NCBI RefSeq assembly: GCF_001244545.1
Contig: NZ_LN852692.1
Location: 124,001 to 188,000, forward strand
Direction: 5' to 3'
Origin: Candidatus Stoquefichus sp. SB1
Lineage (GTDB): Bacteria; Bacillota_I; Bacilli_A; Erysipelotrichales; Coprobacillaceae
DNA length: 64,000 nucleotides
The notes below the pieces were generated by a model. That model saw only the letters and a list, made by a program, of their open reading frames with translations, searched no databases and was not told the DNA's origin. The position numbers were made by a program, and so were the translations under genes. Shown in pieces: positions 1-64,000 of the stretch (position 1 is its first letter; each line of letters begins with the position of its first letter).

Positions 1-1
1 T

Positions 2-142
2 GCACCATGGGGTGATGTTGTTATGTATTATGGAGAATGTGAGGCATATAGTGGTTTGTATATTTTAGGAGAGTCTATTGAGGGAAGTGAACAAATTGTA
101 AATTTAAGGGGAAATTTACATATTGAGAGGGTAGAAGAATGA
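2..142 (+). CDS. C-terminal fragment of a cyclophilin-like fold protein
   Basis: The reading frame is open from the window edge and gives the last 46 residues of a protein. The readable motifs (APWGDVVMYYG, then GLYILGE, then a Gly-rich end with HIE) match the C-terminal strands of the small cyclophilin-like domain family, which is unrelated in activity to true prolyl isomerases. The stop overlaps the start of the next gene by four bases (ATGA), so the two genes are probably cotranscribed and translationally coupled. This family often lies next to flavodoxin-type genes, which fits the neighbour here. The N-terminus is outside the window, so nothing can be said about export or length. Confidence 0.55.
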   Translation, partial: APWGDVVMYYGECEAYSGLYILGESIEGSEQIVNLRGNLHIERVEE

Positions 143-684
143 TGAGAAAAATATTGGTTATTGTTGGTAGTGGAAAACTTCATGGAAATACAAATCAATT
201 ATCAGATGAATTTATTCGGGGTGCTTTAGAGACAGGACATCAGGTGAAAAAAGTTAATTTAACTGAGAATATTCAAGGGTGTAAAGGATGTGGTGTATGT
301 CAAAATAATGGACATCATTGTGTTATACGAGATATGATGAAGGATATTTACCCTTTGTTTGATGAAGCAGATACAATTGTTATGGCTTCACCATTGTATT
401 TTTGGAGTCTATCAGCAAGATTGAAAAGTTTTATTGATAGGCTTTACGCAATATCAACAGATGATGAATATCCTCAAAAAGATACTGTATTATTAATGAC
501 TTCTGGAAGTGATGAGTTTTATGCTTTTGAACAAGCTGTTTCATTTTATCGCTTTTTTATAAAAGCACTAGGTTGGAAGGATCAAGGAATGGTACTCGCT
601 GGTAGTTGTATAACAAAACAAACAGAAACAGCAGTTAAGGAACATTTCTTAAATGAAGCCTATTGCTTAGGAAAGAGAATATAG
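139..684 (+). CDS. Flavodoxin-fold NAD(P)H-dependent oxidoreductase / Fe-S flavoprotein
   Basis: A 181-residue cytoplasmic flavoprotein. Residues 4-21 form the first beta strand and the FMN phosphate-binding loop (SGKLHGNTNQL). Four cysteines at about 48, 51, 54 and 61 (C-x2-C-x2-C-x6-C) follow, the pattern of the iron-sulfur flavoprotein branch of the NADPH-dependent FMN reductase superfamily. ASPLYFWS near residue 83 is the usual second flavin-contact loop. The natural substrate is unknown; relatives reduce quinones, flavins or other small electron acceptors. There are two possible ATG starts in a row (139 and 142); the first overlaps the upstream stop. A hairpin follows at 728-760. The family call is firm, the specific function is not. 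Confidence 0.8.
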   Translation: MMRKILVIVGSGKLHGNTNQLSDEFIRGALETGHQVKKVNLTENIQGCKGCGVCQNNGHHCVIRDMMKDIYPLFDEADTIVMASPLYFWSLSARLKSFIDRLYAISTDDEYPQKDTVLLMTSGSDEFYAFEQAVSFYRFFIKALGWKDQGMVLAGSCITKQTETAVKEHFLNEAYCLGKRI

Positions 685-727
685 ATAAGATACGAAAACA
701 TAATTTTATATAACACAGAGCAATAAG

Positions 728-760
728 AAAGGACATCCATTATGAAAATGGATGTCCTTT
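728..760 (+). terminator. Terminator-like hairpin after the flavoprotein gene
   Basis: A perfect 14-bp stem (728-741 with 747-760) closes a 5-base loop. The stem ends in TTT but the T-run after it is interrupted (aatgatgttgtttt), so it is a moderate terminator at best. It lies just outside the left inverted repeat of the candidate invertible element and could stop readthrough in either direction. Confidence 0.6.
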
Positions 761-770
761 AATGATGTTG

Positions 771-955
771 TTTTCGTAGAATAATCTATTCTACGACATG
801 AATTATAGCATATATCATTTTTAAATGAAAGGTCAAATTTGTTTTCTCTTATTTTGCAAATATTTTATTTGCTATTAATAAATATATTTGCTAATAAGGA
901 ATATTTTCTTCTTTTTTTCTTTATATTTTTCCTAGAATAGATTATTCTGCGAAAA
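771..955. repeat. Candidate invertible promoter element (inverton) flanked by 25-bp inverted repeats
   Basis: The left repeat (771-795) and the right repeat (931-955, read on the other strand) match at 23 of 25 positions. Each has a 21-bp core that is nearly palindromic: 9-bp arms (CGTAGAATA / TATTCTACG on the left) around a 3-base asymmetric centre, ATC on the left and GAT on the right. This is the layout of a site-specific recombinase crossover site, with the centres setting inversion rather than deletion. The 135 bp between them are non-coding, very AT-rich and carry a strong minus-strand promoter. Flipping would aim it at the NusG-like genes. The recombinase is not in the window. Confidence 0.72.
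802..836 (-). promoter_or_regulatory. Extended -10 promoter inside the invertible element, now pointing away from the capsule locus
   Basis: On the minus strand, 810-802 reads TGCTATAAT, a perfect extended -10. A TTGACC lies further upstream (836-831), but the 23-base gap is too long for normal -35 use; the extended -10 could work without it. As sequenced, transcription would run left into the terminator-like hairpin. After inversion the -10 would sit about 60 bases before the ATG at 985, with the repeat in the 5' leader. Confidence 0.6.
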
Positions 956-984
956 ATTGAACAGATGAAAAGGAGTTGATAACC

Positions 985-1488
985 ATGTATTGGTATATTG
1001 CTCATGTGAATGAGAATAAAAAAACTAAACTGGTGAAATTCTTTAATAGTCAGGAAAATACCAATGCTTTTATTCCTAAAATGGAAAAATGGTACAGTAT
1101 GAAGGGTATAAAGGATTATATCATTAAAGATTTGTATCCAGATTATGTGTTTATTAAGAGTCCATTAGATTTGGAAGAATTTAATAAATGTTTTAAAGAG
1201 TTTTTTGAGACTGTTGATGGATTTGCTCAATTACTAGGATATGATGATGTTTATCCATTAAGTGAGAGTGAACAATCTTTGATGGAAAAATTATTTGATA
1301 ATCAGGATGTCATTAAACATTCAGTAGGGAATATAGTCAATTCTCAATTGATTGTTGATGAAGGTCCATTAATGAATATGGAAGATAAAGTAATTAAGAT
1401 TAATCGTCATCATAGAATAGCAACTTTAAAAACTGAACTGTTCAATAATAGATTAATTGTTCCTTTAGAGGTTATAAGTAAAACATGA
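985..1488 (+). CDS. NusG-family specialised antiterminator, first of a tandem pair (LoaP/UpxY-like)
   Basis: A 167-residue protein with a NusG N-terminal (NGN) domain: it starts YWYIAHV, reaches NAFIPKME around residue 32 and YPDYVFIK around residue 54. A C-terminal KOW-type segment follows (VDEGPLMNMEDKVIKI, then a basic strand). Specialised NusG paralogues ride on RNA polymerase and let it read through terminators inside long operons, typically for polysaccharide or antibiotic gene clusters. ATG 985 has AGGAG nine bases upstream; a TTG at 976 in the same frame is less likely. The stop overlaps the start of the second paralogue by four bases. It lies directly downstream of the candidate invertible promoter and ahead of the capsule operon. 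The class is secure; assignment to LoaP rather than another NusG subfamily is an inference. Confidence 0.82.
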   Translation: MYWYIAHVNENKKTKLVKFFNSQENTNAFIPKMEKWYSMKGIKDYIIKDLYPDYVFIKSPLDLEEFNKCFKEFFETVDGFAQLLGYDDVYPLSESEQSLMEKLFDNQDVIKHSVGNIVNSQLIVDEGPLMNMEDKVIKINRHHRIATLKTELFNNRLIVPLEVISKT

Positions 1489-1976
1489 ATTGGTATGTCT
1501 TATTTACATTAAGTCAAAAGACAAATCAAATTGTCTCTCATTTAAATAGAAGAGACAATATTGATGCATTTATACCAGAATATGAATTTTATTATAGAAA
1601 GACAAAGGAATATCTCATTAGACCTATGTTTCCTAACTATATATTTGTTAAGACAAATTATAATCAATTAGATTTTAATATTATGCTTAATAAGATGGGT
1701 GAAGAAAAGGATGGAGTCATTAGACAATTAAGTAAAGATGATGTATCAGCTTTAAGAAAAGAAGAAATAGAAATGTTTGAATTATTATTAGATGCTAATC
1801 ATGTTGTAAGGATGTCCCAAGCATATTTACAAGATGGCAGAGCTAAGGTTTATGAAGGACCGTTACAAGCATTTGAAAAACAGATTGTTAAAGTTGATGT
1901 TCATAATCAGTGTGCTTACCTTGATTTAATCTTTATGAAGAGAAGGATCAAAGTAGGACTCAAGATAGACAAGTAA
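1485..1976 (+). CDS. NusG-family specialised antiterminator, second of a tandem pair
   Basis: 163 residues with the same two-domain layout as its upstream neighbour: NGN domain (NWYVLFTLSQKTNQI; DAFIPEYEFYYR; FPNYIFVKT) and a C-terminal KOW-like part (VYEGPLQAFEKQIVKVD). The two proteins are clearly divergent paralogues, not a recent duplication, since most positions differ. They are translationally coupled (ATGA overlap at 1485-1488). The gene is followed within a few bases by a hairpin and a strong terminator, the expected layout for a factor that recognises an RNA hairpin in the leader of its own target operon. Whether the two paralogues act together, act on different hairpins, or oppose one another (as the UpxY/UpxZ pairs of Bacteroides do) cannot be told from sequence. 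Confidence 0.82.
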   Translation: MNWYVLFTLSQKTNQIVSHLNRRDNIDAFIPEYEFYYRKTKEYLIRPMFPNYIFVKTNYNQLDFNIMLNKMGEEKDGVIRQLSKDDVSALRKEEIEMFELLLDANHVVRMSQAYLQDGRAKVYEGPLQAFEKQIVKVDVHNQCAYLDLIFMKRRIKVGLKIDK

Positions 1977-1982
1977 AAATAA

Positions 1983-2012
1983 ACTGGGGAGAATGGTATA
2001 TCCGCCCCCAGT
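1983..2012 (+). promoter_or_regulatory. Leader hairpin, candidate RNA target of the NusG-like antiterminators
   Basis: ACTGGGG (1983-1989) pairs with CCCCAGT (2006-2012), a 7-bp GC-rich stem that stands out in this AT-rich DNA, with a possible small inner helix (GG 1995-1996 with CC 2002-2003). It sits between the NusG paralogue stop and a strong terminator. In Firmicutes, LoaP binds a leader hairpin upstream of its target operon; the equivalence here is inferred from position only. Confidence 0.5.
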
Positions 2013-2020
2013 CCTATTTT

Positions 2021-2068
2021 GAATATAGTTTCCTTTACTTGGGGTAGGGGAAACTATATTCTTTTTTT
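2021..2068 (+). terminator. Strong intrinsic terminator in the leader of the polysaccharide operon
   Basis: A 13-bp perfect stem (2021-2033 with 2049-2061) is followed by seven T residues (2062-2068). It lies 28 bases before the first capsule gene and no obvious promoter follows it, so transcripts entering from the NusG genes must pass it. This is the expected site for regulated readthrough by the antiterminators. Confidence 0.85.
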
Positions 2069-2095
2069 GCGTTTGAAAGGAGTTGAAGGGGAATC

Positions 2096-3301
2096 ATGGA
2101 AAAAAGAACTATCCCATTTTCACCACCTGATATGGGTGATAATGAGATAAATGAAGTTATAGGAACTTTAAAATCAGGATGGATTACAACTGGTCCTAAA
2201 GTCAAGCAATTCGAAAAGAAAATTGCTCAGTTCTGCCATACATCTCAAGCAGTATGTCTCAATAGTGCAACTGCCTGTATGGAAATGACTTTAAGACTGC
2301 TAGGTGTTGGCCCTGGTGATGAAGTCATTACATCTGCCTATACCTATACTGCATCTTGCAGTGTTATCTGTCATGTTGGGGCAACACCTGTATTGGTTGA
2401 TGTCAGTAAAGATTCCTATGAAATGGATTATGATCAGCTGGCAGATAAGATAACGGATAGGACAAAGGTTATCATTCCCGTTGATTTGGCCGGTATCATG
2501 TGTGATTATGATAGAATATTTGAAGTTGTTGAAGCTAGGAAAGAATTGTTTCATCCATCAAATCAGCTTCAGAAAACATTTGGAAGAATTATTGTGATGG
2601 CAGATGCAGCTCATGCATTTGGAGCAGAAAGAAATAGAAAGATGTGTGGTGAGGTCGCAGACTTCACTTCTTTTAGTTTCCATGCAGTAAAGAATTTAAC
2701 AACTGCAGAAGGTGGAGCAGTTGTCTGGAGAGATATACCTGAAATTGATAATGACTGGATATATCATCAGTATCAGCTGTTATCATTACATGGTCAAACA
2801 AAGGATGCACTTAATAAAACAAAGCTAGGAGCATGGGAATACGATATCATGTCACCATCCTATAAATGCAATATGACGGATATCATGGCAGGCATAGGAT
2901 TGGCACAGTTTGAGAGATATCCAGAACTATTAAGACGAAGAAAAGAGATTATATCTCAATATGATGCAGCACTTAAGCCGTTGGGTATAGAGGTACTCAA
3001 TCATTATAACGATGATCATCAATCAAGTGGACATCTGTATCTCACAAGAATTCCAGGATTAAATCCAGAACAGAGAAATCATATTATAGAGAAGATGGCA
3101 GAGAAAGGCATAGCATGCAATGTGCATTACAAGCCATTGCCATTATTAACAGCATATAAGAATCTTGGATTTGATATTAAGGACTATCCAAATGCCTATG
3201 ATATGTATAAGAATGAGATTACATTGCCACTTCATACACATCTAAGTGATGATGATGTAGAGTATATTGTATGTAATTATAGAGGTATTATCCATGGATA
3301 A
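2096..3301 (+). CDS. DegT/DnrJ/EryC1/StrS-family sugar aminotransferase
   Basis: A 401-residue PLP-dependent aminotransferase of the sugar-nucleotide type. The cofactor lysine is K199 in SFHAVKNLTTAEGG, and the DAAHAFG motif at 170-176 supplies the aspartate that holds the pyridine nitrogen. Such enzymes convert a 4-keto or 3-keto sugar nucleotide to the amino sugar, using glutamate. No matching 4,6-dehydratase lies beside it, so its keto substrate may come from LegB (11092) or from elsewhere. RBS AAGG/GAAGGGG precedes ATG 2096. It is the first gene after the leader terminator. Its base composition is noticeably less AT-rich than that of the transferase genes from 4487 on, suggesting a different history. 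Confidence 0.88.
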   Translation: MEKRTIPFSPPDMGDNEINEVIGTLKSGWITTGPKVKQFEKKIAQFCHTSQAVCLNSATACMEMTLRLLGVGPGDEVITSAYTYTASCSVICHVGATPVLVDVSKDSYEMDYDQLADKITDRTKVIIPVDLAGIMCDYDRIFEVVEARKELFHPSNQLQKTFGRIIVMADAAHAFGAERNRKMCGEVADFTSFSFHAVKNLTTAEGGAVVWRDIPEIDNDWIYHQYQLLSLHGQTKDALNKTKLGAWEYDIMSPSYKCNMTDIMAGIGLAQFERYPELLRRRKEIISQYDAALKPLGIEVLNHYNDDHQSSGHLYLTRIPGLNPEQRNHIIEKMAEKGIACNVHYKPLPLLTAYKNLGFDIKDYPNAYDMYKNEITLPLHTHLSDDDVEYIVCNYRGIIHG

Positions 3302-4490
3302 AAGATTGTTAGTGATTGGCGCTGGTTTTTTACAGTCATTTATTATAAAGAAAGCAAAAGAAATGGGAATTTATGTATTGGCATTAGATGGTGATAAAGA
3401 TGCTGAGGGATTTAAATATGCTGATGAATTTGAAATTATCGATATTACAAATTTTGAAAAGTGCCTAAAATATGCTCAGGAAAAGTTTATTGATGGAGTA
3501 ATGACTGGTGCTACTGATTATGGAGTTATTACTACTTCGTATATTGCTGAAAAACTCAATTTGCCTGGAATTGAAATGAATATATCAAAATTAGTTAAAG
3601 ATAAATATCAAATTTCTAGAGTTTTAAATGAAATAAACCACAATTATTTCAAACAACTGTATAAAATTAGAGATGTTAAAGAATTGGATGAATTACAGTG
3701 TAAATTGAGCTACCCAGTAATTGTAAAGCCTATAGATGGTTCAGGAAGTAAAGGTGTAAATAAAGTAAACTGTTTAGATGAACTAAATAAATGCGTTATA
3801 GATGCATTGAATAACTCAAAATTAGGAGTTGCGATGATTCAGGATTATATTGTGGGAAAAGAATATGGAGCAGATGTTTTTGTATATGCTAATAAAATAA
3901 CTGTGTATGGACCAATAGGTAAGAAAATGACTTCTAGTCCATACTATGCAGAATTAGGACATTATTATCCAACAACATTGGATGAGGATAAGATAATAAG
4001 TCAGATAGTATTCTATATAAAAAAACTTAATATTACTTTTGGAGCTTATAACATAGATTATATTGTTGATGAATATAATAATATTTGCATTATTGATATG
4101 GGGGCAAGATTAGGTGGTAATTTAATATCCTCTCATATTGTTCCATTAGCATTTAATGAGGACTATTTAGGTAATGTGATAAGGATTACAATGGGATGGG
4201 AGCCAATCTATAACAATAAAAAAAGTAAATATAATGTTTTATCCAAGATTTTAGCATTAGATGAAGGCAAGGTTATTTCATATGATACACAATTCAAGGA
4301 AGATATTTATAGGAATAATGTAATTTTTGAGGATCATATCAATGTTGGCAATTATATTAATAAATATAGAAATAATCTAGATGGTATGGGTTATATTATT
4401 CTTTATGGTGAAAATAGTATGGAGAGATTAGATAAAGAGAGTGAAGAAATTATTCAAAAAATAAATCATAGTATAAGGAGACAACTATGA
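3294..4490 (+). CDS. ATP-grasp family ligase of the polysaccharide locus
   Basis: A 398-residue ATP-grasp protein. Residues 1-30 form a pre-ATP-grasp Rossmann-like strand (LLVIGAGFLQS). The ATP lid is around 141-155 (PVIVKPIDGSGSKGV), and the metal-binding region carries IIDMGARLGGN near residue 275. ATP-grasp enzymes join a carboxylate to an amine or thiol through an acyl phosphate. Next to a sugar aminotransferase, a reasonable guess is amidation of an amino sugar or uronic acid, possibly with an amino acid; this is inference. ATG 3294 is chosen because the frame extends upstream only into the previous gene, with which it overlaps by eight bases. It overlaps the next start by four. Confidence 0.75.
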   Translation: MDKRLLVIGAGFLQSFIIKKAKEMGIYVLALDGDKDAEGFKYADEFEIIDITNFEKCLKYAQEKFIDGVMTGATDYGVITTSYIAEKLNLPGIEMNISKLVKDKYQISRVLNEINHNYFKQLYKIRDVKELDELQCKLSYPVIVKPIDGSGSKGVNKVNCLDELNKCVIDALNNSKLGVAMIQDYIVGKEYGADVFVYANKITVYGPIGKKMTSSPYYAELGHYYPTTLDEDKIISQIVFYIKKLNITFGAYNIDYIVDEYNNICIIDMGARLGGNLISSHIVPLAFNEDYLGNVIRITMGWEPIYNNKKSKYNVLSKILALDEGKVISYDTQFKEDIYRNNVIFEDHINVGNYINKYRNNLDGMGYIILYGENSMERLDKESEEIIQKINHSIRRQL

Positions 4491-5080
4491 TATATAGTTT
4501 TATAAAAAGATTGTTTGATATTGTTATATCATTGATTGTTTTACCTTTTATATTTATTTTATCTTTTTTTATAGCATTTTTTATAAAGTTGGAAGATAGA
4601 GGCAAAGTACTATATGTTTCACAGCGAATCGGTAAAAACTTTAAAGTGTTTGGAATGTACAAGTTTAGAACAATGATAGAAAATGCTCCAAATATCTTAA
4701 ATGAAGACGGAAGTACATATAATTCTAAAGATGATTTTAGAGTGACTAAAATCGGTAAATTTTTAAGAGAAACAAGTCTTGATGAGTTACCACAGTTCTG
4801 GAATGTTTTGAAAGGAGATATGAGCATTATTGGACCTAGACCAGGTGATTTAGAGTCAATAGATACATATCAAGAAGATGAAAAACCAAAAATGAAGGTT
4901 AAACCAGGAATTACGGGATATACACAAGCATATTTTAGAAATAGTTTAAATACAAGAGAGAAAAGATTATATGATGCATGGTATGCAGAAAATAAATCAA
5001 TTTTGTTAGATATAAAAATTTTTTTTAAGACATTAATAACAGTTATAAAAAAAGACAATATTTATACTAATAATAAATAG
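4487..5080 (+). CDS. Initiating phosphoglycosyl transferase (PglC/WcaJ-type sugar transferase)
   Basis: A 197-residue monotopic phosphoglycosyl transferase, the short PglC-like form. One hydrophobic re-entrant helix (about 8-33) anchors it in the membrane. The catalytic Asp-Glu dyad is D99-E100 in ETSLDELPQFW, and IIGPRPGD follows at about 114-121. The enzyme moves a sugar-1-phosphate from a UDP-sugar to undecaprenyl phosphate and so starts the repeat unit on the inner membrane face. PglC-type enzymes often prefer bacillosamine-like diamino sugars, which would fit the aminotransferase and acetyltransferase alongside, but this is not proven. Start and stop overlap both neighbours (ATGA with the ATP-grasp gene, and close to the acetyltransferase). 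Confidence 0.9.
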   Translation: MIYSFIKRLFDIVISLIVLPFIFILSFFIAFFIKLEDRGKVLYVSQRIGKNFKVFGMYKFRTMIENAPNILNEDGSTYNSKDDFRVTKIGKFLRETSLDELPQFWNVLKGDMSIIGPRPGDLESIDTYQEDEKPKMKVKPGITGYTQAYFRNSLNTREKRLYDAWYAENKSILLDIKIFFKTLITVIKKDNIYTNNK

Positions 5081-5127
5081 TGTCTGAGTTATTATTTAAT
5101 AAAGCAATACAGATTATGGAGAATACA

Positions 5128-5718
5128 ATGAAAAAAAGATATAGTTTTTCGGAGATTATAAAAAATGCCTATAGTATAATTTTTACAAAATTTTTTTACA
5201 AAGATGCTAGGTTGATACGTAAACCATTATATATAAGATGTAAGTATAAGAATAATTTTATATATGGAAAAGGATTAACTACAGGATATTGTTGTAGAAT
5301 AGAATTGGATGATGAATCAATTAAATTGGAAATTGGAATTAATTGTGGAATGGGAGATTATACATATATTGTTGCTACAAAACACGTGAAAATAGGGAAT
5401 AATGTTTTGATAACTTCACATGTATATATCAGTGACTCGAGTCATGGGAATTATGGAAAAAATGATACTTTCAAAATAGATACACCTTATACTGCTCTAA
5501 ATACGCGAAAAATAATTTGTAAAGATATAATTATTGGCAATAATGTGTGGATGGAAGAAAATGTTGTAATATTGCTAGGAATAAAAATTGGTGATGGTGC
5601 AATTGTTGGAGTTTCATCTGTTGTTACAAAAGATGTTGATAAGTATACAATTGTAGTTGGAAACCCAGCTAAACCAATAAAAAATATGACAATCAAAAAA
5701 AGGATGGGAGTATTATGA
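5128..5718 (+). CDS. Hexapeptide-repeat acyltransferase (WbbJ-like)
   Basis: A 196-residue left-handed beta-helix acyltransferase. Imperfect hexapeptides (for example IGINCGMGD, VKIGNNVLI, IIIGNNVWM, IKIGDGAIVG) and the closing VVGNPAKPIK are visible. The active-site type histidine lies in SDSSHGNYG. It probably O- or N-acetylates a sugar, using acetyl-CoA. The frame is open from a GTG at 5080 that overlaps the previous stop, but GGAG six bases before ATG 5128 makes the shorter form (MKKRYSF) the better choice. The stop overlaps the polymerase start by four bases. Confidence 0.85.
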   Translation: MKKRYSFSEIIKNAYSIIFTKFFYKDARLIRKPLYIRCKYKNNFIYGKGLTTGYCCRIELDDESIKLEIGINCGMGDYTYIVATKHVKIGNNVLITSHVYISDSSHGNYGKNDTFKIDTPYTALNTRKIICKDIIIGNNVWMEENVVILLGIKIGDGAIVGVSSVVTKDVDKYTIVVGNPAKPIKNMTIKKRMGVL

Positions 5719-6953
5719 ATAAGATTAGATTAAACTATCTTTTTCTGCTATCTGTAATTTCTGTAAGCATATTATTCTTTTGGGGTCCTTTTACTTATAA
5801 AATTTATAGTATAGATGGTCTTATTTATTATTACTTTTGTTGTTTTTTATTTTTTTTAGGGCTTTCTAATAATAAGTTAGTGTTAAAAAAAAGAAAGAAG
5901 AGAAAGATTAATTATTATCTTAATAAAAAGTCTGTTTGTATTCTATGGATTATCAATTTTGTTATAATTATATGTTTTTTGATTTTTATAACTAATATAA
6001 TCAGAACCGTTGGATCGAACTATAGTTTTGCTAGCGAAGACTATAGATATATACTAGATGGACGAAATAATTTAGAAAAACTAGTAGAAAGTTTGCTACA
6101 TTTAGCATCGCCTGTTTTTCTAATATATGAAAAATCTTTGAATAAAATGAATTTTAAAAAATTAGGAATATTAAGCAATATTGTATATTGGTTACCACCG
6201 CTAGCTTATCTAGTGACTGGAGGAAGATGGAGCGCATTTGTATATATTCTATTATATTTTTTTATAAAAAAAGATAATTACATAAGAAAGAGAAAAAAGA
6301 TTAGTTTTAAAAAAGTTATAATGGTTGTATTTATATTTTTTATTTTAACAGTTGTATATAATTTATTTACAGAACGAGGTTATATATCTGTTTATGAAAA
6401 TTATTTATTCTATCCAGGAGATGTTAAATTGAAGGATTGGGCCATTGAATTAGCAAATTTAACAAATGGGGCAACTATAACAATATATAAAATATCGCAT
6501 TATTTTTCTGAAAGTTTATGCGCATTTAGTTACTTATTTAAAAATTATGGTGGCCAAGCTCATTTATTTGGACTATTTTCTTTTTCTATAATCACTTATT
6601 TAATGATGCCTTTTGGATATAGTAGTGTAGGATTTAAAAATATTATATTATCTTATCCTGGTGCAGGCAGCTATATGTCGTTTGTCCACGGATATATTGT
6701 TGATTTTGGAATTGTATTAGCGCCACTAGGGATTTTTTTAACTGGATTATTGTTTGCATATATTAGAAATAATAAAAATTATAACAATATATGCAAATTG
6801 ATATATTATTATACAATAGTTATGTGTATTGTTGCACCAATATATAATATTTGGGGAGTTGGTTCGATAAATTTAGATGTTTTTTTCATCATAATTTTAT
6901 ATATTTTTATAAAAAAAATGACTTTCATTAATATTGAAGTAGAAGGAGATTAA
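5715..6953 (+). CDS. Oligosaccharide repeat-unit polymerase (Wzy-like membrane protein)
   Basis: A 412-residue polytopic membrane protein with about ten hydrophobic segments. A large extracytoplasmic loop (about residues 215-315, FTERGYISVYEN to SYMSFVHGYIVDFG) carries the kind of charged and aromatic content seen in O-antigen/capsule polymerases. Sequence in this class is poorly conserved; the call rests on topology and on position between the initiating transferase and the flippase. Wzy joins lipid-linked repeat units on the outer face of the membrane. It is the only good polymerase candidate in the locus. Composition is extremely AT-rich, in contrast with flanking pathway genes, typical of horizontally exchanged capsule cores. 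Confidence 0.72.
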   Translation: MNKIRLNYLFLLSVISVSILFFWGPFTYKIYSIDGLIYYYFCCFLFFLGLSNNKLVLKKRKKRKINYYLNKKSVCILWIINFVIIICFLIFITNIIRTVGSNYSFASEDYRYILDGRNNLEKLVESLLHLASPVFLIYEKSLNKMNFKKLGILSNIVYWLPPLAYLVTGGRWSAFVYILLYFFIKKDNYIRKRKKISFKKVIMVVFIFFILTVVYNLFTERGYISVYENYLFYPGDVKLKDWAIELANLTNGATITIYKISHYFSESLCAFSYLFKNYGGQAHLFGLFSFSIITYLMMPFGYSSVGFKNIILSYPGAGSYMSFVHGYIVDFGIVLAPLGIFLTGLLFAYIRNNKNYNNICKLIYYYTIVMCIVAPIYNIWGVGSINLDVFFIIILYIFIKKMTFINIEVEGD

Positions 6954-6960
6954 ATTAGTT

Positions 6961-8259
6961 ATGAAAATATTATTGTATACAAGACCACATACTAAAGAAT
7001 ATTTATATTCAATAGCTAAAAATATTGATCAATCTGTTATGATAGAATCAGTATCAGATTTTAAAGGTGATGGAGATTTTTGGATGGGTGATTTTTTATA
7101 TACAAATACAATATCTGAAAATTTGTATTTTAATGAAAATGAGCTTTATGATATTATAAATAGATGTAGATATTTACGAACACTTAGTTATGAGATGGCT
7201 AGCAAATTAATAACTAATTATGCTTGTGGTATAAATTATATATTAGACCGTGGGTATCACTTTATTGTTTCAGAAATTGTTGACAATTATTGTATGGATA
7301 TAATATATAGAGAAGCAACTAAACGAAATATTAAAGTTATTGCCCCAATGGGGACATTTATTGATGGATATATGCGTTTTACTGTTAAGGGGGAAGTAGA
7401 AGAACTGCAAAGAAATGTATCTGATGAAGAAGTTTCTGATGTTTTGGATAAACTACTAAGCAATCATTTTAAAGGTCGTGTTGGTGGATTGGGATATAGT
7501 AATGAAAATAAACGATATTATTACTTTTATAGAAGAATTTTGATAGAAAAAATTTATAATCCACTTAGAAGAGTTGTTACAAAGGATAGAAATAATTCTT
7601 TATACAACACTTATCTGTATAATTCAATCAATGTAAAGAAATATTTAGGGAAAAAAGTAAAAAGAAATTTTATTGATTTAGATAATTTTGTTTTTCAAGA
7701 TAATGATGTATATTTTCCGCTCCATTGCACTCCAGAAGCTACAACAGATTATTTTTGTGATTCATCAAAATTTGGATATTATGAAGAAACTATTCTTGAA
7801 TTCCTATCAAATTCTACTAAAAATGTGAGATATCTTGTCAAAGAACACCCTACAATGTATGGAATAAGGAAATTAGATTTTTATGAAAATATGAAAACTT
7901 TTGAAAATGTAGTATTACTTAATCCATTTGATGACAGTAATACTATTTTACAAAATATAAATACAGTAGTTGTATGTACCGGATCAATTGGAGTTGAATC
8001 TTTAATTAGAAATAAAAGAGTAATGTGTCTATCATCCAATTATTATTCATCAATACACCCTAATGCACATGTGATTAAGTACCTAAGTGATGAAGAGTTA
8101 AATTTGCCAATTGTCGAATATGACAATAGACTTTTTATGAAAAAACTATTGTCTTTCCATGTTCCTATACAAATGTATAGCTATGACCAAATAATGAAGA
8201 CTGACTTTAATTTACTAGGAAAATATATTAGGGAGTATTTTATCTATGAAAAAGTTTAG
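6961..8259 (+). CDS. Capsule-type GT-B glycosyltransferase (Capsule_synth-like)
   Basis: 432 residues, soluble, no signal peptide. The C-terminal half carries YLVKEHPTM around residue 297 and, further on, VVVCTGSIGVESLIRNKRV around residue 337. This pattern (a KEHP strand, then a TGS-x-x-x-E nucleotide-binding turn) is shared by capsule polysaccharide transferases of the KpsC/KpsS type, CDP-glycerol transferases and some sialyltransferases. Because the locus makes a CMP-nonulosonate, this protein is the best candidate here for the transferase that uses it, but that is inference. RBS GAAGGAGA lies about ten bases upstream. The last 14 bases overlap the flippase gene. Confidence 0.6.
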   Translation: MKILLYTRPHTKEYLYSIAKNIDQSVMIESVSDFKGDGDFWMGDFLYTNTISENLYFNENELYDIINRCRYLRTLSYEMASKLITNYACGINYILDRGYHFIVSEIVDNYCMDIIYREATKRNIKVIAPMGTFIDGYMRFTVKGEVEELQRNVSDEEVSDVLDKLLSNHFKGRVGGLGYSNENKRYYYFYRRILIEKIYNPLRRVVTKDRNNSLYNTYLYNSINVKKYLGKKVKRNFIDLDNFVFQDNDVYFPLHCTPEATTDYFCDSSKFGYYEETILEFLSNSTKNVRYLVKEHPTMYGIRKLDFYENMKTFENVVLLNPFDDSNTILQNINTVVVCTGSIGVESLIRNKRVMCLSSNYYSSIHPNAHVIKYLSDEELNLPIVEYDNRLFMKKLLSFHVPIQMYSYDQIMKTDFNLLGKYIREYFIYEKV

Positions 8260-9775
8260 CCCAATTATATTATTAATAGTGGGCTTGATATTTACTAAAG
8301 GAAGTAGTTTTTTAGAAAATTTAATTTTAGCTTCAGTATACGGTACATCAGCATTAAGTGATTCATTTATACTAGCATTAACTTTACCAAATACGTTTTT
8401 TGCTGTTATCTCAGTGGCTGTTGCTCAATGTTATGTACCAATATATCAGAAAAGATTCAGTAATAATTTTGATTTGGGAAATAGATTTACCATCATATTA
8501 ATGTTTTGTCTGGCAATAGTATCTGTTTTTGTATCTGTTTTAATTTATTTTTTTATACCTTCCTTTGTTAAAATTCTTGCCCCATCAGCATCCATAGAAG
8601 TTACTAATTTGGCCTGCTATATAATGAAATCATTGTGCTGGGTTTCAGTTATTGTTTTTGAAATGGGAGTTTTGCAAGGATTTTTTCAAGTTAGAAAAAA
8701 TTTTCTAATTGTTGGTATGATTTCTGTGCCAATAAATATAGGACTTTCTGTATCTTTAATAATTGGTTCGGTTAATCTTGTTTTTTTGAATATAGGAATA
8801 TTTATAACTTACCTTATTCAATTTATTTTCTTTATGTTTTTAGCGATGAAAAAAGGTCTAGTTCTCCAATGTTTTAAGATAACTGAATATGATTTTAATG
8901 TTTTAAAAGAATTTTTTCTGTTGATTTTGCCTTTGCTATTTGGAGGATTGATATCTGATTTAAGTGTAATAATAGATAAAGCTTTTGCAACATCTTTTGC
9001 AATAGGAGTTTTATCAGGAATGGATTATGGAAATAAAGTTAGTGGAATTATTTATGCTTTAGTAAGCGTACCTGTGATAACAGTATTTTATCCAATATTG
9101 TCTAAATATGTAAATCAGAATAAAAAAATCGAAAGTATAAATTTTTTAAAAAAGACTATATTTTATACGATGTTAGTATCTATTCCGATTTTAATAACTG
9201 TGATAGTATTCTCTAGTGAAATTAGTCATATTCTTTTTTTTAGAGGTAAATTTGATAATAATTCATTAATTATTACATCTACATCTTTACTATTATATAC
9301 TCTTTCAATACTTCCCATGACTATTAGAAATATTATTGAGAAAATGTATTTATCAAATTCTAATACTAGTATAGTGATGAAAAATGCTATTATTACACTT
9401 CTATGTAATATTATTGGAAATTATTTTTTATCTAAAATATATGGATATAAAGGATTGATTTTAGCAACCACATTGTCTTTTATAGTTTCTATTGTATTTT
9501 TATTACAAGATATGACAAAAAGATATGATTTCAAAATATATACAAATGAAATTAAAAAAATAACTATAATTATTAGTGAGACTTTATGTTTGTTGTTATT
9601 AGTACAGTTATTTTTTAACAATACAAAATATATATTTGATTATAATGTTATTATTAATATATTAATTTTAGTATTAATCTATTTTGTAATAAATATTATT
9701 TTTTTTGGAACTTTAAAAATGCTAAAAGTTTTTTCAGTAAAAAAAATGATGCATTTTTTTAAAGAACTAAGATAA
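8246..9775 (+). CDS. MATE/MOP-superfamily lipid-linked oligosaccharide flippase (Wzx/MurJ-like)
   Basis: A 509-residue integral membrane protein with about 14 hydrophobic segments from end to end. Motifs of the MurJ/MviN branch are visible: SSFLENLILASVYGTSALSDSF near the N-terminus and ALTLPNTFFAVISVAVAQCYVP. It probably turns the undecaprenyl-linked repeat unit to the outer face, i.e. the Wzx function, although MurJ itself flips lipid II. One copy in a capsule locus beside Wzy and the initiating transferase favours the Wzx role. GTG/ATG choice: ATG 8246 overlaps the previous gene and has TTAGGGAG upstream. A 156-base, extremely AT-rich gap follows. Confidence 0.85.
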   Translation: MKKFSPIILLIVGLIFTKGSSFLENLILASVYGTSALSDSFILALTLPNTFFAVISVAVAQCYVPIYQKRFSNNFDLGNRFTIILMFCLAIVSVFVSVLIYFFIPSFVKILAPSASIEVTNLACYIMKSLCWVSVIVFEMGVLQGFFQVRKNFLIVGMISVPINIGLSVSLIIGSVNLVFLNIGIFITYLIQFIFFMFLAMKKGLVLQCFKITEYDFNVLKEFFLLILPLLFGGLISDLSVIIDKAFATSFAIGVLSGMDYGNKVSGIIYALVSVPVITVFYPILSKYVNQNKKIESINFLKKTIFYTMLVSIPILITVIVFSSEISHILFFRGKFDNNSLIITSTSLLLYTLSILPMTIRNIIEKMYLSNSNTSIVMKNAIITLLCNIIGNYFLSKIYGYKGLILATTLSFIVSIVFLLQDMTKRYDFKIYTNEIKKITIIISETLCLLLLVQLFFNNTKYIFDYNVIINILILVLIYFVINIIFFGTLKMLKVFSVKKMMHFFKELR

Positions 9776-9931
9776 TTAATTTAATATATTGTTAAAATAA
9801 TCATCTATAATTATAGAATAAAAATTTTTATAATATAAATTTTTAATTAAATGTTTAAAAAACAAATATTTAATATCTATTATTAAATTTATCATTTTTA
9901 ATAATTTAAAATGAGTTAGGGAGACCATAAA
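9776..9931. other. Very AT-rich intergenic gap inside the polysaccharide locus
   Basis: 156 bases of almost pure A/T with several TATAAT-like strings but no convincing -35/-10 pair and no stem with a T-run. The RBS of the next gene (AGGGAG, 9917-9922) is the only clear signal. It may hold a weak internal promoter or mark a recombination joint between locus modules. Confidence 0.4.
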
Positions 9932-11065
9932 ATGAAAAGAGCTTTAATAATTGCATGTTTTGATAGTTATAGTTACAATGTGAGAACAAAATATGTTGAA
10001 GAATATCTGACAGATGAAAATTATAAAGTTGAATTTTTAATTTCAGATTTTGATCATAGAACGAAAGACACATATTCATGTCAAAGGAAAAATGTCAAAT
10101 ACATACATGTACCCAAATATAAAAAAAACATGTCAATATGTAGAATGATATCTCATTGTATATTTGCTTTAAAAGTAAAAAAATATTTAAATACACATAT
10201 ATATGATATTATATATATTACAACTCCACCTAATTTTTTGTTTTATACTTTAAAATCATTTAAAAAAAATCATATGATATTTGAAATTGGTGATTTATGG
10301 CCTGAAACATTTCCAAATAGAATTCGTTTCAAAATTATGGATTTGTTTTTTTTTATGTGGAGGAAATTAAGAGATTATAATCTTTCCAATAATAACTATT
10401 ACTTGTATGAATGTAAATTATTTGAAAGTATTATTAACAACAATACAAAAAATCCCTTAAAAGGAAAAACAATATATTTATGTAAAAATGATACGTATAA
10501 AAGAATGGTGCGAAAATTAGACAATGAGAAGTTTCGATTATTGTATTTAGGATCTATTAATAATATTATTGATATTGATTTGATTGTTGAATTTTGCCAA
10601 TCTCTGAAGCAGAAAAAGCCTGTTGTTTTATCAATAGTTGGGGTAGGAGAAAGAAAAGAAGAATTACTAAACCGATTAAGAAATATAGATATTGAATTAA
10701 ATGACTATGGAAGTGTTTTTGATGAAAAGGATAAAGAAATAATTTTTTCGGATTGTAATTTTGCTCTGAATATTATGAAAAGTTCTGTGTGTGTAGGATT
10801 AACTATGAAATCTATTGATTATTTTTCCTATGGGATTCCACTGATTAATAATATTTCATTTGATTCAGAGGAAATTATTGAGAAGAACAATTGTGGATTT
10901 AATATAAATAGGGATAATGTAAATAAGATTGCTGAACTTTTAAGCGAATTGAGTGATGTCGAATATCAATGTTTAGTAAAAAACACTTATAAAACTTATG
11001 AAAAATTTTTTTCTGTTTATAGTTTTAATAAATCATTTGCTGAGGTATTAAATAGTTTAAATTAA
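9932..11065 (+). CDS. Glycosyltransferase family 4-like (GT-B fold)
   Basis: 377 residues. The N-terminal domain starts RALIIACFDSYSYNVRTKYVEEYL and contains DIIYITTPPNFL near residue 95 and EIGDLWPETFPN near residue 120. The latter matches the acceptor-side region of family 4 transferases. The C-terminal domain has FRLLYLGSINNIIDIDL (about 202) and LSIVGVGERKEELL (about 235), the nucleotide-binding half. The usual E-x7-E is reduced (KSIDYFSYGIPLI), so donor sugar cannot be predicted. It acts on the cytoplasmic face to extend the lipid-linked repeat unit. It is the last transferase before the nonulosonate pathway and is followed by a 26-base gap. Confidence 0.78.
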   Translation: MKRALIIACFDSYSYNVRTKYVEEYLTDENYKVEFLISDFDHRTKDTYSCQRKNVKYIHVPKYKKNMSICRMISHCIFALKVKKYLNTHIYDIIYITTPPNFLFYTLKSFKKNHMIFEIGDLWPETFPNRIRFKIMDLFFFMWRKLRDYNLSNNNYYLYECKLFESIINNNTKNPLKGKTIYLCKNDTYKRMVRKLDNEKFRLLYLGSINNIIDIDLIVEFCQSLKQKKPVVLSIVGVGERKEELLNRLRNIDIELNDYGSVFDEKDKEIIFSDCNFALNIMKSSVCVGLTMKSIDYFSYGIPLINNISFDSEEIIEKNNCGFNINRDNVNKIAELLSELSDVEYQCLVKNTYKTYEKFFSVYSFNKSFAEVLNSLN

Positions 11066-11091
11066 TTACTTGGAAATATAAGGAGATAAGT

Positions 11092-12072
11092 ATGACAAAA
11101 GTATTAGTAACAGGAGCTGATGGGTTCATTGGTTCACATTTAACAGAAAGATTATTAGAAAGAGGATATGATGTACGAGCATTTGTATATTATAACTCAT
11201 TTAACAATTGGGGGTGGCTAGATACATTACCTAAAGATAAATTAGATAAGATAGATATCTTTGCAGGTGATATCAGAGATCCTAATGGCGTTAAGGAAGC
11301 CATGAAAGGTATTGATATTGTATTTCATTTAGCAGCATTGATAGCTATTCCTTTTAGTTATCATTCACCTGATTCCTATGTTGATACAAATATCAAAGGA
11401 ACTCTTAATGTTTTACAGGCTGCAAGGGATTTAGGAACAAAAAGAATCCTAGTCACTTCTACATCAGAGGTTTATGGAACTGCACAGTATGTTCCAATTG
11501 ATGAAAAACATCCATATCAGGGGCAATCACCATACAGTGCTACAAAAATTGGAGCAGATAGATTAGCTGAATCATTCTATCGCTCTTTTAATTTACCTTT
11601 AACAATTGTAAGACCATTTAATACATATGGACCTAGACAATCTGCAAGAGCTGTTATTCCTACAATCATTACACAATTGTTGGCTGGAAAAACAGAAATC
11701 AAGCTTGGTTCACTCACACCAACTCGTGATTTCAATTTTGTTAAGGATACAGCGGATGGTTTTATTGCCATTGCAGAATCAGACCAAACAATTGGTGAGG
11801 AAATTAACATTGCAACTCAGCATGAGATATCAATAGGTGAATTGGCCGAAGAGTTAATACGTCAAATCAATCCTGATGCAAAAATTATTTGTGAAGAAGA
11901 AAGATTAAGACCTGAAAAATCTGAAGTGAATAGATTGTTGGGATCAAATGAAAAAATCAAATCTCTTACTAACTGGGAACCTCAGTATAGTCTTTCAGAT
12001 GGTCTTGCAGAAACGATTGAATTCTTTAAGAAGAATTTAGATAAATATAAGGTTGATATCTACAACATTTAG
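11092..12072 (+). CDS. legB: LegB-type NDP-N-acetylglucosamine 4,6-dehydratase (SDR family)
   Basis: A 326-residue extended short-chain dehydrogenase. The NAD-binding turn GADGFIGSH is at 8-16, HLAALIAIP at about 80, TSTSEVYG at 122-129 and the catalytic YSATK with Y148 and K152. The whole N-terminal region reads as the LegB branch. In the legionaminic acid pathway LegB turns GDP- or UDP-GlcNAc into the 4-keto-6-deoxy sugar. It is the first gene of an uninterrupted seven-gene pathway ending at 18509. RBS AAGGAGATAAG precedes ATG 11092. Composition is less AT-rich than the transferases just upstream. Confidence 0.88.
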   Translation: MTKVLVTGADGFIGSHLTERLLERGYDVRAFVYYNSFNNWGWLDTLPKDKLDKIDIFAGDIRDPNGVKEAMKGIDIVFHLAALIAIPFSYHSPDSYVDTNIKGTLNVLQAARDLGTKRILVTSTSEVYGTAQYVPIDEKHPYQGQSPYSATKIGADRLAESFYRSFNLPLTIVRPFNTYGPRQSARAVIPTIITQLLAGKTEIKLGSLTPTRDFNFVKDTADGFIAIAESDQTIGEEINIATQHEISIGELAEELIRQINPDAKIICEEERLRPEKSEVNRLLGSNEKIKSLTNWEPQYSLSDGLAETIEFFKKNLDKYKVDIYNI

Positions 12073-12084
12073 GGAGGTGTTTTT

Positions 12085-13257
12085 ATGTCAAAATTTATTC
12101 CACTTTCAGTTCCAAATATTAGAGGAAATGAAATTAAGTATGTTACAGAAACACTAGAATCAGAGTGGGTTTCTACTGGTGGTGCAATGATAGAGAAATT
12201 TGAAAAGAACATGGCTGAATATGTTCATAGTAAAGGGGCAGTAGCGTGTCAATCAGGAACTGCTGGACTTCACCTGGCATTAAGATACTTAGGTGTCAAT
12301 GAAAATGATGCCGTGATTGTACCAACACTCACATTTATTGCAGCAGTCAATCCTGTAAAGTATGAACATGCTGAACCTGTTTTTATGGACTGTGATGATT
12401 CACTATGTATGGATCCAATAAAATTAAGAAAGTATTTGGAAACAGAGTGCTACTGTGAAAACGGTAAAGTTATGGATAGAGAACTAAACAGACAAATTAA
12501 GGCCATTGTCGTTGTACATGTTTTTGGGAATATGGCAGATATGGAATCAATCATGGAGATTGCTGATGAATATCATTTGCCTGTTATTGAGGATGCAACT
12601 GAATCAATAGGTACTTATTATATTGATGGAAAATATAAAGGAATGTATGCAGGGACAATTGGCACTATTGGTGTTTATTCTTTCAATGGAAATAAGATCA
12701 TGACTACTGGTGGAGGAGGAATGGTCATTTCTCAAAGCAGTGAGATATTAGAGAAAGTCAAGTATTTATCTACACAGGCTAAAGATGATACAGTTAATTT
12801 TATTCATAATGAAATAGGATTTAATTATCGAATGACAAACCTTCAGGCAGCTGTAGGACTTGCTCAGTTAGAACGACTAGAAGAATTTATTGAAACAAAG
12901 AAACGAAACTATTGGCATTATAAAAATGAACTTGATTCAATAGATGGAATACAGATTCTTGATTTTAGAAAGGATATCAGATCAAATTACTGGTTTTATT
13001 CATTAATGCTCAGTAATCCTAAAGATAAGCAAAAGATTATTGATGGACTCATGAAAAACAGTATTCAAAGTCGTCCTATATGGGGATTAATTTCTAAACA
13101 ACTGCCATATGTAAATTCAAAGACATATGATATAGAAAAAGCAGAATACTATTTTGATAGAATTGTTAATATTCCGTGTAGTACAAATCTGTGTGACGAG
13201 GATGTAACATATGTAATAGATGTTATTAAGAGATTAGTAGGTGGTTTTAATGGATAG
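12085..13257 (+). CDS. legC: LegC-type sugar nucleotide aminotransferase
   Basis: A 390-residue DegT-family aminotransferase, more specifically the LegC branch. The PLP lysine is K204 in SFNGNKIMTTGGGG and the ring-nitrogen aspartate D170 in EDATESIG. SEWVSTGGAMIEKFE near the start is the usual substrate-side motif. LegC adds the 4-amino group to the 4-keto-6-deoxy product of LegB, using glutamate. It is separate from the DegT enzyme at 2096, so the locus has two sugar aminotransferases. RBS GGGAGG is eight bases upstream. The gene overlaps the next start by eight bases. Confidence 0.88.
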   Translation: MSKFIPLSVPNIRGNEIKYVTETLESEWVSTGGAMIEKFEKNMAEYVHSKGAVACQSGTAGLHLALRYLGVNENDAVIVPTLTFIAAVNPVKYEHAEPVFMDCDDSLCMDPIKLRKYLETECYCENGKVMDRELNRQIKAIVVVHVFGNMADMESIMEIADEYHLPVIEDATESIGTYYIDGKYKGMYAGTIGTIGVYSFNGNKIMTTGGGGMVISQSSEILEKVKYLSTQAKDDTVNFIHNEIGFNYRMTNLQAAVGLAQLERLEEFIETKKRNYWHYKNELDSIDGIQILDFRKDIRSNYWFYSLMLSNPKDKQKIIDGLMKNSIQSRPIWGLISKQLPYVNSKTYDIEKAEYYFDRIVNIPCSTNLCDEDVTYVIDVIKRLVGGFNG

Positions 13258-14296
13258 AAATGTGAATGATTATTTAATATCACCAGATACTCTTCTTATA
13301 GATGCTATGAAGAAAATTGATATGAATACTAAAGGAATTGTTTATGTATGTCAAGATAAAAGATTAATCGGAGTTATTACAGATGGTGATATTAGAAGAT
13401 ATATTCTTAAAAATGCGTCAATTGAAGGTACTGCAGAAGATATAATGAATTCAAGTCCAAAATTTATTTATTATGGTGAGGATATAAATGCTAATGAATA
13501 TATGAAAACCCATTTTATTACTTCATTACCAATTTTAGACAAGAATAGGAATATAATTGAAATAAAGTTTTTGGATAAACCAAAAAGTAAAAAAGAATCT
13601 CTCAATGTCCCTGTTGTTATTATGGCTGGTGGAAAAGGAACACGACTTTATCCTTATACACAGATATTGCCTAAGCCACTTATACCTATTAATGACAAAA
13701 CAATAACAGAAATAATTATGGATCATTTTGAAGAGTATGATTGCAAATCATTTATTATGATTGTAAATTATAAAAAAGAATTTATAAAAGCTTTTTTTAA
13801 AGAAAATGAACAAGTAAGAGATGTTCATTTTTATGATGAAAATACATTTATGGGAACTGCTGGTGGACTTAAATTATTAAAAAATGAGATGAATAAAACT
13901 TTTTTTATGAGTAATTGTGATGTGTTAATCGAAGAAGATTATTCGGAGATATTGAAGTATCATAAAACGCATAAAAATATTATAACAATGGTATGTGCTT
14001 TAAAAAAGGAGATATTTCCATATGGAACTATTAAAACTGATGAGAACGGGAATGTATTACAACTTAAGGAAAAACCTAGCTTTGAATTTCTCACAAATAC
14101 AGGGTTATATGTGATTGAACCTGAATTTTTAGATTTTATACCTGATGATACTTTTATACATATTACAGATGTTATTCAAAAATGTATTGATGAAGGTCTT
14201 AATGTAGGTGTATATCCGATTAGAGAAGAATCATGGATGGATATGGGACAATTAGAAGAACTAGAAAAAATGAGAGAACGTATTAATGGAAAATAA
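13250..14296 (+). CDS. ptmE: CBS-domain plus sugar-phosphate nucleotidyltransferase (PtmE-like, GlcN-1-P guanylyltransferase type)
   Basis: 348 residues. Residues 1-110 hold a pair of CBS motifs (LIGVITDGDIRRYI; ITSLPILD). Residues 120-348 are a nucleotidyltransferase domain with the signature MAGGKGTRLYPYT at 125-137 and FMSNCDVLIEEDY as the metal-binding region. This fusion is that of Campylobacter PtmE, which makes GDP-glucosamine for the GDP-linked legionaminic acid route, so the pathway here probably uses GDP-sugars; that choice is inferred. The ATG at 13250 is preferred over a GTG at 13241 because AGGTGG lies five bases before it. The stop overlaps the next gene. Confidence 0.8.
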   Translation: MDRNVNDYLISPDTLLIDAMKKIDMNTKGIVYVCQDKRLIGVITDGDIRRYILKNASIEGTAEDIMNSSPKFIYYGEDINANEYMKTHFITSLPILDKNRNIIEIKFLDKPKSKKESLNVPVVIMAGGKGTRLYPYTQILPKPLIPINDKTITEIIMDHFEEYDCKSFIMIVNYKKEFIKAFFKENEQVRDVHFYDENTFMGTAGGLKLLKNEMNKTFFMSNCDVLIEEDYSEILKYHKTHKNIITMVCALKKEIFPYGTIKTDENGNVLQLKEKPSFEFLTNTGLYVIEPEFLDFIPDDTFIHITDVIQKCIDEGLNVGVYPIREESWMDMGQLEELEKMRERINGK

Positions 14297-14909
14297 AAAA
14301 CTGTTATTAATTGGTGGTGGAGGACACTGTCTTTCTGTTATAGATTCTCTAGATCGGTCTTTATATAGTGAGATTGCTATTATTGATCCTTATATTAAAA
14401 TTGGAACAGAAATATTGGGGATTAAAGTTGTAGGTGATGATGAAATGATTTATGAAATGTATAAAAAGGGTTATCATTATGCATTTATAGCCATAGGGAG
14501 TATAGGTAATACAATGACAAGAAGGAAATTGTATAAGAAATTATTAGAGATGAACTTTGAGTTTGTAAATATTATTGATCGTTCAGCAACTGTGTCTTCA
14601 GATTCGATTTTAGGAAATGGAATTTTTATTGGGAAGAACGCCATCATTAATGTTGGTTCAATAATAGAAGATCAAAGCATTATTAATTCGGGTGCTATTG
14701 TTGAACATGAATGTCATATTGGAGAGTTTGCTCATATTGCACCTGGAACTGTTATTTTAGGAAAGTGCAAAATAGGAGATGATACTCATATTGGGGCTAA
14801 TGCAACAATTCTTCAAGGTGTGCAAATAGGGAGAAATGTTATTATTGGAATGGGAAGTGTAGTTTTACATGATGTGGCAGAGAACGTTCAAAAATATGGA
14901 GTTATATAA
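14286..14909 (+). CDS. NeuD/PglD-family sugar N-acetyltransferase (LegH role likely)
   Basis: A 207-residue protein: an N-terminal Rossmann-like domain (LLLIGGGGHCLSVIDSL) and a C-terminal left-handed beta helix of hexapeptide repeats (ILGNGIFIGKNAIINVG; IGEFAHIAPGTVILGK). This is the NeuD/PglD architecture. The catalytic base is the histidine of VEHECHIGEFAHIAPG. In a legionaminic acid pathway the expected job is acetylation of the 4-amino group made by LegC (LegH). It could instead O-acetylate the finished nonulosonate. It overlaps the upstream gene by 11 bases. Confidence 0.8.
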   Translation: MENKKLLLIGGGGHCLSVIDSLDRSLYSEIAIIDPYIKIGTEILGIKVVGDDEMIYEMYKKGYHYAFIAIGSIGNTMTRRKLYKKLLEMNFEFVNIIDRSATVSSDSILGNGIFIGKNAIINVGSIIEDQSIINSGAIVEHECHIGEFAHIAPGTVILGKCKIGDDTHIGANATILQGVQIGRNVIIGMGSVVLHDVAENVQKYGVI

Positions 14910-15068
14910 AATATAAATAACTTTAAGTGAATGAAATTAATTAGGAAAATGATATGGAATAAAAGGGTTTATTTACTAGAAAATTTCATAATAAAGAAGA
15001 TTATTTGTTCATAGGATAATTTATTCTGAATATCTTAAAGTTAAAAGAAGAAAGGAGTGCAGAAAAAA
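14910..15068. other. Intergenic gap with nested inverted repeats and a degenerate copy of the inverton repeat
   Basis: 159 bases. AACTTTAAG (14919-14927) is repeated inverted as CTTAAAGTT (15034-15042). Inside, GATATGGAATAAA has an imperfect inverted partner near 15021-15035. The string at 15006-15030 matches the left inverton repeat (771-795) at 18 of 25 positions, including TATTCT. No clear promoter was found. The RBS AAAGGAG (15051-15057) belongs to the next gene. Confidence 0.35.
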
Positions 15069-16067
15069 ATGAAAACATATATCATTGCTGAAGCAGGAGT
15101 CAACCATAATGGCGATAAAAATTTAGCTTATAAATTGATTGATAAGGCGTGTGAAGCGGGTGTGGATTGCATTAAATTTCAGACGTTTAAAGCAGAAAAT
15201 CTTGTATCCAAAGGTACTGAATTGGCAGATTATCAGAAAAATAATCTTCATAGTTCTGATACTAAACAAATAGAAATGCTAAAAAAATTAGAACTTTCAT
15301 ATCATGATTTTGCTGAACTAAGAGACTATGCCATAAGTAAAGGACTTGATTTCTGTTCTACAGCCTTTGATAGTGATAGTGTTGAATTTCTTAATACAAT
15401 TGCTATGCCTTTTTGGAAAATTCCATCAGGAGAAGTTACAAATCTACCTTTGATTATTCAAATAGCTAAATTAAATAAACCAATTATTATGTCTACAGGT
15501 ATGTGTACCTTAAGTGAAATTCAATTTATTTTGGATCAGATTCGCAAGTATAATAATCAAAATATTATTCTTCTTCATTGTAACACGGAATATCCAACAC
15601 CATATGAAGATGTGAATCTAAAAGCAATGCTTACTTTAAAAGAAACATTTAATGTAGATGTAGGATATTCAGATCACACATTGGGGATTGAGGTATCACT
15701 TGCTGCTGTCGCTTTAGGTGCTAAAGTTATTGAAAAGCACTTTACATTAGATAAATCAATGGATGGTCCTGATCATGTGGCAAGTTTGGATCCTGATGAA
15801 TTAAAATCAATGGTTGCAGGAATTAGACATATAGAAAAATCACTAGGAGTAAATGAGAAAAAAGTATCTCATTCAGAATTTAAAAATAAAGAAGTTGCAC
15901 GAAAATCTATAGTTGCTAAAAAAGATATCAAAAAAGGTGAAGTCTTGACTGAAGAGAACTTAACGACCAAAAGACCTGGAACAGGAATATCACCTATGAA
16001 ATGGTATGATGTATTAGGACAAGTGGCAAAAAGAGATTATCAGAAAGATGAGCTGATTAAATTATGA
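15069..16067 (+). CDS. legI: Legionaminate/N-acetylneuraminate synthase (LegI/NeuB family)
   Basis: 333 residues. The TIM-barrel domain begins YIIAEAGVNHNGD and carries CIKFQTFK (about 38), KIPSGEVTNLPL (about 118) and DVGYSDHTLGIE (about 197), all hallmarks of PEP-condensing NeuB-type synthases. A C-terminal antifreeze-like SAF domain follows from about residue 275 (ARKSIVAKKDIKKGEVL). The enzyme joins PEP to a 6-carbon N-acyl sugar to make the 9-carbon nonulosonic acid. With LegB, LegC and LegG around it, legionaminate is the probable product. ATG 15069 is chosen over a GTG that overlaps the RBS AAAGGAG. It overlaps the next gene by four bases. Confidence 0.9.
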   Translation: MKTYIIAEAGVNHNGDKNLAYKLIDKACEAGVDCIKFQTFKAENLVSKGTELADYQKNNLHSSDTKQIEMLKKLELSYHDFAELRDYAISKGLDFCSTAFDSDSVEFLNTIAMPFWKIPSGEVTNLPLIIQIAKLNKPIIMSTGMCTLSEIQFILDQIRKYNNQNIILLHCNTEYPTPYEDVNLKAMLTLKETFNVDVGYSDHTLGIEVSLAAVALGAKVIEKHFTLDKSMDGPDHVASLDPDELKSMVAGIRHIEKSLGVNEKKVSHSEFKNKEVARKSIVAKKDIKKGEVLTEENLTTKRPGTGISPMKWYDVLGQVAKRDYQKDELIKL

Positions 16068-17242
16068 AAAAAATAGCCATTATCACAGCAACACGAGCAG
16101 AATATGGACTTTTCGTTCCTATCATTAGAGAATTTAGAAAACGAGAAAATAATGATTTTCATATTGATCTTATTATTACAGGAACACATTTGTCTAATGA
16201 GTATGGACACACAATAGATGAAATAAAAAAAGATGAATTTAGAATTGATTATTTGATAGATATACCAGTAAATAATTTTAAAGCAAAAGATATATCAAAT
16301 AATATGGCAACTACACTTATAAAATTTACTGAACATTTTGAAAATGAAAAATATGATGCAATTATGGTTTTGGGAGATAGATATGAAATCCTTTCTGTAG
16401 CTATAGCAGCAATGAATACCAAAATACCAATATTTCATTTATGTGGTGGTGATACAACTGAAGGTGCAATAGATGAGGGAATTAGACATTCTATCACAAA
16501 ATTAAGTTATCTCCATTTTGTCTCAAATGAAATAAGTAGAAGAAGAGTTATTCAATTGGGAGAGAATCCATCAAGAGTTTTTAATGTTGGCTCAACCAGT
16601 GTTGATAATATTCTTCATACTGATTTATTATCAAAAAGTGATGTTTTGAAATCGATAGGACTTAATGAATGCAGATATGCGTTATGCACATATCATCCAG
16701 TGACATTAAATAATGTAGATTTACATAAACTGGTTTATGACTTTCTTGATGTCATAAGAGATTGCAAGGATATAGAGTTCATTGTAACAAAATCAAATTC
16801 TGATCTGGGCGGCTCTTTGATTAATCAAATTCTTGATCAGGAACAGAATAAAATTCCAAATTTGCATGTTTACACATCTTTAGGCATGCAAAGATATTTA
16901 TCATTAATGAAATATAGTGAATTTGTATTAGGTAACTCATCAAGTGGGATTATTGAAACACCATCATTTAAAATACCTACAGTGAATATAGGCGACAGGC
17001 AAAAAGGTCGTTTACAATGCGATTCTATCATTAATTGTTTAGATAATAAAAATTCAATCATGCAAGCTGTATCAATTGCTAGAAGTGTAAAAATGAAAGA
17101 AAAGTGCAAAGAAATTATTTCACCATATGGTGAGGGAAATGCAGCCATACAAATTGTAGATATATCTATGAGTTTTCTTGAGAAAACTATAGATTTAAAG
17201 AAGACATTTTATGATATAAAAGAGGAATTTATAAAGGAGTAA
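16064..17242 (+). CDS. legG: Hydrolysing NDP-sugar 2-epimerase (LegG/NeuC family)
   Basis: A 392-residue GT-B-fold epimerase. It starts KKIAIITATRAEYGLF, has VLGDRYEILS near residue 108, HLCGGDTTEGAIDEGIRHS near residue 133 and FVLGNSSSGIIETPS near residue 287. These are the conserved blocks of NeuC/LegG, which hydrolyse the NDP bond and invert C2 to release the free sugar that LegI condenses. LegG works on the diacetamido trideoxy sugar; NeuC on UDP-GlcNAc. Context favours LegG. It is coupled to LegI by an ATGA overlap and followed closely by LegF. Confidence 0.88.
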   Translation: MKKIAIITATRAEYGLFVPIIREFRKRENNDFHIDLIITGTHLSNEYGHTIDEIKKDEFRIDYLIDIPVNNFKAKDISNNMATTLIKFTEHFENEKYDAIMVLGDRYEILSVAIAAMNTKIPIFHLCGGDTTEGAIDEGIRHSITKLSYLHFVSNEISRRRVIQLGENPSRVFNVGSTSVDNILHTDLLSKSDVLKSIGLNECRYALCTYHPVTLNNVDLHKLVYDFLDVIRDCKDIEFIVTKSNSDLGGSLINQILDQEQNKIPNLHVYTSLGMQRYLSLMKYSEFVLGNSSSGIIETPSFKIPTVNIGDRQKGRLQCDSIINCLDNKNSIMQAVSIARSVKMKEKCKEIISPYGEGNAAIQIVDISMSFLEKTIDLKKTFYDIKEEFIKE

Positions 17243-17246
17243 ATTT

Positions 17247-18509
17247 ATGAAGAAGATAGCCATTATCCCAGCTCGCTCTGGATCAAAAGGATTGCCTCAT
17301 AAAAATATACTTAATTTGTATGGGAAACCATTAATTGCATGGACAATTGAAGCAGCAGTTAAAAGCAATCAGTTTGATAAAATTATTGTATCTACAGATT
17401 CTAAGCAATATGGAAAAATAAGCGAAGAATATGGCGCAGAAGTTATTTATAGAGATGAGAGCATTTCGAATGATACTGCATCTACGTATGATGTTCTTAA
17501 AGATTTGTTTTCTAAAGTAGATGTTTCTTATATTGATTATTTTGTACTACTTCAACCAACATCACCATTTAGAAATGCAGAACATATAAATGAAGCTATT
17601 AAATTATATGAAAAAAACTATTACCAATATGATACTTTAGTAAGTGTAACTGAGGCACATAAATCATCAGATTTAATTAAACCTCTTGATAAAGATCGAA
17701 GTTTAAAATACTTTAATAATGATTTTTCAAATTATAAGAGGCAACAATATCATGAGTATGAACCTAATGGGGCAATTTACATATCAAAAATCCAATCCTA
17801 TTTAAAAATCAAACAATTCTTGGGAAGCCAAGGTATAGCTTATATAATGAATGAAGATGATTCAATTGATATAGATGGAAGAAATGATTTTGAATTAGCA
17901 TATAATGTGATTTCTAGAAAAAACATAATTGATGAAAGAAGAAAAATTGTTAAAGAAAGAATTTTGGAGAAGAAACAATTAGAAATAAGTGTGAAACATC
18001 CAATAACTTTAATAGGAAATTCTTTTTTTGATAATTGGAATGTAGAAAAAATATGTAATAAAAAAGTTAATAATTGGGGAATCAAGAATGCAACATCAAA
18101 ATTATATTTGAAATATTTTTTAAATGATATTTCATTTGATGAATTGGGAGAGTATATATTAGTTATGTTTGGAATTAATGAATTATTATGTGGAAATAGC
18201 ATAAACGATACAGTTTCCAGTATAAATCATTGTATAGAAAAAATTCGAACATATCATCCTCATAAAATTATTTTTGTGAATATGTTGAATGTTAATGGAA
18301 GAATAGATATAGGAAATGAATTAGTAAATGAGTGCAAGCAATGTTTTTCAAAAAGTATTAAAGCAGATAAAATTATTCAAACAGATGATTTAAATGATGA
18401 GTTTGGATGGTTAAACAAAGATTATACGGATGACGGATTATATTTGAATGCAAAAGGTTACGATTTTTTATTAAGTATTATAGAAAAAGAGATTTTAAAT
18501 AATTTATGA
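17247..18509 (+). CDS. legF: CMP-legionaminate/sialate synthetase fused to an SGNH esterase-like domain
   Basis: A 420-residue fusion. Residues 1-225 are a CMP-nonulosonate cytidylyltransferase (IIPARSGSKGLPHKN at 6-20; LLQPTSPFRN at 101-110; DIDGRNDFELA near 208). Residues 250-420 form an SGNH-hydrolase-like domain: block I GNSFF with S259, block II NNWG with G278, block III FGINE with N311, and block V DGLYLN at 396-401. The expected catalytic histidine of block V is replaced by Y399, so the second domain may be inactive or altered. A comparable two-domain enzyme in group B Streptococcus joins CMP activation to O-acetyl removal. RBS AAAGGAG is present. This is the last gene of the pathway. 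Confidence 0.87.
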   Translation: MKKIAIIPARSGSKGLPHKNILNLYGKPLIAWTIEAAVKSNQFDKIIVSTDSKQYGKISEEYGAEVIYRDESISNDTASTYDVLKDLFSKVDVSYIDYFVLLQPTSPFRNAEHINEAIKLYEKNYYQYDTLVSVTEAHKSSDLIKPLDKDRSLKYFNNDFSNYKRQQYHEYEPNGAIYISKIQSYLKIKQFLGSQGIAYIMNEDDSIDIDGRNDFELAYNVISRKNIIDERRKIVKERILEKKQLEISVKHPITLIGNSFFDNWNVEKICNKKVNNWGIKNATSKLYLKYFLNDISFDELGEYILVMFGINELLCGNSINDTVSSINHCIEKIRTYHPHKIIFVNMLNVNGRIDIGNELVNECKQCFSKSIKADKIIQTDDLNDEFGWLNKDYTDDGLYLNAKGYDFLLSIIEKEILNNL

Positions 18510-18534
18510 TAACATACATATACTAATATGTTAT
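18509..18534 (+). terminator. Hairpin at the end of the polysaccharide locus
   Basis: ATAACATA (18509-18516) pairs with TATGTTAT (18527-18534) around a 10-base loop, beginning on the stop codon of the last pathway gene. There is no T-run after it, so it is a weak terminator or an mRNA 3' end stabiliser. Confidence 0.35.
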
Positions 18535-18721
18535 AACTTTAAAATTAATATTTCACAAAACTGGCTTTTAAAGTATGCTTGTATCAAGAAAATAAAATCA
18601 CAACAATAATTCAAGTCAATGTATGGGAAAATTATGAAAAGAATATGTTAAATTATCAAAAAGTATTCATGCATCTAACATGATAAAAAGAATTGTGATA
18701 AAATGCTGATGGTGATTAACA

Positions 18722-19336
18722 ATGAAAGAAAAATATATTGAAATCAATTTAAAAAGAAAAGCATTACAGGAATTATTAGAACAAGTGAAACTAAAAAGTA
18801 CTTCTTTTTCAATTGTCAGATATTACAATGGCTATATGAGTCAAGAAGAGTACAATGATATGCAAAAAAAGTTTATGAATAAAATAGTTTATGAACATGA
18901 ACAGCGTATATTAGATTATCAGAATAATCTCAATAGATATCGTGATGAATTAAATTCATTATTTCATTTTATAGATGAAAAAGAAGCATTGGATTATTTT
19001 GATGAACTTTTTAATCAAGAATTAGAAGTTTATGAAAATTGTCAATATTGCGAATTTGAAAATCAAGAACCCATTGTATCAGATATACCTATAGAATATT
19101 TATTAAAAAAAGAATATACAAGAATGACACCAGTCAGTATTGGACCTGTTTTTGAAATGTTTACATTCTCAATGGCTGCTTTTGATGAAGTCATGAGTCA
19201 TATGAAAAAACTTTTCTCACCTTATAAAGTGTTTGGTGGAGAATTTGAAGATTTATGTTGTTATAATGGTGAAAAAATCATTTTTAAAGTATGTACACAT
19301 GAAGATTATGCAATTGTCAGTGAAGACATCAATTAA
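18722..19336 (+). CDS. Hypothetical soluble protein of 204 residues
   Basis: No family recognised. The protein is charged and cytoplasmic-looking with no signal peptide or membrane segment. The N-terminal half (about 1-115) is predicted helical, with long Glu/Lys/Asn runs suggesting a coiled coil. A Cys pair (NCQYCEF near residue 118) and two further cysteines (LCC near 178) sit in the C-terminal half. It is a single gene between the polysaccharide locus and rpsD. A possible extended -10 (TGATAAAAT near 18698) lies shortly upstream of ATG 18722, which has a weak GGTG RBS. The reading frame is well preserved, so it is probably real. Confidence 0.65.
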   Translation: MKEKYIEINLKRKALQELLEQVKLKSTSFSIVRYYNGYMSQEEYNDMQKKFMNKIVYEHEQRILDYQNNLNRYRDELNSLFHFIDEKEALDYFDELFNQELEVYENCQYCEFENQEPIVSDIPIEYLLKKEYTRMTPVSIGPVFEMFTFSMAAFDEVMSHMKKLFSPYKVFGGEFEDLCCYNGEKIIFKVCTHEDYAIVSEDIN

Positions 19337-19361
19337 ATTTATCGAATTGATTCAAAATTGT

Positions 19362-19390
19362 TTGACTAAATGGTGTATTTATGGTATTGT
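19362..19390 (+). promoter_or_regulatory. rpsD promoter
   Basis: TTGACT (19362-19367) and TATTGT (19385-19390) with a 17-base spacer form a good sigma-A type promoter. Transcription would begin near 19397, giving a leader of about 160 bases before rpsD. Confidence 0.65.
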
Positions 19391-19396
19391 GTATGA

Positions 19397-19560
19397 GCGT
19401 ATTAAATGATAGCAGTACATGAAGTGTTAGCCAATGCGTTTGTAACGAACGGATGTAGAGTATCTAGCTGCTAATAGAGAAATACTTAGTACAAACACAA
19501 CCTATCATATTCATGCATGTTATTGTTTTATGCAAAATAAAACAATAGGAGGAAGACATT
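19397..19560 (+). ncRNA. Structured 5' leader of rpsD, probable S4 autoregulatory element
   Basis: A long untranslated leader between a clear promoter and the rpsD start. It has several short complementary blocks (for example GTTAGC with GCTAAT; GTATCT with AGATAC-like parts; a late TTGTTTTATGCAAAATAAAACAA hairpin just before the RBS GGAGG). In Firmicutes S4 represses its own synthesis by binding such a leader. The folded structure was not computed. Confidence 0.5.
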
Positions 19561-20166
19561 ATGTCACGTTATACTGGACCACAATGGAAAAAATCTAGAC
19601 GTTTAGGTTTTTCTACATTAGAAACTGGTAAAGAATTATCAAAAAGACCTTATGCTCCTGGTCAACATGGGCAAAAGAGAAAGAAACCAACTGAATATGG
19701 ATTACAATTAGCTGAAAAGCAAAAAGTAAGACATATGTATGGAGTTAATGAAAAACAATTCCACAACACATTTAAAAGAGCAAGTAAGATGGAAGGAATC
19801 ACAGGTTATAACTTCTTCTGCTTACTTGAATCAAGATTAGACAACGTTGTTTACAGATTAGGTTTTGCAACAACAAGACGTCAAGCTAGACAATTAGTTA
19901 ACCATGGACATATTTTATTAAATGGTGTAAAAACTGATATTGCTTCATGTCATGTTAAAGTTGGAGATGTTGTTTCAGTTAAAGAAAAATCTAAATCATT
20001 AGAAATTATCAAAACTGCTTTAGCTTCTCAAAATCATGTACCTGGATTTGTAGAAGTTGATGCTGAAAAAATGGAAGGTAAATTCATCAGATTACCTGAA
20101 AGAAGCGAATTAAATCAAGAAATCAATGAGTCACTAATCGTAGAATACTACAACAGACTTGGATAA
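19561..20166 (+). CDS. rpsD: Small ribosomal subunit protein S4
   Basis: 201 residues, full family length. It begins [17 protein letters not shown] and has the S4 RNA-binding domain from about 92 ([23 protein letters not shown], split here as [13 protein letters not shown] and [14 protein letters not shown]). The N-terminal zinc-binding cysteines of some S4 proteins are absent, so this is the zinc-independent form. S4 nucleates 30S assembly by binding the 5' domain of 16S rRNA and commonly represses its own mRNA. It stands alone, with its own promoter, leader and terminator, as in other Firmicutes. Confidence 0.97.
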
Positions 20167-20182
20167 AATTGAATTTAAATTC

Positions 20183-20226
20183 AAGGTATTTAGTAACTGT
20201 TTTCCAGTTATTAGATACCTTTTTTA
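20183..20226 (+). terminator. rpsD terminator
   Basis: A 17-base stem (20183-20199 with 20205-20221, two G-T type mismatches) and a T-run at 20220-20226. The 190 bases that follow up to ezrA hold only a small hairpin (20329-20351) and a candidate extended -10 (TGGTACAAT, 20374-20382) for ezrA. Confidence 0.88.
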
Positions 20227-20373
20227 TTTATAAAATAAAGAATCAATAACTCAAATGATCAATAAATAATAAAAAGTTAAAGTATATCGATAGATAAAAA
20301 ATATGATAAATTAAAAAATTAAAAAATCATTACTTTATATTGCAAAGTAATCCTACGCTTTTTTATCATTTTA

Positions 20374-20382
20374 TGGTACAAT
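20374..20382 (+). promoter_or_regulatory. Candidate ezrA promoter (extended -10)
   Basis: TGGTACAAT at 20374-20382 is an extended -10 about 30 bases before the ATG. No good -35 is visible at the right spacing. Confidence 0.4.
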
Positions 20383-20414
20383 AAAAAAGTAAAAAAAGAA
20401 AGGATTTTGGAATT

Positions 20415-22157
20415 ATGGATAAAGTTATGGAATTTATTGAAAAAATTGGAACCCGAAACCTGATCTTTGCTGGGATTGGTCTTGCTATAATAATTATTGT
20501 TTTCTTGTTTTATCGTGGAATGAGATTAAGAAAATATCGAAAGATGATTGTAGATGTTGAAAATAGGATGAATGCAATCAAATCTTTACCTTTACAATAT
20601 CGTTTAGGAAGAGTTCATAGCATATCTAAAAATATGCCAGATGTTGTTGAACAATATCAGGAGTATGCTGGAGAATTTGAAAGAATTACTGATTATCAAA
20701 AAAATGATTTGGCAGTTTTAGTGAATGAAGTTGATGAACAATTATTTTATGGAAAATTGCGTCAAGTTTCTAAAAAGATGAAACAACTTGATGAGATGTT
20801 ATATACATATGAAAAAGATTCACAGGCTTTATTAGCGAAAATTGAGACAATTACAGAAATTGAAAATGTTCAAAGAATTGAAATTATTCGTGTAAAAGAA
20901 AAATATCGTCAAACAATTGATCGTTTTGAAACAATTCGTTTTAAAGTAGAAGAGTTTGTTCCAAGTCTTTTAGATATTTTTAATGAAGTTGATGATTCGT
21001 TTGTAAAATTAGAGGGAATGATGAATAATCAACGATTTGAAGATGCTCAGCAATATACGAAAGAAATTGAAGAAAAAGTTTATTGGATTGACCAGCGTTT
21101 AGAAGATTTACCTAATTATATTGCAGTTGTGAGACAATATATTCCAAAGAAAATGAATCATATAGAAACACTTTTAGAAGAAATGTCACAAGATGATTTT
21201 TCATTAAATCAGTTAGATGTACAAGGGCGCTTTGAGGTAATCAAAAATACTCTTGAAGAATCTATTGTTCATATTAAAAGATTAGAATTAGAAGATATGG
21301 GTGCTGTTTTACAAAATTTAGTAGATAGTATTGATGCTTTGATTCATGATTTAGAAACTGAAAAACAGTCATTTAAAGAGTTTAAAGAAAAATGGGATTC
21401 ATGTTACACATTGATTACTGATATCTATGATCAATATAAACAGGCGATGATTGATTATAATAGAATTAAAAGTTTATATTTGATTGATGTAGATAATGTT
21501 GAAATTGATGAAAAATTTCATGAATTTGATAAGATTCTAAGAGAATCTTATGATTTAGAAGAAGAGATGAAAAAAGGTGATTTTTCATATTCACAAATGA
21601 TATCAAAGGTTGAAGTTATGCATGATCGTGCAGCAGCACATCAAGATGATTTGAATGCTTTCTTTGCTTTTAGAGATCATCTTTATTTACAAGAACAAAG
21701 AGCTATTGATGAGTTGGAAAATATTAATATTGTTTTATTGGAAATTAAATCAGAAATTAAGAATAAGCACTTGCCAATGATTAATGAATCATATAAAGAT
21801 TATATTCAGGATTCTTATGATAAAGCGGCTCAAATTCAGGCATATCGCATGAATAGACCAGTGGAATTGTCAGAATTATCAAAACGTGTTGATGGCGCAA
21901 GAGATGTTATTTATAAACTCTATGATAATGTTCATAATTTAATTGTGACTGCTGAAATGGTAGAAGAGGCAATTGTCTTTGGGAATCGTTTCCGTTCAAC
22001 TTTCTTAGAAGTGAATACAGAATTAACAAAGGCTGAAGTTTTGTTTAGAAATGGTGAATATACAAAAGCATTATCAACAGCTGTTGATATTATTGAAAAG
22101 ATTCAGCCTGGATCTTATGAAGAATTAATCAAAAAATCGAGTCAAAAGTCCGAATAA
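20415..22157 (+). CDS. ezrA: Septation ring formation regulator EzrA
   Basis: 580 residues, the usual EzrA length. One N-terminal membrane helix (about 14-34, LIFAGIGLAIIIIVFLFY) is followed by a long cytoplasmic rod of spectrin-like helical repeats rich in Glu, Asp and Lys. The C-terminal FGNRFRS segment near residue 535 corresponds to the conserved patch needed for mid-cell localisation. EzrA restrains FtsZ ring assembly at the cell poles and helps coordinate division and wall growth in low-GC Gram-positive bacteria. The RBS GAAAGGA precedes ATG 20415. The terminator overlaps its stop codon. Confidence 0.93.
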   Translation: MDKVMEFIEKIGTRNLIFAGIGLAIIIIVFLFYRGMRLRKYRKMIVDVENRMNAIKSLPLQYRLGRVHSISKNMPDVVEQYQEYAGEFERITDYQKNDLAVLVNEVDEQLFYGKLRQVSKKMKQLDEMLYTYEKDSQALLAKIETITEIENVQRIEIIRVKEKYRQTIDRFETIRFKVEEFVPSLLDIFNEVDDSFVKLEGMMNNQRFEDAQQYTKEIEEKVYWIDQRLEDLPNYIAVVRQYIPKKMNHIETLLEEMSQDDFSLNQLDVQGRFEVIKNTLEESIVHIKRLELEDMGAVLQNLVDSIDALIHDLETEKQSFKEFKEKWDSCYTLITDIYDQYKQAMIDYNRIKSLYLIDVDNVEIDEKFHEFDKILRESYDLEEEMKKGDFSYSQMISKVEVMHDRAAAHQDDLNAFFAFRDHLYLQEQRAIDELENINIVLLEIKSEIKNKHLPMINESYKDYIQDSYDKAAQIQAYRMNRPVELSELSKRVDGARDVIYKLYDNVHNLIVTAEMVEEAIVFGNRFRSTFLEVNTELTKAEVLFRNGEYTKALSTAVDIIEKIQPGSYEELIKKSSQKSE

Positions 22158-22167
22158 GGACTTTTTT
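22144..22167 (+). terminator. ezrA terminator overlapping the stop codon
   Basis: AAAAGTCC (22144-22151) pairs with GGACTTTT (22158-22165) around a 6-base loop, followed by Ts to 22167. The ezrA stop lies in the loop and stem. Confidence 0.8.
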
Positions 22168-22224
22168 AGTGGCTTTTTAATTATAAAAATGTTATATATA
22201 CATATATTAGAGTGGAGGGAACAT

Positions 22225-23364
22225 ATGATTTATTTAGATTATGTATCAACAACACCTTTAAATCAGGATGTTAATCAAATGTATCAGTCTTTATTGAATG
22301 ATTATTTTGCAAATGCTGACTCATTGTATTCATTAGGATTACAAACCAGTTCATTAATGGAAAAATCAAGAAGTTTAACGGCACAAATGTTAGGTGTCAA
22401 ACCGACTGAGATTATTTTTACAAGTGGAGCAAGTGAATCTAATAATACAGCGATTAAAGGATGTGCATTTCAATATCAAAATCGAGGCAAGCATATTATA
22501 ACCAGTGCGATTGAACATTCTAGTGTTCATAATACGTGTTTACAACTGAGAGATGTTTTTGGTTTTGAAGTTGATTTTATTTCGATTGATCAACAAGGTA
22601 GGTTGAATTTACAGGAATTAAAAGAAAAAATGAGACCAGATACAATCCTTGTATCCATTATGTATGTTAATAATGAAATAGGCATTATTAATCCTATCAA
22701 TGAGATTAGAAAAATAATTTCAGAAAAAAATGCAAGAACGAAATTACATGTGGATATGGTTCAGGCATTAGGTAAAATTCCAATCGATTTATCATTGGTT
22801 GATATGGCAAGTTTTTCAGCACATAAGATCTATGGATTAAAAGGAAGTGGAGTTTTATTTAAAAAAGAATCAACATCTTTAGTTCCACTTATTAGTGCTG
22901 GACAACAAGAATATGGATTGCGTGGTGGAACATCTAATACTGCAACTCATACAATGTTTGCCAAAACATTGCGTTTAGCATTAGAAAATCAAGGTCAGAA
23001 ATATCAGTATGTCCAATCATTGAATCGTTATGTTCGACAAGTATTAATGCAAATTGATGATGTTGTTATTAATACGCCAGAACAAAACAGTTCACCTTAT
23101 ATTCTTAATTTTTCATGTGTAGGATATAAACCAGAAGTCATTTTACATGCTTTAGAGGCACAAGAATGTTATGTTTCTACAAAAAGCACATGTTCTTCAC
23201 ATAAAAATGATATATCGAGAACATTAGCAGCAATGCATATGAATGAAGCAGTTGCAAAAAGTGCAATTCGCATCAGTTTTTCTGATTTAACAACACAAAA
23301 TGAAATAGATGAGTTTTTATTTCATTTACAAACAATATTAAAGACAATTAAAAAGCAGAGGTAA
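22225..23364 (+). CDS. Cysteine desulfurase (NifS/IscS-like), partner of ThiI
   Basis: 379 residues, class V aminotransferase fold. The PLP lysine is K201 in SFSAHKIYGLKGSG, and the active-site cysteine is C323 in the short loop STKSTCSSH. It removes sulfur from cysteine and hands it on as a persulfide. The gene ends four bases before thiI, the arrangement of the dedicated desulfurase that feeds ThiI for 4-thiouridine in tRNA. ATG 22225 is chosen over an in-frame ATG at 22189 because GGAGG lies about six bases before it and the protein then starts with the family's typical IYLDYVSTTP. Confidence 0.9.
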   Translation: MIYLDYVSTTPLNQDVNQMYQSLLNDYFANADSLYSLGLQTSSLMEKSRSLTAQMLGVKPTEIIFTSGASESNNTAIKGCAFQYQNRGKHIITSAIEHSSVHNTCLQLRDVFGFEVDFISIDQQGRLNLQELKEKMRPDTILVSIMYVNNEIGIINPINEIRKIISEKNARTKLHVDMVQALGKIPIDLSLVDMASFSAHKIYGLKGSGVLFKKESTSLVPLISAGQQEYGLRGGTSNTATHTMFAKTLRLALENQGQKYQYVQSLNRYVRQVLMQIDDVVINTPEQNSSPYILNFSCVGYKPEVILHALEAQECYVSTKSTCSSHKNDISRTLAAMHMNEAVAKSAIRISFSDLTTQNEIDEFLFHLQTILKTIKKQR

Positions 23365-23368
23365 AGAA

Positions 23369-24565
23369 ATGGAATGTAATCATATTTTAGTTCGTTTTGG
23401 AGAACTTACAACAAAAGGTAAAAATCGTAAATTATTTATTCGTAAATTATGTCAGAATACAAAAGAAATATTAAAAGACTTTTCTCATCTGAGATATGAT
23501 CTTTCATTTGATCGTATGTATATTATTTTAAATGGTGAGGATGCAAAGGCTGTCTGTGAAAAGTTAAAGACAGTCTTTGGAATTCACTCTTTTTCTGTCT
23601 GTTATCAAGTTGAAAGTGATTTAGAAAAAATTAAAGATGTTTGTTTACAGATTATTGAAAATAATCAAGGTCAAACTTTTAAAATCAATACAAAAAGAAA
23701 TGATAAAGATTATCCTCTTCATTCACATGATATTAATACAGCGATTGCTGGATATATTTTTCATCATACAACAAAAGATTTAAAAGTTGATGTTCATCAT
23801 CCTGATATCATGATTAAAGTGGAATTACGTAAAGAGAATACATATGTTATGGATAATGTCATTATGGGTGCTGGAGGTTATCCAGTTGGTATTGGGGGAA
23901 AAGCGCTTTTAATGTTATCGGGTGGTATTGATTCTCCAGTCGCTGGATATTTAACAATGAAACGTGGTGTTGATATTGAATGTATTCATTATGCTTCACC
24001 GCCATATACAAGTGATTTAGCACGAGAAAAAGTATTGGATCTTGTTGATGTGTTAAGACAATATACACATGGTAAGATAGTTGTTCATATTGTTCCTTTT
24101 ACTGAACTTCAATTAGCTGTTTATGAACATTGTGAGGAAAGTTATGCTATGACTGTGATGCGTCGTATGATGTATCGCATTGCCCAAGGTGTTGCACAAA
24201 AAAATAATTGTTTAGCGATTGTGAATGGTGAAAGTATTGGACAAGTTGCTTCGCAAACATTAGAAAGTATGGCTGTTATTAATAGTGTGATCTCTATGCC
24301 TGTTTTGCGTCCAGTTGCTTGTATGGATAAATTAGAAATTATTGATATTGCTAATCAAATAGGAACTTATGATATTTCTATTCGTCCACATGAAGACTGC
24401 TGTACAATTTTTACACCAAAGCAACCTGCTACAAAACCAAAAAGCTATAAAGCAGAAGCTTTTGAAGAAAAATGGGACTTTGAAAAGATGGTTCAAGAGT
24501 GTATTGATCAGACATCAGATATTGTCATAGATGACAATTATAAAAATTTTGAAAATTTATTTTAA
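23369..24565 (+). CDS. thiI: tRNA 4-thiouridine synthetase ThiI
   Basis: 398 residues: an N-terminal ferredoxin-like plus THUMP domain (about 1-165) and a PP-loop AANH domain with SGGIDSP at 184-190. HEDCCTIFTPKQPATKP near residue 340 is the conserved C-terminal cysteine/Pro motif. The rhodanese domain of enteric ThiI is absent, as is normal for Firmicutes. It adenylates U8 of tRNA and inserts sulfur donated by the desulfurase encoded just upstream; the product is also used in thiamine thiazole formation in some species. The two genes form an operon. Confidence 0.95.
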   Translation: MECNHILVRFGELTTKGKNRKLFIRKLCQNTKEILKDFSHLRYDLSFDRMYIILNGEDAKAVCEKLKTVFGIHSFSVCYQVESDLEKIKDVCLQIIENNQGQTFKINTKRNDKDYPLHSHDINTAIAGYIFHHTTKDLKVDVHHPDIMIKVELRKENTYVMDNVIMGAGGYPVGIGGKALLMLSGGIDSPVAGYLTMKRGVDIECIHYASPPYTSDLAREKVLDLVDVLRQYTHGKIVVHIVPFTELQLAVYEHCEESYAMTVMRRMMYRIAQGVAQKNNCLAIVNGESIGQVASQTLESMAVINSVISMPVLRPVACMDKLEIIDIANQIGTYDISIRPHEDCCTIFTPKQPATKPKSYKAEAFEEKWDFEKMVQECIDQTSDIVIDDNYKNFENLF

Positions 24566-24623
24566 AAAATATGAATAAGATTTCAACTCTAACACAAACT
24601 AATTGTGTCAGGAGGTGAAAGTT

Positions 24624-24839
24624 ATGAACTCAAACAATTCAAGTAAAAACAGATTAGTAGTTCCTGGTGCTCAAAATGCAATCGATCAAATGAAATACGA
24701 AATCGCTAATGAATTTGGTGTTAACCTTGGACCTGATGCAACTTCACGTGCTAACGGATCTGTTGGTGGTGAAATCACTAAGAGATTAGTTGAAATGGGA
24801 CAAAGCCAAATCGCAGGTAGACAATCTCAAAATCATTAA
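24624..24839 (+). CDS. Alpha/beta-type small acid-soluble spore protein
   Basis: A 71-residue [14 protein letters not shown] at 24-33 contains the germination protease (GPR) recognition site, and [21 protein letters not shown] at the C-terminal half is the conserved DNA-binding segment ([15 protein letters not shown], then EITKRLV). SASPs saturate spore DNA in an A-like form, protect it from UV, and are degraded to amino acids on germination. ATG 24624 follows a near-perfect RBS (AGGAGGTG). It has its own terminator and probably a sigma-G promoter, though none could be assigned by eye. This is the clearest evidence that the organism forms endospores. Confidence 0.95.
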
Positions 24840-24846
24840 GCTTTAT

Positions 24847-24885
24847 AAAAACCCTAGTCATAAAACCTTATGAGTGGGGTTTTTT
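24847..24885 (+). terminator. SASP gene terminator
   Basis: AAAAACCC (24847-24854) pairs with GGGTTTTT (24877-24884), with an inner TCATA/TATGA pairing, followed by Ts. Confidence 0.85.
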
Positions 24886-24919
24886 CATGCAAAAAATTGT
24901 TATCGCTTTCAAAATGTTG

Positions 24920-24948
24920 TTGAGTTTATGTTCTATTTTATGTACAAT
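24920..24948 (+). promoter_or_regulatory. ackA promoter
   Basis: TTGAGT (24920-24925) and TACAAT (24943-24948) with a 17-base spacer, about 30 bases before the ackA start. Confidence 0.6.
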
Positions 24949-24978
24949 AATAATATGTATGTAGGAGGAAAAAAAGAT

Positions 24979-26175
24979 ATGACAAAAGTTATGGCGGTAA
25001 ACGCAGGAAGCTCATCATTAAAATTTCAATTATTCAATATGCCAAGTGAAGAAGTGATTACTTCAGGTATTGTTGAAAGAATTGGAATGGATGATGGTAT
25101 TTTTACGATAAAATATAATGGAGAAAAGAAAACAACAACTTGTCCGATTCCTGATCATCAAGTGGCAGTTGATATGCTACTTAAAGCACTTGTTGAAGAA
25201 GGTGTTGTGAAAGAATTAAGTGAAATTAATGCGGTTGGACATCGTATTGTTCATGGTGGTGAATATTTTAGTGATAGTGCGGTTGTTGATGAAAGTGTTG
25301 TTGAAAAAGTGGAAGAACTTTGTGAATTAGCCCCTTTGCATAACCCAGCTCATTTGGTTGGATATCGTGCTTTTAAAGAGGCATTACCAGGAGTAGAACA
25401 TGTTTTTACATTTGATACTGCTTTCCATCAGACATTGGATCAAGAAAGATATTTATATCCATTGCCACTAGAATATTATACTGATTTAAAAGTCAGAAGA
25501 TATGGAGCACATGGAACAAGTCATAAATATGTTTCTGAACAGGCTATTGAAATGTTAGGGAAACCAAGAGGTTCACGTGTTATTGTTTGTCATCTTGGAA
25601 ATGGTGCTAGTATTTCAGCTGTTTTAGATGGAAAATGTATTGATACATCAATGGGATTTACTCCATTAGCTGGTGTTATGATGGGAACACGCTGTGGTGA
25701 TGTTGATCCATCAATTATGCCATATTTATGTAAAAAATTAAACAAAACACCAGATGAAGTCTTAGATATTTACAATAAAAAATCTGGAATGCTAGGAATT
25801 TCTGGTATTTCTTCAGATTCTCGAGATATTGAAAATGCTTTGTTTAAAGAAGGCGATGAAAGAGCTTTATTAACTGGTTTATTATATGCCCGTATTGTCT
25901 CTAAATATATTGGTGCCTATTATGCAGAACTTGGTGGTTGTGATGCTATTGCATTTACAGCTGGTGTTGGTGAAAATGCAGCTTATTTAAGACGTATTAT
26001 TATTGATGATGTTTCTAAAGCATTTGGTGTATTCTTAGATGAAGAATTAAATGCTGTCAGAAGTTCAGAAAACAGAGTGATTTCTCATCAATATTCACAA
26101 ATCAAAGTTATGGTTATTCCAACAAATGAAGAAGTGATGATTGCAAGAGACACAGTGAGATTATTGAAATTATAG
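24979..26175 (+). CDS. ackA: Acetate kinase
   Basis: 399 residues, full length. MAVNAGSSSLKFQLF near the start, HGGEYF near 88, HLGNGAS near 206 and FTAGVGENA near 325 are the ASKHA-fold phosphate and substrate motifs. It makes ATP and acetate from acetyl phosphate, the last step of fermentative acetate formation. No phosphotransacetylase gene is adjacent. ATG 24979 has GTAGGAGGA upstream; an ATG 105 bases earlier in frame lies within the SASP terminator and is rejected. It is monocistronic with promoter and terminator. Confidence 0.96.
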   Translation: MTKVMAVNAGSSSLKFQLFNMPSEEVITSGIVERIGMDDGIFTIKYNGEKKTTTCPIPDHQVAVDMLLKALVEEGVVKELSEINAVGHRIVHGGEYFSDSAVVDESVVEKVEELCELAPLHNPAHLVGYRAFKEALPGVEHVFTFDTAFHQTLDQERYLYPLPLEYYTDLKVRRYGAHGTSHKYVSEQAIEMLGKPRGSRVIVCHLGNGASISAVLDGKCIDTSMGFTPLAGVMMGTRCGDVDPSIMPYLCKKLNKTPDEVLDIYNKKSGMLGISGISSDSRDIENALFKEGDERALLTGLLYARIVSKYIGAYYAELGGCDAIAFTAGVGENAAYLRRIIIDDVSKAFGVFLDEELNAVRSSENRVISHQYSQIKVMVIPTNEEVMIARDTVRLLKL

Positions 26176-26197
26176 AAGAACGCAAGTTCTTCTTTTT
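26174..26197 (+). terminator. ackA terminator
   Basis: AGAAGAAC (26174-26181) pairs with GTTCTTCT (26186-26193) around a GCAA tetraloop, then a T-run. It overlaps the ackA stop. Confidence 0.85.
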
Positions 26198-26314
26198 GAT
26201 TTATGAGAAAAAGAGAAGATAACTAAAGATTATAGAGGCTTATTTAGAAATAATTGTTGTTCAAGGTTCATATTAAGGACATTCTATGATATTATATTGA
26301 TTAGGGTGATAATT

Positions 26315-27238
26315 ATGGATAGGATATTAAAAGTAAGAAAAGAATATGATCAGATTGTTATTTATAGACATGTTAATCCGGATTTAGATGCTTTTGGGTC
26401 ACAACTAGGAATGTATTGGACTTTAAAAACATTATTTCCACAAAAAAATATTGTTTTAGCGGGGGAGATGGAAAGTGATTTATTAAGACTTTTTCCACCT
26501 TTTGAAACAGATCAACTGATCAAAGGCTCAACACTAGGCGTTGTTTTAGACACAGCCAACCGTGAACGCATTGATGGTGATATCACAATCTGTGATAAGA
26601 TTTTAAAGATAGATCATCATATTGTTGTTGATTCATATGGTGATATTAATATTGAGGATGTTCATGCTTCTTCATGTAGTGAAATTGTTGCATTGCTGAT
26701 GAAAGAAGGACGAGTTCAAATGCCAGTGAATGCTGCAGCATCTTTGTATTTAGGCATTATTGGTGATAGTAATCGTTTTTTATATAGTTCAACATCTCAA
26801 AAAACATTCGAGGCTGCTGCTTATTTATTGGATGCAGGAATTCACATTGATGAGTTGTATCAGGCACTCTATATGCGAAATAAAAGGGATTTAGAAGTGA
26901 CGAGATTTATTTATAACAATTATCATGAAGATGGTGAAATTGCTTGGTATTATTTGAGTACAGAGGATTTAAAAACATTGCAGATTACGCGTTCACAAGG
27001 TTCTAATTATGTGAATACATTAGCCAATTATAAAGAATTTAAAATTTGGATGGCCATTACTCAAAATGATCTAGAAAATAATTATCGTGTCAGCATTCGA
27101 AGTCGTGATGTTGCTATTAATGAAATAGCAAATGAGTTTAGAGGTGGCGGACATGCTTTTGCAAGTGGAGCGACGCTTGTATCGTTAGATGAATTAAAAA
27201 TGTTAGTTGGGAAATTAAAGGAGAAATTAAATGGATAA
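26315..27238 (+). CDS. DHH-family phosphoesterase (NrnA-like oligoribonuclease / pAp phosphatase)
   Basis: 307 residues. The metal-binding motifs of the DHH/DHHA1 superfamily are visible: RHVNPDLDAFGSQ near 18-30, DTAN near 80, KIDHHIVVD near 102-110 (the DHH triad), and the DHHA1 tail with FRGGGHAFASGATL near 275. NrnA-type enzymes degrade 2-5-mer RNAs (including pGpG) and dephosphorylate pAp; cyclic di-AMP-related activity is an alternative in this superfamily. ATG 26315 follows AGGGTG. Its last eight bases overlap the start of the next gene, so the two are cotranscribed. Confidence 0.87.
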   Translation: MDRILKVRKEYDQIVIYRHVNPDLDAFGSQLGMYWTLKTLFPQKNIVLAGEMESDLLRLFPPFETDQLIKGSTLGVVLDTANRERIDGDITICDKILKIDHHIVVDSYGDINIEDVHASSCSEIVALLMKEGRVQMPVNAAASLYLGIIGDSNRFLYSSTSQKTFEAAAYLLDAGIHIDELYQALYMRNKRDLEVTRFIYNNYHEDGEIAWYYLSTEDLKTLQITRSQGSNYVNTLANYKEFKIWMAITQNDLENNYRVSIRSRDVAINEIANEFRGGGHAFASGATLVSLDELKMLVGKLKEKLNG

Positions 27239-28886
27239 AATATTTGAAAGATTTTTTGGGAGAGTGACAGAAAATCAACAAGGAGATTTCTTTCGCAATC
27301 GGACTCCTCGTAAAGGTGGTTCAATTAAGGCGTTTGTTATTGTTTTGATTTTCTTTTTAGTGGCAGAGTATTTCACATTGTTGCCAGTTAATTTAAGATC
27401 ACCAGACTTTGTCTTTTTCTTAAGTTTATGTATCATTGTGTTTATTGGTTTAAGAAGTTTATTTAATGCTGCTTTTGATAAAATCAATAAAGTTCTTTTA
27501 GGTGTTGCGGCACTTTTGATTGCGTATGTTTTTATTGGACAATTAATCAGTTCGCCTATTTTTCATGCTTCAAGTTATCAAAAACAATTAAATGTTGATA
27601 AAGATGCTGATTTTTTTGCAGATAATGAGAAAGTGAATTATCAGTCTATTCCAGTTGTAGATAAAGATAGTGCGGAACGTTTAGGTGATCGTAAGATGGG
27701 TGAGATTGTTGACTATGTTTCACAATTTGAAGTTGATGATGAGTATGGTCAAATCAATTATAATGATAAACCTTTTAGAGTGACAACGATTTCTTATAGT
27801 GATCTTATTAAATGGTTTACAAATCATGGTGAAGGATTACCTGCTTATATACGTGTAGATATGGTCACTCAGGAAAGTGAAGTTGTTCGATTAAAAGAAG
27901 GAATGAAATATTCTCATTCAGATATGTTCTTTAGAAATATTAATCGTCATATTCGTCTTCATTATCCAACAAAAATGGTTGAAAATCCATCATTTGAAAT
28001 AGATGATGATGGACATCCTTATTGGATTGCACCAACTTATACTTATAAAATTGGATTGTTTGGTGGTAAAGATATTACAGGTGCTATTTTAGTGGATGCA
28101 ATTAATGGAGAAAGTCAATATTATGATATAGAAAAAGTACCAACATGGGTGGATCGTGTTTATCCTTCAGACTTATTATTAAGTCAATTACAAAATTGGG
28201 GAAAATATACAAATGGTTATTTTAATACATTGTTCTCTCAAAAAGGTGTTTTAAAACCAACTGATGGTTACAATTATATCGCATTAAATGATGATGTTTA
28301 TTTATATACTGGTTTGACATCTGTTTCAAGTGATGCATCTAATGTTGGATTCGCTTTAATCAATATGCGTACAAAAGAGGCTAAATATTATGCAATTAGT
28401 GGGGCTGAAGAATTCTCAGCAATGTCATCTGCAGAAGGAAAGGTTCAGAATTTAAAATATACGGCTACATTCCCAATTTTAATTAATGCTGGAGGACAGC
28501 CAACATACTTTATGTCTTTAAAAGATAGTGCTGGATTAGTCAAACAATATGCTTTTGTAAGTGTTGAAAATTATCAGATTGTAGCCACTGGTGAGAGTGT
28601 TGCTGCGGCTGAAAAAGAGTATTATAAATTATTAAATGATAATGGTAAGGTGAAAGTTGATTTTGATTCTAAGACGATTACTGCTAAAATCACAGCTATT
28701 CAAGAAGCAGTTGTCAATGGAAATTCAAATTATTATTTCCAATTAGAAGGTGAAAAGAAAACATTTATTGCACCAATATCTTTAAATAGTCAGTTACCTT
28801 TATTAAAGGCTGGACAGTCAGTAACAATTGAATATGTAGATGATGAGTCAACAAGTCAGACTGTATCATCTATTCAAATACAATAA
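27231..28886 (+). CDS. Large membrane-anchored protein of unknown function
   Basis: 551 residues. Three hydrophobic segments near the N-terminus (about 31-52, 58-78 and 84-104) are followed by an extracytoplasmic domain of about 440 residues with many Tyr, Asp and Gly. It contains PepSY-like strand patterns (PYWIAPTYTYKIGLFGGKD; GAILVDAINGESQYYDIEKVP), suggesting a repeated small alpha/beta domain, but no family could be named. The gene is coupled to the DHH phosphoesterase before it and ends 19 bases before the Sel1-repeat gene. The start has a GGAGAAATTAA RBS. Function unknown; envelope-associated is as far as the sequence goes. Confidence 0.7.
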   Translation: MDKIFERFFGRVTENQQGDFFRNRTPRKGGSIKAFVIVLIFFLVAEYFTLLPVNLRSPDFVFFLSLCIIVFIGLRSLFNAAFDKINKVLLGVAALLIAYVFIGQLISSPIFHASSYQKQLNVDKDADFFADNEKVNYQSIPVVDKDSAERLGDRKMGEIVDYVSQFEVDDEYGQINYNDKPFRVTTISYSDLIKWFTNHGEGLPAYIRVDMVTQESEVVRLKEGMKYSHSDMFFRNINRHIRLHYPTKMVENPSFEIDDDGHPYWIAPTYTYKIGLFGGKDITGAILVDAINGESQYYDIEKVPTWVDRVYPSDLLLSQLQNWGKYTNGYFNTLFSQKGVLKPTDGYNYIALNDDVYLYTGLTSVSSDASNVGFALINMRTKEAKYYAISGAEEFSAMSSAEGKVQNLKYTATFPILINAGGQPTYFMSLKDSAGLVKQYAFVSVENYQIVATGESVAAAEKEYYKLLNDNGKVKVDFDSKTITAKITAIQEAVVNGNSNYYFQLEGEKKTFIAPISLNSQLPLLKAGQSVTIEYVDDESTSQTVSSIQIQ

Positions 28887-28905
28887 TGATGATGGAGGGG
28901 AAAAG

Positions 28906-31900
28906 ATGAACGAATTGATGGATCGTTTAAAAATGTATGAACCATTGTTTGGACAATGGAAAGTTGATTTTATTGCAATGAATTATGAAGATATGGCTTG
29001 GGTTTATTTGATTGATGATCGTGGTAGTGAAAATGAGTATGCATTGATGAAGGTCAAAACTATTCAGTGTGCTGAAGGTGAAGTTGAAAGAAATGTTTAT
29101 GATCTGATGATGAAGTATGATGTGATGACATTCCCAGATTTAACAAATTCACCTTATTTGCAAGAGGAACATTATTATATTGAAAATGATAATCAGATTG
29201 TTGGCACTGATATATGTTTATTATCTGCTATTTCACAGTTAGAAGATGAAGAAACGCCTTTATTAGAAGAGGATTTATTTCAATTGGCACTGAAATATAT
29301 GAATGGTAATGAACGTGTTCAAGATGAATATCATGCTTATGAATTATATGAGAAAGCAGCACGCAGCAATCATGCAAAATCTATTTGTTCTTTAGGTTAT
29401 ATGAATGAAGTAGGACTAGGAACACCTATCGATAAAGAAAAAGCAGTAGCTTATTATCATCAGGCAGCTGATCTTGATGATGAAATTGCAGCCTGTAATT
29501 ATGCGTTTTGCTGTTTTGAAGGAATCGGTTGTGAAGTCAATGATGAACAAGCTTTTGAATATTTTGAAAAAGCAGCAGCAAAAAATCATCCTCGTGCTTT
29601 GTTTTATTTAGGAGAATGTTATTGTTTTGGTAGAGGTGTCGATAAAGATGAAATGAAGGCTATGACACATTATAAACAGGCTGCCGATTTAGGTTTTACA
29701 CAAGCCAAATATAGTGTTGGATATTGCTATGAATATGGTATTGGCGTTCCACAGGATTTAAGTTCTGCTGCTTCTTGGTATCAGGAAGCTGCTAATGAGG
29801 GATTAGAAGTCGCACAATTGCAATTAGGTTATTTTTATGAAGCTGGTGAAGGTGTTGAACAAAATCCTGAATTAGCTGTCTATTGGTATCAACAGGCATC
29901 TGATCGTAATTATGCTCCTGCTCACTGCTATCTGGCTTATTGTTATGAAATGGGTATTGGTGTTGAAAAAGATTTAGCTAAGGCTAAAGAACTTTATTTA
30001 CGTAGTGCCAATATGGGTTATCCTCGTGCGATGATGTCATATGGAAAAATGATTGAAGAAGAAAACATGCCATTAGCTATGGAATATTTAAAACGTAGTG
30101 CTGATATTGGTTATGTCTATGCAATGTGTAAATACTCTTACTATCTTGAAAATGGAATTGGAGTAGAAAAAAATGAGAGTTTAGCTTTTGATTATTGTCA
30201 AAGAGCTGCCGAAATAGGTGACTCAGGAGCCTTGTGTACATTGGGATTCTATTATGAAAATGGAATTGGTTGTGAAAGAGATTTACAAAAAGCATTTGAA
30301 TATTATCAACAATCAACTGATGCTGGAAGTTTACGTGGTATGACCAATTTAGGTTATTGCTATGAAGTAGGGATTGGAACAGAAATAAATGAAAAGAAAG
30401 CCGTTGAAACATATGAACAGGCAGCGGCTCTAGATTATGATGTTGCCTTATGTAATTTGGGTTACTGTTATGAAGTAGGAATTGGTGTTGAAAAAAATCT
30501 TCAAAAGGCTAAAGGTTATTATGAGCGTGCAGCCGCACAAAATAATTTACGTGCATTATGTAATTTAGGTTATTTATATGAACAAGGAATTGATGGCGAA
30601 CCTGATTTTACAAAAGCGAGAGAACTATATGAAGAAGCAGCTCAATATAATTATACACGTGCCCTTTGTAATTTAGGTTATTTATATGATGAAGGTATTG
30701 GGGTCGAACGTGATCCTGAAAAGTCTTTTGATTATTATAATAAGGCAGCTGATTTAGGTGATCCTGTTGCGATGTGTACGATTGGTTATTTTTATGAAAA
30801 TGGACTTGGTTGTCAACAAGATTTGCATAAAGCTATTGAATATTATCAGATGTCTAGTGATGGCGGAAATTTACGTGGAACTACAAATTTAGGTTATTGT
30901 TATGAAGCGGGAATTGGAACAGAAGTTGATAAACAAAAGGCTTTTGAAATCTATAAAATGGCAGCGGATAGAGGATATGATGTTGCACAATGTAATTTAG
31001 GATATTGCTATGAAACAGGAATTGGTGTTGAAAAAGATATTTTAAAAGCTAAAGAATATTATGAACTTGCTGGAAAACAGAATAATCTTCGTGCGTTATG
31101 TAATTTAGGTTATTTATATGAATTAGGAATTGATGGTGCACCAGATTTTATTAAAGCTAAAGAATTATATGAACAAGCTGCACAATTTAACTACACACGT
31201 GCATTATGTAATTTGGGATTGTTCTATGAAGAAGGAACGGGTGTTGAAACCAATCCTCAAAAAGCTGTTGAATATTATCAAAAAGCAGCTGACTTGGGTG
31301 ATGAAGTTGCGCAGTGTAATCTGGGTTATTGTTATGAAAATGGAATTGGTGTCACTGTTGATATGCAACAAGCCAAACATTATTATGAACTAGCAGCTCA
31401 GGCACATTATCCTCGTGCCCTTTGTAATTTAGGGTTAATCTATGAATTAGGAAATGCTGGAGAAGTGGATGAGAATAAAGCTTTTACTTATTATCAGGAA
31501 GCTGCTCAGGCGCATTATCCACCAGCAATCTGTAATCTGGCTTGTTGTTATGAAGATGGTATTGGTGTTGATATTGATTTGAAAAAGGCTTTACATCTTT
31601 ATCAGGAAGCCGCTCAAGCTTCTTCGGCACGTGGATATTATAATCTTGGACGTTTTTACGAATATGGAATAGCAGGAGAGCCCGATTATTCTCAAGCAAT
31701 GGAAAATTATTTAAAATCACATGAGATGGGATATTTAGATGCAACGGTTTCAATTGGTTATATGTATGAAGCTGGTCGAGGTGTTCCACAGGATTATGAC
31801 AAAGCTGTTGAGTTTTATACAGAAGCTAAAAATGCTGACTTTTCAAGAGGTTATTATGCTTTAGGAAATATGTATAAAGTTGGTCTAGGAGTATCAAAAG

Positions 31901-32364
31901 ACACAGCCCAGGCCATTGAATATTTCCGTATTGCTGCTGATAAAGGACATGTTTCAGCAATGTATAATTTGGCTGTTTTGTATGATTTTGAAGCAGAAGA
32001 ACAATATCGTGATATGGAAAAGGCGATTGAATACTATCAGCGTGCAGTAGCTCGAGGTCATTGTGGTGCAATGAATAATTTAGGTGTATGCTATAAAGAA
32101 GGAGACGGTGTCAAGATTAATTTTGATGAAGCGTTTAAACTGTTTGCTGATGCAGCTAAAGGACATGATGAACATGCTTATCTCAACCTTGCACGTGCTT
32201 ATACTTATGGTCAAGGGACTGACATTGATTTAACAGCTGCAAAAGAGTGGTGTCAAAAAGCGATTGATTGTGAAATTAATGATGCTGATGAACTCATGAA
32301 GGAAATTGAATCAAAATCTCAAAGTAAAAAAGGATTTTCAATTTTTAAAAGAAAAAAACATTAA
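28906..32364 (+). CDS. Giant Sel1-repeat (TPR-like) protein with degenerate kinase-like N-terminus
   Basis: 1152 residues. From about residue 125 to 1130 it is a chain of roughly 28 Sel1-like repeats of 36 residues, with the recurring pattern ALCNLGYCYE-x-GIGVE-x-D-x-x-KA-x-x-YY-x-x-AA. These form a solenoid for protein-protein contacts. Five-repeat blocks are themselves duplicated with a 540-base (180-residue) period around 30222-31301. The first 125 residues are different; MYEPLFGQWKVDF and ENEYALMKVKTIQ resemble the start of a Ser/Thr kinase N-lobe, without a Gly-rich loop or a catalytic lobe. The C-terminus is basic (FSIFKRKKH). ATG 28906 follows GGAGGGG. No signal peptide, so it is probably cytoplasmic. 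Partner unknown. Confidence 0.85.
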   Translation: MNELMDRLKMYEPLFGQWKVDFIAMNYEDMAWVYLIDDRGSENEYALMKVKTIQCAEGEVERNVYDLMMKYDVMTFPDLTNSPYLQEEHYYIENDNQIVGTDICLLSAISQLEDEETPLLEEDLFQLALKYMNGNERVQDEYHAYELYEKAARSNHAKSICSLGYMNEVGLGTPIDKEKAVAYYHQAADLDDEIAACNYAFCCFEGIGCEVNDEQAFEYFEKAAAKNHPRALFYLGECYCFGRGVDKDEMKAMTHYKQAADLGFTQAKYSVGYCYEYGIGVPQDLSSAASWYQEAANEGLEVAQLQLGYFYEAGEGVEQNPELAVYWYQQASDRNYAPAHCYLAYCYEMGIGVEKDLAKAKELYLRSANMGYPRAMMSYGKMIEEENMPLAMEYLKRSADIGYVYAMCKYSYYLENGIGVEKNESLAFDYCQRAAEIGDSGALCTLGFYYENGIGCERDLQKAFEYYQQSTDAGSLRGMTNLGYCYEVGIGTEINEKKAVETYEQAAALDYDVALCNLGYCYEVGIGVEKNLQKAKGYYERAAAQNNLRALCNLGYLYEQGIDGEPDFTKARELYEEAAQYNYTRALCNLGYLYDEGIGVERDPEKSFDYYNKAADLGDPVAMCTIGYFYENGLGCQQDLHKAIEYYQMSSDGGNLRGTTNLGYCYEAGIGTEVDKQKAFEIYKMAADRGYDVAQCNLGYCYETGIGVEKDILKAKEYYELAGKQNNLRALCNLGYLYELGIDGAPDFIKAKELYEQAAQFNYTRALCNLGLFYEEGTGVETNPQKAVEYYQKAADLGDEVAQCNLGYCYENGIGVTVDMQQAKHYYELAAQAHYPRALCNLGLIYELGNAGEVDENKAFTYYQEAAQAHYPPAICNLACCYEDGIGVDIDLKKALHLYQEAAQASSARGYYNLGRFYEYGIAGEPDYSQAMENYLKSHEMGYLDATVSIGYMYEAGRGVPQDYDKAVEFYTEAKNADFSRGYYALGNMYKVGLGVSKDTAQAIEYFRIAADKGHVSAMYNLAVLYDFEAEEQYRDMEKAIEYYQRAVARGHCGAMNNLGVCYKEGDGVKINFDEAFKLFADAAKGHDEHAYLNLARAYTYGQGTDIDLTAAKEWCQKAIDCEINDADELMKEIESKSQSKKGFSIFKRKKH

Positions 32365-32371
32365 TAAATAT

Positions 32372-32414
32372 AAAAATAGCATTTATTCTCGTTTTGAGAT
32401 GAAATGCTATTTTT
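32372..32414. terminator. Bidirectional terminator between convergent genes
   Basis: A 13-bp perfect stem (32372-32384 with 32402-32414) flanked by A-runs on the left and T-runs on the right, so it can end transcription from both strands. It serves the Sel1 gene and the small broken gene on the minus strand. Confidence 0.88.
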
Positions 32415-32447
32415 ATTTGTTTGATTCCAAAATATTTTTAAGATGAT

Positions 32448-32617
32448 TCAGATGTAAGGACCAATCAAAACGACATAAACATTAATAATAATCATATCAA
32501 CTATATTTAATTCCCAAATAGAAAGATGTGAAAAGAATTTGTAGACCAATGATGTACTGAGACGAAAGTATAGCCATGACAAAAAAGGCCATAGAAAATA
32601 AGTTTTATATTTTTCAT
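32448..32617 (-). pseudogene. Small membrane protein gene disrupted by a one-base deletion in an A-run
   Basis: On the minus strand ATG 32617 follows AAGAGG at a good distance. As sequenced the frame continues as MKNIKLIFYG and stops after about 36 codons. Inserting one A into the A5 run just after the ATG (32614-32610) opens a 56-residue frame beginning MKKYKTYFLWPFLSWLYF and ending VVLIGPYI, with two hydrophobic stretches. It reads like a genuine small membrane protein. The TGA stop at 32450-32448 is followed by more in-frame coding-like sequence (IILKIFWNQ), so it may also be a mutated TGG. Alternatives: pseudogene, homopolymer phase variation, or a sequencing error. It ends before the bidirectional terminator, as expected for a convergent gene. 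Confidence 0.45.
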
Positions 32618-32811
32618 GATAACCTCTTTTTTGGTTTGACTGATTTATATCAAAAATGATGAATTCCTAGACTATGATTTTTATCAATGTTTTTTTGACA
32701 TTGATAAAAGCAAAAAAGAGCAGGGTTGTTCAAAGTCAAATGGATTTTTTGATGATGGTCTGTAATGTTGCTTTTGTTCATGAAATATATTGATAAATAT
32801 AGGAATTTATT

Positions 32812-32832
32812 TGTAATTATGATATAATTACA
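32812..32832 (+). promoter_or_regulatory. Promoter of the two-component system with a 21-bp palindrome over the -10
   Basis: TGATATAAT (32820-32828) is an extended -10. It lies in a perfect palindrome, TGTAATTAT-GAT-ATAATTACA (32812-32832), which looks like a dimeric regulator binding site, possibly for autoregulation by the response regulator. Confidence 0.5.
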
Positions 32833-32854
32833 AAATGAATTGAGGTGTATAATC

Positions 32855-33529
32855 ATGAAATCAAAAATATTAGTGGTGGATGATGAAGAACATATTAGAG
32901 AACTGATCCGTTTTTATTTAGATAAAGAAGGATTTTCTGTAATGGAAGCTTCTAATGGAGAGGATGCTTTAGAACTCCTTGAAAATGAATATATAGATTT
33001 AGCAATCGTTGATATTATGATGCCAGTTATGGATGGTTTTCAATTGGTTGAAGAGATGAAAGAATTTAAAGATATTCCAGTGATTATGTTAACTGCAAAA
33101 TCACAGTCATCTGATAAATTAAGAGGTTTTTCTTTAGGAATAGATGATTATGTGACAAAGCCTTTTGATCCTGATGAACTTTTAGCGAGAGTCAAAACTA
33201 TTTTAAAACGTTATAGTATTAATAGTCAAAATATTGTACAGATTAAAGATGTTGTTTTTGATGGAGATAAATATGAAATTCGTTATCATGATGAGACAAT
33301 TCATTTACCATTAAAACAATTTGAATTGGCTTTTGAATTGGCTAAAAATCCTAATCAGATTTTTACTCGTGAACAGCTGATTGAGAAAATATGGGGAATG
33401 GATTATGATGGGTTTGATCGAACAGTTGATGTTCATATTAAACGTATTCGAGAAAATTTAGGACATTTGCCAGGTTTTAAAGTTGTGACAGTGAGAGGTC
33501 TAGGATATAAAATTGAGGTTGAACAATGA
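32855..33529 (+). CDS. OmpR/PhoB-family response regulator
   Basis: 225 residues. The receiver domain (1-115) has the acidic pocket DDEE at 9-12, the phosphorylated D53 in IVDIMMPVMDG, and K103 in DDYVTKPFDPDEL. The winged-helix DNA-binding domain (about 130-225) ends GFDRTVDVHIKRIREN and VRGLGYKIE. It is coupled to the histidine kinase by a four-base overlap. ATG 32855 follows GAGGTG. The target genes are not visible. No neighbouring transporter or wall gene hints at the signal, so it is left unnamed. Confidence 0.93.
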   Translation: MKSKILVVDDEEHIRELIRFYLDKEGFSVMEASNGEDALELLENEYIDLAIVDIMMPVMDGFQLVEEMKEFKDIPVIMLTAKSQSSDKLRGFSLGIDDYVTKPFDPDELLARVKTILKRYSINSQNIVQIKDVVFDGDKYEIRYHDETIHLPLKQFELAFELAKNPNQIFTREQLIEKIWGMDYDGFDRTVDVHIKRIRENLGHLPGFKVVTVRGLGYKIEVEQ

Positions 33530-34920
33530 AATCCATTTATGGAAAATTGATCTTAGGTTTTTTGGCGAGTATTCTTTTTAGTTTTTCAATTGCAGGATAT
33601 TTTTCATTGCGCAAGAATTCTGATGAACTAGGGCGTTTGACAGTTGAAGAATTAGATAATTCAACAGAATTAATTGCGGATTTTTTAACAATGATTGATA
33701 ATGAGAATCTCACTAAAGTTTTAAATGGTTATGCGGCAACTTCAGAAGTGAGCTTTTTTATTGAAACACAGGGACATAAAGATGTTTATGGAACTTTATC
33801 TGGTCGTCAATTAACAACCAAAGAACATGAATTATTAGAAAAGCATTTAGGAAAGACAATTTCACTACGTGATTCTTCAATGCGAAAATTAGCAAAATCT
33901 TTTGAAGTCAATGGCCAACAATATATTGTTTTTGTTCAAAAAGATATTGGTAAAAAAGAAATGGTTTTTGTTGATTCGGCAATGATTGCTGTTTTTTGTA
34001 TGTTAATTGCAGGAAGTATTACTTTTCTTGTGATAGCGGATATTATTGTTAAACCTATATCTCGCTTAAATAAAGCAACCAATGAATTATCTAAGGGAAA
34101 TTATCGGGTTCGTGTCAATTATACTGGTAATGATGAAATTGCACGTTTAAATCGCAGTTTTAATCAAATGGCTCAACAGTTAGCCAAACAGGAAGAAACA
34201 AGGCAACAGTTTATATCTGATGTTTCGCATGAGTTTCAGACACCTTTAACAGCTATTCAGGGATTTGCAACGATTTTAAAAAATGAAAAACTATCAGATG
34301 AACAAAGACAAAAATATGCGGATATTATTTTGTTTCATAGTAAACGTCTTTCTACGCTTTCTAAAAATATGTTACAATTAACGATTTTAGAGGGTGAAGA
34401 TGTGAAAATAGAAATGAGTGAATTTTCATTAATTGAGCAATTGAATCGTGTGATTGAAACACAGGATAATCTTGCAATGAGTAAGAATATTGAAATTGAA
34501 TTTAATATTCCTAAAAATGATGTCCGTATTGAAGCAGATGAATCAAGATTAGAACAGGTATGGATTAATCTTGTTAATAATGCGATTAAATATACGAATG
34601 ACAATGGTGTTGTCACTATTTCAGTGAAGAAAACATCTAAAGAAGTAGAAGTGACAATACAGGATACAGGTGTTGGAATGAGTAAAGAGGCGATTTCTCA
34701 TATCTTTGAAAGATTCTATCGTCAAGATAAATCAAGAAGTGTGGAAGGAAATGGTTTAGGATTATCAATTGTCAAAAGAATTATTGATTTACATCAAGGA
34801 ACAATTGATGTAAAGTCAAGAGAAGATGGTGGCAGTCAGTTTATTGTTCGACTTCCTCAAGTGAGATCTTTCCATATTGGTGAAAGATTAATAAAAAAAG
34901 ATAAAGATAATCATTCTTAA
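33526..34920 (+). CDS. Membrane sensor histidine kinase
   Basis: 464 residues. Two membrane helices (about 7-27 and 152-174) flank an extracytoplasmic sensor domain of roughly 120 residues. A HAMP linker follows (about 175-225). The H-box is SDVSHEFQTPLTA with H235; the usual ELRTP is altered to EFQTP. The ATPase domain shows N-box EQVWINLVNNAIKYT, G1 DTGVGM, F-box FERFYRQD and G2 GNGLGLSIVKRI. It should be an active autokinase that phosphorylates the upstream regulator. The signal is unknown. It ends 16 bases before smc, so smc may be cotranscribed with the two-component genes, an unusual neighbour. Confidence 0.93.
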   Translation: MKSIYGKLILGFLASILFSFSIAGYFSLRKNSDELGRLTVEELDNSTELIADFLTMIDNENLTKVLNGYAATSEVSFFIETQGHKDVYGTLSGRQLTTKEHELLEKHLGKTISLRDSSMRKLAKSFEVNGQQYIVFVQKDIGKKEMVFVDSAMIAVFCMLIAGSITFLVIADIIVKPISRLNKATNELSKGNYRVRVNYTGNDEIARLNRSFNQMAQQLAKQEETRQQFISDVSHEFQTPLTAIQGFATILKNEKLSDEQRQKYADIILFHSKRLSTLSKNMLQLTILEGEDVKIEMSEFSLIEQLNRVIETQDNLAMSKNIEIEFNIPKNDVRIEADESRLEQVWINLVNNAIKYTNDNGVVTISVKKTSKEVEVTIQDTGVGMSKEAISHIFERFYRQDKSRSVEGNGLGLSIVKRIIDLHQGTIDVKSREDGGSQFIVRLPQVRSFHIGERLIKKDKDNHS

Positions 34921-34936
34921 GAAAGGATTTGAATCT

Positions 34937-37882
34937 ATGCATTTAAAAAGGATTGAATTACATGGTTTTAAGTCATTTGCTGATAAATCAGTAATAGAGT
35001 TTCAACCAGGGATTACCGGAATTGTTGGACCTAATGGCTGTGGAAAATCAAATATTAGTGATGCAGTGAGATGGGTTTTAGGAGAACAATCGGTAAAATC
35101 ATTACGTGGTTCTAATATGGCTGATGTTATATTTAATGGCAGTGAAGATCGTAAACCACAGAATGTTGCTGAGGTGACTTTGGTATTTGATAATGAAGAT
35201 CGTTTTATGAATTTTGATTATAATGAAGTGGAAATTACAAGACGTTTATATCGTCAAAATAATGAAGCTGAATATTTGATTAATAAGGAACCTTGTCGTT
35301 TAAAAGATATTCTTGATTTGATAATGGATACAGGGTTAGGGAGAGATTCATTATCGATTATTTCACAAGGAAATATTTCTAGTTTTGCAGATAGTAAGCC
35401 TGAAGAAAGACGTGGTATGTTTGAAGAAGCAGCAGGAGTTGCTAAATATAAAAAGCGTAAATTAGAATCGATTCGTAAATTAGAGAGAACGAAAGATAAT
35501 TTGGATCGTGTTGAAGATATTTGCTTAGAGTTGGAAAAACAAATTGCACCTTTAAAAAGACAAAAAGAAAAAGCTGAAATTTATTTGGATCTTAAGAATC
35601 AATTACAATCTATTGAAGTCAGTGTTTTGGTTAAAGAAATTGAAAATTTATCTGCTTCTTTAAAAGAATTAAATACATCTTTGGATTCATTAGATAAAGA
35701 AAAGGTGACTATTGAAGGACAAATTCTATTAAATGAACAACAAAATGAAACATTAAAGAAAAAAATGTTTGATCTTGATCAAGAAGTCAATGGACTGCAA
35801 GGACAACTTTTAACAGCCATGAATAATGTTAATGAGCTAGAAACACAAAAGGTAGAAATAGATACAAACCGTAAACATATTTTAGAAAATACAGATAAAG
35901 AAGATTTACAGGCACGTATTGCCCAAATGAAGGCGATTTTGCAGGATGCTGTTAATGAATATAATGATCGTGTGAAGCGTTATAATGAAACCAAGGAAGA
36001 AAAACTTGATTTGGAAGCGGCTCAAGAAAGAAATCGTGCTGAAATGATGAATTTAAGACAAAATATCGAGAATTTAAATTTACAATTACATAATAATCGT
36101 AATCGTAGAGAACAATTGGTTGATATTGTTGAAAATAAATCAGGTTATAGTTATGGTGTGCGTTCAGTCATGAAAGCCAAAGAATCATTAAATGGTGTTA
36201 TTGGGGTACTTGGGGATTTGTTAGAGAGTGCTCCAGAATATGAGACTGCTTTAGCCACAGCATTAGGAAATGCTGTTCAGTTCGTTGTCACAAAAACGGA
36301 TGAAGATGCTAGAAGAGCCATTCGTTTTCTTAAGGATAATAAATCTGGACGAGCAACATTTTTACCTATTGAGATTATGCGTCCAAGAATCATTAGAGAT
36401 GAACATTTAATTGTATGTCAGAATTTTAATGGCTATCTAGGCACTATGAGTGATTTTGTAGAATATGATTCAGCAATTGAAAGTGTTGTTTTAAACCAAT
36501 TGGGGAATATTATTTTAGTGGATACACTAGAACATGCTTCAGCTTTATCACGTGCGACATTTGCAAGATATAAAGTTGTAACATTAGAAGGTGAAGTTGT
36601 CAATGTTGGTGGTTCATTGACAGGTGGAAGTTATAAACAGCAATCTTCTAATTTTGCAAGTAAACGTGAATTGGAAATGATTAAAGATGTGATTGTGACC
36701 CAAGAAAAAGAGATTTCTGAAAAGAAAGCAAAATTGAATGATTTGGATAATCTTGCTAGGGAAATTTCACACAATTTGCTGCAAAAACAGATGTCTTTTG
36801 CAAAATTAGAAGTCGTTGTGACAAATAAGAAGAGTGAACTTCAGGTCGCGAAAAGCGAATATGAAAGTTTAACCAATCGCAGTATTGAATTATCAGAGAT
36901 TGAAAGCGGTAGTGAAGATAATCAGTTAATTAATGAATTGAATGATGCGAAAAAACGTCGTGATCGTTTAACTGAAAGTATTCAGGCAAAGCGTGAGTTG
37001 CGTATGAGTTTTGTTAATCAAAATGATCAGTTAGAAGAAACTTTAAAAGCAGCTCGTTCACATTTGCGTGAAATTCAATCTGATATGACGCAAAAGCAGG
37101 TTTTTAAAGCAAAACAAGAAACTGAATTGTCAAATTATTTATTACGTCTTAATGATGAATATAAAATGACTTATGAATTTGCTAAGGATGAATATACAGC
37201 TGAGATAAATATGGGTGAAGCCAAAGAAACTGTTCGTCTATTACGTCATAAAATTGATTCATTGGGTAATGTGAACTTACAGGCGATTGATGATTATCAG
37301 GAAGTATCAACACGTTATGAAACGTTAAATAATCAAAGAATTGATTTGATTAGTGCTCAGGATAGTATTTTAAAAGCTATTGATGAGATGGATGAAATTA
37401 TGGTGACACGTTTTAGTGAAACTTTTGAAAAGATTAATAAAGAGTTTAATATTGTTTTTAGAAATTTATTTGGTGGTGGAAAAGCTGAATTAAAATATAG
37501 TGATCCTGATAATATTTTAGAAACAGGTATTGATATTGATGTCCAGCCACCAGGAAAAGCAGTACAAAATATTACCCTCTTTTCAGGTGGGGAAAAGGCT
37601 TTAATTGCAATATCTTGTCTTTTTGCAATATTAAGAGTACGACCTGTACCAATGTGTATTTTAGATGAAGTAGAAGCGGCTTTGGATGTGGCTAATGTTG
37701 AAAGATTCGCTAAATATTTAAGAGAATTTTCAACCCAGACACAGTTCATTGTTGTGACACATCGTGAAGGAACAATGGAAGAATGTGACCTTCTCTATGG
37801 TGCAACGATGCAACAAAAAGGTGTTACAAAGCTTGTGAGTGTGAAGTTAAAGGATGCTATTGATTTAGCACAGACTGCATAA
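34937..37882 (+). CDS. smc: Chromosome segregation SMC ATPase, short form
   Basis: 981 residues; typical bacterial SMC is about 1180. The N-terminal ATPase half has Walker A GPNGCGKS at 31-38 and the Q-loop region; the hinge runs from about 405 to 530 (GYSYGVRSVMKAKESLNG; AVQFVVTKTDEDARRAI); the C-terminal half has LFSGGEKALIAIS and the Walker B region CILDEVEAALD. Both coiled-coil arms are complete but shorter than usual by roughly 100 residues each, so this is a compact SMC rather than a truncation. It condenses and segregates chromosomes with ScpA and ScpB, not in this window. The rnc gene usually found before smc in Firmicutes is absent here. RBS GAAAGGA. Confidence 0.92.
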   Translation: MHLKRIELHGFKSFADKSVIEFQPGITGIVGPNGCGKSNISDAVRWVLGEQSVKSLRGSNMADVIFNGSEDRKPQNVAEVTLVFDNEDRFMNFDYNEVEITRRLYRQNNEAEYLINKEPCRLKDILDLIMDTGLGRDSLSIISQGNISSFADSKPEERRGMFEEAAGVAKYKKRKLESIRKLERTKDNLDRVEDICLELEKQIAPLKRQKEKAEIYLDLKNQLQSIEVSVLVKEIENLSASLKELNTSLDSLDKEKVTIEGQILLNEQQNETLKKKMFDLDQEVNGLQGQLLTAMNNVNELETQKVEIDTNRKHILENTDKEDLQARIAQMKAILQDAVNEYNDRVKRYNETKEEKLDLEAAQERNRAEMMNLRQNIENLNLQLHNNRNRREQLVDIVENKSGYSYGVRSVMKAKESLNGVIGVLGDLLESAPEYETALATALGNAVQFVVTKTDEDARRAIRFLKDNKSGRATFLPIEIMRPRIIRDEHLIVCQNFNGYLGTMSDFVEYDSAIESVVLNQLGNIILVDTLEHASALSRATFARYKVVTLEGEVVNVGGSLTGGSYKQQSSNFASKRELEMIKDVIVTQEKEISEKKAKLNDLDNLAREISHNLLQKQMSFAKLEVVVTNKKSELQVAKSEYESLTNRSIELSEIESGSEDNQLINELNDAKKRRDRLTESIQAKRELRMSFVNQNDQLEETLKAARSHLREIQSDMTQKQVFKAKQETELSNYLLRLNDEYKMTYEFAKDEYTAEINMGEAKETVRLLRHKIDSLGNVNLQAIDDYQEVSTRYETLNNQRIDLISAQDSILKAIDEMDEIMVTRFSETFEKINKEFNIVFRNLFGGGKAELKYSDPDNILETGIDIDVQPPGKAVQNITLFSGGEKALIAISCLFAILRVRPVPMCILDEVEAALDVANVERFAKYLREFSTQTQFIVVTHREGTMEECDLLYGATMQQKGVTKLVSVKLKDAIDLAQTA

Positions 37883-37893
37883 GGAGGAAGACA

Positions 37894-38874
37894 ATGGGAT
37901 TTTTTAATAAGATTAAAGAGGCATTGGTTGGAAATTCAGCAAAACAAAATGAAAAGTATGTTGCTGGATTAGATAAGTCTGGTTCTTCATTATCATCAAA
38001 GATTAATGAATTGGCAGCACGTTATCGTGAATTGGATGATGATTATTTTGAGGAATTAGAAAATATTTTGATTATGAGTGATGTTGGTGTTTCAATGGTT
38101 ATGACAATTATTGATGAAATCAAAAAGGAAGTTCGTTTACAAAATATTAAAGATCCTCAAGCTATTAACGATATTATTATCGATAAAATGTTTGTTATTT
38201 ATGCCAATGATTCTTATATGACAACAAAAATTAATTATGATGATCAGGATTTGACTGTTATCTTAATGGTTGGTGTGAATGGTGCTGGAAAAACAACAAC
38301 AATTGCCAAGCTTGCCCATATGATGCTTACTGATGGAAAATCTGTCATGGTTGCGGCTGGTGATACATTTAGAGCAGGAGCTATTGATCAGTTGGCTGTT
38401 TGGGCTGATCGTTTAGGAATTGAATGCATTAAAGGAAAAGAGGGTGGCGATCCTTCGTCTGTTGTCTTTGATGCTTTAAATCAAGCCAAAGAAAAAAATG
38501 TTGATGTCTTGATTTGTGATACTGCTGGACGTTTACAAAATAAAGTCAATTTGATGAATGAATTAGAAAAGATGAATCGTATTATCAAACGTGTTGTTCC
38601 TGCTGGTCCTCAAGAAACATTGCTTGTTATTGATGCAACAACAGGACAAAATGGTGTTTCACAGGCTCAGGAATTCTCTAAGATTACAGATATCACAGGA
38701 ATCGTTTTAACAAAAATGGATGGAACCGCAAAAGGTGGTATTGTTTTATCAATTAAGGATACTTTAAATATTCCTGTTAAGTTTATTGGTTTGGGTGAAA
38801 GTATGGATGATTTACAAGAATTTGATCTTGAACAATATATCTATGGCTTATGCAAGAACTTGATGGAGGAATAG
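37894..38874 (+). CDS. ftsY: Signal recognition particle receptor FtsY
   Basis: 326 residues. Only a short acidic/basic N-terminal A region (about 1-25) precedes the N domain. The GTPase domain has GVNGAGKTTTIAKLA near 129, DTFRAGAIDQL near 167, DTAGRLQNK near 210 and TKMDGTAKGG near 273. It docks the SRP-ribosome complex at the membrane through a GTPase heterodimer with Ffh, encoded two genes downstream. RBS AAGGAGGA. It ends one base before the ylxM start. Confidence 0.95.
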   Translation: MGFFNKIKEALVGNSAKQNEKYVAGLDKSGSSLSSKINELAARYRELDDDYFEELENILIMSDVGVSMVMTIIDEIKKEVRLQNIKDPQAINDIIIDKMFVIYANDSYMTTKINYDDQDLTVILMVGVNGAGKTTTIAKLAHMMLTDGKSVMVAAGDTFRAGAIDQLAVWADRLGIECIKGKEGGDPSSVVFDALNQAKEKNVDVLICDTAGRLQNKVNLMNELEKMNRIIKRVVPAGPQETLLVIDATTGQNGVSQAQEFSKITDITGIVLTKMDGTAKGGIVLSIKDTLNIPVKFIGLGESMDDLQEFDLEQYIYGLCKNLMEE

Positions 38875-38875
38875 G

Positions 38876-39205
38876 ATGGAATCAAGTTTAGAAAAGAAGC
38901 AAAGAGTAAATTTACTGATGGATTGTTATATTGATTTATTAACTGATAAGCAACGTGAATATTTATCTTTGTATTATGAAGAAGATTTATCTTTATCTGA
39001 AATTGCTGAAGATTTAGATGTTTCACGTAATGCTGTCTATGATAATTTAAAAAGAGCAGTCACTTCTTTAGAGGATTATGAAAAGAAATTACATTTACTA
39101 GAAAAACATATTCAAAGAATGGATTTAATTCAAAGAATTGAAACTGAACAAGCGACTTCTAATGATCAGTTAAATGATTATTTAGAAATGTTAAAGAATA
39201 TATAG
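38876..39205 (+). CDS. ylxM: YlxM-type putative helix-turn-helix protein of the SRP operon
   Basis: 109 residues. A sigma-70 region-4-like helix-turn-helix is visible (LTDKQREYLSLYYEEDLSLSE, here 19-39; then EIAEDLDVSRNAVYDNLKRA). This family always lies between ftsY and ffh or next to ffh in Firmicutes and can stimulate SRP GTPase function in streptococci. It may regulate rather than bind DNA. It is tightly packed in the ftsY-ylxM-ffh operon. Confidence 0.92.
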   Translation: MESSLEKKQRVNLLMDCYIDLLTDKQREYLSLYYEEDLSLSEIAEDLDVSRNAVYDNLKRAVTSLEDYEKKLHLLEKHIQRMDLIQRIETEQATSNDQLNDYLEMLKNI

Positions 39206-39217
39206 GAGGGTGTATTT

Positions 39218-40609
39218 ATGGCTTTTGAATCTCTTTCAGAAAGATTACAAGAGAGTTTAAAGAAAATCAGGGGACAGGCAACGTTAACTGAAGACAATAT
39301 GGATGAGATGCTTCGTGAAATTAGATTAGCATTACTTGAAGCGGATGTTAACTTCCAGGTTGTCAAAGAATTTATTGCGAAGACAAAAGAAAAAGCTTTA
39401 GGGCAAGATGTTTTAGGATCATTAAAACCTGGTCAGGTTGTTGTAAAGATTGTTCATGATGAATTAGTAGAATTATTAGGAACAAGTGTTAGTGAATTAG
39501 ATTTATCAAAATCTCCAGCTGTTGTGATGATGGTTGGTTTACAGGGTTCTGGGAAAACAACAACTTCAGGAAAAATTGCAAAATTAATAACAAATAAATA
39601 TGGTAAAAAACCATTGTTAGTTGCAGCGGATATTTATCGTCCAGCTGCGGTTGACCAATTAAAAACATTAGGACAGCAATTAGATATTCCAGTCTTTGAA
39701 AAAGGAACAGATATTAGGGCTGAAGACATTGTTAAAGAAGCAATGGATTATGCTTATGCTAATCATCATGATGTGGTGATTGTCGATACAGCTGGTCGTT
39801 TACATATTGATGAACCTTTAATGCAAGAATTACAGAATATTAAAGACATTGTGAATCCAAGTGAAATTCTTTTGGTAGTTGATGCATTAACTGGACAGGA
39901 TATTGTTAATGTTGCCCAATCATTCAACGAACATTTAGGAATTACAGGGGCAGTTTTAACAAAATTAGATGGTGATTCTCGTGGTGGTGGTGCATTATCT
40001 GTGCGTCATATCACACATGTTCCAATTAAATTTATTGGGACTGGTGAAAAACTAGATGCTATTGATTTATTCTATCCAGATCGTATGGCAGATCGTATCT
40101 TGGGAATGGGAGATGTTGTTTCTTTAGTTGAAAAAGTTCAGGATGTTTATGACGAAAAGGATACGATGAAAACATTCCAAAAGATGCAACAAGGAACTTT
40201 TGGACTAGATGATATGCTTGATCAGATGCATCAAATGCGTAAATTAGGACCTTTATCAGGTATCTTAAAAATGATTCCAGGAATGCCTAAAATGCCTGAA
40301 ATTAATGATGATGATACAGATAAAAAATTAAAAATGACAGAATCAATTATTTATTCAATGACAAAAGAAGAACGTCGTCATCCTGATATATTAAATGCAA
40401 AACGTAAAGAAAGAATTGCTAAAGGATGCGGACGTAGTGTTGCTGATATTAATCGTTTATTGAAACAATTTGAACAGTCACGATTAATGATGAAACAAAT
40501 GGGTAATTTAGATCCAGTAACAGGTATGCCAACACAAAAACCTAAGCACAATATGGTAATCAATCCAAATCGTAAAAAAGAAAGACATAAGAAGAAAAAG
40601 AAAAGATAA
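39218..40609 (+). CDS. ffh: Signal recognition particle GTPase Ffh
   Basis: 463 residues: N domain (1-90), G domain with GLQGSGKTTTSGKIAK at about 107, DIYRPAAVDQL at about 138, DTAGRLHID at about 188 and TKLDGDSRGGGAL at about 246, then the methionine-rich M domain (about 320-440; QMRKLGPL, then IYSMTKEERRHPDILNAK) that binds signal peptides and 4.5S RNA. The tail is very basic. It pairs with FtsY upstream. RBS AGGAGGGTG. The 4.5S RNA gene was not found in the window. Confidence 0.97.
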   Translation: MAFESLSERLQESLKKIRGQATLTEDNMDEMLREIRLALLEADVNFQVVKEFIAKTKEKALGQDVLGSLKPGQVVVKIVHDELVELLGTSVSELDLSKSPAVVMMVGLQGSGKTTTSGKIAKLITNKYGKKPLLVAADIYRPAAVDQLKTLGQQLDIPVFEKGTDIRAEDIVKEAMDYAYANHHDVVIVDTAGRLHIDEPLMQELQNIKDIVNPSEILLVVDALTGQDIVNVAQSFNEHLGITGAVLTKLDGDSRGGGALSVRHITHVPIKFIGTGEKLDAIDLFYPDRMADRILGMGDVVSLVEKVQDVYDEKDTMKTFQKMQQGTFGLDDMLDQMHQMRKLGPLSGILKMIPGMPKMPEINDDDTDKKLKMTESIIYSMTKEERRHPDILNAKRKERIAKGCGRSVADINRLLKQFEQSRLMMKQMGNLDPVTGMPTQKPKHNMVINPNRKKERHKKKKKR

Positions 40610-40641
40610 TTGTTATCAGTTTTTCCTAGCTAAAAAGATGT

Positions 40642-40647
40642 TATAAT
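40642..40647 (+). promoter_or_regulatory. Candidate promoter of the 73-residue membrane protein
   Basis: TATAAT at 40642-40647 preceded by TGT (extended -10), 19 bases before the start. No clear -35. Confidence 0.45.
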
Positions 40648-40666
40648 GTGATCAGGAGGTCATATT

Positions 40667-40888
40667 ATGAAAGAAACATTTTTGAAAGTGGTCTGCTGGG
40701 TTCTACTGGCTTTGTTTTGCTTTTATATCTATTGGTTTGTTATTGTAAAAACTGAAATGTTTTTATTTCAAACACAAATAGATTCAATTGATGAACTACG
40801 GACATTCATTTTAGCAGGAGTATTAGACTTAACAATGATTATTGTTATTTATGGTGAAAAAATAAGGAGAGATTTAAAAACAAAATAA
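40667..40888 (+). CDS. Small two-helix membrane protein, function unknown
   Basis: 73 residues with two hydrophobic segments (about 7-26, VVCWVLLALFCFYIYWFVIV, and 46-60, FILAGVLDLTMIIVIY) and a short basic C-terminus. An excellent RBS (CAGGAGGT) and an upstream TATAAT make it a real gene. It belongs to no family I recognise and is wedged between ffh and an SGNH protein. Confidence 0.7.
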   Translation: MKETFLKVVCWVLLALFCFYIYWFVIVKTEMFLFQTQIDSIDELRTFILAGVLDLTMIIVIYGEKIRRDLKTK

Positions 40889-40979
40889 ATCTTTCTTTTT
40901 TTCTTTAGAAACTCTTTATAAAAGATAAGATATTCTTATTACTTCTTTATTTTAAAATAAAGATAAGGAAGTGAAAGAA

Positions 40980-41765
40980 ATGAAAAAGTTATGGATAATC
41001 ATGATCTTGATTTGTTGTGTTGCAACAGGATTAACAATAACAAGTCAGTTTTTGATAAGAGATATTGATGGTAAGGCATTTATTTATGATCGTTTAGATA
41101 TTTTAGCAGTTGGTGATAGTAATCTTTATAGTGCTTTTTCACCTCAACTGTATTATCAGCTTTATCAAAAGAAAAGCTATGTGATGGCAACTGCGAATCA
41201 ATCCATTGATAAGACATATCAATATTTATCTGAATTTTTACTACACACCCATCCACAGATTATTTTGTTTGAAACGAATCCATTATATAGTTCTCACAAT
41301 CCAACTCAAAGTCAAGAAACATCATTGAATTTATTATCGACTGATAATCATGTTCAACAAATGTATACCAAGAAAAAACGAAAAGATTATTTAGATGAAT
41401 ATGGATTTTATGAAAGTCGTCAAATCATACCAGGTCTATATTTTAATCATATGAAAAAAACATCAGAAATGTTTGTAATACCAGAAATAACCAAAATGTA
41501 TTTTGAAAAAATTGTTGACATATGTCAACAATATCATATTCAACTCATATTGCTATCTGTTCCTTCAGCTATTGATTGGTCAATGGCAAAGCATAATTAT
41601 GTTGCTTTTTTAGCTCAAAATAAAAATTTACCATATATTGATCTCAATCTTTCTAAGCAAGTGCATATCAATTGGTTGTTTGACTCTAGAGATGGAGGTA
41701 TTCATCTCAATAACAATGGTGCAATCAAAGTGACTCGCCTGTTAGGTCAAATATTAGAAAAATAA
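40980..41765 (+). CDS. Membrane-anchored SGNH-like hydrolase or acyltransferase (DltD/AlgX-like)
   Basis: 261 residues. One N-terminal signal anchor (about 2-24, KKLWIIMILICCVATGLTIT) and an extracytoplasmic SGNH-like domain: block I LAVGDSNLYSAFSP with the catalytic-type Ser near residue 45, and block V DGGIHLNNNGA near 241-251 with an Asp-x-x-x-His. This resembles extracellular O-acyl transfer proteins such as DltD and AlgJ/X rather than secreted lipases. The partner membrane acyltransferase is not nearby. ATG 40980 is preferred over a GTG at 40971 because AAGGAAG lies at the right distance. A perfect 18-bp palindrome (40945-40962) lies just upstream. Confidence 0.65.
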   Translation: MKKLWIIMILICCVATGLTITSQFLIRDIDGKAFIYDRLDILAVGDSNLYSAFSPQLYYQLYQKKSYVMATANQSIDKTYQYLSEFLLHTHPQIILFETNPLYSSHNPTQSQETSLNLLSTDNHVQQMYTKKKRKDYLDEYGFYESRQIIPGLYFNHMKKTSEMFVIPEITKMYFEKIVDICQQYHIQLILLSVPSAIDWSMAKHNYVAFLAQNKNLPYIDLNLSKQVHINWLFDSRDGGIHLNNNGAIKVTRLLGQILEK

Positions 41766-41783
41766 AGTGTTAAGTAAAAACAC

Positions 41784-41811
41784 TTGACAGATATAAAATT
41801 TATGGTATGAT
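41784..41811 (+). promoter_or_regulatory. Promoter of the rpsP operon
   Basis: TTGACA (41784-41789), 16-base spacer, TATGAT (41806-41811): the best promoter in the window by consensus. A small hairpin (41765-41771 with 41779-41785) overlaps the -35 and may end the upstream gene. Confidence 0.8.
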
Positions 41812-41844
41812 ATGAAAGCAAACTAAAAAAACGGAGGTAATCGT

Positions 41845-42129
41845 ATGGCTGTAAAAATTAGATTAAAAAGAATGGGTGCTAAAAAATCACCATTTTATAG
41901 AATTGTAGCTGCAGATTCAAGAATGCCTAGAGATGGACGTTTCATTGAACAATTAGGAACATATGATCCTAGACAAAATCCTGCAGTTGTAACAATTAAG
42001 GAAGAAGAAGTTTTAGCATGGTTAAATAAAGGTGCTCAACCTTCTGATACTGTGAGAAACTTATTAAGCCAAAAAGGAATTATGAAAAAATTCGCTGAAG
42101 CTAAAGATGCTGCTAAAGCTAAGAAATAA
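41845..42129 (+). CDS. rpsP: Small ribosomal subunit protein S16
   Basis: 94 residues, of which about 82 are the conserved core ([43 protein letters not shown]). It binds 16S rRNA early in 30S assembly. A good RBS (CGGAGGT) and a consensus promoter upstream. First gene of rpsP-khpA-rimM-trmD, the usual Firmicutes order, linking ribosome assembly to tRNA methylation. Confidence 0.97.
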
Positions 42130-42143
42130 AGCTGGTGATTAAA

Positions 42144-42395
42144 GTGGATTATGTAAAAACTTTGCATGATATTGCTAGTGAATTGGTCAGTGACAAGAAT
42201 AAATTAGAAGTAAGACAGATGCCATCTTTAGAAGATGATACAATTGTTTTATATGTTTATGCGGCACATGATGATATTGCTAAGCTTATTGGCAGAAAAG
42301 GTATGATGGCTAATTCTATTCGTCAATTAATGTCTGTAAGTGGACGTTTACATGATAAGAAATTAGATATCAAATTTGAATCTTATGGAGAATAG
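42144..42395 (+). CDS. khpA: KH-domain RNA-binding protein KhpA
   Basis: A small KH-type II protein (83 residues from GTG 42144; 86 if GTG 42135 is used). The KH GxxG loop is IGRKGMMANSIRQLM. KhpA pairs with KhpB in Firmicutes to bind RNA and affect division and wall growth. GTG 42144 is preferred because GGTG lies five bases before it, but the start is uncertain. It follows rpsP by a few bases. Confidence 0.9.
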   Translation: MDYVKTLHDIASELVSDKNKLEVRQMPSLEDDTIVLYVYAAHDDIAKLIGRKGMMANSIRQLMSVSGRLHDKKLDIKFESYGE

Positions 42396-42432
42396 ATGTG
42401 ATATCACATCTATTTTTTTTAAAGGAGAAAAT

Positions 42433-42936
42433 ATGGAACAAGTCATTATTGGAAAAATTGTAAATACACATGGAATTAAAGGTGAATTGAAAGTCAAATC
42501 TTCAACTGATTTTGTTGAGGAAAGATTTGCAAAAGGACAACATGTTTTGATTGATGATCATGGTCAGATGGTTGATATGATTGTAGCGACACACCGTTTT
42601 CATAAAGGACATGTCTTGGTTAGTTTTCAAGGTTTTCAAGATATTAATTTGGTTGAAAAGTATAAGGGATGTACAATGTATGCTCAAAAAGATATCAATC
42701 TCCTTGATGAAGGCGAATATTATATTGGAGATTTAATTGGTTGTGAAGTTTATAACCAAAATGAATGGATTGGTAAAGTGACAGATGTTCAATTATATGA
42801 TCATCATGATATTTTGGTTGTTGAAGGAAATCAGAAAATTTTGATTCCTTATGTAGATGCTTTTGTTGAACATGAAAATATTGAAGAAAAACGAATTGAT
42901 GTTCATTTGATTGAGGGTTTTTATGATGAAAATTGA
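42433..42936 (+). CDS. rimM: 16S rRNA processing protein RimM
   Basis: 167 residues. The N-terminal RimM domain starts VIIGKIVNTHGIKGELKVKS, and the C-terminal PRC-barrel-like part has YYIGDLIGCEVY and ILIPYVDAFVEHENIEEKRI. It assists late 30S head assembly around S19 and S13. ATG 42433 follows AAAGGAGAA. A short palindromic GATGTGATATCACATC sits at 42394-42409 between khpA and rimM. The 3' end overlaps trmD by 14 bases. Confidence 0.95.
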   Translation: MEQVIIGKIVNTHGIKGELKVKSSTDFVEERFAKGQHVLIDDHGQMVDMIVATHRFHKGHVLVSFQGFQDINLVEKYKGCTMYAQKDINLLDEGEYYIGDLIGCEVYNQNEWIGKVTDVQLYDHHDILVVEGNQKILIPYVDAFVEHENIEEKRIDVHLIEGFYDEN

Positions 42937-43645
42937 TATTCTCTCATTATTTCCAGAAATGTTTGAGGGATTTTTAAAGACTTCTATTATTAAAAGAGCA
43001 ATTGATGGAGAAGTTGTCGATGTAAAGGTTCATGATTTTCGTGAATTTGCTGATAATAAACATAAAAAGGTTGATGACTATCCATACGGTGGTGGACAGG
43101 GAATGGTTTTAATGTGTCAACCGATTATTGATTGTTTAAAAACACTTGTCACACCAGATTCCTTAGTCATTTTAATGTCACCTCAGGGACAGACACTCAA
43201 GCAGCAGATGAGTCAAAAGTTATCTCAATATCAGCACTTGATTTTTATCTGTGGACATTATGAAGGTTTTGATGAGAGAATAAGAGATTATGTAGATATT
43301 GAACTATCAATTGGTGATTATGTCTTAACTGGTGGTGAATTAGCAAGCATGGTTGTGTGCGATTCAGTAATTCGATTGTTAGAAGGGGCTATTAGAGAAG
43401 CATCACATGCTGATGATTCTTTTAGTGATGGACTTTTAGAATATCCGCAATATACACGTCCTTATGAATACGATGGAAATGTCGTTCCTGAGGTTCTCAT
43501 GAGTGGTCATCATGAGAATATTCGAAAATGGCGATTAAAGCAATCCATACTGAAAACATATCATAAAAGACCTGATTTGCTTGAAGAACGACAGATGAGT
43601 GAAGAAGAATTAGAAATTTTACATGAAATTCAAAAAAACAATTGA
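42923..43645 (+). CDS. trmD: tRNA (guanine-37-N1) methyltransferase
   Basis: About 240 residues. The SPOUT fold with a deep trefoil knot shows IDILSLFPEMF at the start, YPYGGGQGMV near 55, ICGHYEGFDERI near 112 and ELSIGDYVLTGGELAS near 130, ending at the C-terminal TrmD domain. It methylates G37 of tRNAs that read CNN codons and prevents +1 frameshifting. Two ATG codons lie in a row (42923 and 42926). The gene overlaps rimM. Its stop overlaps the -35 box of the rplS promoter. Confidence 0.96.
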   Translation: MMKIDILSLFPEMFEGFLKTSIIKRAIDGEVVDVKVHDFREFADNKHKKVDDYPYGGGQGMVLMCQPIIDCLKTLVTPDSLVILMSPQGQTLKQQMSQKLSQYQHLIFICGHYEGFDERIRDYVDIELSIGDYVLTGGELASMVVCDSVIRLLEGAIREASHADDSFSDGLLEYPQYTRPYEYDGNVVPEVLMSGHHENIRKWRLKQSILKTYHKRPDLLEERQMSEEELEILHEIQKNN

Positions 43646-43670
43646 TTTTTTTAATAAAAAATGATAGACT
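43642..43670 (+). promoter_or_regulatory. rplS promoter
   Basis: TTGATT (43642-43647), 17-base spacer, TAGACT (43665-43670). The -35 overlaps the trmD stop codon. The resulting transcript carries the L19 leader. Confidence 0.6.
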
Positions 43671-43675
43671 AACTA

Positions 43676-43756
43676 AGTCTTTGGACGCAGAAGCTCCGCT
43701 GGTTATTAAACGTATGAACTTCGTAGACTAAATTTTGTGAAGGAGGAAGTCATATT
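43676..43756 (+). ncRNA. Probable L19 ribosomal protein leader
   Basis: An 80-base untranslated stretch before rplS. AGTCT (43676-43680) pairs with AGACT (43727-43731), enclosing GGACGCAGAAGCTCC-type internal pairings. This matches in length and position the Firmicutes L19 leader class, which is thought to bind L19 for feedback control. Fold not computed. Confidence 0.55.
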
Positions 43757-44107
43757 ATGAATATGCAATTAGTACAAGAAATTACTAAGAAACAATTAAG
43801 AAAAGATGTTCCTGATTTTAAAGCTGGGGATACAGTTAAAGTTTATGTTAAAATTCAAGAGGGAGATAAAACACGTATTCAGTTATTTGAAGGTGTTTGT
43901 ATTGCTAGAAAAGGTGGAGGAATTTCTGAAACTTTTACTGTTAGAAAGATTTCTTACCAAGTTGGTGTAGAAAGAACTTTCCCAATTCATTCTCCAATTA
44001 TTGATAGAATTGAAGTTGCTAAAATCGGTAAAGTTCGTAGAGCTAAATTACATTACTTACGTGGATTATCTGGTAAAGCTGCAAGAATTAAAGAAATTCG
44101 TAAATAG
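43757..44107 (+). CDS. rplS: Large ribosomal subunit protein L19
   Basis: 116 residues, full length ([44 protein letters not shown]-like [15 protein letters not shown]). Located at the 30S-50S interface. RBS AAGGAGGAAG precedes ATG 43757. It has its own promoter, leader and terminator, although it follows trmD as in other Firmicutes. Confidence 0.97.
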
Positions 44108-44108
44108 G

Positions 44109-44135
44109 AAGTATGGGAATTCCCATACTTTTTTT
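44109..44135 (+). terminator. rplS terminator
   Basis: AAGTATGGGA (44109-44118) pairs with TCCCATACTT (44121-44130), GGGAATTCCC at the tip, followed by five Ts. Confidence 0.88.
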
Positions 44136-44181
44136 CTAGTTTTTTATGACTGATGAAGGTATAATAGAAAAAGGTGATAAT

Positions 44182-44730
44182 ATGAGTGAAAAGAATAAGA
44201 AGTGGCTATATTCATTACTGGAAATGTTAGCTGTTATCGTTATAACAATAGGGATTTTTAAATTTGTGGTCATTCCAGTGAGAATTGATGGTATTTCAAT
44301 GGAAAATACTTTACATGATAAAAGTATAGCTATGATTAATGCAATTGGAGTCAAAGAAGAAAATATTCATCGATTTGATATTGTTGTGATTTATAGTGAA
44401 ACTTTAAAAGAAAAAATCATTAAAAGAGTTATTGGGATGCCAGGAGATACAATTGAATTTAAAGATGATATTTTATATGTGAATAATCAAGAAACACCAC
44501 AGGATTTTTTAGATAAAGATTTCGTTGAAGAATCAAAAATAACATATAATGCAAAAAACTTTACTGATGATTTTAAAGTGACAGTCAATGAAGGAGAGTA
44601 TTTTGTAATGGGGGATAATCGTTTAAGATCAACTGATTCAAGAGATTTGGGTGCTTTTACAATTGATGATATTATTGGTATGAAAGGACTTGTTATCTTT
44701 CCTTTTGATGATGTTCAATGGATAAAATAG
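44182..44730 (+). CDS. lepB: Signal peptidase I
   Basis: 182 residues. One N-terminal membrane helix (about 9-31), catalytic Ser39 in RIDGISMENTL and Lys81 in KEKIIKRVIGMPGD, and the box E motif MGDNRLRSTDSRDLG near residue 148. It cleaves signal peptides from exported proteins outside the membrane. ATG 44182 follows AAGGTGA; the frame could extend to 44146 but without RBS. A TATAAT at 44160-44165 lies close upstream. It is followed by rbgA with a nine-base gap. Confidence 0.94.
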   Translation: MSEKNKKWLYSLLEMLAVIVITIGIFKFVVIPVRIDGISMENTLHDKSIAMINAIGVKEENIHRFDIVVIYSETLKEKIIKRVIGMPGDTIEFKDDILYVNNQETPQDFLDKDFVEESKITYNAKNFTDDFKVTVNEGEYFVMGDNRLRSTDSRDLGAFTIDDIIGMKGLVIFPFDDVQWIK

Positions 44731-44739
44731 GAGGAATAT

Positions 44740-45609
44740 ATGGCACAAATTCAATGGTTTCCTGGCCATATGGCCAAGGCAAAAAGACAAATTAGTGAAA
44801 GAATGAAAGTGATTGATATTGTGATTGAATTGGTGGATGCTAGAGCCCCTTATTCATCAAAAAATCCAATGATCAATGAAATTGTTAAAAATAAACCTCG
44901 TCTTATTGTTTTAACAAAGAAAGATATGGCTGATGAACAAATAACTGCTAAGTGGGTTCGTTATTATGAATCGTTAGGTTATCAGTCAATGAGTGTGAAT
45001 TTAAAGAATTTTAATGAGTATCAAAAGATTATTGAAAAATGTCGTAAGGTATTAAAGCCTAAAATGGAAAAAGAATTATCAAGAGGTTTAAAACCACGAG
45101 CAATACGCGCGATGGTATTAGGTATTCCTAATGTTGGAAAATCAACATTTATTAATAAATTAGCCAATCGTAAAGCAACAGTCACTGGTAATAGACCTGG
45201 AGTGACGAAAGCACAACAGATGATTAAGGTTGATAAAGATTTTGAATTGTTTGATACACCGGGGGTCTTATGGCCAAAATTTGATAATGAACAAGTTGCA
45301 AAAAACATTGCTTTATTAGGATCAATTAAACAAACGATTTTACCTTTAGATGATTTGTTTATTGAAGCAATGAAGTATTTAACGATCCATTATCCCGAAG
45401 TATTAAAACAGCGTTATCAGTTAGAAATTGATTTGGATCATCCTGACTGGTTATTAGAAACTTTTGATCATATTGCGCAATTACGTAAAATTAAGCCATT
45501 AAAGGGTGAAACGGATTATGATCGTGTAATGGCATTGTTTTTTAGTGAAATCAATGATGGAAGTATTGGCAGAATCACTTGGGAGGAGCCAGCATGTGTA
45601 AACGATTAG
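44740..45609 (+). CDS. rbgA: Circularly permuted GTPase RbgA (YlqF), 50S assembly
   Basis: 289 residues. The G motifs occur in permuted order: LTKKDM (G4) near 66, then GIPNVGKSTFINKL (G1) near 128, then DTPGVLWP (G3) near 173. The C-terminal domain binds rRNA. RbgA drives a late step of 50S assembly involving L16. RBS AGGAGGA. It overlaps the rnhB start by 16 bases. The lepB-rbgA-rnhB cluster is standard in Firmicutes. Confidence 0.95.
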   Translation: MAQIQWFPGHMAKAKRQISERMKVIDIVIELVDARAPYSSKNPMINEIVKNKPRLIVLTKKDMADEQITAKWVRYYESLGYQSMSVNLKNFNEYQKIIEKCRKVLKPKMEKELSRGLKPRAIRAMVLGIPNVGKSTFINKLANRKATVTGNRPGVTKAQQMIKVDKDFELFDTPGVLWPKFDNEQVAKNIALLGSIKQTILPLDDLFIEAMKYLTIHYPEVLKQRYQLEIDLDHPDWLLETFDHIAQLRKIKPLKGETDYDRVMALFFSEINDGSIGRITWEEPACVND

Positions 45610-46220
45610 AGTATGAACAATCAGCATATGCTTTAGGAAAAAAGTATGTCATCGGTTTGGATGAGGCTGGTCGTGGACCAATGGCAGGACCTTTGGTTGT
45701 TGGGGCAGTTATTTTTGAAAAAGGGTATTATAATGATATGATTAATGATTCAAAACAACTGTCAGAAAAAAAACGAGATATTTTATATGATATCATTATT
45801 CGTGATGCTTTGGCATATCAGATTGAAATTATAGATGTTGAAGAAGTTGATCGTCTCAATGTTTATCAGGCAAGTAAAAAAGGAATGCTTGATGCGATTA
45901 AACATATCAGTATTCATCCTGACTATGCTTTAAGTGATGCTATGCCTTTAGGTGATGCGATTGAACATCAGGCTATTGTTAAAGGTGATAGTTTGTCTTT
46001 AAGTATTGGGGCAGCAAGTATTTTAGCAAAAGTGACACGTGATCGTATTATGAAAGAATATGATTTGATATATCCTGAATATGGTTTTGCTAAGCATAAG
46101 GGGTATCCAACGAAACAACATAAAGAAGCATTGAAAACATATGGTGTTACACCAATTCATCGTCGTTCTTTTCAACCTGTTATTGATGTTTTAAATGAAC
46201 AATTGGTACTTGAACTTTAA
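45594..46220 (+). CDS. rnhB: Ribonuclease HII
   Basis: 208 residues. The metal-binding DEAGRG motif is in GLDEAGRGPMAGPLVVGAV near residue 22; further catalytic acids lie in NDSKQLSEKKRD and AASILAKVTRDR. It removes misincorporated ribonucleotides and RNA primers from DNA. ATG 45594 follows GGGAGGAG at good distance. It overlaps rbgA and ends at a terminator. Confidence 0.95.
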   Translation: MCKRLEYEQSAYALGKKYVIGLDEAGRGPMAGPLVVGAVIFEKGYYNDMINDSKQLSEKKRDILYDIIIRDALAYQIEIIDVEEVDRLNVYQASKKGMLDAIKHISIHPDYALSDAMPLGDAIEHQAIVKGDSLSLSIGAASILAKVTRDRIMKEYDLIYPEYGFAKHKGYPTKQHKEALKTYGVTPIHRRSFQPVIDVLNEQLVLEL

Positions 46221-46248
46221 AATTATACATTTTTGTATAATTTTTTTT
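46219..46248 (+). terminator. rnhB terminator
   Basis: AAATTATAC (46220-46228) pairs with GTATAATTT (46235-46243), then a long T-run. Confidence 0.85.
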
Positions 46249-46316
46249 ATTTTTTTAAAAATAAAAAAAGAAAAATGGGATTTTTTTGTGTATATAAGAA
46301 GTAGGAGGATTATTAT

Positions 46317-47081
46317 ATGGAAGAATTAGTATTATATTTTTCGTTAAAGTATGCAGGTGATTTTCAAAGTATTTACAATGCGTTATTAAAAAAGGAAGAG
46401 GTTGATGAAGTTCAAAAATATGACCTAAAAAAGCAGTTGAAATGTCAATATACAACGATTTTTAGTGACGATTATCCGGAAGCTTTGAAACAGATTAACT
46501 GTCCACCGTTTGTCTTATATTATTATGGTAATTTGGCATTGGTGAAAGAAAAACTTATGGGTGTTGTTGGTATGCGTGAAATGAGCGATTATGGGAAAAG
46601 GGCAACTCAGTATTTTGTATCTGGATTAGTCAATCATGATTATGTTATTGTAAGTGGGATGGCTCGAGGTGTTGATACAGTTGCACACCATACAGCTATG
46701 AATAAAGGTGGAAAAACAATTGCAGTATTAGGAACAGGGATAGAATATTGTTATCCTAAAGAGAATAGATTATTGTATGATGAACTCAAGAAATCTCATC
46801 TTGTCATGAGTGAATATCCGTTTTTGACATCACCCCAGAAAAGATTGTTTCCGTTTCGTAATCGGATTATTGCTGGACTTAGTGAAAAGGTGATGATTAC
46901 TGAAGCAAGACAAAAAAGTGGGACAATGATTACAGCTGGTTATGCTTTAGAACAAGGAAAAGATATTTATTGTGTGCCAGGCAGATTTGATGACTTTGAT
47001 GGCTGTAATGAGTTGATTAAACAAGGGGCAAAGTTAGTGACAAATGTGCAGGATATTATAGAAGATGAAGATTTTGGTTGA
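46317..47081 (+). CDS. dprA: DNA-processing protein DprA
   Basis: 254 residues, somewhat short; this is essentially the Rossmann-like DprA core with only a small N-terminal extension and no C-terminal winged helix. GMREMSDYGKRATQYF near 83, SGMARGVDTVAHHTAM near 110, VLGTGIEYCYPKEN near 138 and EQGKDIYCVPGRFDD near 217 are the family motifs. DprA loads RecA on incoming single-stranded DNA during transformation. With comEA-comEC later in the window it suggests DNA uptake capability. RBS AGTAGGAGGA. It overlaps an upstream extension of topA but not its likely start. Confidence 0.93.
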   Translation: MEELVLYFSLKYAGDFQSIYNALLKKEEVDEVQKYDLKKQLKCQYTTIFSDDYPEALKQINCPPFVLYYYGNLALVKEKLMGVVGMREMSDYGKRATQYFVSGLVNHDYVIVSGMARGVDTVAHHTAMNKGGKTIAVLGTGIEYCYPKENRLLYDELKKSHLVMSEYPFLTSPQKRLFPFRNRIIAGLSEKVMITEARQKSGTMITAGYALEQGKDIYCVPGRFDDFDGCNELIKQGAKLVTNVQDIIEDEDFG

Positions 47082-47130
47082 CAAAATTCAAAAAAGACCT
47101 AATAATAGAAAAAACACAGGAGGTAAAATG

Positions 47131-49206
47131 ATGGGTAAGAATTTAGTGATTGTCGAATCACCTTCAAAATCCAAAACGATTGAAAAATATTTGGGTGCTG
47201 ATTATGAGGTGACTTCTTCAAAAGGACATATTAGAGACTTGGCCACAACCGGAAAAGGTGGTTTAGGTGTAGATATAGAAGATAGTTTTAAACCAAACTA
47301 TGTCATAAATAAAGAGAAAAAAGATGTTGTTAAAGAATTAAAAAAATGTGTAAAAGATGCTGATTATGTTTATTTAGCAACTGACCCTGACCGTGAAGGA
47401 GAAGCTATTTCATGGCATTTGGCTGAAGTGCTAGGGTTGGATCAGACTTTAACAAATCGTGTGGTTTTTAATGAGGTTACACGTGATGCTGTTATTGATG
47501 CATTAAATCATCCGCGTACGATTGATCAAAATCTTGTGAAATCACAAGAGACACGTCGAGTTTTAGATAGAATTATTGGATTTAAGCTTTCTAAATTATT
47601 ACAAAAGAAAATTAAATCAAAATCAGCAGGTCGTGTTCAATCAGTTGCTTTGCGATTGATTTGTGAAAGAGAAAAAGAAATTGAAGCATTTATTCCTGAA
47701 GAATACTGGCGTGTAAAAGCGATGTTTGAAAAAGATGATATTTCTTTTGAAGCAGAGCTGGCTAAATATCAGAATAAAAAAATTGAATTGAAAAATGCTG
47801 AAGAGACACAACATGTTTATGAATCTTTAAATAAAGAATTTATTGTCTCAGATGTGAAAAAGACACAAAAGAAACGTGCGTCTAAGCCACCGTTCATTAC
47901 TTCAACTTTACAGCAGGAAGCTTCTTCTAAATTGAATTTTAAAGCAAAAAGAACAATGATGATTGCTCAAAAGTTATATGAAGGTATTGACATTGGAGAA
48001 GAAACCGTTGGGTTAATTACTTATATGAGAACGGATTCTATTCGTTTGTCTGATACATTTATTGATGAAGCTAAACATTATATTCAAGAAAAATATGGCA
48101 AAGATTATGTTGGAAGTGTGAAAGTTTCTAAGAAAAAAGAAAATGTCCAGGATGCACATGAAGGAATTCGTCCAACGAGTGTTATGCGTACTCCTGAAAG
48201 TATGAAAGAATATTTAACAGCTGATGAATTGAAACTTTATTCACTGATTTATGCCAGAGCTGTTGCTTCATTAATGGCACCAGCAAAATTAAATGCAACA
48301 ACTGTCGCTTTAGATAATAATGGTTATGAATTCAAAGCCAGTGGTTCGGTTATTGCTTTTGATGGATATTTAAGAGTTTATAGTGCTTATGAAAAACAAA
48401 CAGATGAATTTTTACCTGAAGTCAATGTATCAGAAGCGCTCTTAAGTCAAGATATTCAAAAATCTCAGCACTTTACAAAACCACCAGCAAGATATACAGA
48501 AGCAAAATTGATTAGAGAATTAGAAGAATTAGGTATTGGACGACCAAGTACTTATGCAAGTATTCTTGATACAATCGTCACAAGACAATATGTAGAAATG
48601 GCTGATAAGGCATTTAAACCAACCGATTCAGGAATTCTTACAAATGATAAACTGGTTGAATTCTTTGATAGTATTATTAATGTTGAATACACTGCGCAAA
48701 TGGAAAAAGAGTTAGATGAAATTGCTGAAGGTGAAGATGATTATGTTCATGCTTTAACAACTTTTGAAGATAAGTTTGAACCTTTATTAGAAAATGCATA
48801 TGATAAAATGGAACAAATTCAGCCTGAAAAAACGGGTGAGCAATGTCCAGAATGTGGTGGAGATTTGGTTATTCGTAAAGGAAGATATGGAACATTTGTA
48901 GCATGTTCAAATTATCCAACTTGTAAATACATTAAAAAGGATCCTGAAGAAGTTGAATATACTGGGGAAACATGTCCAAAATGTGGTAGTCCAATGATCT
49001 TTAAAAAAGGTCGTTATGGTAAATTTGAGGCATGTTCAAATTATCCAGAATGTAAATATATCAAGAATGAAAAGAAAAAAGCTGAACCAGTGATGACTGA
49101 TGAAGTTTGTCCAAATTGTGGTAGTCCAATAGTCATTAAAAAAGGGCGTTTTGGTGAATTTAAAGCTTGTTCTGCATATCCAAAGTGTAAAACAATTATT
49201 AAGTAG
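47131..49206 (+). CDS. topA: DNA topoisomerase I with three zinc ribbons
   Basis: 691 residues. The TOPRIM domain starts [19 protein letters not shown] and has [15 protein letters not shown] near 89. The catalytic tyrosine is in [14 protein letters not shown] near residue 296. Three C-terminal four-cysteine zinc ribbons follow ([24 protein letters not shown], each with a second Cys pair about 17 residues on). It relaxes negative supercoils. There are two ATG codons (47128, 47131); the second lies seven bases from the AGGAGG. The order dprA-topA-trmFO-xerC is conserved in Firmicutes. Confidence 0.96.
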
Positions 49207-49207
49207 A

Positions 49208-49230
49208 AAAGCCCCTGATGGGGCTTTCTT
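49208..49230 (+). terminator. topA terminator
   Basis: AAAGCCCC (49208-49215) pairs with GGGGCTTT (49220-49227) around TGAT, then a weak T-run. It lies just before the trmFO RBS, so readthrough may be substantial. Confidence 0.7.
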
Positions 49231-49249
49231 AATGGAGGAGATAAAAGAA

Positions 49250-50542
49250 ATGGAAAAAGTAAATGTTATAGGTGCAGGGTTGGCAGGAGTAGAAGCAACC
49301 TATCAATTGGTTCGTCAAGGGATTCCAGTGCGTTTATATGAAATGAGACCAGTTAAAACAACGGATGCACACAAGACAGATTATTTTGCTGAACTGGTTT
49401 GTTCCAATTCATTAAGAGCTGATGGATTAAATAATGCTGTTGGGGTTTTAAAAGAAGAAATGCAAATGAATGAGAGTGTCATTATGAAATTTGCAAGATT
49501 ACATCAAGTTCCTTCTGGAGGATCATTAGCAGTTGATCGTATTGGGTTTTCAAAAGCCGTTACGGAATTTATTTCTTCTCATCCATTAGTTGAAGTGGTG
49601 CATCAGGAAGTGACTGATATTCCTCAAGGACCAACAATTATTGCGTCAGGACCACTGACAAGTGAACCATTATCACAAGCTATTAAAGATTTGTTGCAGG
49701 AAGATTATTTTTATTTTTATGATGCAGCTGCTCCTATTATTACAAAAGAGAGTATTAATTTTGATATTGCTTATTTTAAATCAAGATATGATAAAGGCAA
49801 TGCTGAATATATCAATTGTCCTATGGATGAAGAACAGTTTGATCGTTTTTATGAAGCTTTAATCAATGCTGAGGTTGTCAAGCCTAAAGAACATGAAGAA
49901 AAGTTTTTTGAAGGATGTATGCCTTTTGAGGAAATCGCAAGGCGTGGTAAACAAACATTATTGTTTGGGCCAATGAAACCAGTTGGATTAGAAAAAGATG
50001 GTGGAAAACGTTCACATGCAGTTGTTCAATTACGTCAAGATAATGCAGTTGGAACACTTTATAATATCGTAGGCTTTCAGACACATTTAAAATGGGGAGA
50101 ACAAGAACGTATTATCCATATGATTCCTGGATTGGAAAATGCACATATTGTTCGTTATGGAGTCATGCATCGTAATAGTTTTATTTGTTCACCACGTTAT
50201 TTAAAACCTACATATCAGTTTGTAGGACGTGAAGATTTGTTCTTTGCCGGACAAATGACTGGAGTTGAAGGATATGTAGAATCGGCTCAAAGTGGAATGG
50301 TTGCTGGGATGAATATGGCACGTTATCTTTTGCAAAAAGATCTGTTGGTTTTTCCACGTGAAACCGTTATGGGGGCTTTGGCTTATTATATTACCCATGG
50401 CAGTGAAACAGATTTTCAGCCAATGAAAGCCAATTTTGGTATTTTACCAGATTTTCCTACTCGTATTAAGAAAAAGGAAAGAAAACAGGCTTATGCAACA
50501 CGTGCGATTGAAGTGATGAAGGAATTTATCAACAATGAATAA
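49250..50542 (+). CDS. trmFO: Folate/FAD-dependent tRNA (uracil-54-C5) methyltransferase TrmFO
   Basis: 430 residues. The FAD-binding turn [15 protein letters not shown] is at 5-19; [13 protein letters not shown] near 45 carries a catalytic-type cysteine, and [20 protein letters not shown] near 224 and [18 protein letters not shown] near 330 are family signatures. It makes ribothymidine 54 in tRNA using methylene-tetrahydrofolate. ATG 49250 with RBS GGAGGAG is chosen over longer in-frame starts inside topA. It overlaps xerC by eight bases. Confidence 0.96.
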
Positions 50543-51440
50543 ATTCCAAAAAGATATTCATGATTATCTTGATTATTTGAAATATCAAAAAAATTATTCC
50601 CCTTTAACAATTGACGGGTATCAAAGAGATATTGAACAATTTACAGTTTATTTAATCGAACAAAATATCAATAGTTTTGGTGATGTTGAGTATGCTTTTT
50701 TAAGAGGTTACTTGACGAAACTTCATCAAGAAAATCTATCAGCCAAAACAATTAATCATAAAATGAGTAGTCTTCGAGGGTTTTATCGTTATCTTTTAAA
50801 TCAGGAACTAATTGTAGATAATCCATTTTTGCTTGTTGATTCTTTAAAAGAGCCACAAAGAAATCCTGATTTCCTTTATATTGATGAAATGATTGCATTA
50901 TTAGATAGTATTGAAATCAATACATCATTGGGACGACGTAATAAAGCGATGCTAGAATTAATGTATGCATCAGGTTTAAGATGTAGTGAAGTTGTTGAAT
51001 TAACAATTCCGCAAATTGATTTTTCTAGACAGCTTCTCCTTATTCATGGAAAAGGCAATAAAGATCGCTATGTGCCTTTTCATGATTATGCTGCTCAGTG
51101 GTTAAAAGATTATATGTCTGAAGATCGTAAGGAATTGATGGCTAAAAAACACCAAGAGCACTCATATGTGTTTGTCAATAAATTGGGTGGAAAGATGACA
51201 AACCGTGGTGTTGAGGATATTGTCAATCGAGTCATGCAGCATTTTGATGCCACTAAAAAAATTCATCCTCATACCTTTCGTCATTCTTTTGCAACGCATC
51301 TTTTACAACAAGGTATTGATATTAGAGTTGTGCAAGAATTATTAGGACATACCAATCTTTCAACAACCCAAGTTTATACACATATTACAAATCAGCATTT
51401 AAAAGAAGTTTATGATCATGCTCATCCAAGGAACAAATAA
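50535..51440 (+). CDS. xerC: Tyrosine recombinase XerC
   Basis: 301 residues: an N-terminal SAM-like core-binding domain (1-90) and a catalytic domain with the pentad R in GLRCSEV (about 147), K in GKGNKDR (about 172), H-x-x-R in [13 protein letters not shown] (about 240-252), H in [10 protein letters not shown] (about 270) and Tyr in VYTHI (about 279). Position after trmFO marks it as the dif-site chromosome dimer resolvase (CodV in Bacillus), not a capsule invertase. No RBS stands out, in line with coupling to trmFO. Confidence 0.93.
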
Positions 51441-51483
51441 AAAGCGAAAGGTTTTATCTGTTTGAATAAATTTGAAAAAAATA

Positions 51484-51512
51484 TTGACGTATTCAGTTGA
51501 AAATGCTAATAT
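51484..51512 (+). promoter_or_regulatory. rplU operon promoter
   Basis: TTGACG (51484-51489), 17-base spacer, TAATAT (51507-51512). Transcript start near 51519, about 97 bases before rplU. Confidence 0.7.
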
Positions 51513-51518
51513 ACTAAT

Positions 51519-51615
51519 GTTGTAGACCTCTAGCTACAACCGCGCATAAGAGGTATTAAAGCAATGCTGCCTTGGTTGGCGAGTCTGAGAACATTACAAA
51601 AGAAGGAGGTACATC
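51519..51615 (+). ncRNA. Probable L21 ribosomal protein leader
   Basis: A GC-richer untranslated leader between the promoter and rplU. GTTGTAGA pairs in part with CTACAAC (51534-51540 region), ACCTCT (51526-51531) with AGAGGT (51549-51554), and GCCTTGG/TTGGC parts follow. Length, position and the ACCTC...GAGGT helix match the L21 leader class of Firmicutes. Fold not computed. Confidence 0.6.
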
Positions 51616-51978
51616 ATGTACGCAATTATTGAAACTGGTGGAAAACAATTAAAAGTAGAAGTTGGAGATACTATTTTTGTAGAAAAATTAGATGTTGCTG
51701 AAGGAGAAACAGTTGTTTTGGATAAAGTTTTATTCATTGGTGATAAAACAAATAAAATTGGTAACCCATATATCAAGGGTGCAACTGTCACAGCAAAAGT
51801 AGAAAAACAAGGGAAAGAAAAGAAAGTTGTTATCTACAAATATAACCCTAAGAAACATTATCATAAGAAACAAGGTCATAGACAGCCTTATACAAAATTA
51901 GTTATTGAAGATATCAAAAAAACAGCTAGAAAAGCTGCTGCTAAAAAAGAAGAAACAGTTGAAGCAGCTGCAGAATAA
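51616..51978 (+). CDS. rplU: Large ribosomal subunit protein L21
   Basis: 120 residues with the core [17 protein letters not shown], then [19 protein letters not shown]-type basic segment (here [19 protein letters not shown]) and an Ala/Glu-rich tail. It binds domain II and V of 23S rRNA. Its strong RBS (AAGGAGGT) and leader head the rplU-prp-rpmA operon. The final base overlaps the prp start. Confidence 0.97.
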
Positions 51979-52301
51979 TGATTCAGGTTGTTATTAAAGA
52001 AAATCATCAACAAATCTTAGATATCAAGATTTCCGGTCATGCCAATAGTGATGAGAGAGGTAAAGATTTAGTTTGTGCAGGAGTGACAATATCTTGTGTA
52101 GGTGTTGCTAATGCATTAGTCAAGAATCATTTTCTTGATCAGCAGATGGGAAGTATTGATATTCAAAAGGGATTTGCACATATTGAGGTAAATCAAAGTG
52201 ATAGCGTTGTCCAGGTGATACTAGAGACATTTGTGACAATTCTTGAGACGATTGAAGACACTCAATCAAAATATATAAAGATTACAAAGATGGAGGTATG
52301 A
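51978..52301 (+). CDS. prp: Ribosomal protein L27 processing protease Prp (YsxB)
   Basis: 107 residues. The catalytic pair is visible as His in [18 protein letters not shown] and Cys in the same stretch (H about 22, C about 34). Prp is a cysteine protease that trims the N-terminal extension of L27 in Firmicutes, an essential step. It lies between rplU and rpmA, coupled to both. The downstream L27 indeed carries the predicted cleavage sequence. Confidence 0.95.
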
Positions 52302-52305
52302 AACC

Positions 52306-52593
52306 ATGATGTTTAAATTATTGGATTTACAATTATTCGCTTCTAAAAAGGGAGTTGGGTCAACAAAGAATGGTCGTGATTCTCACTCAAAAAGATTAGG
52401 GGCTAAATTATCTGATGGACAATTCTGTACAGCAGGTTCAATCATTTACAGACAAAGAGGAACGAAAATTCATCCTGGTGTAAATGTTGGTAAAGGTGGA
52501 GATGACACATTATTTGCAAAAGTAGATGGTGTTGTTAAATTCGAAAGAGACGGAAGAACAAGAAAGAAAGTTTCTGTTTACCCAGTAGCTTAA
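52306..52593 (+). CDS. rpmA: Large ribosomal subunit protein L27 with cleavable N-terminal extension
   Basis: 95 residues. The N-terminus [16 protein letters not shown] has the Firmicutes extension, with predicted Prp cleavage after LQLF and before ASKKG. The mature body ([27 protein letters not shown]) reaches toward the peptidyl transferase centre with its freed N-terminus. Two ATG codons lie in a row (52306, 52309). A terminator follows. Confidence 0.97.
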
Positions 52594-52596
52594 TGG

Positions 52597-52624
52597 GGAA
52601 CCCCTTAAATGGGGTTCTTTTTTT
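52597..52624 (+). terminator. rpmA terminator
   Basis: GAACCCC (52598-52604) pairs with GGGGTTC (52611-52617), followed by seven Ts. Confidence 0.85.
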
Positions 52625-52650
52625 GAAAAAATAGGAAAGAAGGTGAAAGA

Positions 52651-53937
52651 ATGAAGTTTATAGATAAAGTCAATATATATGTAGAAGCTGGAAAAGGTGG
52701 CGATGGAGTTGTTGCGTTTAGACGTGAAGCTTATGTTCCTAAAGGTGGTCCAGCTGGTGGCGATGGTGGTAAAGGTGGAAGTGTTATTTTTGAAGCAACA
52801 ACATCTTTATCAACTTTGTTAGATTTTAGATATCGTCGTGAATATATATCTAAAAATGGTGGTCAGGGAATGGCTAAGAAAATGCATGGGGCTGATGCCA
52901 ATGATATGATTTTACAAGTTCCTGTTGGGACAGTGATTTATGATCAAGATACTGGTAAGATTTTAGCAGATTTAACTCACGATAAACAACGTGCAGTGAT
53001 TGCTAAAGGGGGACGTGGTGGACGTGGAAATGCCCGTTTTGCGACTAGTCGTAATCCAGCTCCTACAATTTGTGAACGTGGGGAACCAGGTGAAAAACAT
53101 AATTTGGTTTGTGAGTTGAAATTATTAGCTGATGTTGGGTTAGTCGGTTTTCCATCAGTAGGAAAGTCAACATTTCTTTCAGTTGTAACACGTGCCAAAC
53201 CAGAAATTGCAGATTATCATTTTACGACAATTGTTCCTAATTTAGGTGTGGTTCAGGCAAAGGATGGACGTTCATTTGTTATGGCTGATTTACCTGGATT
53301 AATTGAAGGTGCAAGTCAGGGAAAAGGTTTAGGTCACCAATTTTTAAGACATATTGAAAGATGTCGAGTGATTGTTCATGTCATTGATATGGGTGGCAGT
53401 GAAGGTCGTGATCCTTATGAAGACTATTTAGCTATTAATAAGGAATTAGGTGAATATAAATACCGTTTACTAGAAAGACCACAGATTATTATTGCTAATA
53501 AGATGGATGAACCAAATGCTGATGAAAATTTAAAAGTCTTTAAAGAAAAAATTGGTAATGATATTCCGGTTTTTCCAGTTATTGCTTTAATTCAAGAAGG
53601 TGTTGATATGCCATTATATGCCATTGCTGATTTATTAGATAAAACACCATCATTTACAAGTGAAGAGGAAGAAATGGAAAATAGTGTTCTTTATACTTAT
53701 GAGGGTGATGATGAAATTGGTTTCGAAATTCAAAACGAAGGTAATGGAAATTGGCATGTAACAGGTGCAAAAGTAGAAAGAATTGTTCAAATGTCATCGC
53801 TTGGTAGTGATGATGGGGTCAAACGTTTTGCTCAAAAAATGCGTAATATTGGATTGGATGATGCTTTACGTGTAGCTGGAGTTCAACCTGGCGATACAGT
53901 TTCAATTCTTGATTTTGAGTTTGAATTCTACGAATAA
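52651..53937 (+). CDS. obgE: Obg-family GTPase
   Basis: 428 residues in three domains: the Gly-rich Obg fold (1-158; GGDGVVAFRREAYVPKGGP, GGRGGRGNARFA), the GTPase domain (about 159-330; GFPSVGKSTFLSVV, DLPGLIEGASQGKG, NKMDEP) and the C-terminal OCT domain (about 345-428). It is a ribosome-associated GTPase involved in 50S maturation, stress response and, in Bacillus, sporulation entry. It follows rplU-prp-rpmA as in other Firmicutes. RBS AAGGTGA. Confidence 0.97.
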   Translation: MKFIDKVNIYVEAGKGGDGVVAFRREAYVPKGGPAGGDGGKGGSVIFEATTSLSTLLDFRYRREYISKNGGQGMAKKMHGADANDMILQVPVGTVIYDQDTGKILADLTHDKQRAVIAKGGRGGRGNARFATSRNPAPTICERGEPGEKHNLVCELKLLADVGLVGFPSVGKSTFLSVVTRAKPEIADYHFTTIVPNLGVVQAKDGRSFVMADLPGLIEGASQGKGLGHQFLRHIERCRVIVHVIDMGGSEGRDPYEDYLAINKELGEYKYRLLERPQIIIANKMDEPNADENLKVFKEKIGNDIPVFPVIALIQEGVDMPLYAIADLLDKTPSFTSEEEEMENSVLYTYEGDDEIGFEIQNEGNGNWHVTGAKVERIVQMSSLGSDDGVKRFAQKMRNIGLDDALRVAGVQPGDTVSILDFEFEFYE

Positions 53938-53953
53938 TGAATAGGGGGATAAT

Positions 53954-54637
53954 ATGTTAGGAACGATAGTCAATACTGGAACTGTTCTTTTGGGAAGTCT
54001 TATTGGATTGTTTTTAAATCAGGGAATTCCTGAAAGAATTGCTAATCAAATGATGAAAGCACTTGGCTTGTGTACAATTTTTATTGGTGTTCAAGGAGCT
54101 TTTAAAGGTGAAAATACTTTAATTATGATTGTTTCGATGGTCATTGGTGTCGTTATTGGTGAAGGCATTGATATTGATAAAAGAGTTACAAATACAGTGA
54201 ATCGTTTAGAAGAGAAGTTTGTGAAAAAACAAGATCAAAAACATTCTATTTCTGAAGGATTGATTACATCAAGTTTATTGTTCTGTGTTGGTTCAATGAC
54301 AATTGTTGGCTGTTTAAATGCTGGATTGCTTAATGATAATACGATGCTTTATACAAAGGCAACATTGGATTTTTGTTCATCTATGATTTTTGCCTCAACG
54401 CTTGGAATTGGTGTGATATTGGCTGCGGGTGTAGTTTTGATTTATCAGGGTGGATTGACTTTGCTGGCATCTTTAGCTGCACCACTTTTAACAACTGCAG
54501 TCATTAATGAAATGACTTGTGTTGGTTCTTTGGTTATTATAGCAACTGGACTTAATTTGTTAGGGGTAACGAAAATCAAATTAATGAATTATATTCCAGC
54601 TATGTTTCTACCTATTATTCTTTGTTTATTTATGTAA
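53954..54637 (+). CDS. DUF554 membrane protein (YdfK-type)
   Basis: 227 residues with about six hydrophobic segments. It starts GTIVNTGTVLLGSLIGLFL, the typical DUF554 opening, and carries SLLFCVGSMTIVGCLNAGL (about 112) and DFCSSMIFASTLGIGVILAAG. It is a widespread, uncharacterised putative transporter of Firmicutes. It is a single gene after obgE, closed by its own terminator. RBS GGGGG. Confidence 0.9.
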   Translation: MLGTIVNTGTVLLGSLIGLFLNQGIPERIANQMMKALGLCTIFIGVQGAFKGENTLIMIVSMVIGVVIGEGIDIDKRVTNTVNRLEEKFVKKQDQKHSISEGLITSSLLFCVGSMTIVGCLNAGLLNDNTMLYTKATLDFCSSMIFASTLGIGVILAAGVVLIYQGGLTLLASLAAPLLTTAVINEMTCVGSLVIIATGLNLLGVTKIKLMNYIPAMFLPIILCLFM

Positions 54638-54664
54638 AAAATGAGAAATTTATTCTCATTTTTT
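54636..54664 (+). terminator. Terminator after the DUF554 gene
   Basis: AAAATGAGAA (54638-54647) pairs with TTCTCATTTT (54653-54662); T-run to 54664. Overlaps the stop codon. Confidence 0.8.
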
Positions 54665-54683
54665 AATTTATGTACATTTCTAT

Positions 54684-54691
54684 GTTATAAT
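54684..54691 (+). promoter_or_regulatory. Candidate ruvAB promoter
   Basis: TATAAT at 54686-54691 with TGT before it (extended -10). The -35 is poor. It is about 30 bases before ruvA. Confidence 0.5.
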
Positions 54692-54722
54692 AGTGACAAT
54701 GTTATGAAATAGGAGTAAAGAT

Positions 54723-55289
54723 ATGTATAGTTATATAAAAGGTGTTATTGTAGATATGGCAAGAGATCATATTGTTATTGATAATCAGGGGATTGGTTAT
54801 TTGATTTATGTTTCAAATCCCTATCAGTTTACAAAGGGCAAAGAAACATTGGTTTATGTTTATCAGCAAGTCAAAGAAGATGGTATTGTATTATATGGTT
54901 TTTTAACCAAAGAAGAAAAAGAATTGTTTTTGAAATTGATTTTAGTAAAAGGAATTGGCTGTAAAACAGCTATTGGAATTTTAGCTACAGGTGATGTGAA
55001 TGCAATTATTCAAGCCATTGAATCTAAAAATATTACTTATTTGAAAAAAATTCCTGGCATTGGTCCGAAGGCAGCGCAACAGATTATTTTAGATTTACAG
55101 GGAAAATTCAATGCTGTGATGACTGAGATGGTTTTAACATCAGTTGAATTTGATGAAGCGATAGAAGTCTTAATAGCTTTAGGATATAAACGTCAGGATG
55201 TTGATAAAGTCATGAATAGTTTATCAAATGAACAGTTGGATACAAATGGTTATGTTAAAAAAGCTTTAAGTTTATTAGTGAAGTTATAG
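54723..55289 (+). CDS. ruvA: Holliday junction DNA helicase subunit RuvA
   Basis: 188 residues: an OB-fold (1-65; [19 protein letters not shown]), two helix-hairpin-helix motifs ([33 protein letters not shown], about 75-130), and the C-terminal domain that contacts RuvB (about 142-188). RuvA tetramers bind four-way junctions and load RuvB. RBS TAGGAG. Followed by ruvB after ten bases. Confidence 0.95.
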
Positions 55290-55299
55290 GAGGTATCAT

Positions 55300-56292
55300 A
55301 TGGAACGTGATATTTTAGATGTTGAAGAGCATATTGATGATGATGAAAGCCAATTACGTCCTCAATCATTTGATGAATATGTTGGGCAATCACATTTAAA
55401 AGATAATTTAAAAGTATTTGTTGGGGCAGCAAAATTAAGAGATGAATCATTGGATCATGTGCTATTATATGGTCCGCCAGGTTTAGGGAAAACAACAATG
55501 TCAATGATTATTGCTAATGAAATGGGTACGCATCTTAAAATGACGACAGGACCAAGTATTGAAAAGACAGGGGATCTGGTTGCTATATTAACATCATTAG
55601 ATCCAGGTGATGTCCTGTTTATTGATGAGATTCATCGTTTAAATAAAGTTGTTGAAGAAATTTTGTATCCAGCAATGGAAGATTTTTGTGTTGATGTGGT
55701 CATTGGTAAAGAAGCTTCAACGAGGTCAATTAGGATTGATTTGCCACCTTTTACCCTAGTTGGTGCAACAACGCGTGCTGGTGATTTATCAGCGCCTTTG
55801 CGTGATCGTTTTGGAATTGTATCAAAATTAGAATATTATAATCAGGAAGAATTAACCAAAATTATTCATCGAACAAGTCAGGTTTATCATATTCCAATGG
55901 AAGAATCAGCAAAAAGTGAATTAGCAAAACGTTCTCGAGGAACGCCCCGAATTGCCAATCGTTTATTTAGACGAGTGAGAGATTTTGCCCAATACAATGG
56001 TGATGAAACAATCACAAAAGAAAGAACAGTAGAAGCTTTGCAAAGATTAAAAGTAGATGAATTAGGGTTAGATGATGTTGATCATAAATATCTCCTTGGA
56101 ATTATTCAACGTTTTCAAGGTGGACCTGTTGGATTAGAGGCTATTGCAGCTAGTATTGGTGAAGAACCAATGACATTAGAAGATGTTTATGAACCTTATT
56201 TATTACAGACAGGTTTAATTAAAAGAACGCCTAGAGGTCGTGTTGTGACTGAAATGGCTTATCAGCATTTTCATATTATCAAAGAATCTTAG
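55300..56292 (+). CDS. ruvB: Holliday junction branch-migration motor RuvB
   Basis: 330 residues. AAA+ motifs: Walker [12 protein letters not shown] near 55, Walker [11 protein letters not shown] near 105, sensor [20 protein letters not shown] near 148; the C-terminal winged helix is [14 protein letters not shown] near 306. It pumps DNA through RuvA during recombination. RBS AGGAGGT. The terminator overlaps the stop. Confidence 0.97.
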
Positions 56293-56306
56293 GATTCTTT
56301 TTTTTA
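56281..56306 (+). terminator. ruvB terminator
   Basis: AAAGAATC (56281-56288) pairs with GATTCTTT (56293-56300) around TTAG, then Ts. It overlaps the ruvB stop. Confidence 0.82.
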
Positions 56307-56324
56307 TTTGAAAAGGAGGCTATT

Positions 56325-56798
56325 ATGAAAAGAAAATATCAAGTCATAGGTATTTTTATTTTGTTGTTATGTTCAGTTATTTATGATTTTCCACGTACTA
56401 CACAGGAAACTATAGAAACAGAACCTTTATCATACGTCACTTTAGAAGGTGCTTTTTTAAAAAATGGGAAATATGAGTTCACAGGTCATAAATATGTCCG
56501 TGATATTGTCTTGGAGGTTGGAGTTAAAGATAATGCGAATCTCAATGCTTTATCTTTAGAACAAGAAGTTATTGATGAATCCCGTTTGTATTTACCATTG
56601 CAGCAGGAAACATGTATTTCTTTAAATCATGCCAGTCAAGAAGAATTAATGACACTCAAAGGAATAGGTGAAAAAACAGCTCAAAAAATTATTGATTATC
56701 GTCAAAATCAGCCTTTTTTAAGATTGGAGGATATTATGAATATTAGTGGAATAGGTGAAAAGACATATTTACGATTGAGAGATTCATTATGTTTATAA
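56325..56798 (+). CDS. comEA: Competence DNA-binding protein ComEA
   Basis: 157 residues. A signal anchor (about 4-21), an SLBB-like domain (about 35-95) and a pair of helix-hairpin-helix motifs (MTLKGIGEKTAQKIIDYR near 107; MNISGIGEKTYLRLRD near 137) that bind double-stranded DNA outside the membrane. It passes DNA to ComEC. RBS AAAGGAGG. It overlaps comEC by ten bases. Confidence 0.92.
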   Translation: MKRKYQVIGIFILLLCSVIYDFPRTTQETIETEPLSYVTLEGAFLKNGKYEFTGHKYVRDIVLEVGVKDNANLNALSLEQEVIDESRLYLPLQQETCISLNHASQEELMTLKGIGEKTAQKIIDYRQNQPFLRLEDIMNISGIGEKTYLRLRDSLCL

Positions 56799-58777
56799 GA
56801 TATCATCTTTTTTATTATGCTATTGGTTGTTTGTTAGTGGTTCTTGGTCGGTTTTGTCATCCTATATTTTATTTTGTTTTTATGATGATTGGATTATGGG
56901 GGTTATGGAGGTTTGGTTGGAAGTATTTAAGTTTGCTTTTGATTTTAAGTGGCCTGCTTTTTTTATTACCTATTCATATCAGTGAACTTCCAAGTCAATT
57001 ATCAGGAAAAGTTATGAAGGTGAGTGAGAATTATTGTTATTTAAAAACTGATATAGGAACAGTGAAACTCTATCATGATGAGCAATTAGAGTACAATGAT
57101 TTAATTAGCGTCAATGTGAAACCTTTAGATATGAATGAAAATACAAATGATTATGCATTTAATGAAAAACTTTATTTATATGGTCAACGTGTCTTTTATA
57201 AAGCAACATGTCAAAAACTGCTGACACAAGAGCACAATCCTAGTTTTTATCATTGGTTACAACAACGTTTTTCAAATCAAACACAGATTCAAGATTATCA
57301 ACGTTTATTTTTACTTGGAGAAAGAAGTGAATCAATAGAAAATGATTATCAGCAGCTTGCTCAATTATCACTGGTTCATTTATTTGCTTTATCAGGAATG
57401 CATATTCATATTTTAGTATTAGGATTCAAAAGAATTTTTGGTCTTTTTTTTCAGCAATTCTTATCACGTCTTTTTAGCTATTTTTGTTTAGCAATCTATA
57501 TTTTTTCCTTGCCTATGCAAATTTCTTTGTATCGGGCTTTTTTTGTTCTTGTTTTATATGATCTTTTTAAAAAATGGTTTCATGAATTAGATGTTTTATC
57601 TTTTTTAGTCATTGTTTCTTTATTTTATAATCCTTATATTATCTATAATATTTCTTTTGTTTTTTCCTATTTTATATATTTTATTGTTATTTTGACAAAA
57701 CAAAGAAAAAATTCATCATTACTTATTTATACCTCAACACTCCCCATTATTTTAAATTTAAACTATCAGATTCCATTAATCAGTTATCTTGTCAGTTCAT
57801 TTCTTACACCTTATATTGAAATCTTTTATGGATTATGCTGGTTATCAGTCCTTGGCTTATGGAGTATTCCGATTTTATCTGTATGGATTTCTTTATTTCA
57901 AAGTCTTTTATCTTTTTTAGATGCACTTACACCGTTTTTGAACATAGCTAAACCTAATTTCTTGTTTATTGTAGTATATTATATTATCTATTTTCTTATT
58001 CTGTATTCTTTAGAGCTAAAACAACCTATTCAAAAATATATTGCGATTATGTTGGCTTTGTTTATTTCTTTTTTTGTATATAGTCGCTATAAAATATATG
58101 GTGAAATCACCATGATAGATGTTGGACAGGGCGATTGTACACTTATTCGTTTACCTATGAATCAAGGGAATATTTTAATTGATACAGGAGGTATTAAGGA
58201 TTATGATTTAGCGACTCAAACATTGATTCCCTATTTTCGAGCGATTGGTATTGACCAGTTAGATTATGTTTATATTTCACATAATGATTATGATCATTGT
58301 GGAGCACTTACATCTTTACATGAGCATTTTCCAATTAAACATATTGTTGAGAGTTATGAACAAAAACGTCAAATTGGCTGTGCGACGATTCAAATGTTAA
58401 AAAGTGATCGTATTTATACTGAAAAAAATGATCAGTCTTTAGTCATGTATGTTCAATTACCTGCTTGTTCACTTTTGCTGACTGGAGATGCTTCTACACA
58501 AGTAGAAAGTGATTTATCATCTCAACTGCAAAACTTAGATGTAGATATTTTAAAAGTTTCACATCATGGTAGTCGCAGTGCAACTTCATCACAGTTTTTA
58601 AATGATATTACTCCCAGCATTGCTATGATTGGCGTGAAAAAGAATAACCTTTATCATCATCCTTCTGATGAAGTTATTGAAAGATTACAGAGAAAGAAAA
58701 TAACGATTTTAAGAACTGATCAAGATGGCATGTTTCACATACGATTTTATGGAAAATCACGTTACATTTTGAAATGA
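56789..58777 (+). CDS. comEC: DNA internalisation channel ComEC/Rec2
   Basis: 662 residues. An N-terminal membrane block and an OB-like extracellular domain (about 50-140), then the Competence domain with about eight helices (about 180-430; LVHLFALSGMHIHILVLGFK), then a metallo-beta-lactamase-like domain (about 435-662) with DVGQGDCTLIRLP, ISHNDYDHCGALTSL and SHHGSRSATSSQF. The last domain is thought to degrade the non-transported strand. It is full length and undamaged. The other uptake genes (comG pilus, comFA) are not in the window. Confidence 0.94.
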   Translation: MFIRYHLFYYAIGCLLVVLGRFCHPIFYFVFMMIGLWGLWRFGWKYLSLLLILSGLLFLLPIHISELPSQLSGKVMKVSENYCYLKTDIGTVKLYHDEQLEYNDLISVNVKPLDMNENTNDYAFNEKLYLYGQRVFYKATCQKLLTQEHNPSFYHWLQQRFSNQTQIQDYQRLFLLGERSESIENDYQQLAQLSLVHLFALSGMHIHILVLGFKRIFGLFFQQFLSRLFSYFCLAIYIFSLPMQISLYRAFFVLVLYDLFKKWFHELDVLSFLVIVSLFYNPYIIYNISFVFSYFIYFIVILTKQRKNSSLLIYTSTLPIILNLNYQIPLISYLVSSFLTPYIEIFYGLCWLSVLGLWSIPILSVWISLFQSLLSFLDALTPFLNIAKPNFLFIVVYYIIYFLILYSLELKQPIQKYIAIMLALFISFFVYSRYKIYGEITMIDVGQGDCTLIRLPMNQGNILIDTGGIKDYDLATQTLIPYFRAIGIDQLDYVYISHNDYDHCGALTSLHEHFPIKHIVESYEQKRQIGCATIQMLKSDRIYTEKNDQSLVMYVQLPACSLLLTGDASTQVESDLSSQLQNLDVDILKVSHHGSRSATSSQFLNDITPSIAMIGVKKNNLYHHPSDEVIERLQRKKITILRTDQDGMFHIRFYGKSRYILK

Positions 58778-58789
58778 TTCATGTATAAT
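58761..58789 (+). promoter_or_regulatory. Candidate holA promoter within the comEC 3' end
   Basis: GTTACA (58761-58766), 17-base spacer, TATAAT (58784-58789), 22 bases before the holA start. Confidence 0.5.
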
Positions 58790-58810
58790 GAATAAAGTGA
58801 GGTGGTCAAA

Positions 58811-59788
58811 ATGAATTATGTGATTTATGGTGAAGAGAAACTTTTAATGGAACAAAAGTTAACAGCATTGAAAAAGAAATATCATATTCATGAAGAAGAA
58901 ATGAATATGATGACCTATTGGTGTAATGAGACACCTATGTCTGCTATTATTGAGGATGCTTTAACACCACCTTTTTTAACTGAATATAAGATGATAGTTG
59001 TTAAAAATCCTCTTTTTTTAACAACTCAAAAACAAAAAGATGTTAGTGAAGAGGATATCAAAATGTTTCTAAAATACTTATCACAAGAAAATCCAACAAC
59101 TGTCTTTGTTATTTATCATGATCAGAAAAACTTTGATGAGCGTAAGAAAGTTGTCAAAACGATTCGTAAAAGTACACAATTTATTGATGTTGAAAAGATG
59201 GATTATCATCAATTATATAAAGTCACTGCACAAGCAATTAAGAGTAGACATTGTGAGATAGAAGAAGATGCTTTAGAACTTTTTTTATCACGTATGCCCA
59301 GTGATCTATTAGAAATATCACAGGAAGTTAATAAACTCTGTCTATATACCAATCATATTACAAAAGAAGTTATTGATGTTATGGTTGTTAAGCAAGTGGA
59401 AGAAAATGTTTTTGAATTAACAAAGGCAATACTCAATAAAGAATTAGCCAAAAGTATTCAAATTTATAAGGATTTAATAATGAATAATGAAGAACCGATT
59501 AAATTGATTGTTTTAATTGCCAATTCTATGCGTTTATTATATCAAGTGAAATTATTAGATCGTAAAGGATATAATGATCGAGAAATTGGTCAAATTTTAT
59601 CTTTAAATCCATATCGACTTAAATATGTTAGACAAGATGGAAAAGATTATGATATCCAGGAACTTTTAAAGAAAATTGATGAATTATCTGAACTTGATGT
59701 TCAGATTAAGACTGGTAAGATTGATAGATATCGAGGATTAGAATTATTTTTAATGCGTTTAGGAGGAAATAGTGAATGGAATCATTAA
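58811..59788 (+). CDS. holA: DNA polymerase III delta subunit
   Basis: 325 residues. The divergent AAA+ clamp-loader fold opens NYVIYGEEKLLMEQKL and contains IIEDALTPPFLTEYKMIVVKNP near 45, SRMPSDLLEISQEVNKLCLY near 160 and the C-terminal helical collar with GQILSLNPYRLKYVRQ near 262. It opens the beta clamp for loading. It follows comEC as in Bacillus (yqeN). ATG 58811 is preferred to GTG 58802, which overlaps the RBS GAGGTGG. The end overlaps the serine dehydratase start by 13 bases. Confidence 0.9.
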   Translation: MNYVIYGEEKLLMEQKLTALKKKYHIHEEEMNMMTYWCNETPMSAIIEDALTPPFLTEYKMIVVKNPLFLTTQKQKDVSEEDIKMFLKYLSQENPTTVFVIYHDQKNFDERKKVVKTIRKSTQFIDVEKMDYHQLYKVTAQAIKSRHCEIEEDALELFLSRMPSDLLEISQEVNKLCLYTNHITKEVIDVMVVKQVEENVFELTKAILNKELAKSIQIYKDLIMNNEEPIKLIVLIANSMRLLYQVKLLDRKGYNDREIGQILSLNPYRLKYVRQDGKDYDIQELLKKIDELSELDVQIKTGKIDRYRGLELFLMRLGGNSEWNH

Positions 59789-60981
59789 GAGAATTATATA
59801 AGATAGGTGTGGGACCTTCTTCTTCCCATACAATGGGGCCCCAAAGAGCAGCCCAAAGAATTTTAGAGTTATATCCAGATGCTTTGCGTTTTCATGTTGA
59901 TTTACACGGCTCTTTAGCTTTAACTGGGAAGGGACATTTAACTGATTTTATTATTGAAAAAACGTTTGCTCCTAAACCTGTTACTTTTTCATTTAAAAGT
60001 GATGCTTTAGCTTATCATCCTAATGGTATGATTATTCATGTTTATAATCAGGATGATCAGGAAATAAAAGCAATTGAAGTGTATTCAATTGGTGGTGGAT
60101 CTATTCTTTTTAAAGGTGATATGGAAGAAAAGCCAAGACAGGTTTATCAACAAAAAAATATGGATGAAATTTTAAATTATGTAGATACCCATGGTATTTC
60201 ATTATATGAATATGTTTTGGTTAATGAAGGTGAAGATTTTGATCATTATCTTTCAACGATTTTAGAAGCGATGTTTCAAAGTGTAGAAAATGGACTTAAA
60301 AAAGAAGGCATTATCCATGGCCAGTTAAAATTAAAAAGAGTAGCAAAATCAATGTTTCAACAAGCACAAAATACACGTCGTGAAGCAGATCGAGAAAGAT
60401 TATTTATTTCTAGTTATGCATATGCAGTTGCTGAAGAAAATGCTGATGGGGGTCAAATTGTAACAGCTCCAACATGTGGAGCTAGTGGTATTATGCCAGC
60501 TATTTTATATTATTGTTATAAACAATTACATATTGAGAAAAAGGATTTAATTAAAGCATTGGCTGTTGGTGGTTTGTTTGGTAATGTCGTGAAAACAAAT
60601 GCAACGATTTCTGGTGCTGATGGGGGTTGTCAGGCGGAAGTAGGAACAGCTTGTGCAATGGCAGCTGCAACCATGGCTTGGATTTATGAATTAAATAATT
60701 CTCTAATTGAATATGCTGCTGAAATGGGACTTGAACATAATTTAGGATTAACATGTGATCCAGTTGGTGGTTATGTACAAATTCCATGCATTGAAAGAAA
60801 TGGTTATGGGTCTTTGCGTGCTTTAGATGCTGCTATGATGGCAAAGCAATTAGGATATCTACGAAAAAATAAGGTGTCATTTGATACGATTGTGAAAGTA
60901 ATGAAAGAGACAGGAAAAGATTTATCAAGTGCTTATAAAGAAACTTCATTAGGCGGTTTAGCAAAGGAATTTGGTTTATAA
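59776..60981 (+). CDS. Iron-sulfur L-serine dehydratase, single-chain form
   Basis: 401 residues. The beta domain (about 1-150) starts with GVGPSSSHTMGPQRAA; the alpha domain follows in the same chain (TAPTCGASGIMPA near 233; SGADGGCQAEVGTACAMAAA near 275; LTCDPVGGYVQIPCIERN near 325), whose cysteines hold the 4Fe-4S cluster. Most Firmicutes encode these as two genes (sdaAB and sdaAA); here they are fused. It deaminates L-serine to pyruvate and ammonia. It is an odd neighbour between holA and hemW. The stop overlaps the hemW start. Confidence 0.92.
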   Translation: MESLRELYKIGVGPSSSHTMGPQRAAQRILELYPDALRFHVDLHGSLALTGKGHLTDFIIEKTFAPKPVTFSFKSDALAYHPNGMIIHVYNQDDQEIKAIEVYSIGGGSILFKGDMEEKPRQVYQQKNMDEILNYVDTHGISLYEYVLVNEGEDFDHYLSTILEAMFQSVENGLKKEGIIHGQLKLKRVAKSMFQQAQNTRREADRERLFISSYAYAVAEENADGGQIVTAPTCGASGIMPAILYYCYKQLHIEKKDLIKALAVGGLFGNVVKTNATISGADGGCQAEVGTACAMAAATMAWIYELNNSLIEYAAEMGLEHNLGLTCDPVGGYVQIPCIERNGYGSLRALDAAMMAKQLGYLRKNKVSFDTIVKVMKETGKDLSSAYKETSLGGLAKEFGL

Positions 60982-62066
60982 TGAAATCACTCTATGTCCA
61001 TATTCCTTTTTGTGATCATATTTGTACATATTGTGATTTTTGTAAAGTTTTTTATAAAGAAGAGTGGGTTGATCAATATTTAGATGCTTTATCTTATGAA
61101 ATATCTGATAAAGGATTAAATGGTGATTATGATACGATTTATATTGGTGGCGGAACTCCTAGTTCATTAAATTTAATACAACTTCAAAAGTTATTTGATA
61201 TTTTGCTGCCACTTAGTCATTCCATAAAGGAATTCACAATTGAAGTGAATCCTGAATCTATGGATGAAGAAAAACTGGATTTGTTTATACAATATCATGT
61301 GAATCGATTAAGTATTGGGGTTCAAACATTTCATGATGATCTTTTAAAACATATTGGAAGATATCATGCTGCTTCTCAGGCAATTCAATTGATAACGCTT
61401 GCTAAACAAAAAGGGATTAAAGATATAAATGTTGATTTGATTTATGGTTTGCCTCATCAGACACTTCATGATCTTCAACAAGATATTGAGCAAATAAGAT
61501 GTTTAGATGTTTCACATGTTTCTATTTATTCATTAATATTGGAAGAACACACATTACTTAATCATCAAAATTATCAGCCCTTGGATGATGAGCAGGATGC
61601 TTATTGGTATCAGTATATTAATGATAACCTAAAAAAGATTGGCTTTACTCATTACGAAGTGAGTAATTATTATAAAGGAAAACCATCTTTACATAATTTG
61701 GTTTATTGGCATTATCAGGATTATGATGGTATAGGTTTATCTGCCCATTCTCTAAAGAAACATCATCGTTTAGAAAATACGAAAAGTTTAACTCAGTATC
61801 TTAACCATTACTATTTATCTGAAGATATTAAACTCTCACAAGATGATGAATTATTCGAAAAAATCATGATGGGACTAAGATTAACTGAAGGTATTTGCAT
61901 TGCTGAGATGAATGAGTTGTTTGATATTGATTTTTTAATTCGATTTGAAACACCTATTCAAAAATATCTTCATTATAATATGTTAGAAATAAAAGATGGT
62001 TACTTAACAACAACATCTTTAGGAATGAATTATCTTAATACAATTCTTGTTGATTTTTTAGATTGA
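60981..62066 (+). CDS. hemW: Radical SAM heme chaperone HemW
   Basis: 361 residues. The cluster motif CDHICTYCDFC is at about 10-20, with the extra Cys of HemW-type proteins. IYIGGGTPSSL near 54, EVNPESM near 89 and LSIGVQTFHDDLLKHIGR near 108 follow. HemW was long annotated as oxygen-independent coproporphyrinogen oxidase but lacks that activity and is thought to deliver heme. In Firmicutes it usually sits before hrcA-grpE-dnaK; those genes do not follow here. The start overlaps the upstream stop (TAATG). Confidence 0.93.
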   Translation: MKSLYVHIPFCDHICTYCDFCKVFYKEEWVDQYLDALSYEISDKGLNGDYDTIYIGGGTPSSLNLIQLQKLFDILLPLSHSIKEFTIEVNPESMDEEKLDLFIQYHVNRLSIGVQTFHDDLLKHIGRYHAASQAIQLITLAKQKGIKDINVDLIYGLPHQTLHDLQQDIEQIRCLDVSHVSIYSLILEEHTLLNHQNYQPLDDEQDAYWYQYINDNLKKIGFTHYEVSNYYKGKPSLHNLVYWHYQDYDGIGLSAHSLKKHHRLENTKSLTQYLNHYYLSEDIKLSQDDELFEKIMMGLRLTEGICIAEMNELFDIDFLIRFETPIQKYLHYNMLEIKDGYLTTTSLGMNYLNTILVDFLD

Positions 62067-62117
62067 TCAGAATTAAAAAATATTTTTCAAAGTATCAAAA
62101 TTAATAAAAGGTGGTTA

Positions 62118-62729
62118 ATGATGGGAGAAATACTGAATGATTTAAGTGGATTTTTAAATGGAGCATTGATTGTCAGCTGTTTTTTTATTATCTATTTTGG
62201 TGTGAGAAATATATGTTTTCAATTGATAAAATATTATTTTGTAATAATAGAAATGATATTGATATGGATAACAGTTCGTTATTTTATGGAAAATGAAGTC
62301 TTAGATTTAGGAATGCTTATATTATTAATTTTTTATCAAGGTTTGCTTATTTATTTTGTAAAAGTCGATTATCCAAAAGATTCATCCCATCAAAAAATAT
62401 ATTTTAAAATCTCACATAGTCATTTTCTTCCAGTGATGATTATAGGGATTCAGGAAATTAAGTGTGAAAATATTGATTGCTTTGTAGAGACTTTAAATTA
62501 TTTATTAGATACTCATGAAACAATGAAGAAGAAGGCTTTTTGTTTTTTTGAATATGAAGAAAACTATATTACTTTTCGCGCTCTTTTTTTAAAACAATCT
62601 GATATGAATATGTTCATTGAGGGTAAGGATTTATTAGAATTTGAAATTGAAAATATAGGAAAAGGTGGTTCGCTTGAAGTACGCTATCAATATCATGATC
62701 TCTATTTATCTTTAGTTGATCATTTTTAG
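62118..62729 (+). CDS. Membrane protein of unknown function (203 residues)
   Basis: Three hydrophobic segments fill the first half (about 13-32, 38-57 and 64-83). The C-terminal half (about 90-203) is soluble, with scattered cysteines and acidic patches. No family recognised. AAGGTGG precedes a double ATG (62118, 62121). It is 52 bases before the 52-residue membrane protein and may belong with it and with the decayed peptide-export genes further on; that is a guess from proximity. Confidence 0.65.
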   Translation: MMGEILNDLSGFLNGALIVSCFFIIYFGVRNICFQLIKYYFVIIEMILIWITVRYFMENEVLDLGMLILLIFYQGLLIYFVKVDYPKDSSHQKIYFKISHSHFLPVMIIGIQEIKCENIDCFVETLNYLLDTHETMKKKAFCFFEYEENYITFRALFLKQSDMNMFIEGKDLLEFEIENIGKGGSLEVRYQYHDLYLSLVDHF

Positions 62730-62780
62730 GTAAGTTATTATTTTTCATTTAAAGAAATGATTTATGAGAAAGGATAATAC

Positions 62781-62939
62781 ATGATGATTTCTAAAATGGA
62801 TATTATGAATTTAGTTTCACTCATTTTGAATGTTTTGGCAATGATTATTATAGGTGTTTGTTACTTTAAAATAAAAGTTATTAAAAAGCATGACGATGAA
62901 AAAAAGAAAGACAATGAATTAAAAATCAATAATAAATAA
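62781..62939 (+). CDS. 52-residue single-span membrane protein
   Basis: A short gene easily missed by length filters. ATG 62781 (followed by a second ATG) has AAAGGA at good spacing. The product has one hydrophobic helix (about 10-30, NLVSLILNVLAMIIIGVCYF) and a strongly charged C-terminus rich in Lys and Asp. A strong terminator follows at once, supporting an expressed unit with the 203-residue protein. Function unknown; small proteins of this shape occur beside bacteriocin exporters, but no homology was established. Confidence 0.6.
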   Translation: MMISKMDIMNLVSLILNVLAMIIIGVCYFKIKVIKKHDDEKKKDNELKINNK

Positions 62940-62946
62940 CCTCTTT

Positions 62947-62986
62947 AAGAATTATAGTCTATGATATGAGATTATAATTCTTTTTT
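62947..62986 (+). terminator. Terminator after the small membrane protein genes
   Basis: AAGAATTATA (62947-62956) pairs with TATAATTCTT (62973-62982), with T-run to 62986. Beyond it the sequence is mostly decayed coding DNA. Confidence 0.85.
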
Positions 62987-63121
62987 GATATTTAGGTAAT
63001 ATCTTAAAATCCACAAATCTTCTCCACAGGTAGAACAAACAAAAATTTAATTAATTAGTGAAACAGGAAATACACGTACAACCTTACAATTAATTTAGTA
63101 GAATTTAAGAGATAGTTAAAA

Positions 63122-63536
63122 GCCTATCAGTCATAAGATGGATAAGTTCATTATCTTTTTACAGTTAAAGAAGGGGTACGATTCAAAAAGGTCAGACAGT
63201 CGCTGAAATCAGTACCAACAAAGATGATCAAATGATTGTAGAAGCCTATATACAAACATCAATATCAAAGTTGCTATTAATGGAGTCAATATCCAAAAGT
63301 ATGGAATCTTAAGTGAGACGCTTGTTTCTATGGATTCAGGGACACTGACACAAGAAACAGAACAAGGGAATCTTGTATTATATAAATATCTTGTTTCTTT
63401 GGACAATAAACAGCTTCATTTTACAGATGGTACAAAGATTAATGCGATAAAATCAATGCTAGTCATTGCAAGAATTGTCTATGAGAAAGAAATATGTCTA
63501 GACTGATTATTAGAGTTATTGAGTTTTAAGAATTAA
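63122..63536 (+). pseudogene. Broken HlyD-type bacteriocin secretion accessory protein gene
   Basis: The C-terminal part of a membrane-fusion-type accessory protein is readable in three frames in turn: DG-stop-VHYLFTVKEGVR (from 63137), then IQKGQTVAEISTNKDDQ (from 63181), then KVAINGVNIQKYGIL and TQETEQGNLVLYK (from 63267). The lipoyl-like GxxVQKGQ and the NGVN-x-x-x-YG motifs are typical of accessory proteins of peptide ABC exporters. Frames step back by one each time, as expected for single-base deletions. An internal TAA (63143) and a TGA (63504, probably from TGG) confirm loss of function. The true stop is TAA 63534-63536. The N-terminal helix is gone. Confidence 0.7.
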
Positions 63537-63546
63537 TGTGGTATAA

Positions 63547-63576
63547 AGTAGAGTATACACCAACTCTATTTTATAT
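63547..63576 (+). terminator. Weak terminator-like hairpin after the broken accessory gene
   Basis: TAGAGT (about 63549-63554) pairs with ACTCTA (63563-63568) around an 8-base loop, followed by TTTTAT. Confidence 0.35.
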
Positions 63577-63660
63577 AAATTTTGGTAAAGAAAACGATGC
63601 AAATGTTTTGGAATTAATAATAAATTTGCCAAGAAATTATATAAAAATTGAAGAAGAAAA

Positions 63661-63980
63661 GATGATGTATTTAGAGAGTAGTTATGGTATAAATTGGAGT
63701 AGAAACACAACAGGGCGTGTTATTGATGTAGTAAAGCTGCTGTTACCTGTAGATTTAGTCGGTGGATGGGGTACAAAACTTTAGTGAACTTTTTCGGAAA
63801 GAAAACAATGAAACAATATATTACTAGTGCAATAACTAAAGTTGGAATTTATACTGGCATGGCTTCTTCAGTTGCTAGTTTTATAACGATATTATTAAAT
63901 TTTAATATGGTGGAGCAATTGCATATGCACTAGATAGATATGATAAAAGGATTTTAATGGGAGGATTCAATTTTAAATGA
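63661..63980 (+). pseudogene. Twice-frameshifted small hydrophobic protein, possibly a bacteriocin-like precursor
   Basis: Three frames join into one protein of about 105 residues: MYLESSYGINWSRNTTGR through VDLVGGWG, then YKTLVNFFGKKTMKQ through SFITILLNF, then GGAIAYALDRYDKR to GGFNFK and TGA at 63978-63980. Two single-base deletions (near 63770 and near 63903) break it. The frame is open upstream to ATG 63536, but the piece before residue 42 is unlike the rest. The middle is hydrophobic and Gly/Ala-rich. Lying directly after a bacteriocin-type accessory gene, it may be the exported peptide or an immunity-type protein. Family not recognised. Confidence 0.5.
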
Positions 63981-64000
63981 AAAGTAAAAAACTTTTAATT
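63977..64000 (+). CDS. Start of a gene cut by the window edge
   Basis: ATG 63977 overlaps the preceding stop (ATGA) and gives MKSKKLLI before the window ends. A GGGAGG lies 12 bases upstream, slightly far. Identity cannot be judged. Confidence 0.35.

Follow-up and report, generated by a model that had tools for sequence, protein, structure and literature searches.

A sialic-type NeuA fusion with a putative pseudo-esterase domain, encoded by the last gene of a legionaminic-acid operon in Candidatus Stoquefichus sp. SB1

The last gene of a legionaminic-acid (Leg) operon in Candidatus Stoquefichus sp. SB1 encodes a fusion of a NeuA-type CMP-nonulosonate synthetase with an SGNH domain, in which two of the four SGNH signature residues, the block II Gly and the block V His, are lost, while the Ser and the Asn are kept. 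Leg is a bacterial sugar akin to sialic acid. The gene was analyzed within a stretch of 64,000 nucleotides (contig NZ_LN852692.1, positions 124,001 to 188,000), referred to as the window, and all positions given below are those of the window, with the operon genes and all parts of the fusion protein located on the forward strand. The comparison supporting the residue losses comprised eight intact clade members and 63 domains. Taking the evidence together, the gene is probably a transplanted NeuA fusion of sialic-acid descent, whose SGNH half is now a pseudo-esterase retained for structural purposes. According to this interpretation, a bifunctional NeuA (CMP-sialate synthetase and O-acetylesterase) would have displaced an unfused resident LegF from the last position of the Leg operon, and its N-terminal domain would still make a CMP-sugar, presumably now CMP-Leg. 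The SGNH domain, with its general base (His to Tyr399) and its oxyanion Gly (to Asn281) gone, would have lost its activity. The esterase may have become dispensable on Leg, so that the catalytic residues were lost while the fold stayed, and the folded domain would have been kept, most likely for assembly or stability of the enzyme.

As originally predicted, the gene occupies positions 17247-18509 as a single uninterrupted frame and translates into 420 amino acids. Its product consists of an N-terminal cytidylyltransferase domain (residues 1-225, positions 17247-17921), which matched the Pfam family CTP_transf_3 (PF02348) across residues 4-189 with 134 bits (cut-off 22.6), and an SGNH/GDSL-fold domain (residues 250-420, positions 17994-18506), for which Lipase_GDSL_2 (PF13472) was matched across residues 271-406 with 39.6 bits (cut-off 32.9). 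AlphaFold2 predicted two domains with confidence (mean pLDDT 86.2), the SGNH fold among them, and placed a long linker helix of 34 residues (residues 212-245, positions 17880-17981) between both. In structure comparisons, the N-terminal domain matched the CMP-Neu5Ac synthetase 6ifd (Z 27.3), and the best solved-fold match of the C-terminal domain was the Phocaeicola sialate O-acetylesterase 7pzg (Z 24.1, 188 residues), followed by 6njc and 2hsj (Z 23.9 each). The Phocaeicola vulgatus enzyme (7pzg and 6njc), being the closest solved fold with Z of about 24 over 188-189 residues, differs from the window protein in that it carries no synthetase fusion and possesses the DGLH motif. Residues R10, K19, Q103, D208, and D210 of the synthetase domain correspond to Arg12, Lys21, Gln104, Asp209, and Asp211 of the Neisseria enzyme, for which nucleotide or metal roles have been described (PMC2901514), and all five are present.

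The order of the two domains, synthetase followed by SGNH, is the same as in bifunctional NeuA. NeuA of E. coli K1 (UTI89, WP_001259305.1) shares this layout and is 45% identical overall (N-terminal domain 51%, C-terminal domain 33%). However, it features the motifs GHS, GI-A-G, and DGLH, and is located beside neuD, neuB, and neuC homologues with no leg genes. The likeness to NeuA of group B Streptococcus (GBS), put forward in the original prediction and drawn here by description only, is correct, since NeuA has been reported to have an esterase function there, acting as a bifunctional synthetase/O-acetylesterase (Lewis et al. 2007 via PMC8319020).

The window operon represents a complete Leg gene set, comprising legB (11092-12072; TIGR04180, 527 bits, cut-off 475), the aminotransferase gene legC (12085-13257; TIGR04181, 479.6 bits, cut-off 420), a ptmE-like gene with CBS and nucleotidyltransferase domains (13241-14296; Pfam; with a homologue in the same order in the Leg clusters L182 and L186), a NeuD/PglD-family acetyltransferase gene (14286-14909; LegH by descent, grouping with L182 and L186), a NeuB-family synthase gene (15057-16067; LegI by descent), a NeuC-family epimerase/hydrolase gene (16064-17242; LegG by descent), and, lastly, the synthetase-SGNH gene. 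LegB and LegC were named from their TIGR matches, whereas ptmE, legG, legH, and legI are C. jejuni-type names which we take to apply to the window genes. The gene order is repeated in L182 and L186 (with legB of L186 cut by the contig end), an unfused LegF gene being the last one in both.

Identities to ten Leg-type loci, counted where the respective gene is present, were 81-83% for legB (six loci, full length), 60-63% for legC (two loci), 44-48% for ptmE (seven loci; weak partial match in L185), 58-63% for neuB (eight loci; partial match in L184), 44-51% for neuC, and 43-48% for legF (ten loci each). The unfused LegF proteins of the relatives' operons (L177-L183 and L186) are encoded by the gene that follows neuC and closes the operon, a position shared with the window gene; unlike the window protein, they lack an SGNH domain, are 226-234 amino acids long, share 43-48% identity with it, and form a separate clade (bootstrap 100). 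Compared to eight sialic-acid clusters, identities of 52-55% (neuB), 37-42% (neuC), and 50-60% (synthetase N-terminal domain) were obtained.

The ancestry of the operon is mixed, with neuB and neuC belonging to the Leg side and the synthetase to the sialic-acid side. Maximum-likelihood trees were calculated from 17 sequences each, namely the window, eight Leg-cluster, and eight sialic-cluster sequences. Both the neuB and the neuC tree separated the eight sialic-cluster sequences from the window and the eight Leg-cluster sequences (ultrafast bootstrap 100 each), whereas the legF tree separated the eight Leg-cluster sequences from the window and the eight sialic-cluster sequences (ultrafast bootstrap 100, branch 0.73). 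In the acetyltransferase tree, the window grouped with L182 and L186 (split 99). The designation LegF in the original prediction is thus appropriate by operon position, but not by descent, as the enzyme groups with the sialic-cluster NeuA (bootstrap 100). Furthermore, 16 alignment columns separate the two sets of synthetases, and the window is sialic-like in 11 of them, Leg-like in one, and neither in four. Residues 178 and 192, corresponding to Tyr179 and Phe193 in the sugar pocket of the Neisseria enzyme (PMC2901514), are among the exceptions, which hints at an adaptation of the synthetase to another sugar. Most likely, a fusion of NeuA and esterase was captured from a sialic-acid cluster, replacing LegF at the operon end; this would be a clear example of the transfer of a synthetase from one nonulosonate pathway to another.

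The active-site residues were evaluated in an alignment with the fusions of E. coli K1, E. albertii, and four more genomes of that family, and with the SGNH modules of Massilimicrobiota An134, Segatella, and three Pasteurellaceae, following the block roles described for SGNH enzymes (PMC9487903). The Ser at the nucleophile position of block I is kept (Ser259, codon tct, 18021-18023), embedded in GNS as compared to GHS in the clade relatives. Block II reads NNWGIKN in the window, where the second Gly of the relatives' GI-x-G, contributing to the oxyanion hole, is replaced by Asn281 (18087-18089). Asn311 of block III (18177-18179) is kept within GINE (G-x-ND in the relatives), as is Asp396 of block V (18432-18434), while the catalytic His of the relatives' DGLH is replaced by Tyr399 (DGLY, codon tat, 18441-18443). 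The residue set of the bifunctional NeuA esterase is, therefore, incomplete in the window.

The replacement of the block V His, the core of the original prediction, was accordingly confirmed, and so was the retention of the Ser and Asn blocks; the Gly block is recognisable, but its oxyanion-hole Gly is not kept. An inactive SGNH domain, previously suggested from the His position, gains support from two lost signature residues. The loss of the His is considered weightier than that of the Gly, because an SGNH enzyme with Ser at the block II Gly position, OatA of S. pneumoniae, is known (PMC9487903). The change to Asn281 may be mild, as this position supplies a backbone amide only.

To place these replacements in context, 63 distinct SGNH domains in the fetched loci were surveyed using a profile from 11 intact domains, which favours intact ones, with fragments being counted and L021 absent from the listed departures. 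The block V column contained His in 60 domains, a gap in one, Asn in one, and Tyr in one (the window); at block II, 59 domains had Gly, two a gap, one Ala, and one, the window, Asn. The comparison set was assembled without Streptococcus and Clostridia centres, and the GBS NeuA sequence itself was left out. The losses represented by Tyr399 and Asn281 go beyond chance variation. Whether the Tyr is common to fused SGNH domains, as the original prediction had asked, is answered in the negative, the window standing alone among the 63. A scan of genome contigs yielded eight loci. In two synthetase-SGNH fusions of the taxonomic order to which the window also belongs, L020 and L021, the block V His is also absent, being Asn and Gln, respectively; their SGNH halves represent a distinct, strongly diverged pair. 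L158, a further fusion detected together with them, possesses DGLH but a degraded synthetase half. L151 (G051), L152 (G044), and L158 (G060) constitute a separate synthetase-SGNH fusion group, in which two members keep the synthetase half and have Asn or Gln in block V, and one has DGLH and the degraded synthetase half. Across 19 kb, neither L151 nor L152 yielded a neuB homologue.

Loss of one half was observed in both directions, the esterase His being lost in the window, L020, and L021, and the synthetase half being degraded in An134 and L158. In An134 (L059/L154), the synthetase is 60% identical to the window N-terminal domain and the SGNH module belongs to the same clade; unlike in the window, the module is found on separate proteins whose synthetase half is degenerate, and no legB or legC match was obtained in 19 kb. 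Two tandem open reading frames of this type (L059:4456-7262) precede an unfused NeuA gene, the first keeping DGLHLN and the second being cut by TGA before block V. This arrangement resembles what reciprocal loss would leave behind once a bifunctional neuA had been duplicated. If the pattern were wider, the SGNH module would be a general add-on of nonulosonate pathways and not only an esterase.

A reason for the loss of the esterase may be found in the chemistry of the sugar. NeuD of E. coli is reported to O-acetylate Neu5Ac in its free form, NeuA taking the acetyl group off only once the sugar has been activated to the CMP form, and E. coli K1 without neuD to lack a capsule (PMC8653822); NeuD and NeuA of GBS have likewise been described to function as a pair (PMC8319020). 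Leg is a 5,7-diacetamido-3,5,7,9-tetradeoxy sugar (PMC7439481). Since C7 bears an acetamido group and C9 lacks oxygen, O7- and O9-acetyl esters should not be able to form. The esterase would be dispensable because its substrates in sialic-acid pathways, formed by NeuD and cleaved by NeuA, are these very esters. With regard to the purpose of this detour of acetylation and deacetylation in the sialic-acid pathway, the window protein would represent a natural NeuA-type enzyme apparently working without de-O-acetylation, on a sugar without the usually acetylated hydroxyls, and its comparison with intact relatives would separate the esterase role of the SGNH domain from its role within the synthetase. 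Clusters with His-bearing SGNH modules (UTI89, E. albertii, four more genomes of that family, Massilimicrobiota An134, and Segatella) encode neuD, neuB, neuA, and neuC homologues, no legC, and at most distant legB matches; the link between sugar type and His loss is drawn from a single Leg operon with such a fusion (n=1). Acetylation of Leg at O4 or O8 could still occur, and 4-O-acetylated nonulosonic acids have been reported for Acinetobacter (PMC6586298). A hexapeptide acyltransferase encoded in the capsule locus (5080-5718) could O-acetylate the polysaccharide.

Constraint on the SGNH half was assessed from the 34 columns that are invariant in the other eight clade members, of which the window keeps 25, including Ser259, Asn311, and Asp396, and loses nine. 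The losses do not cluster in these catalytic regions (5/17 in blocks and 4/17 elsewhere, the grouping being our own). The window branch is 1.69 for the SGNH half and 0.47 for the N-terminal half, a ratio of 3.55 as compared to 1.05 to 3.13 for the other eight; as the highest of these values belongs to the intact SGNH domain of Segatella, the excess in the window is modest. Despite the long branch, the SGNH half contains neither a stop nor a frameshift, and it is best regarded as fast-evolving and unbroken, with constraint that appears relaxed or shifted, rather than as a dead stretch.

The three kept residues argue against a purely structural role, for which they would not be needed, and leave some room, albeit limited, for the alternative already raised in outline in the original prediction, namely that the domain binds rather than cleaves; its old pocket would hold either Leg (free or as CMP-Leg) or an intermediate of the capsule, and would regulate or tether the synthetase. 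This reading is consistent with the retention of Ser259, Asn311, and Asp396 while nine of the 34 otherwise invariant columns changed, and with a well-predicted, unbroken fold; on the other hand, the residues may have been kept by chance, and no precedent was met in this clade, so that binding is considered rather unlikely. It is similarly doubtful that the former esterase pocket acts as a sensor for CMP-Leg (or Leg), tuning output or handing on CMP-Leg, in which case Ser, Asn, and Asp would bind while Tyr399 and Asn281 would close off catalysis.

Recent decay, in which a functionless esterase half is being lost, has parallels in a NeuA-SGNH gene interrupted by numerous stop codons (L155, G1163) and in the An134 copy cut by TGA, yet the window frame stayed complete through the extensive amino-acid change described above and kept most of the invariant columns, which makes this explanation improbable.

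Residual activity as an esterase or acyltransferase, using another residue as base or a weakened mechanism centred on Ser, could draw on the kept Ser, Asn, and Asp and on the existence of SGNH enzymes without the Asp or with altered oxyanion holes (PMC9487903). The original prediction had likewise considered a different base. However, none of the four other C-terminal His residues (251, 328, 337, and 339) is a candidate according to the AlphaFold2 model, since they are predicted ahead of strand 1, within helix 319-336, and directly preceding strand 4, away from the loops of Ser259 and Tyr399, and Tyr was found in none of the 62 other domains; retained catalysis is, thus, quite improbable. A sequencing or assembly error, for which the single-base change from His to Tyr might speak, can practically be dismissed, since two separate catalytic positions differ, the change from Gly to Asn requiring at least two base changes, the domain is changed throughout with its frame intact, and the three other SGNH proteins of the genome, encoded on other contigs, all keep DGLH. 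Replacement of the esterase by one of these three was not supported, as they look like ordinary stand-alone proteins, although a partner role is conceivable. The transplanted fusion with a structurally retained pseudo-esterase is, therefore, the preferred interpretation.

Regarding the wider distribution of the fusion, no relatives were confirmed in IMG/VR, 77 plasmid records matched but none across at least 80% of the query, and no title on a fusion of NeuA/LegF with an inactive SGNH domain was found among the open-licence papers searched. The SGNH module itself was encountered in other contexts. In Segatella baroniae B14 (L066:4900-6561), it is fused to NeuB instead of NeuA (553 amino acids, DGLHLS), which indicates that the module moves between nonulosonate enzymes. 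Stand-alone SGNH proteins of Pasteurellaceae (L061-L065) resemble the NeuA-fused module (GHSLFDMW, DGLHF).

Within the window, no RNA element reached Rfam gathering scores between positions 600 and 20500. A tandem pair of NusG-family genes (976-1976) opens the capsule locus and perhaps encodes specialised antiterminators. Finally, legB (11092-12072) is 81-83% identical to its counterparts in relatives of another family, as compared to about 43-63% for the other operon genes, and may have been moved or be unusually constrained.
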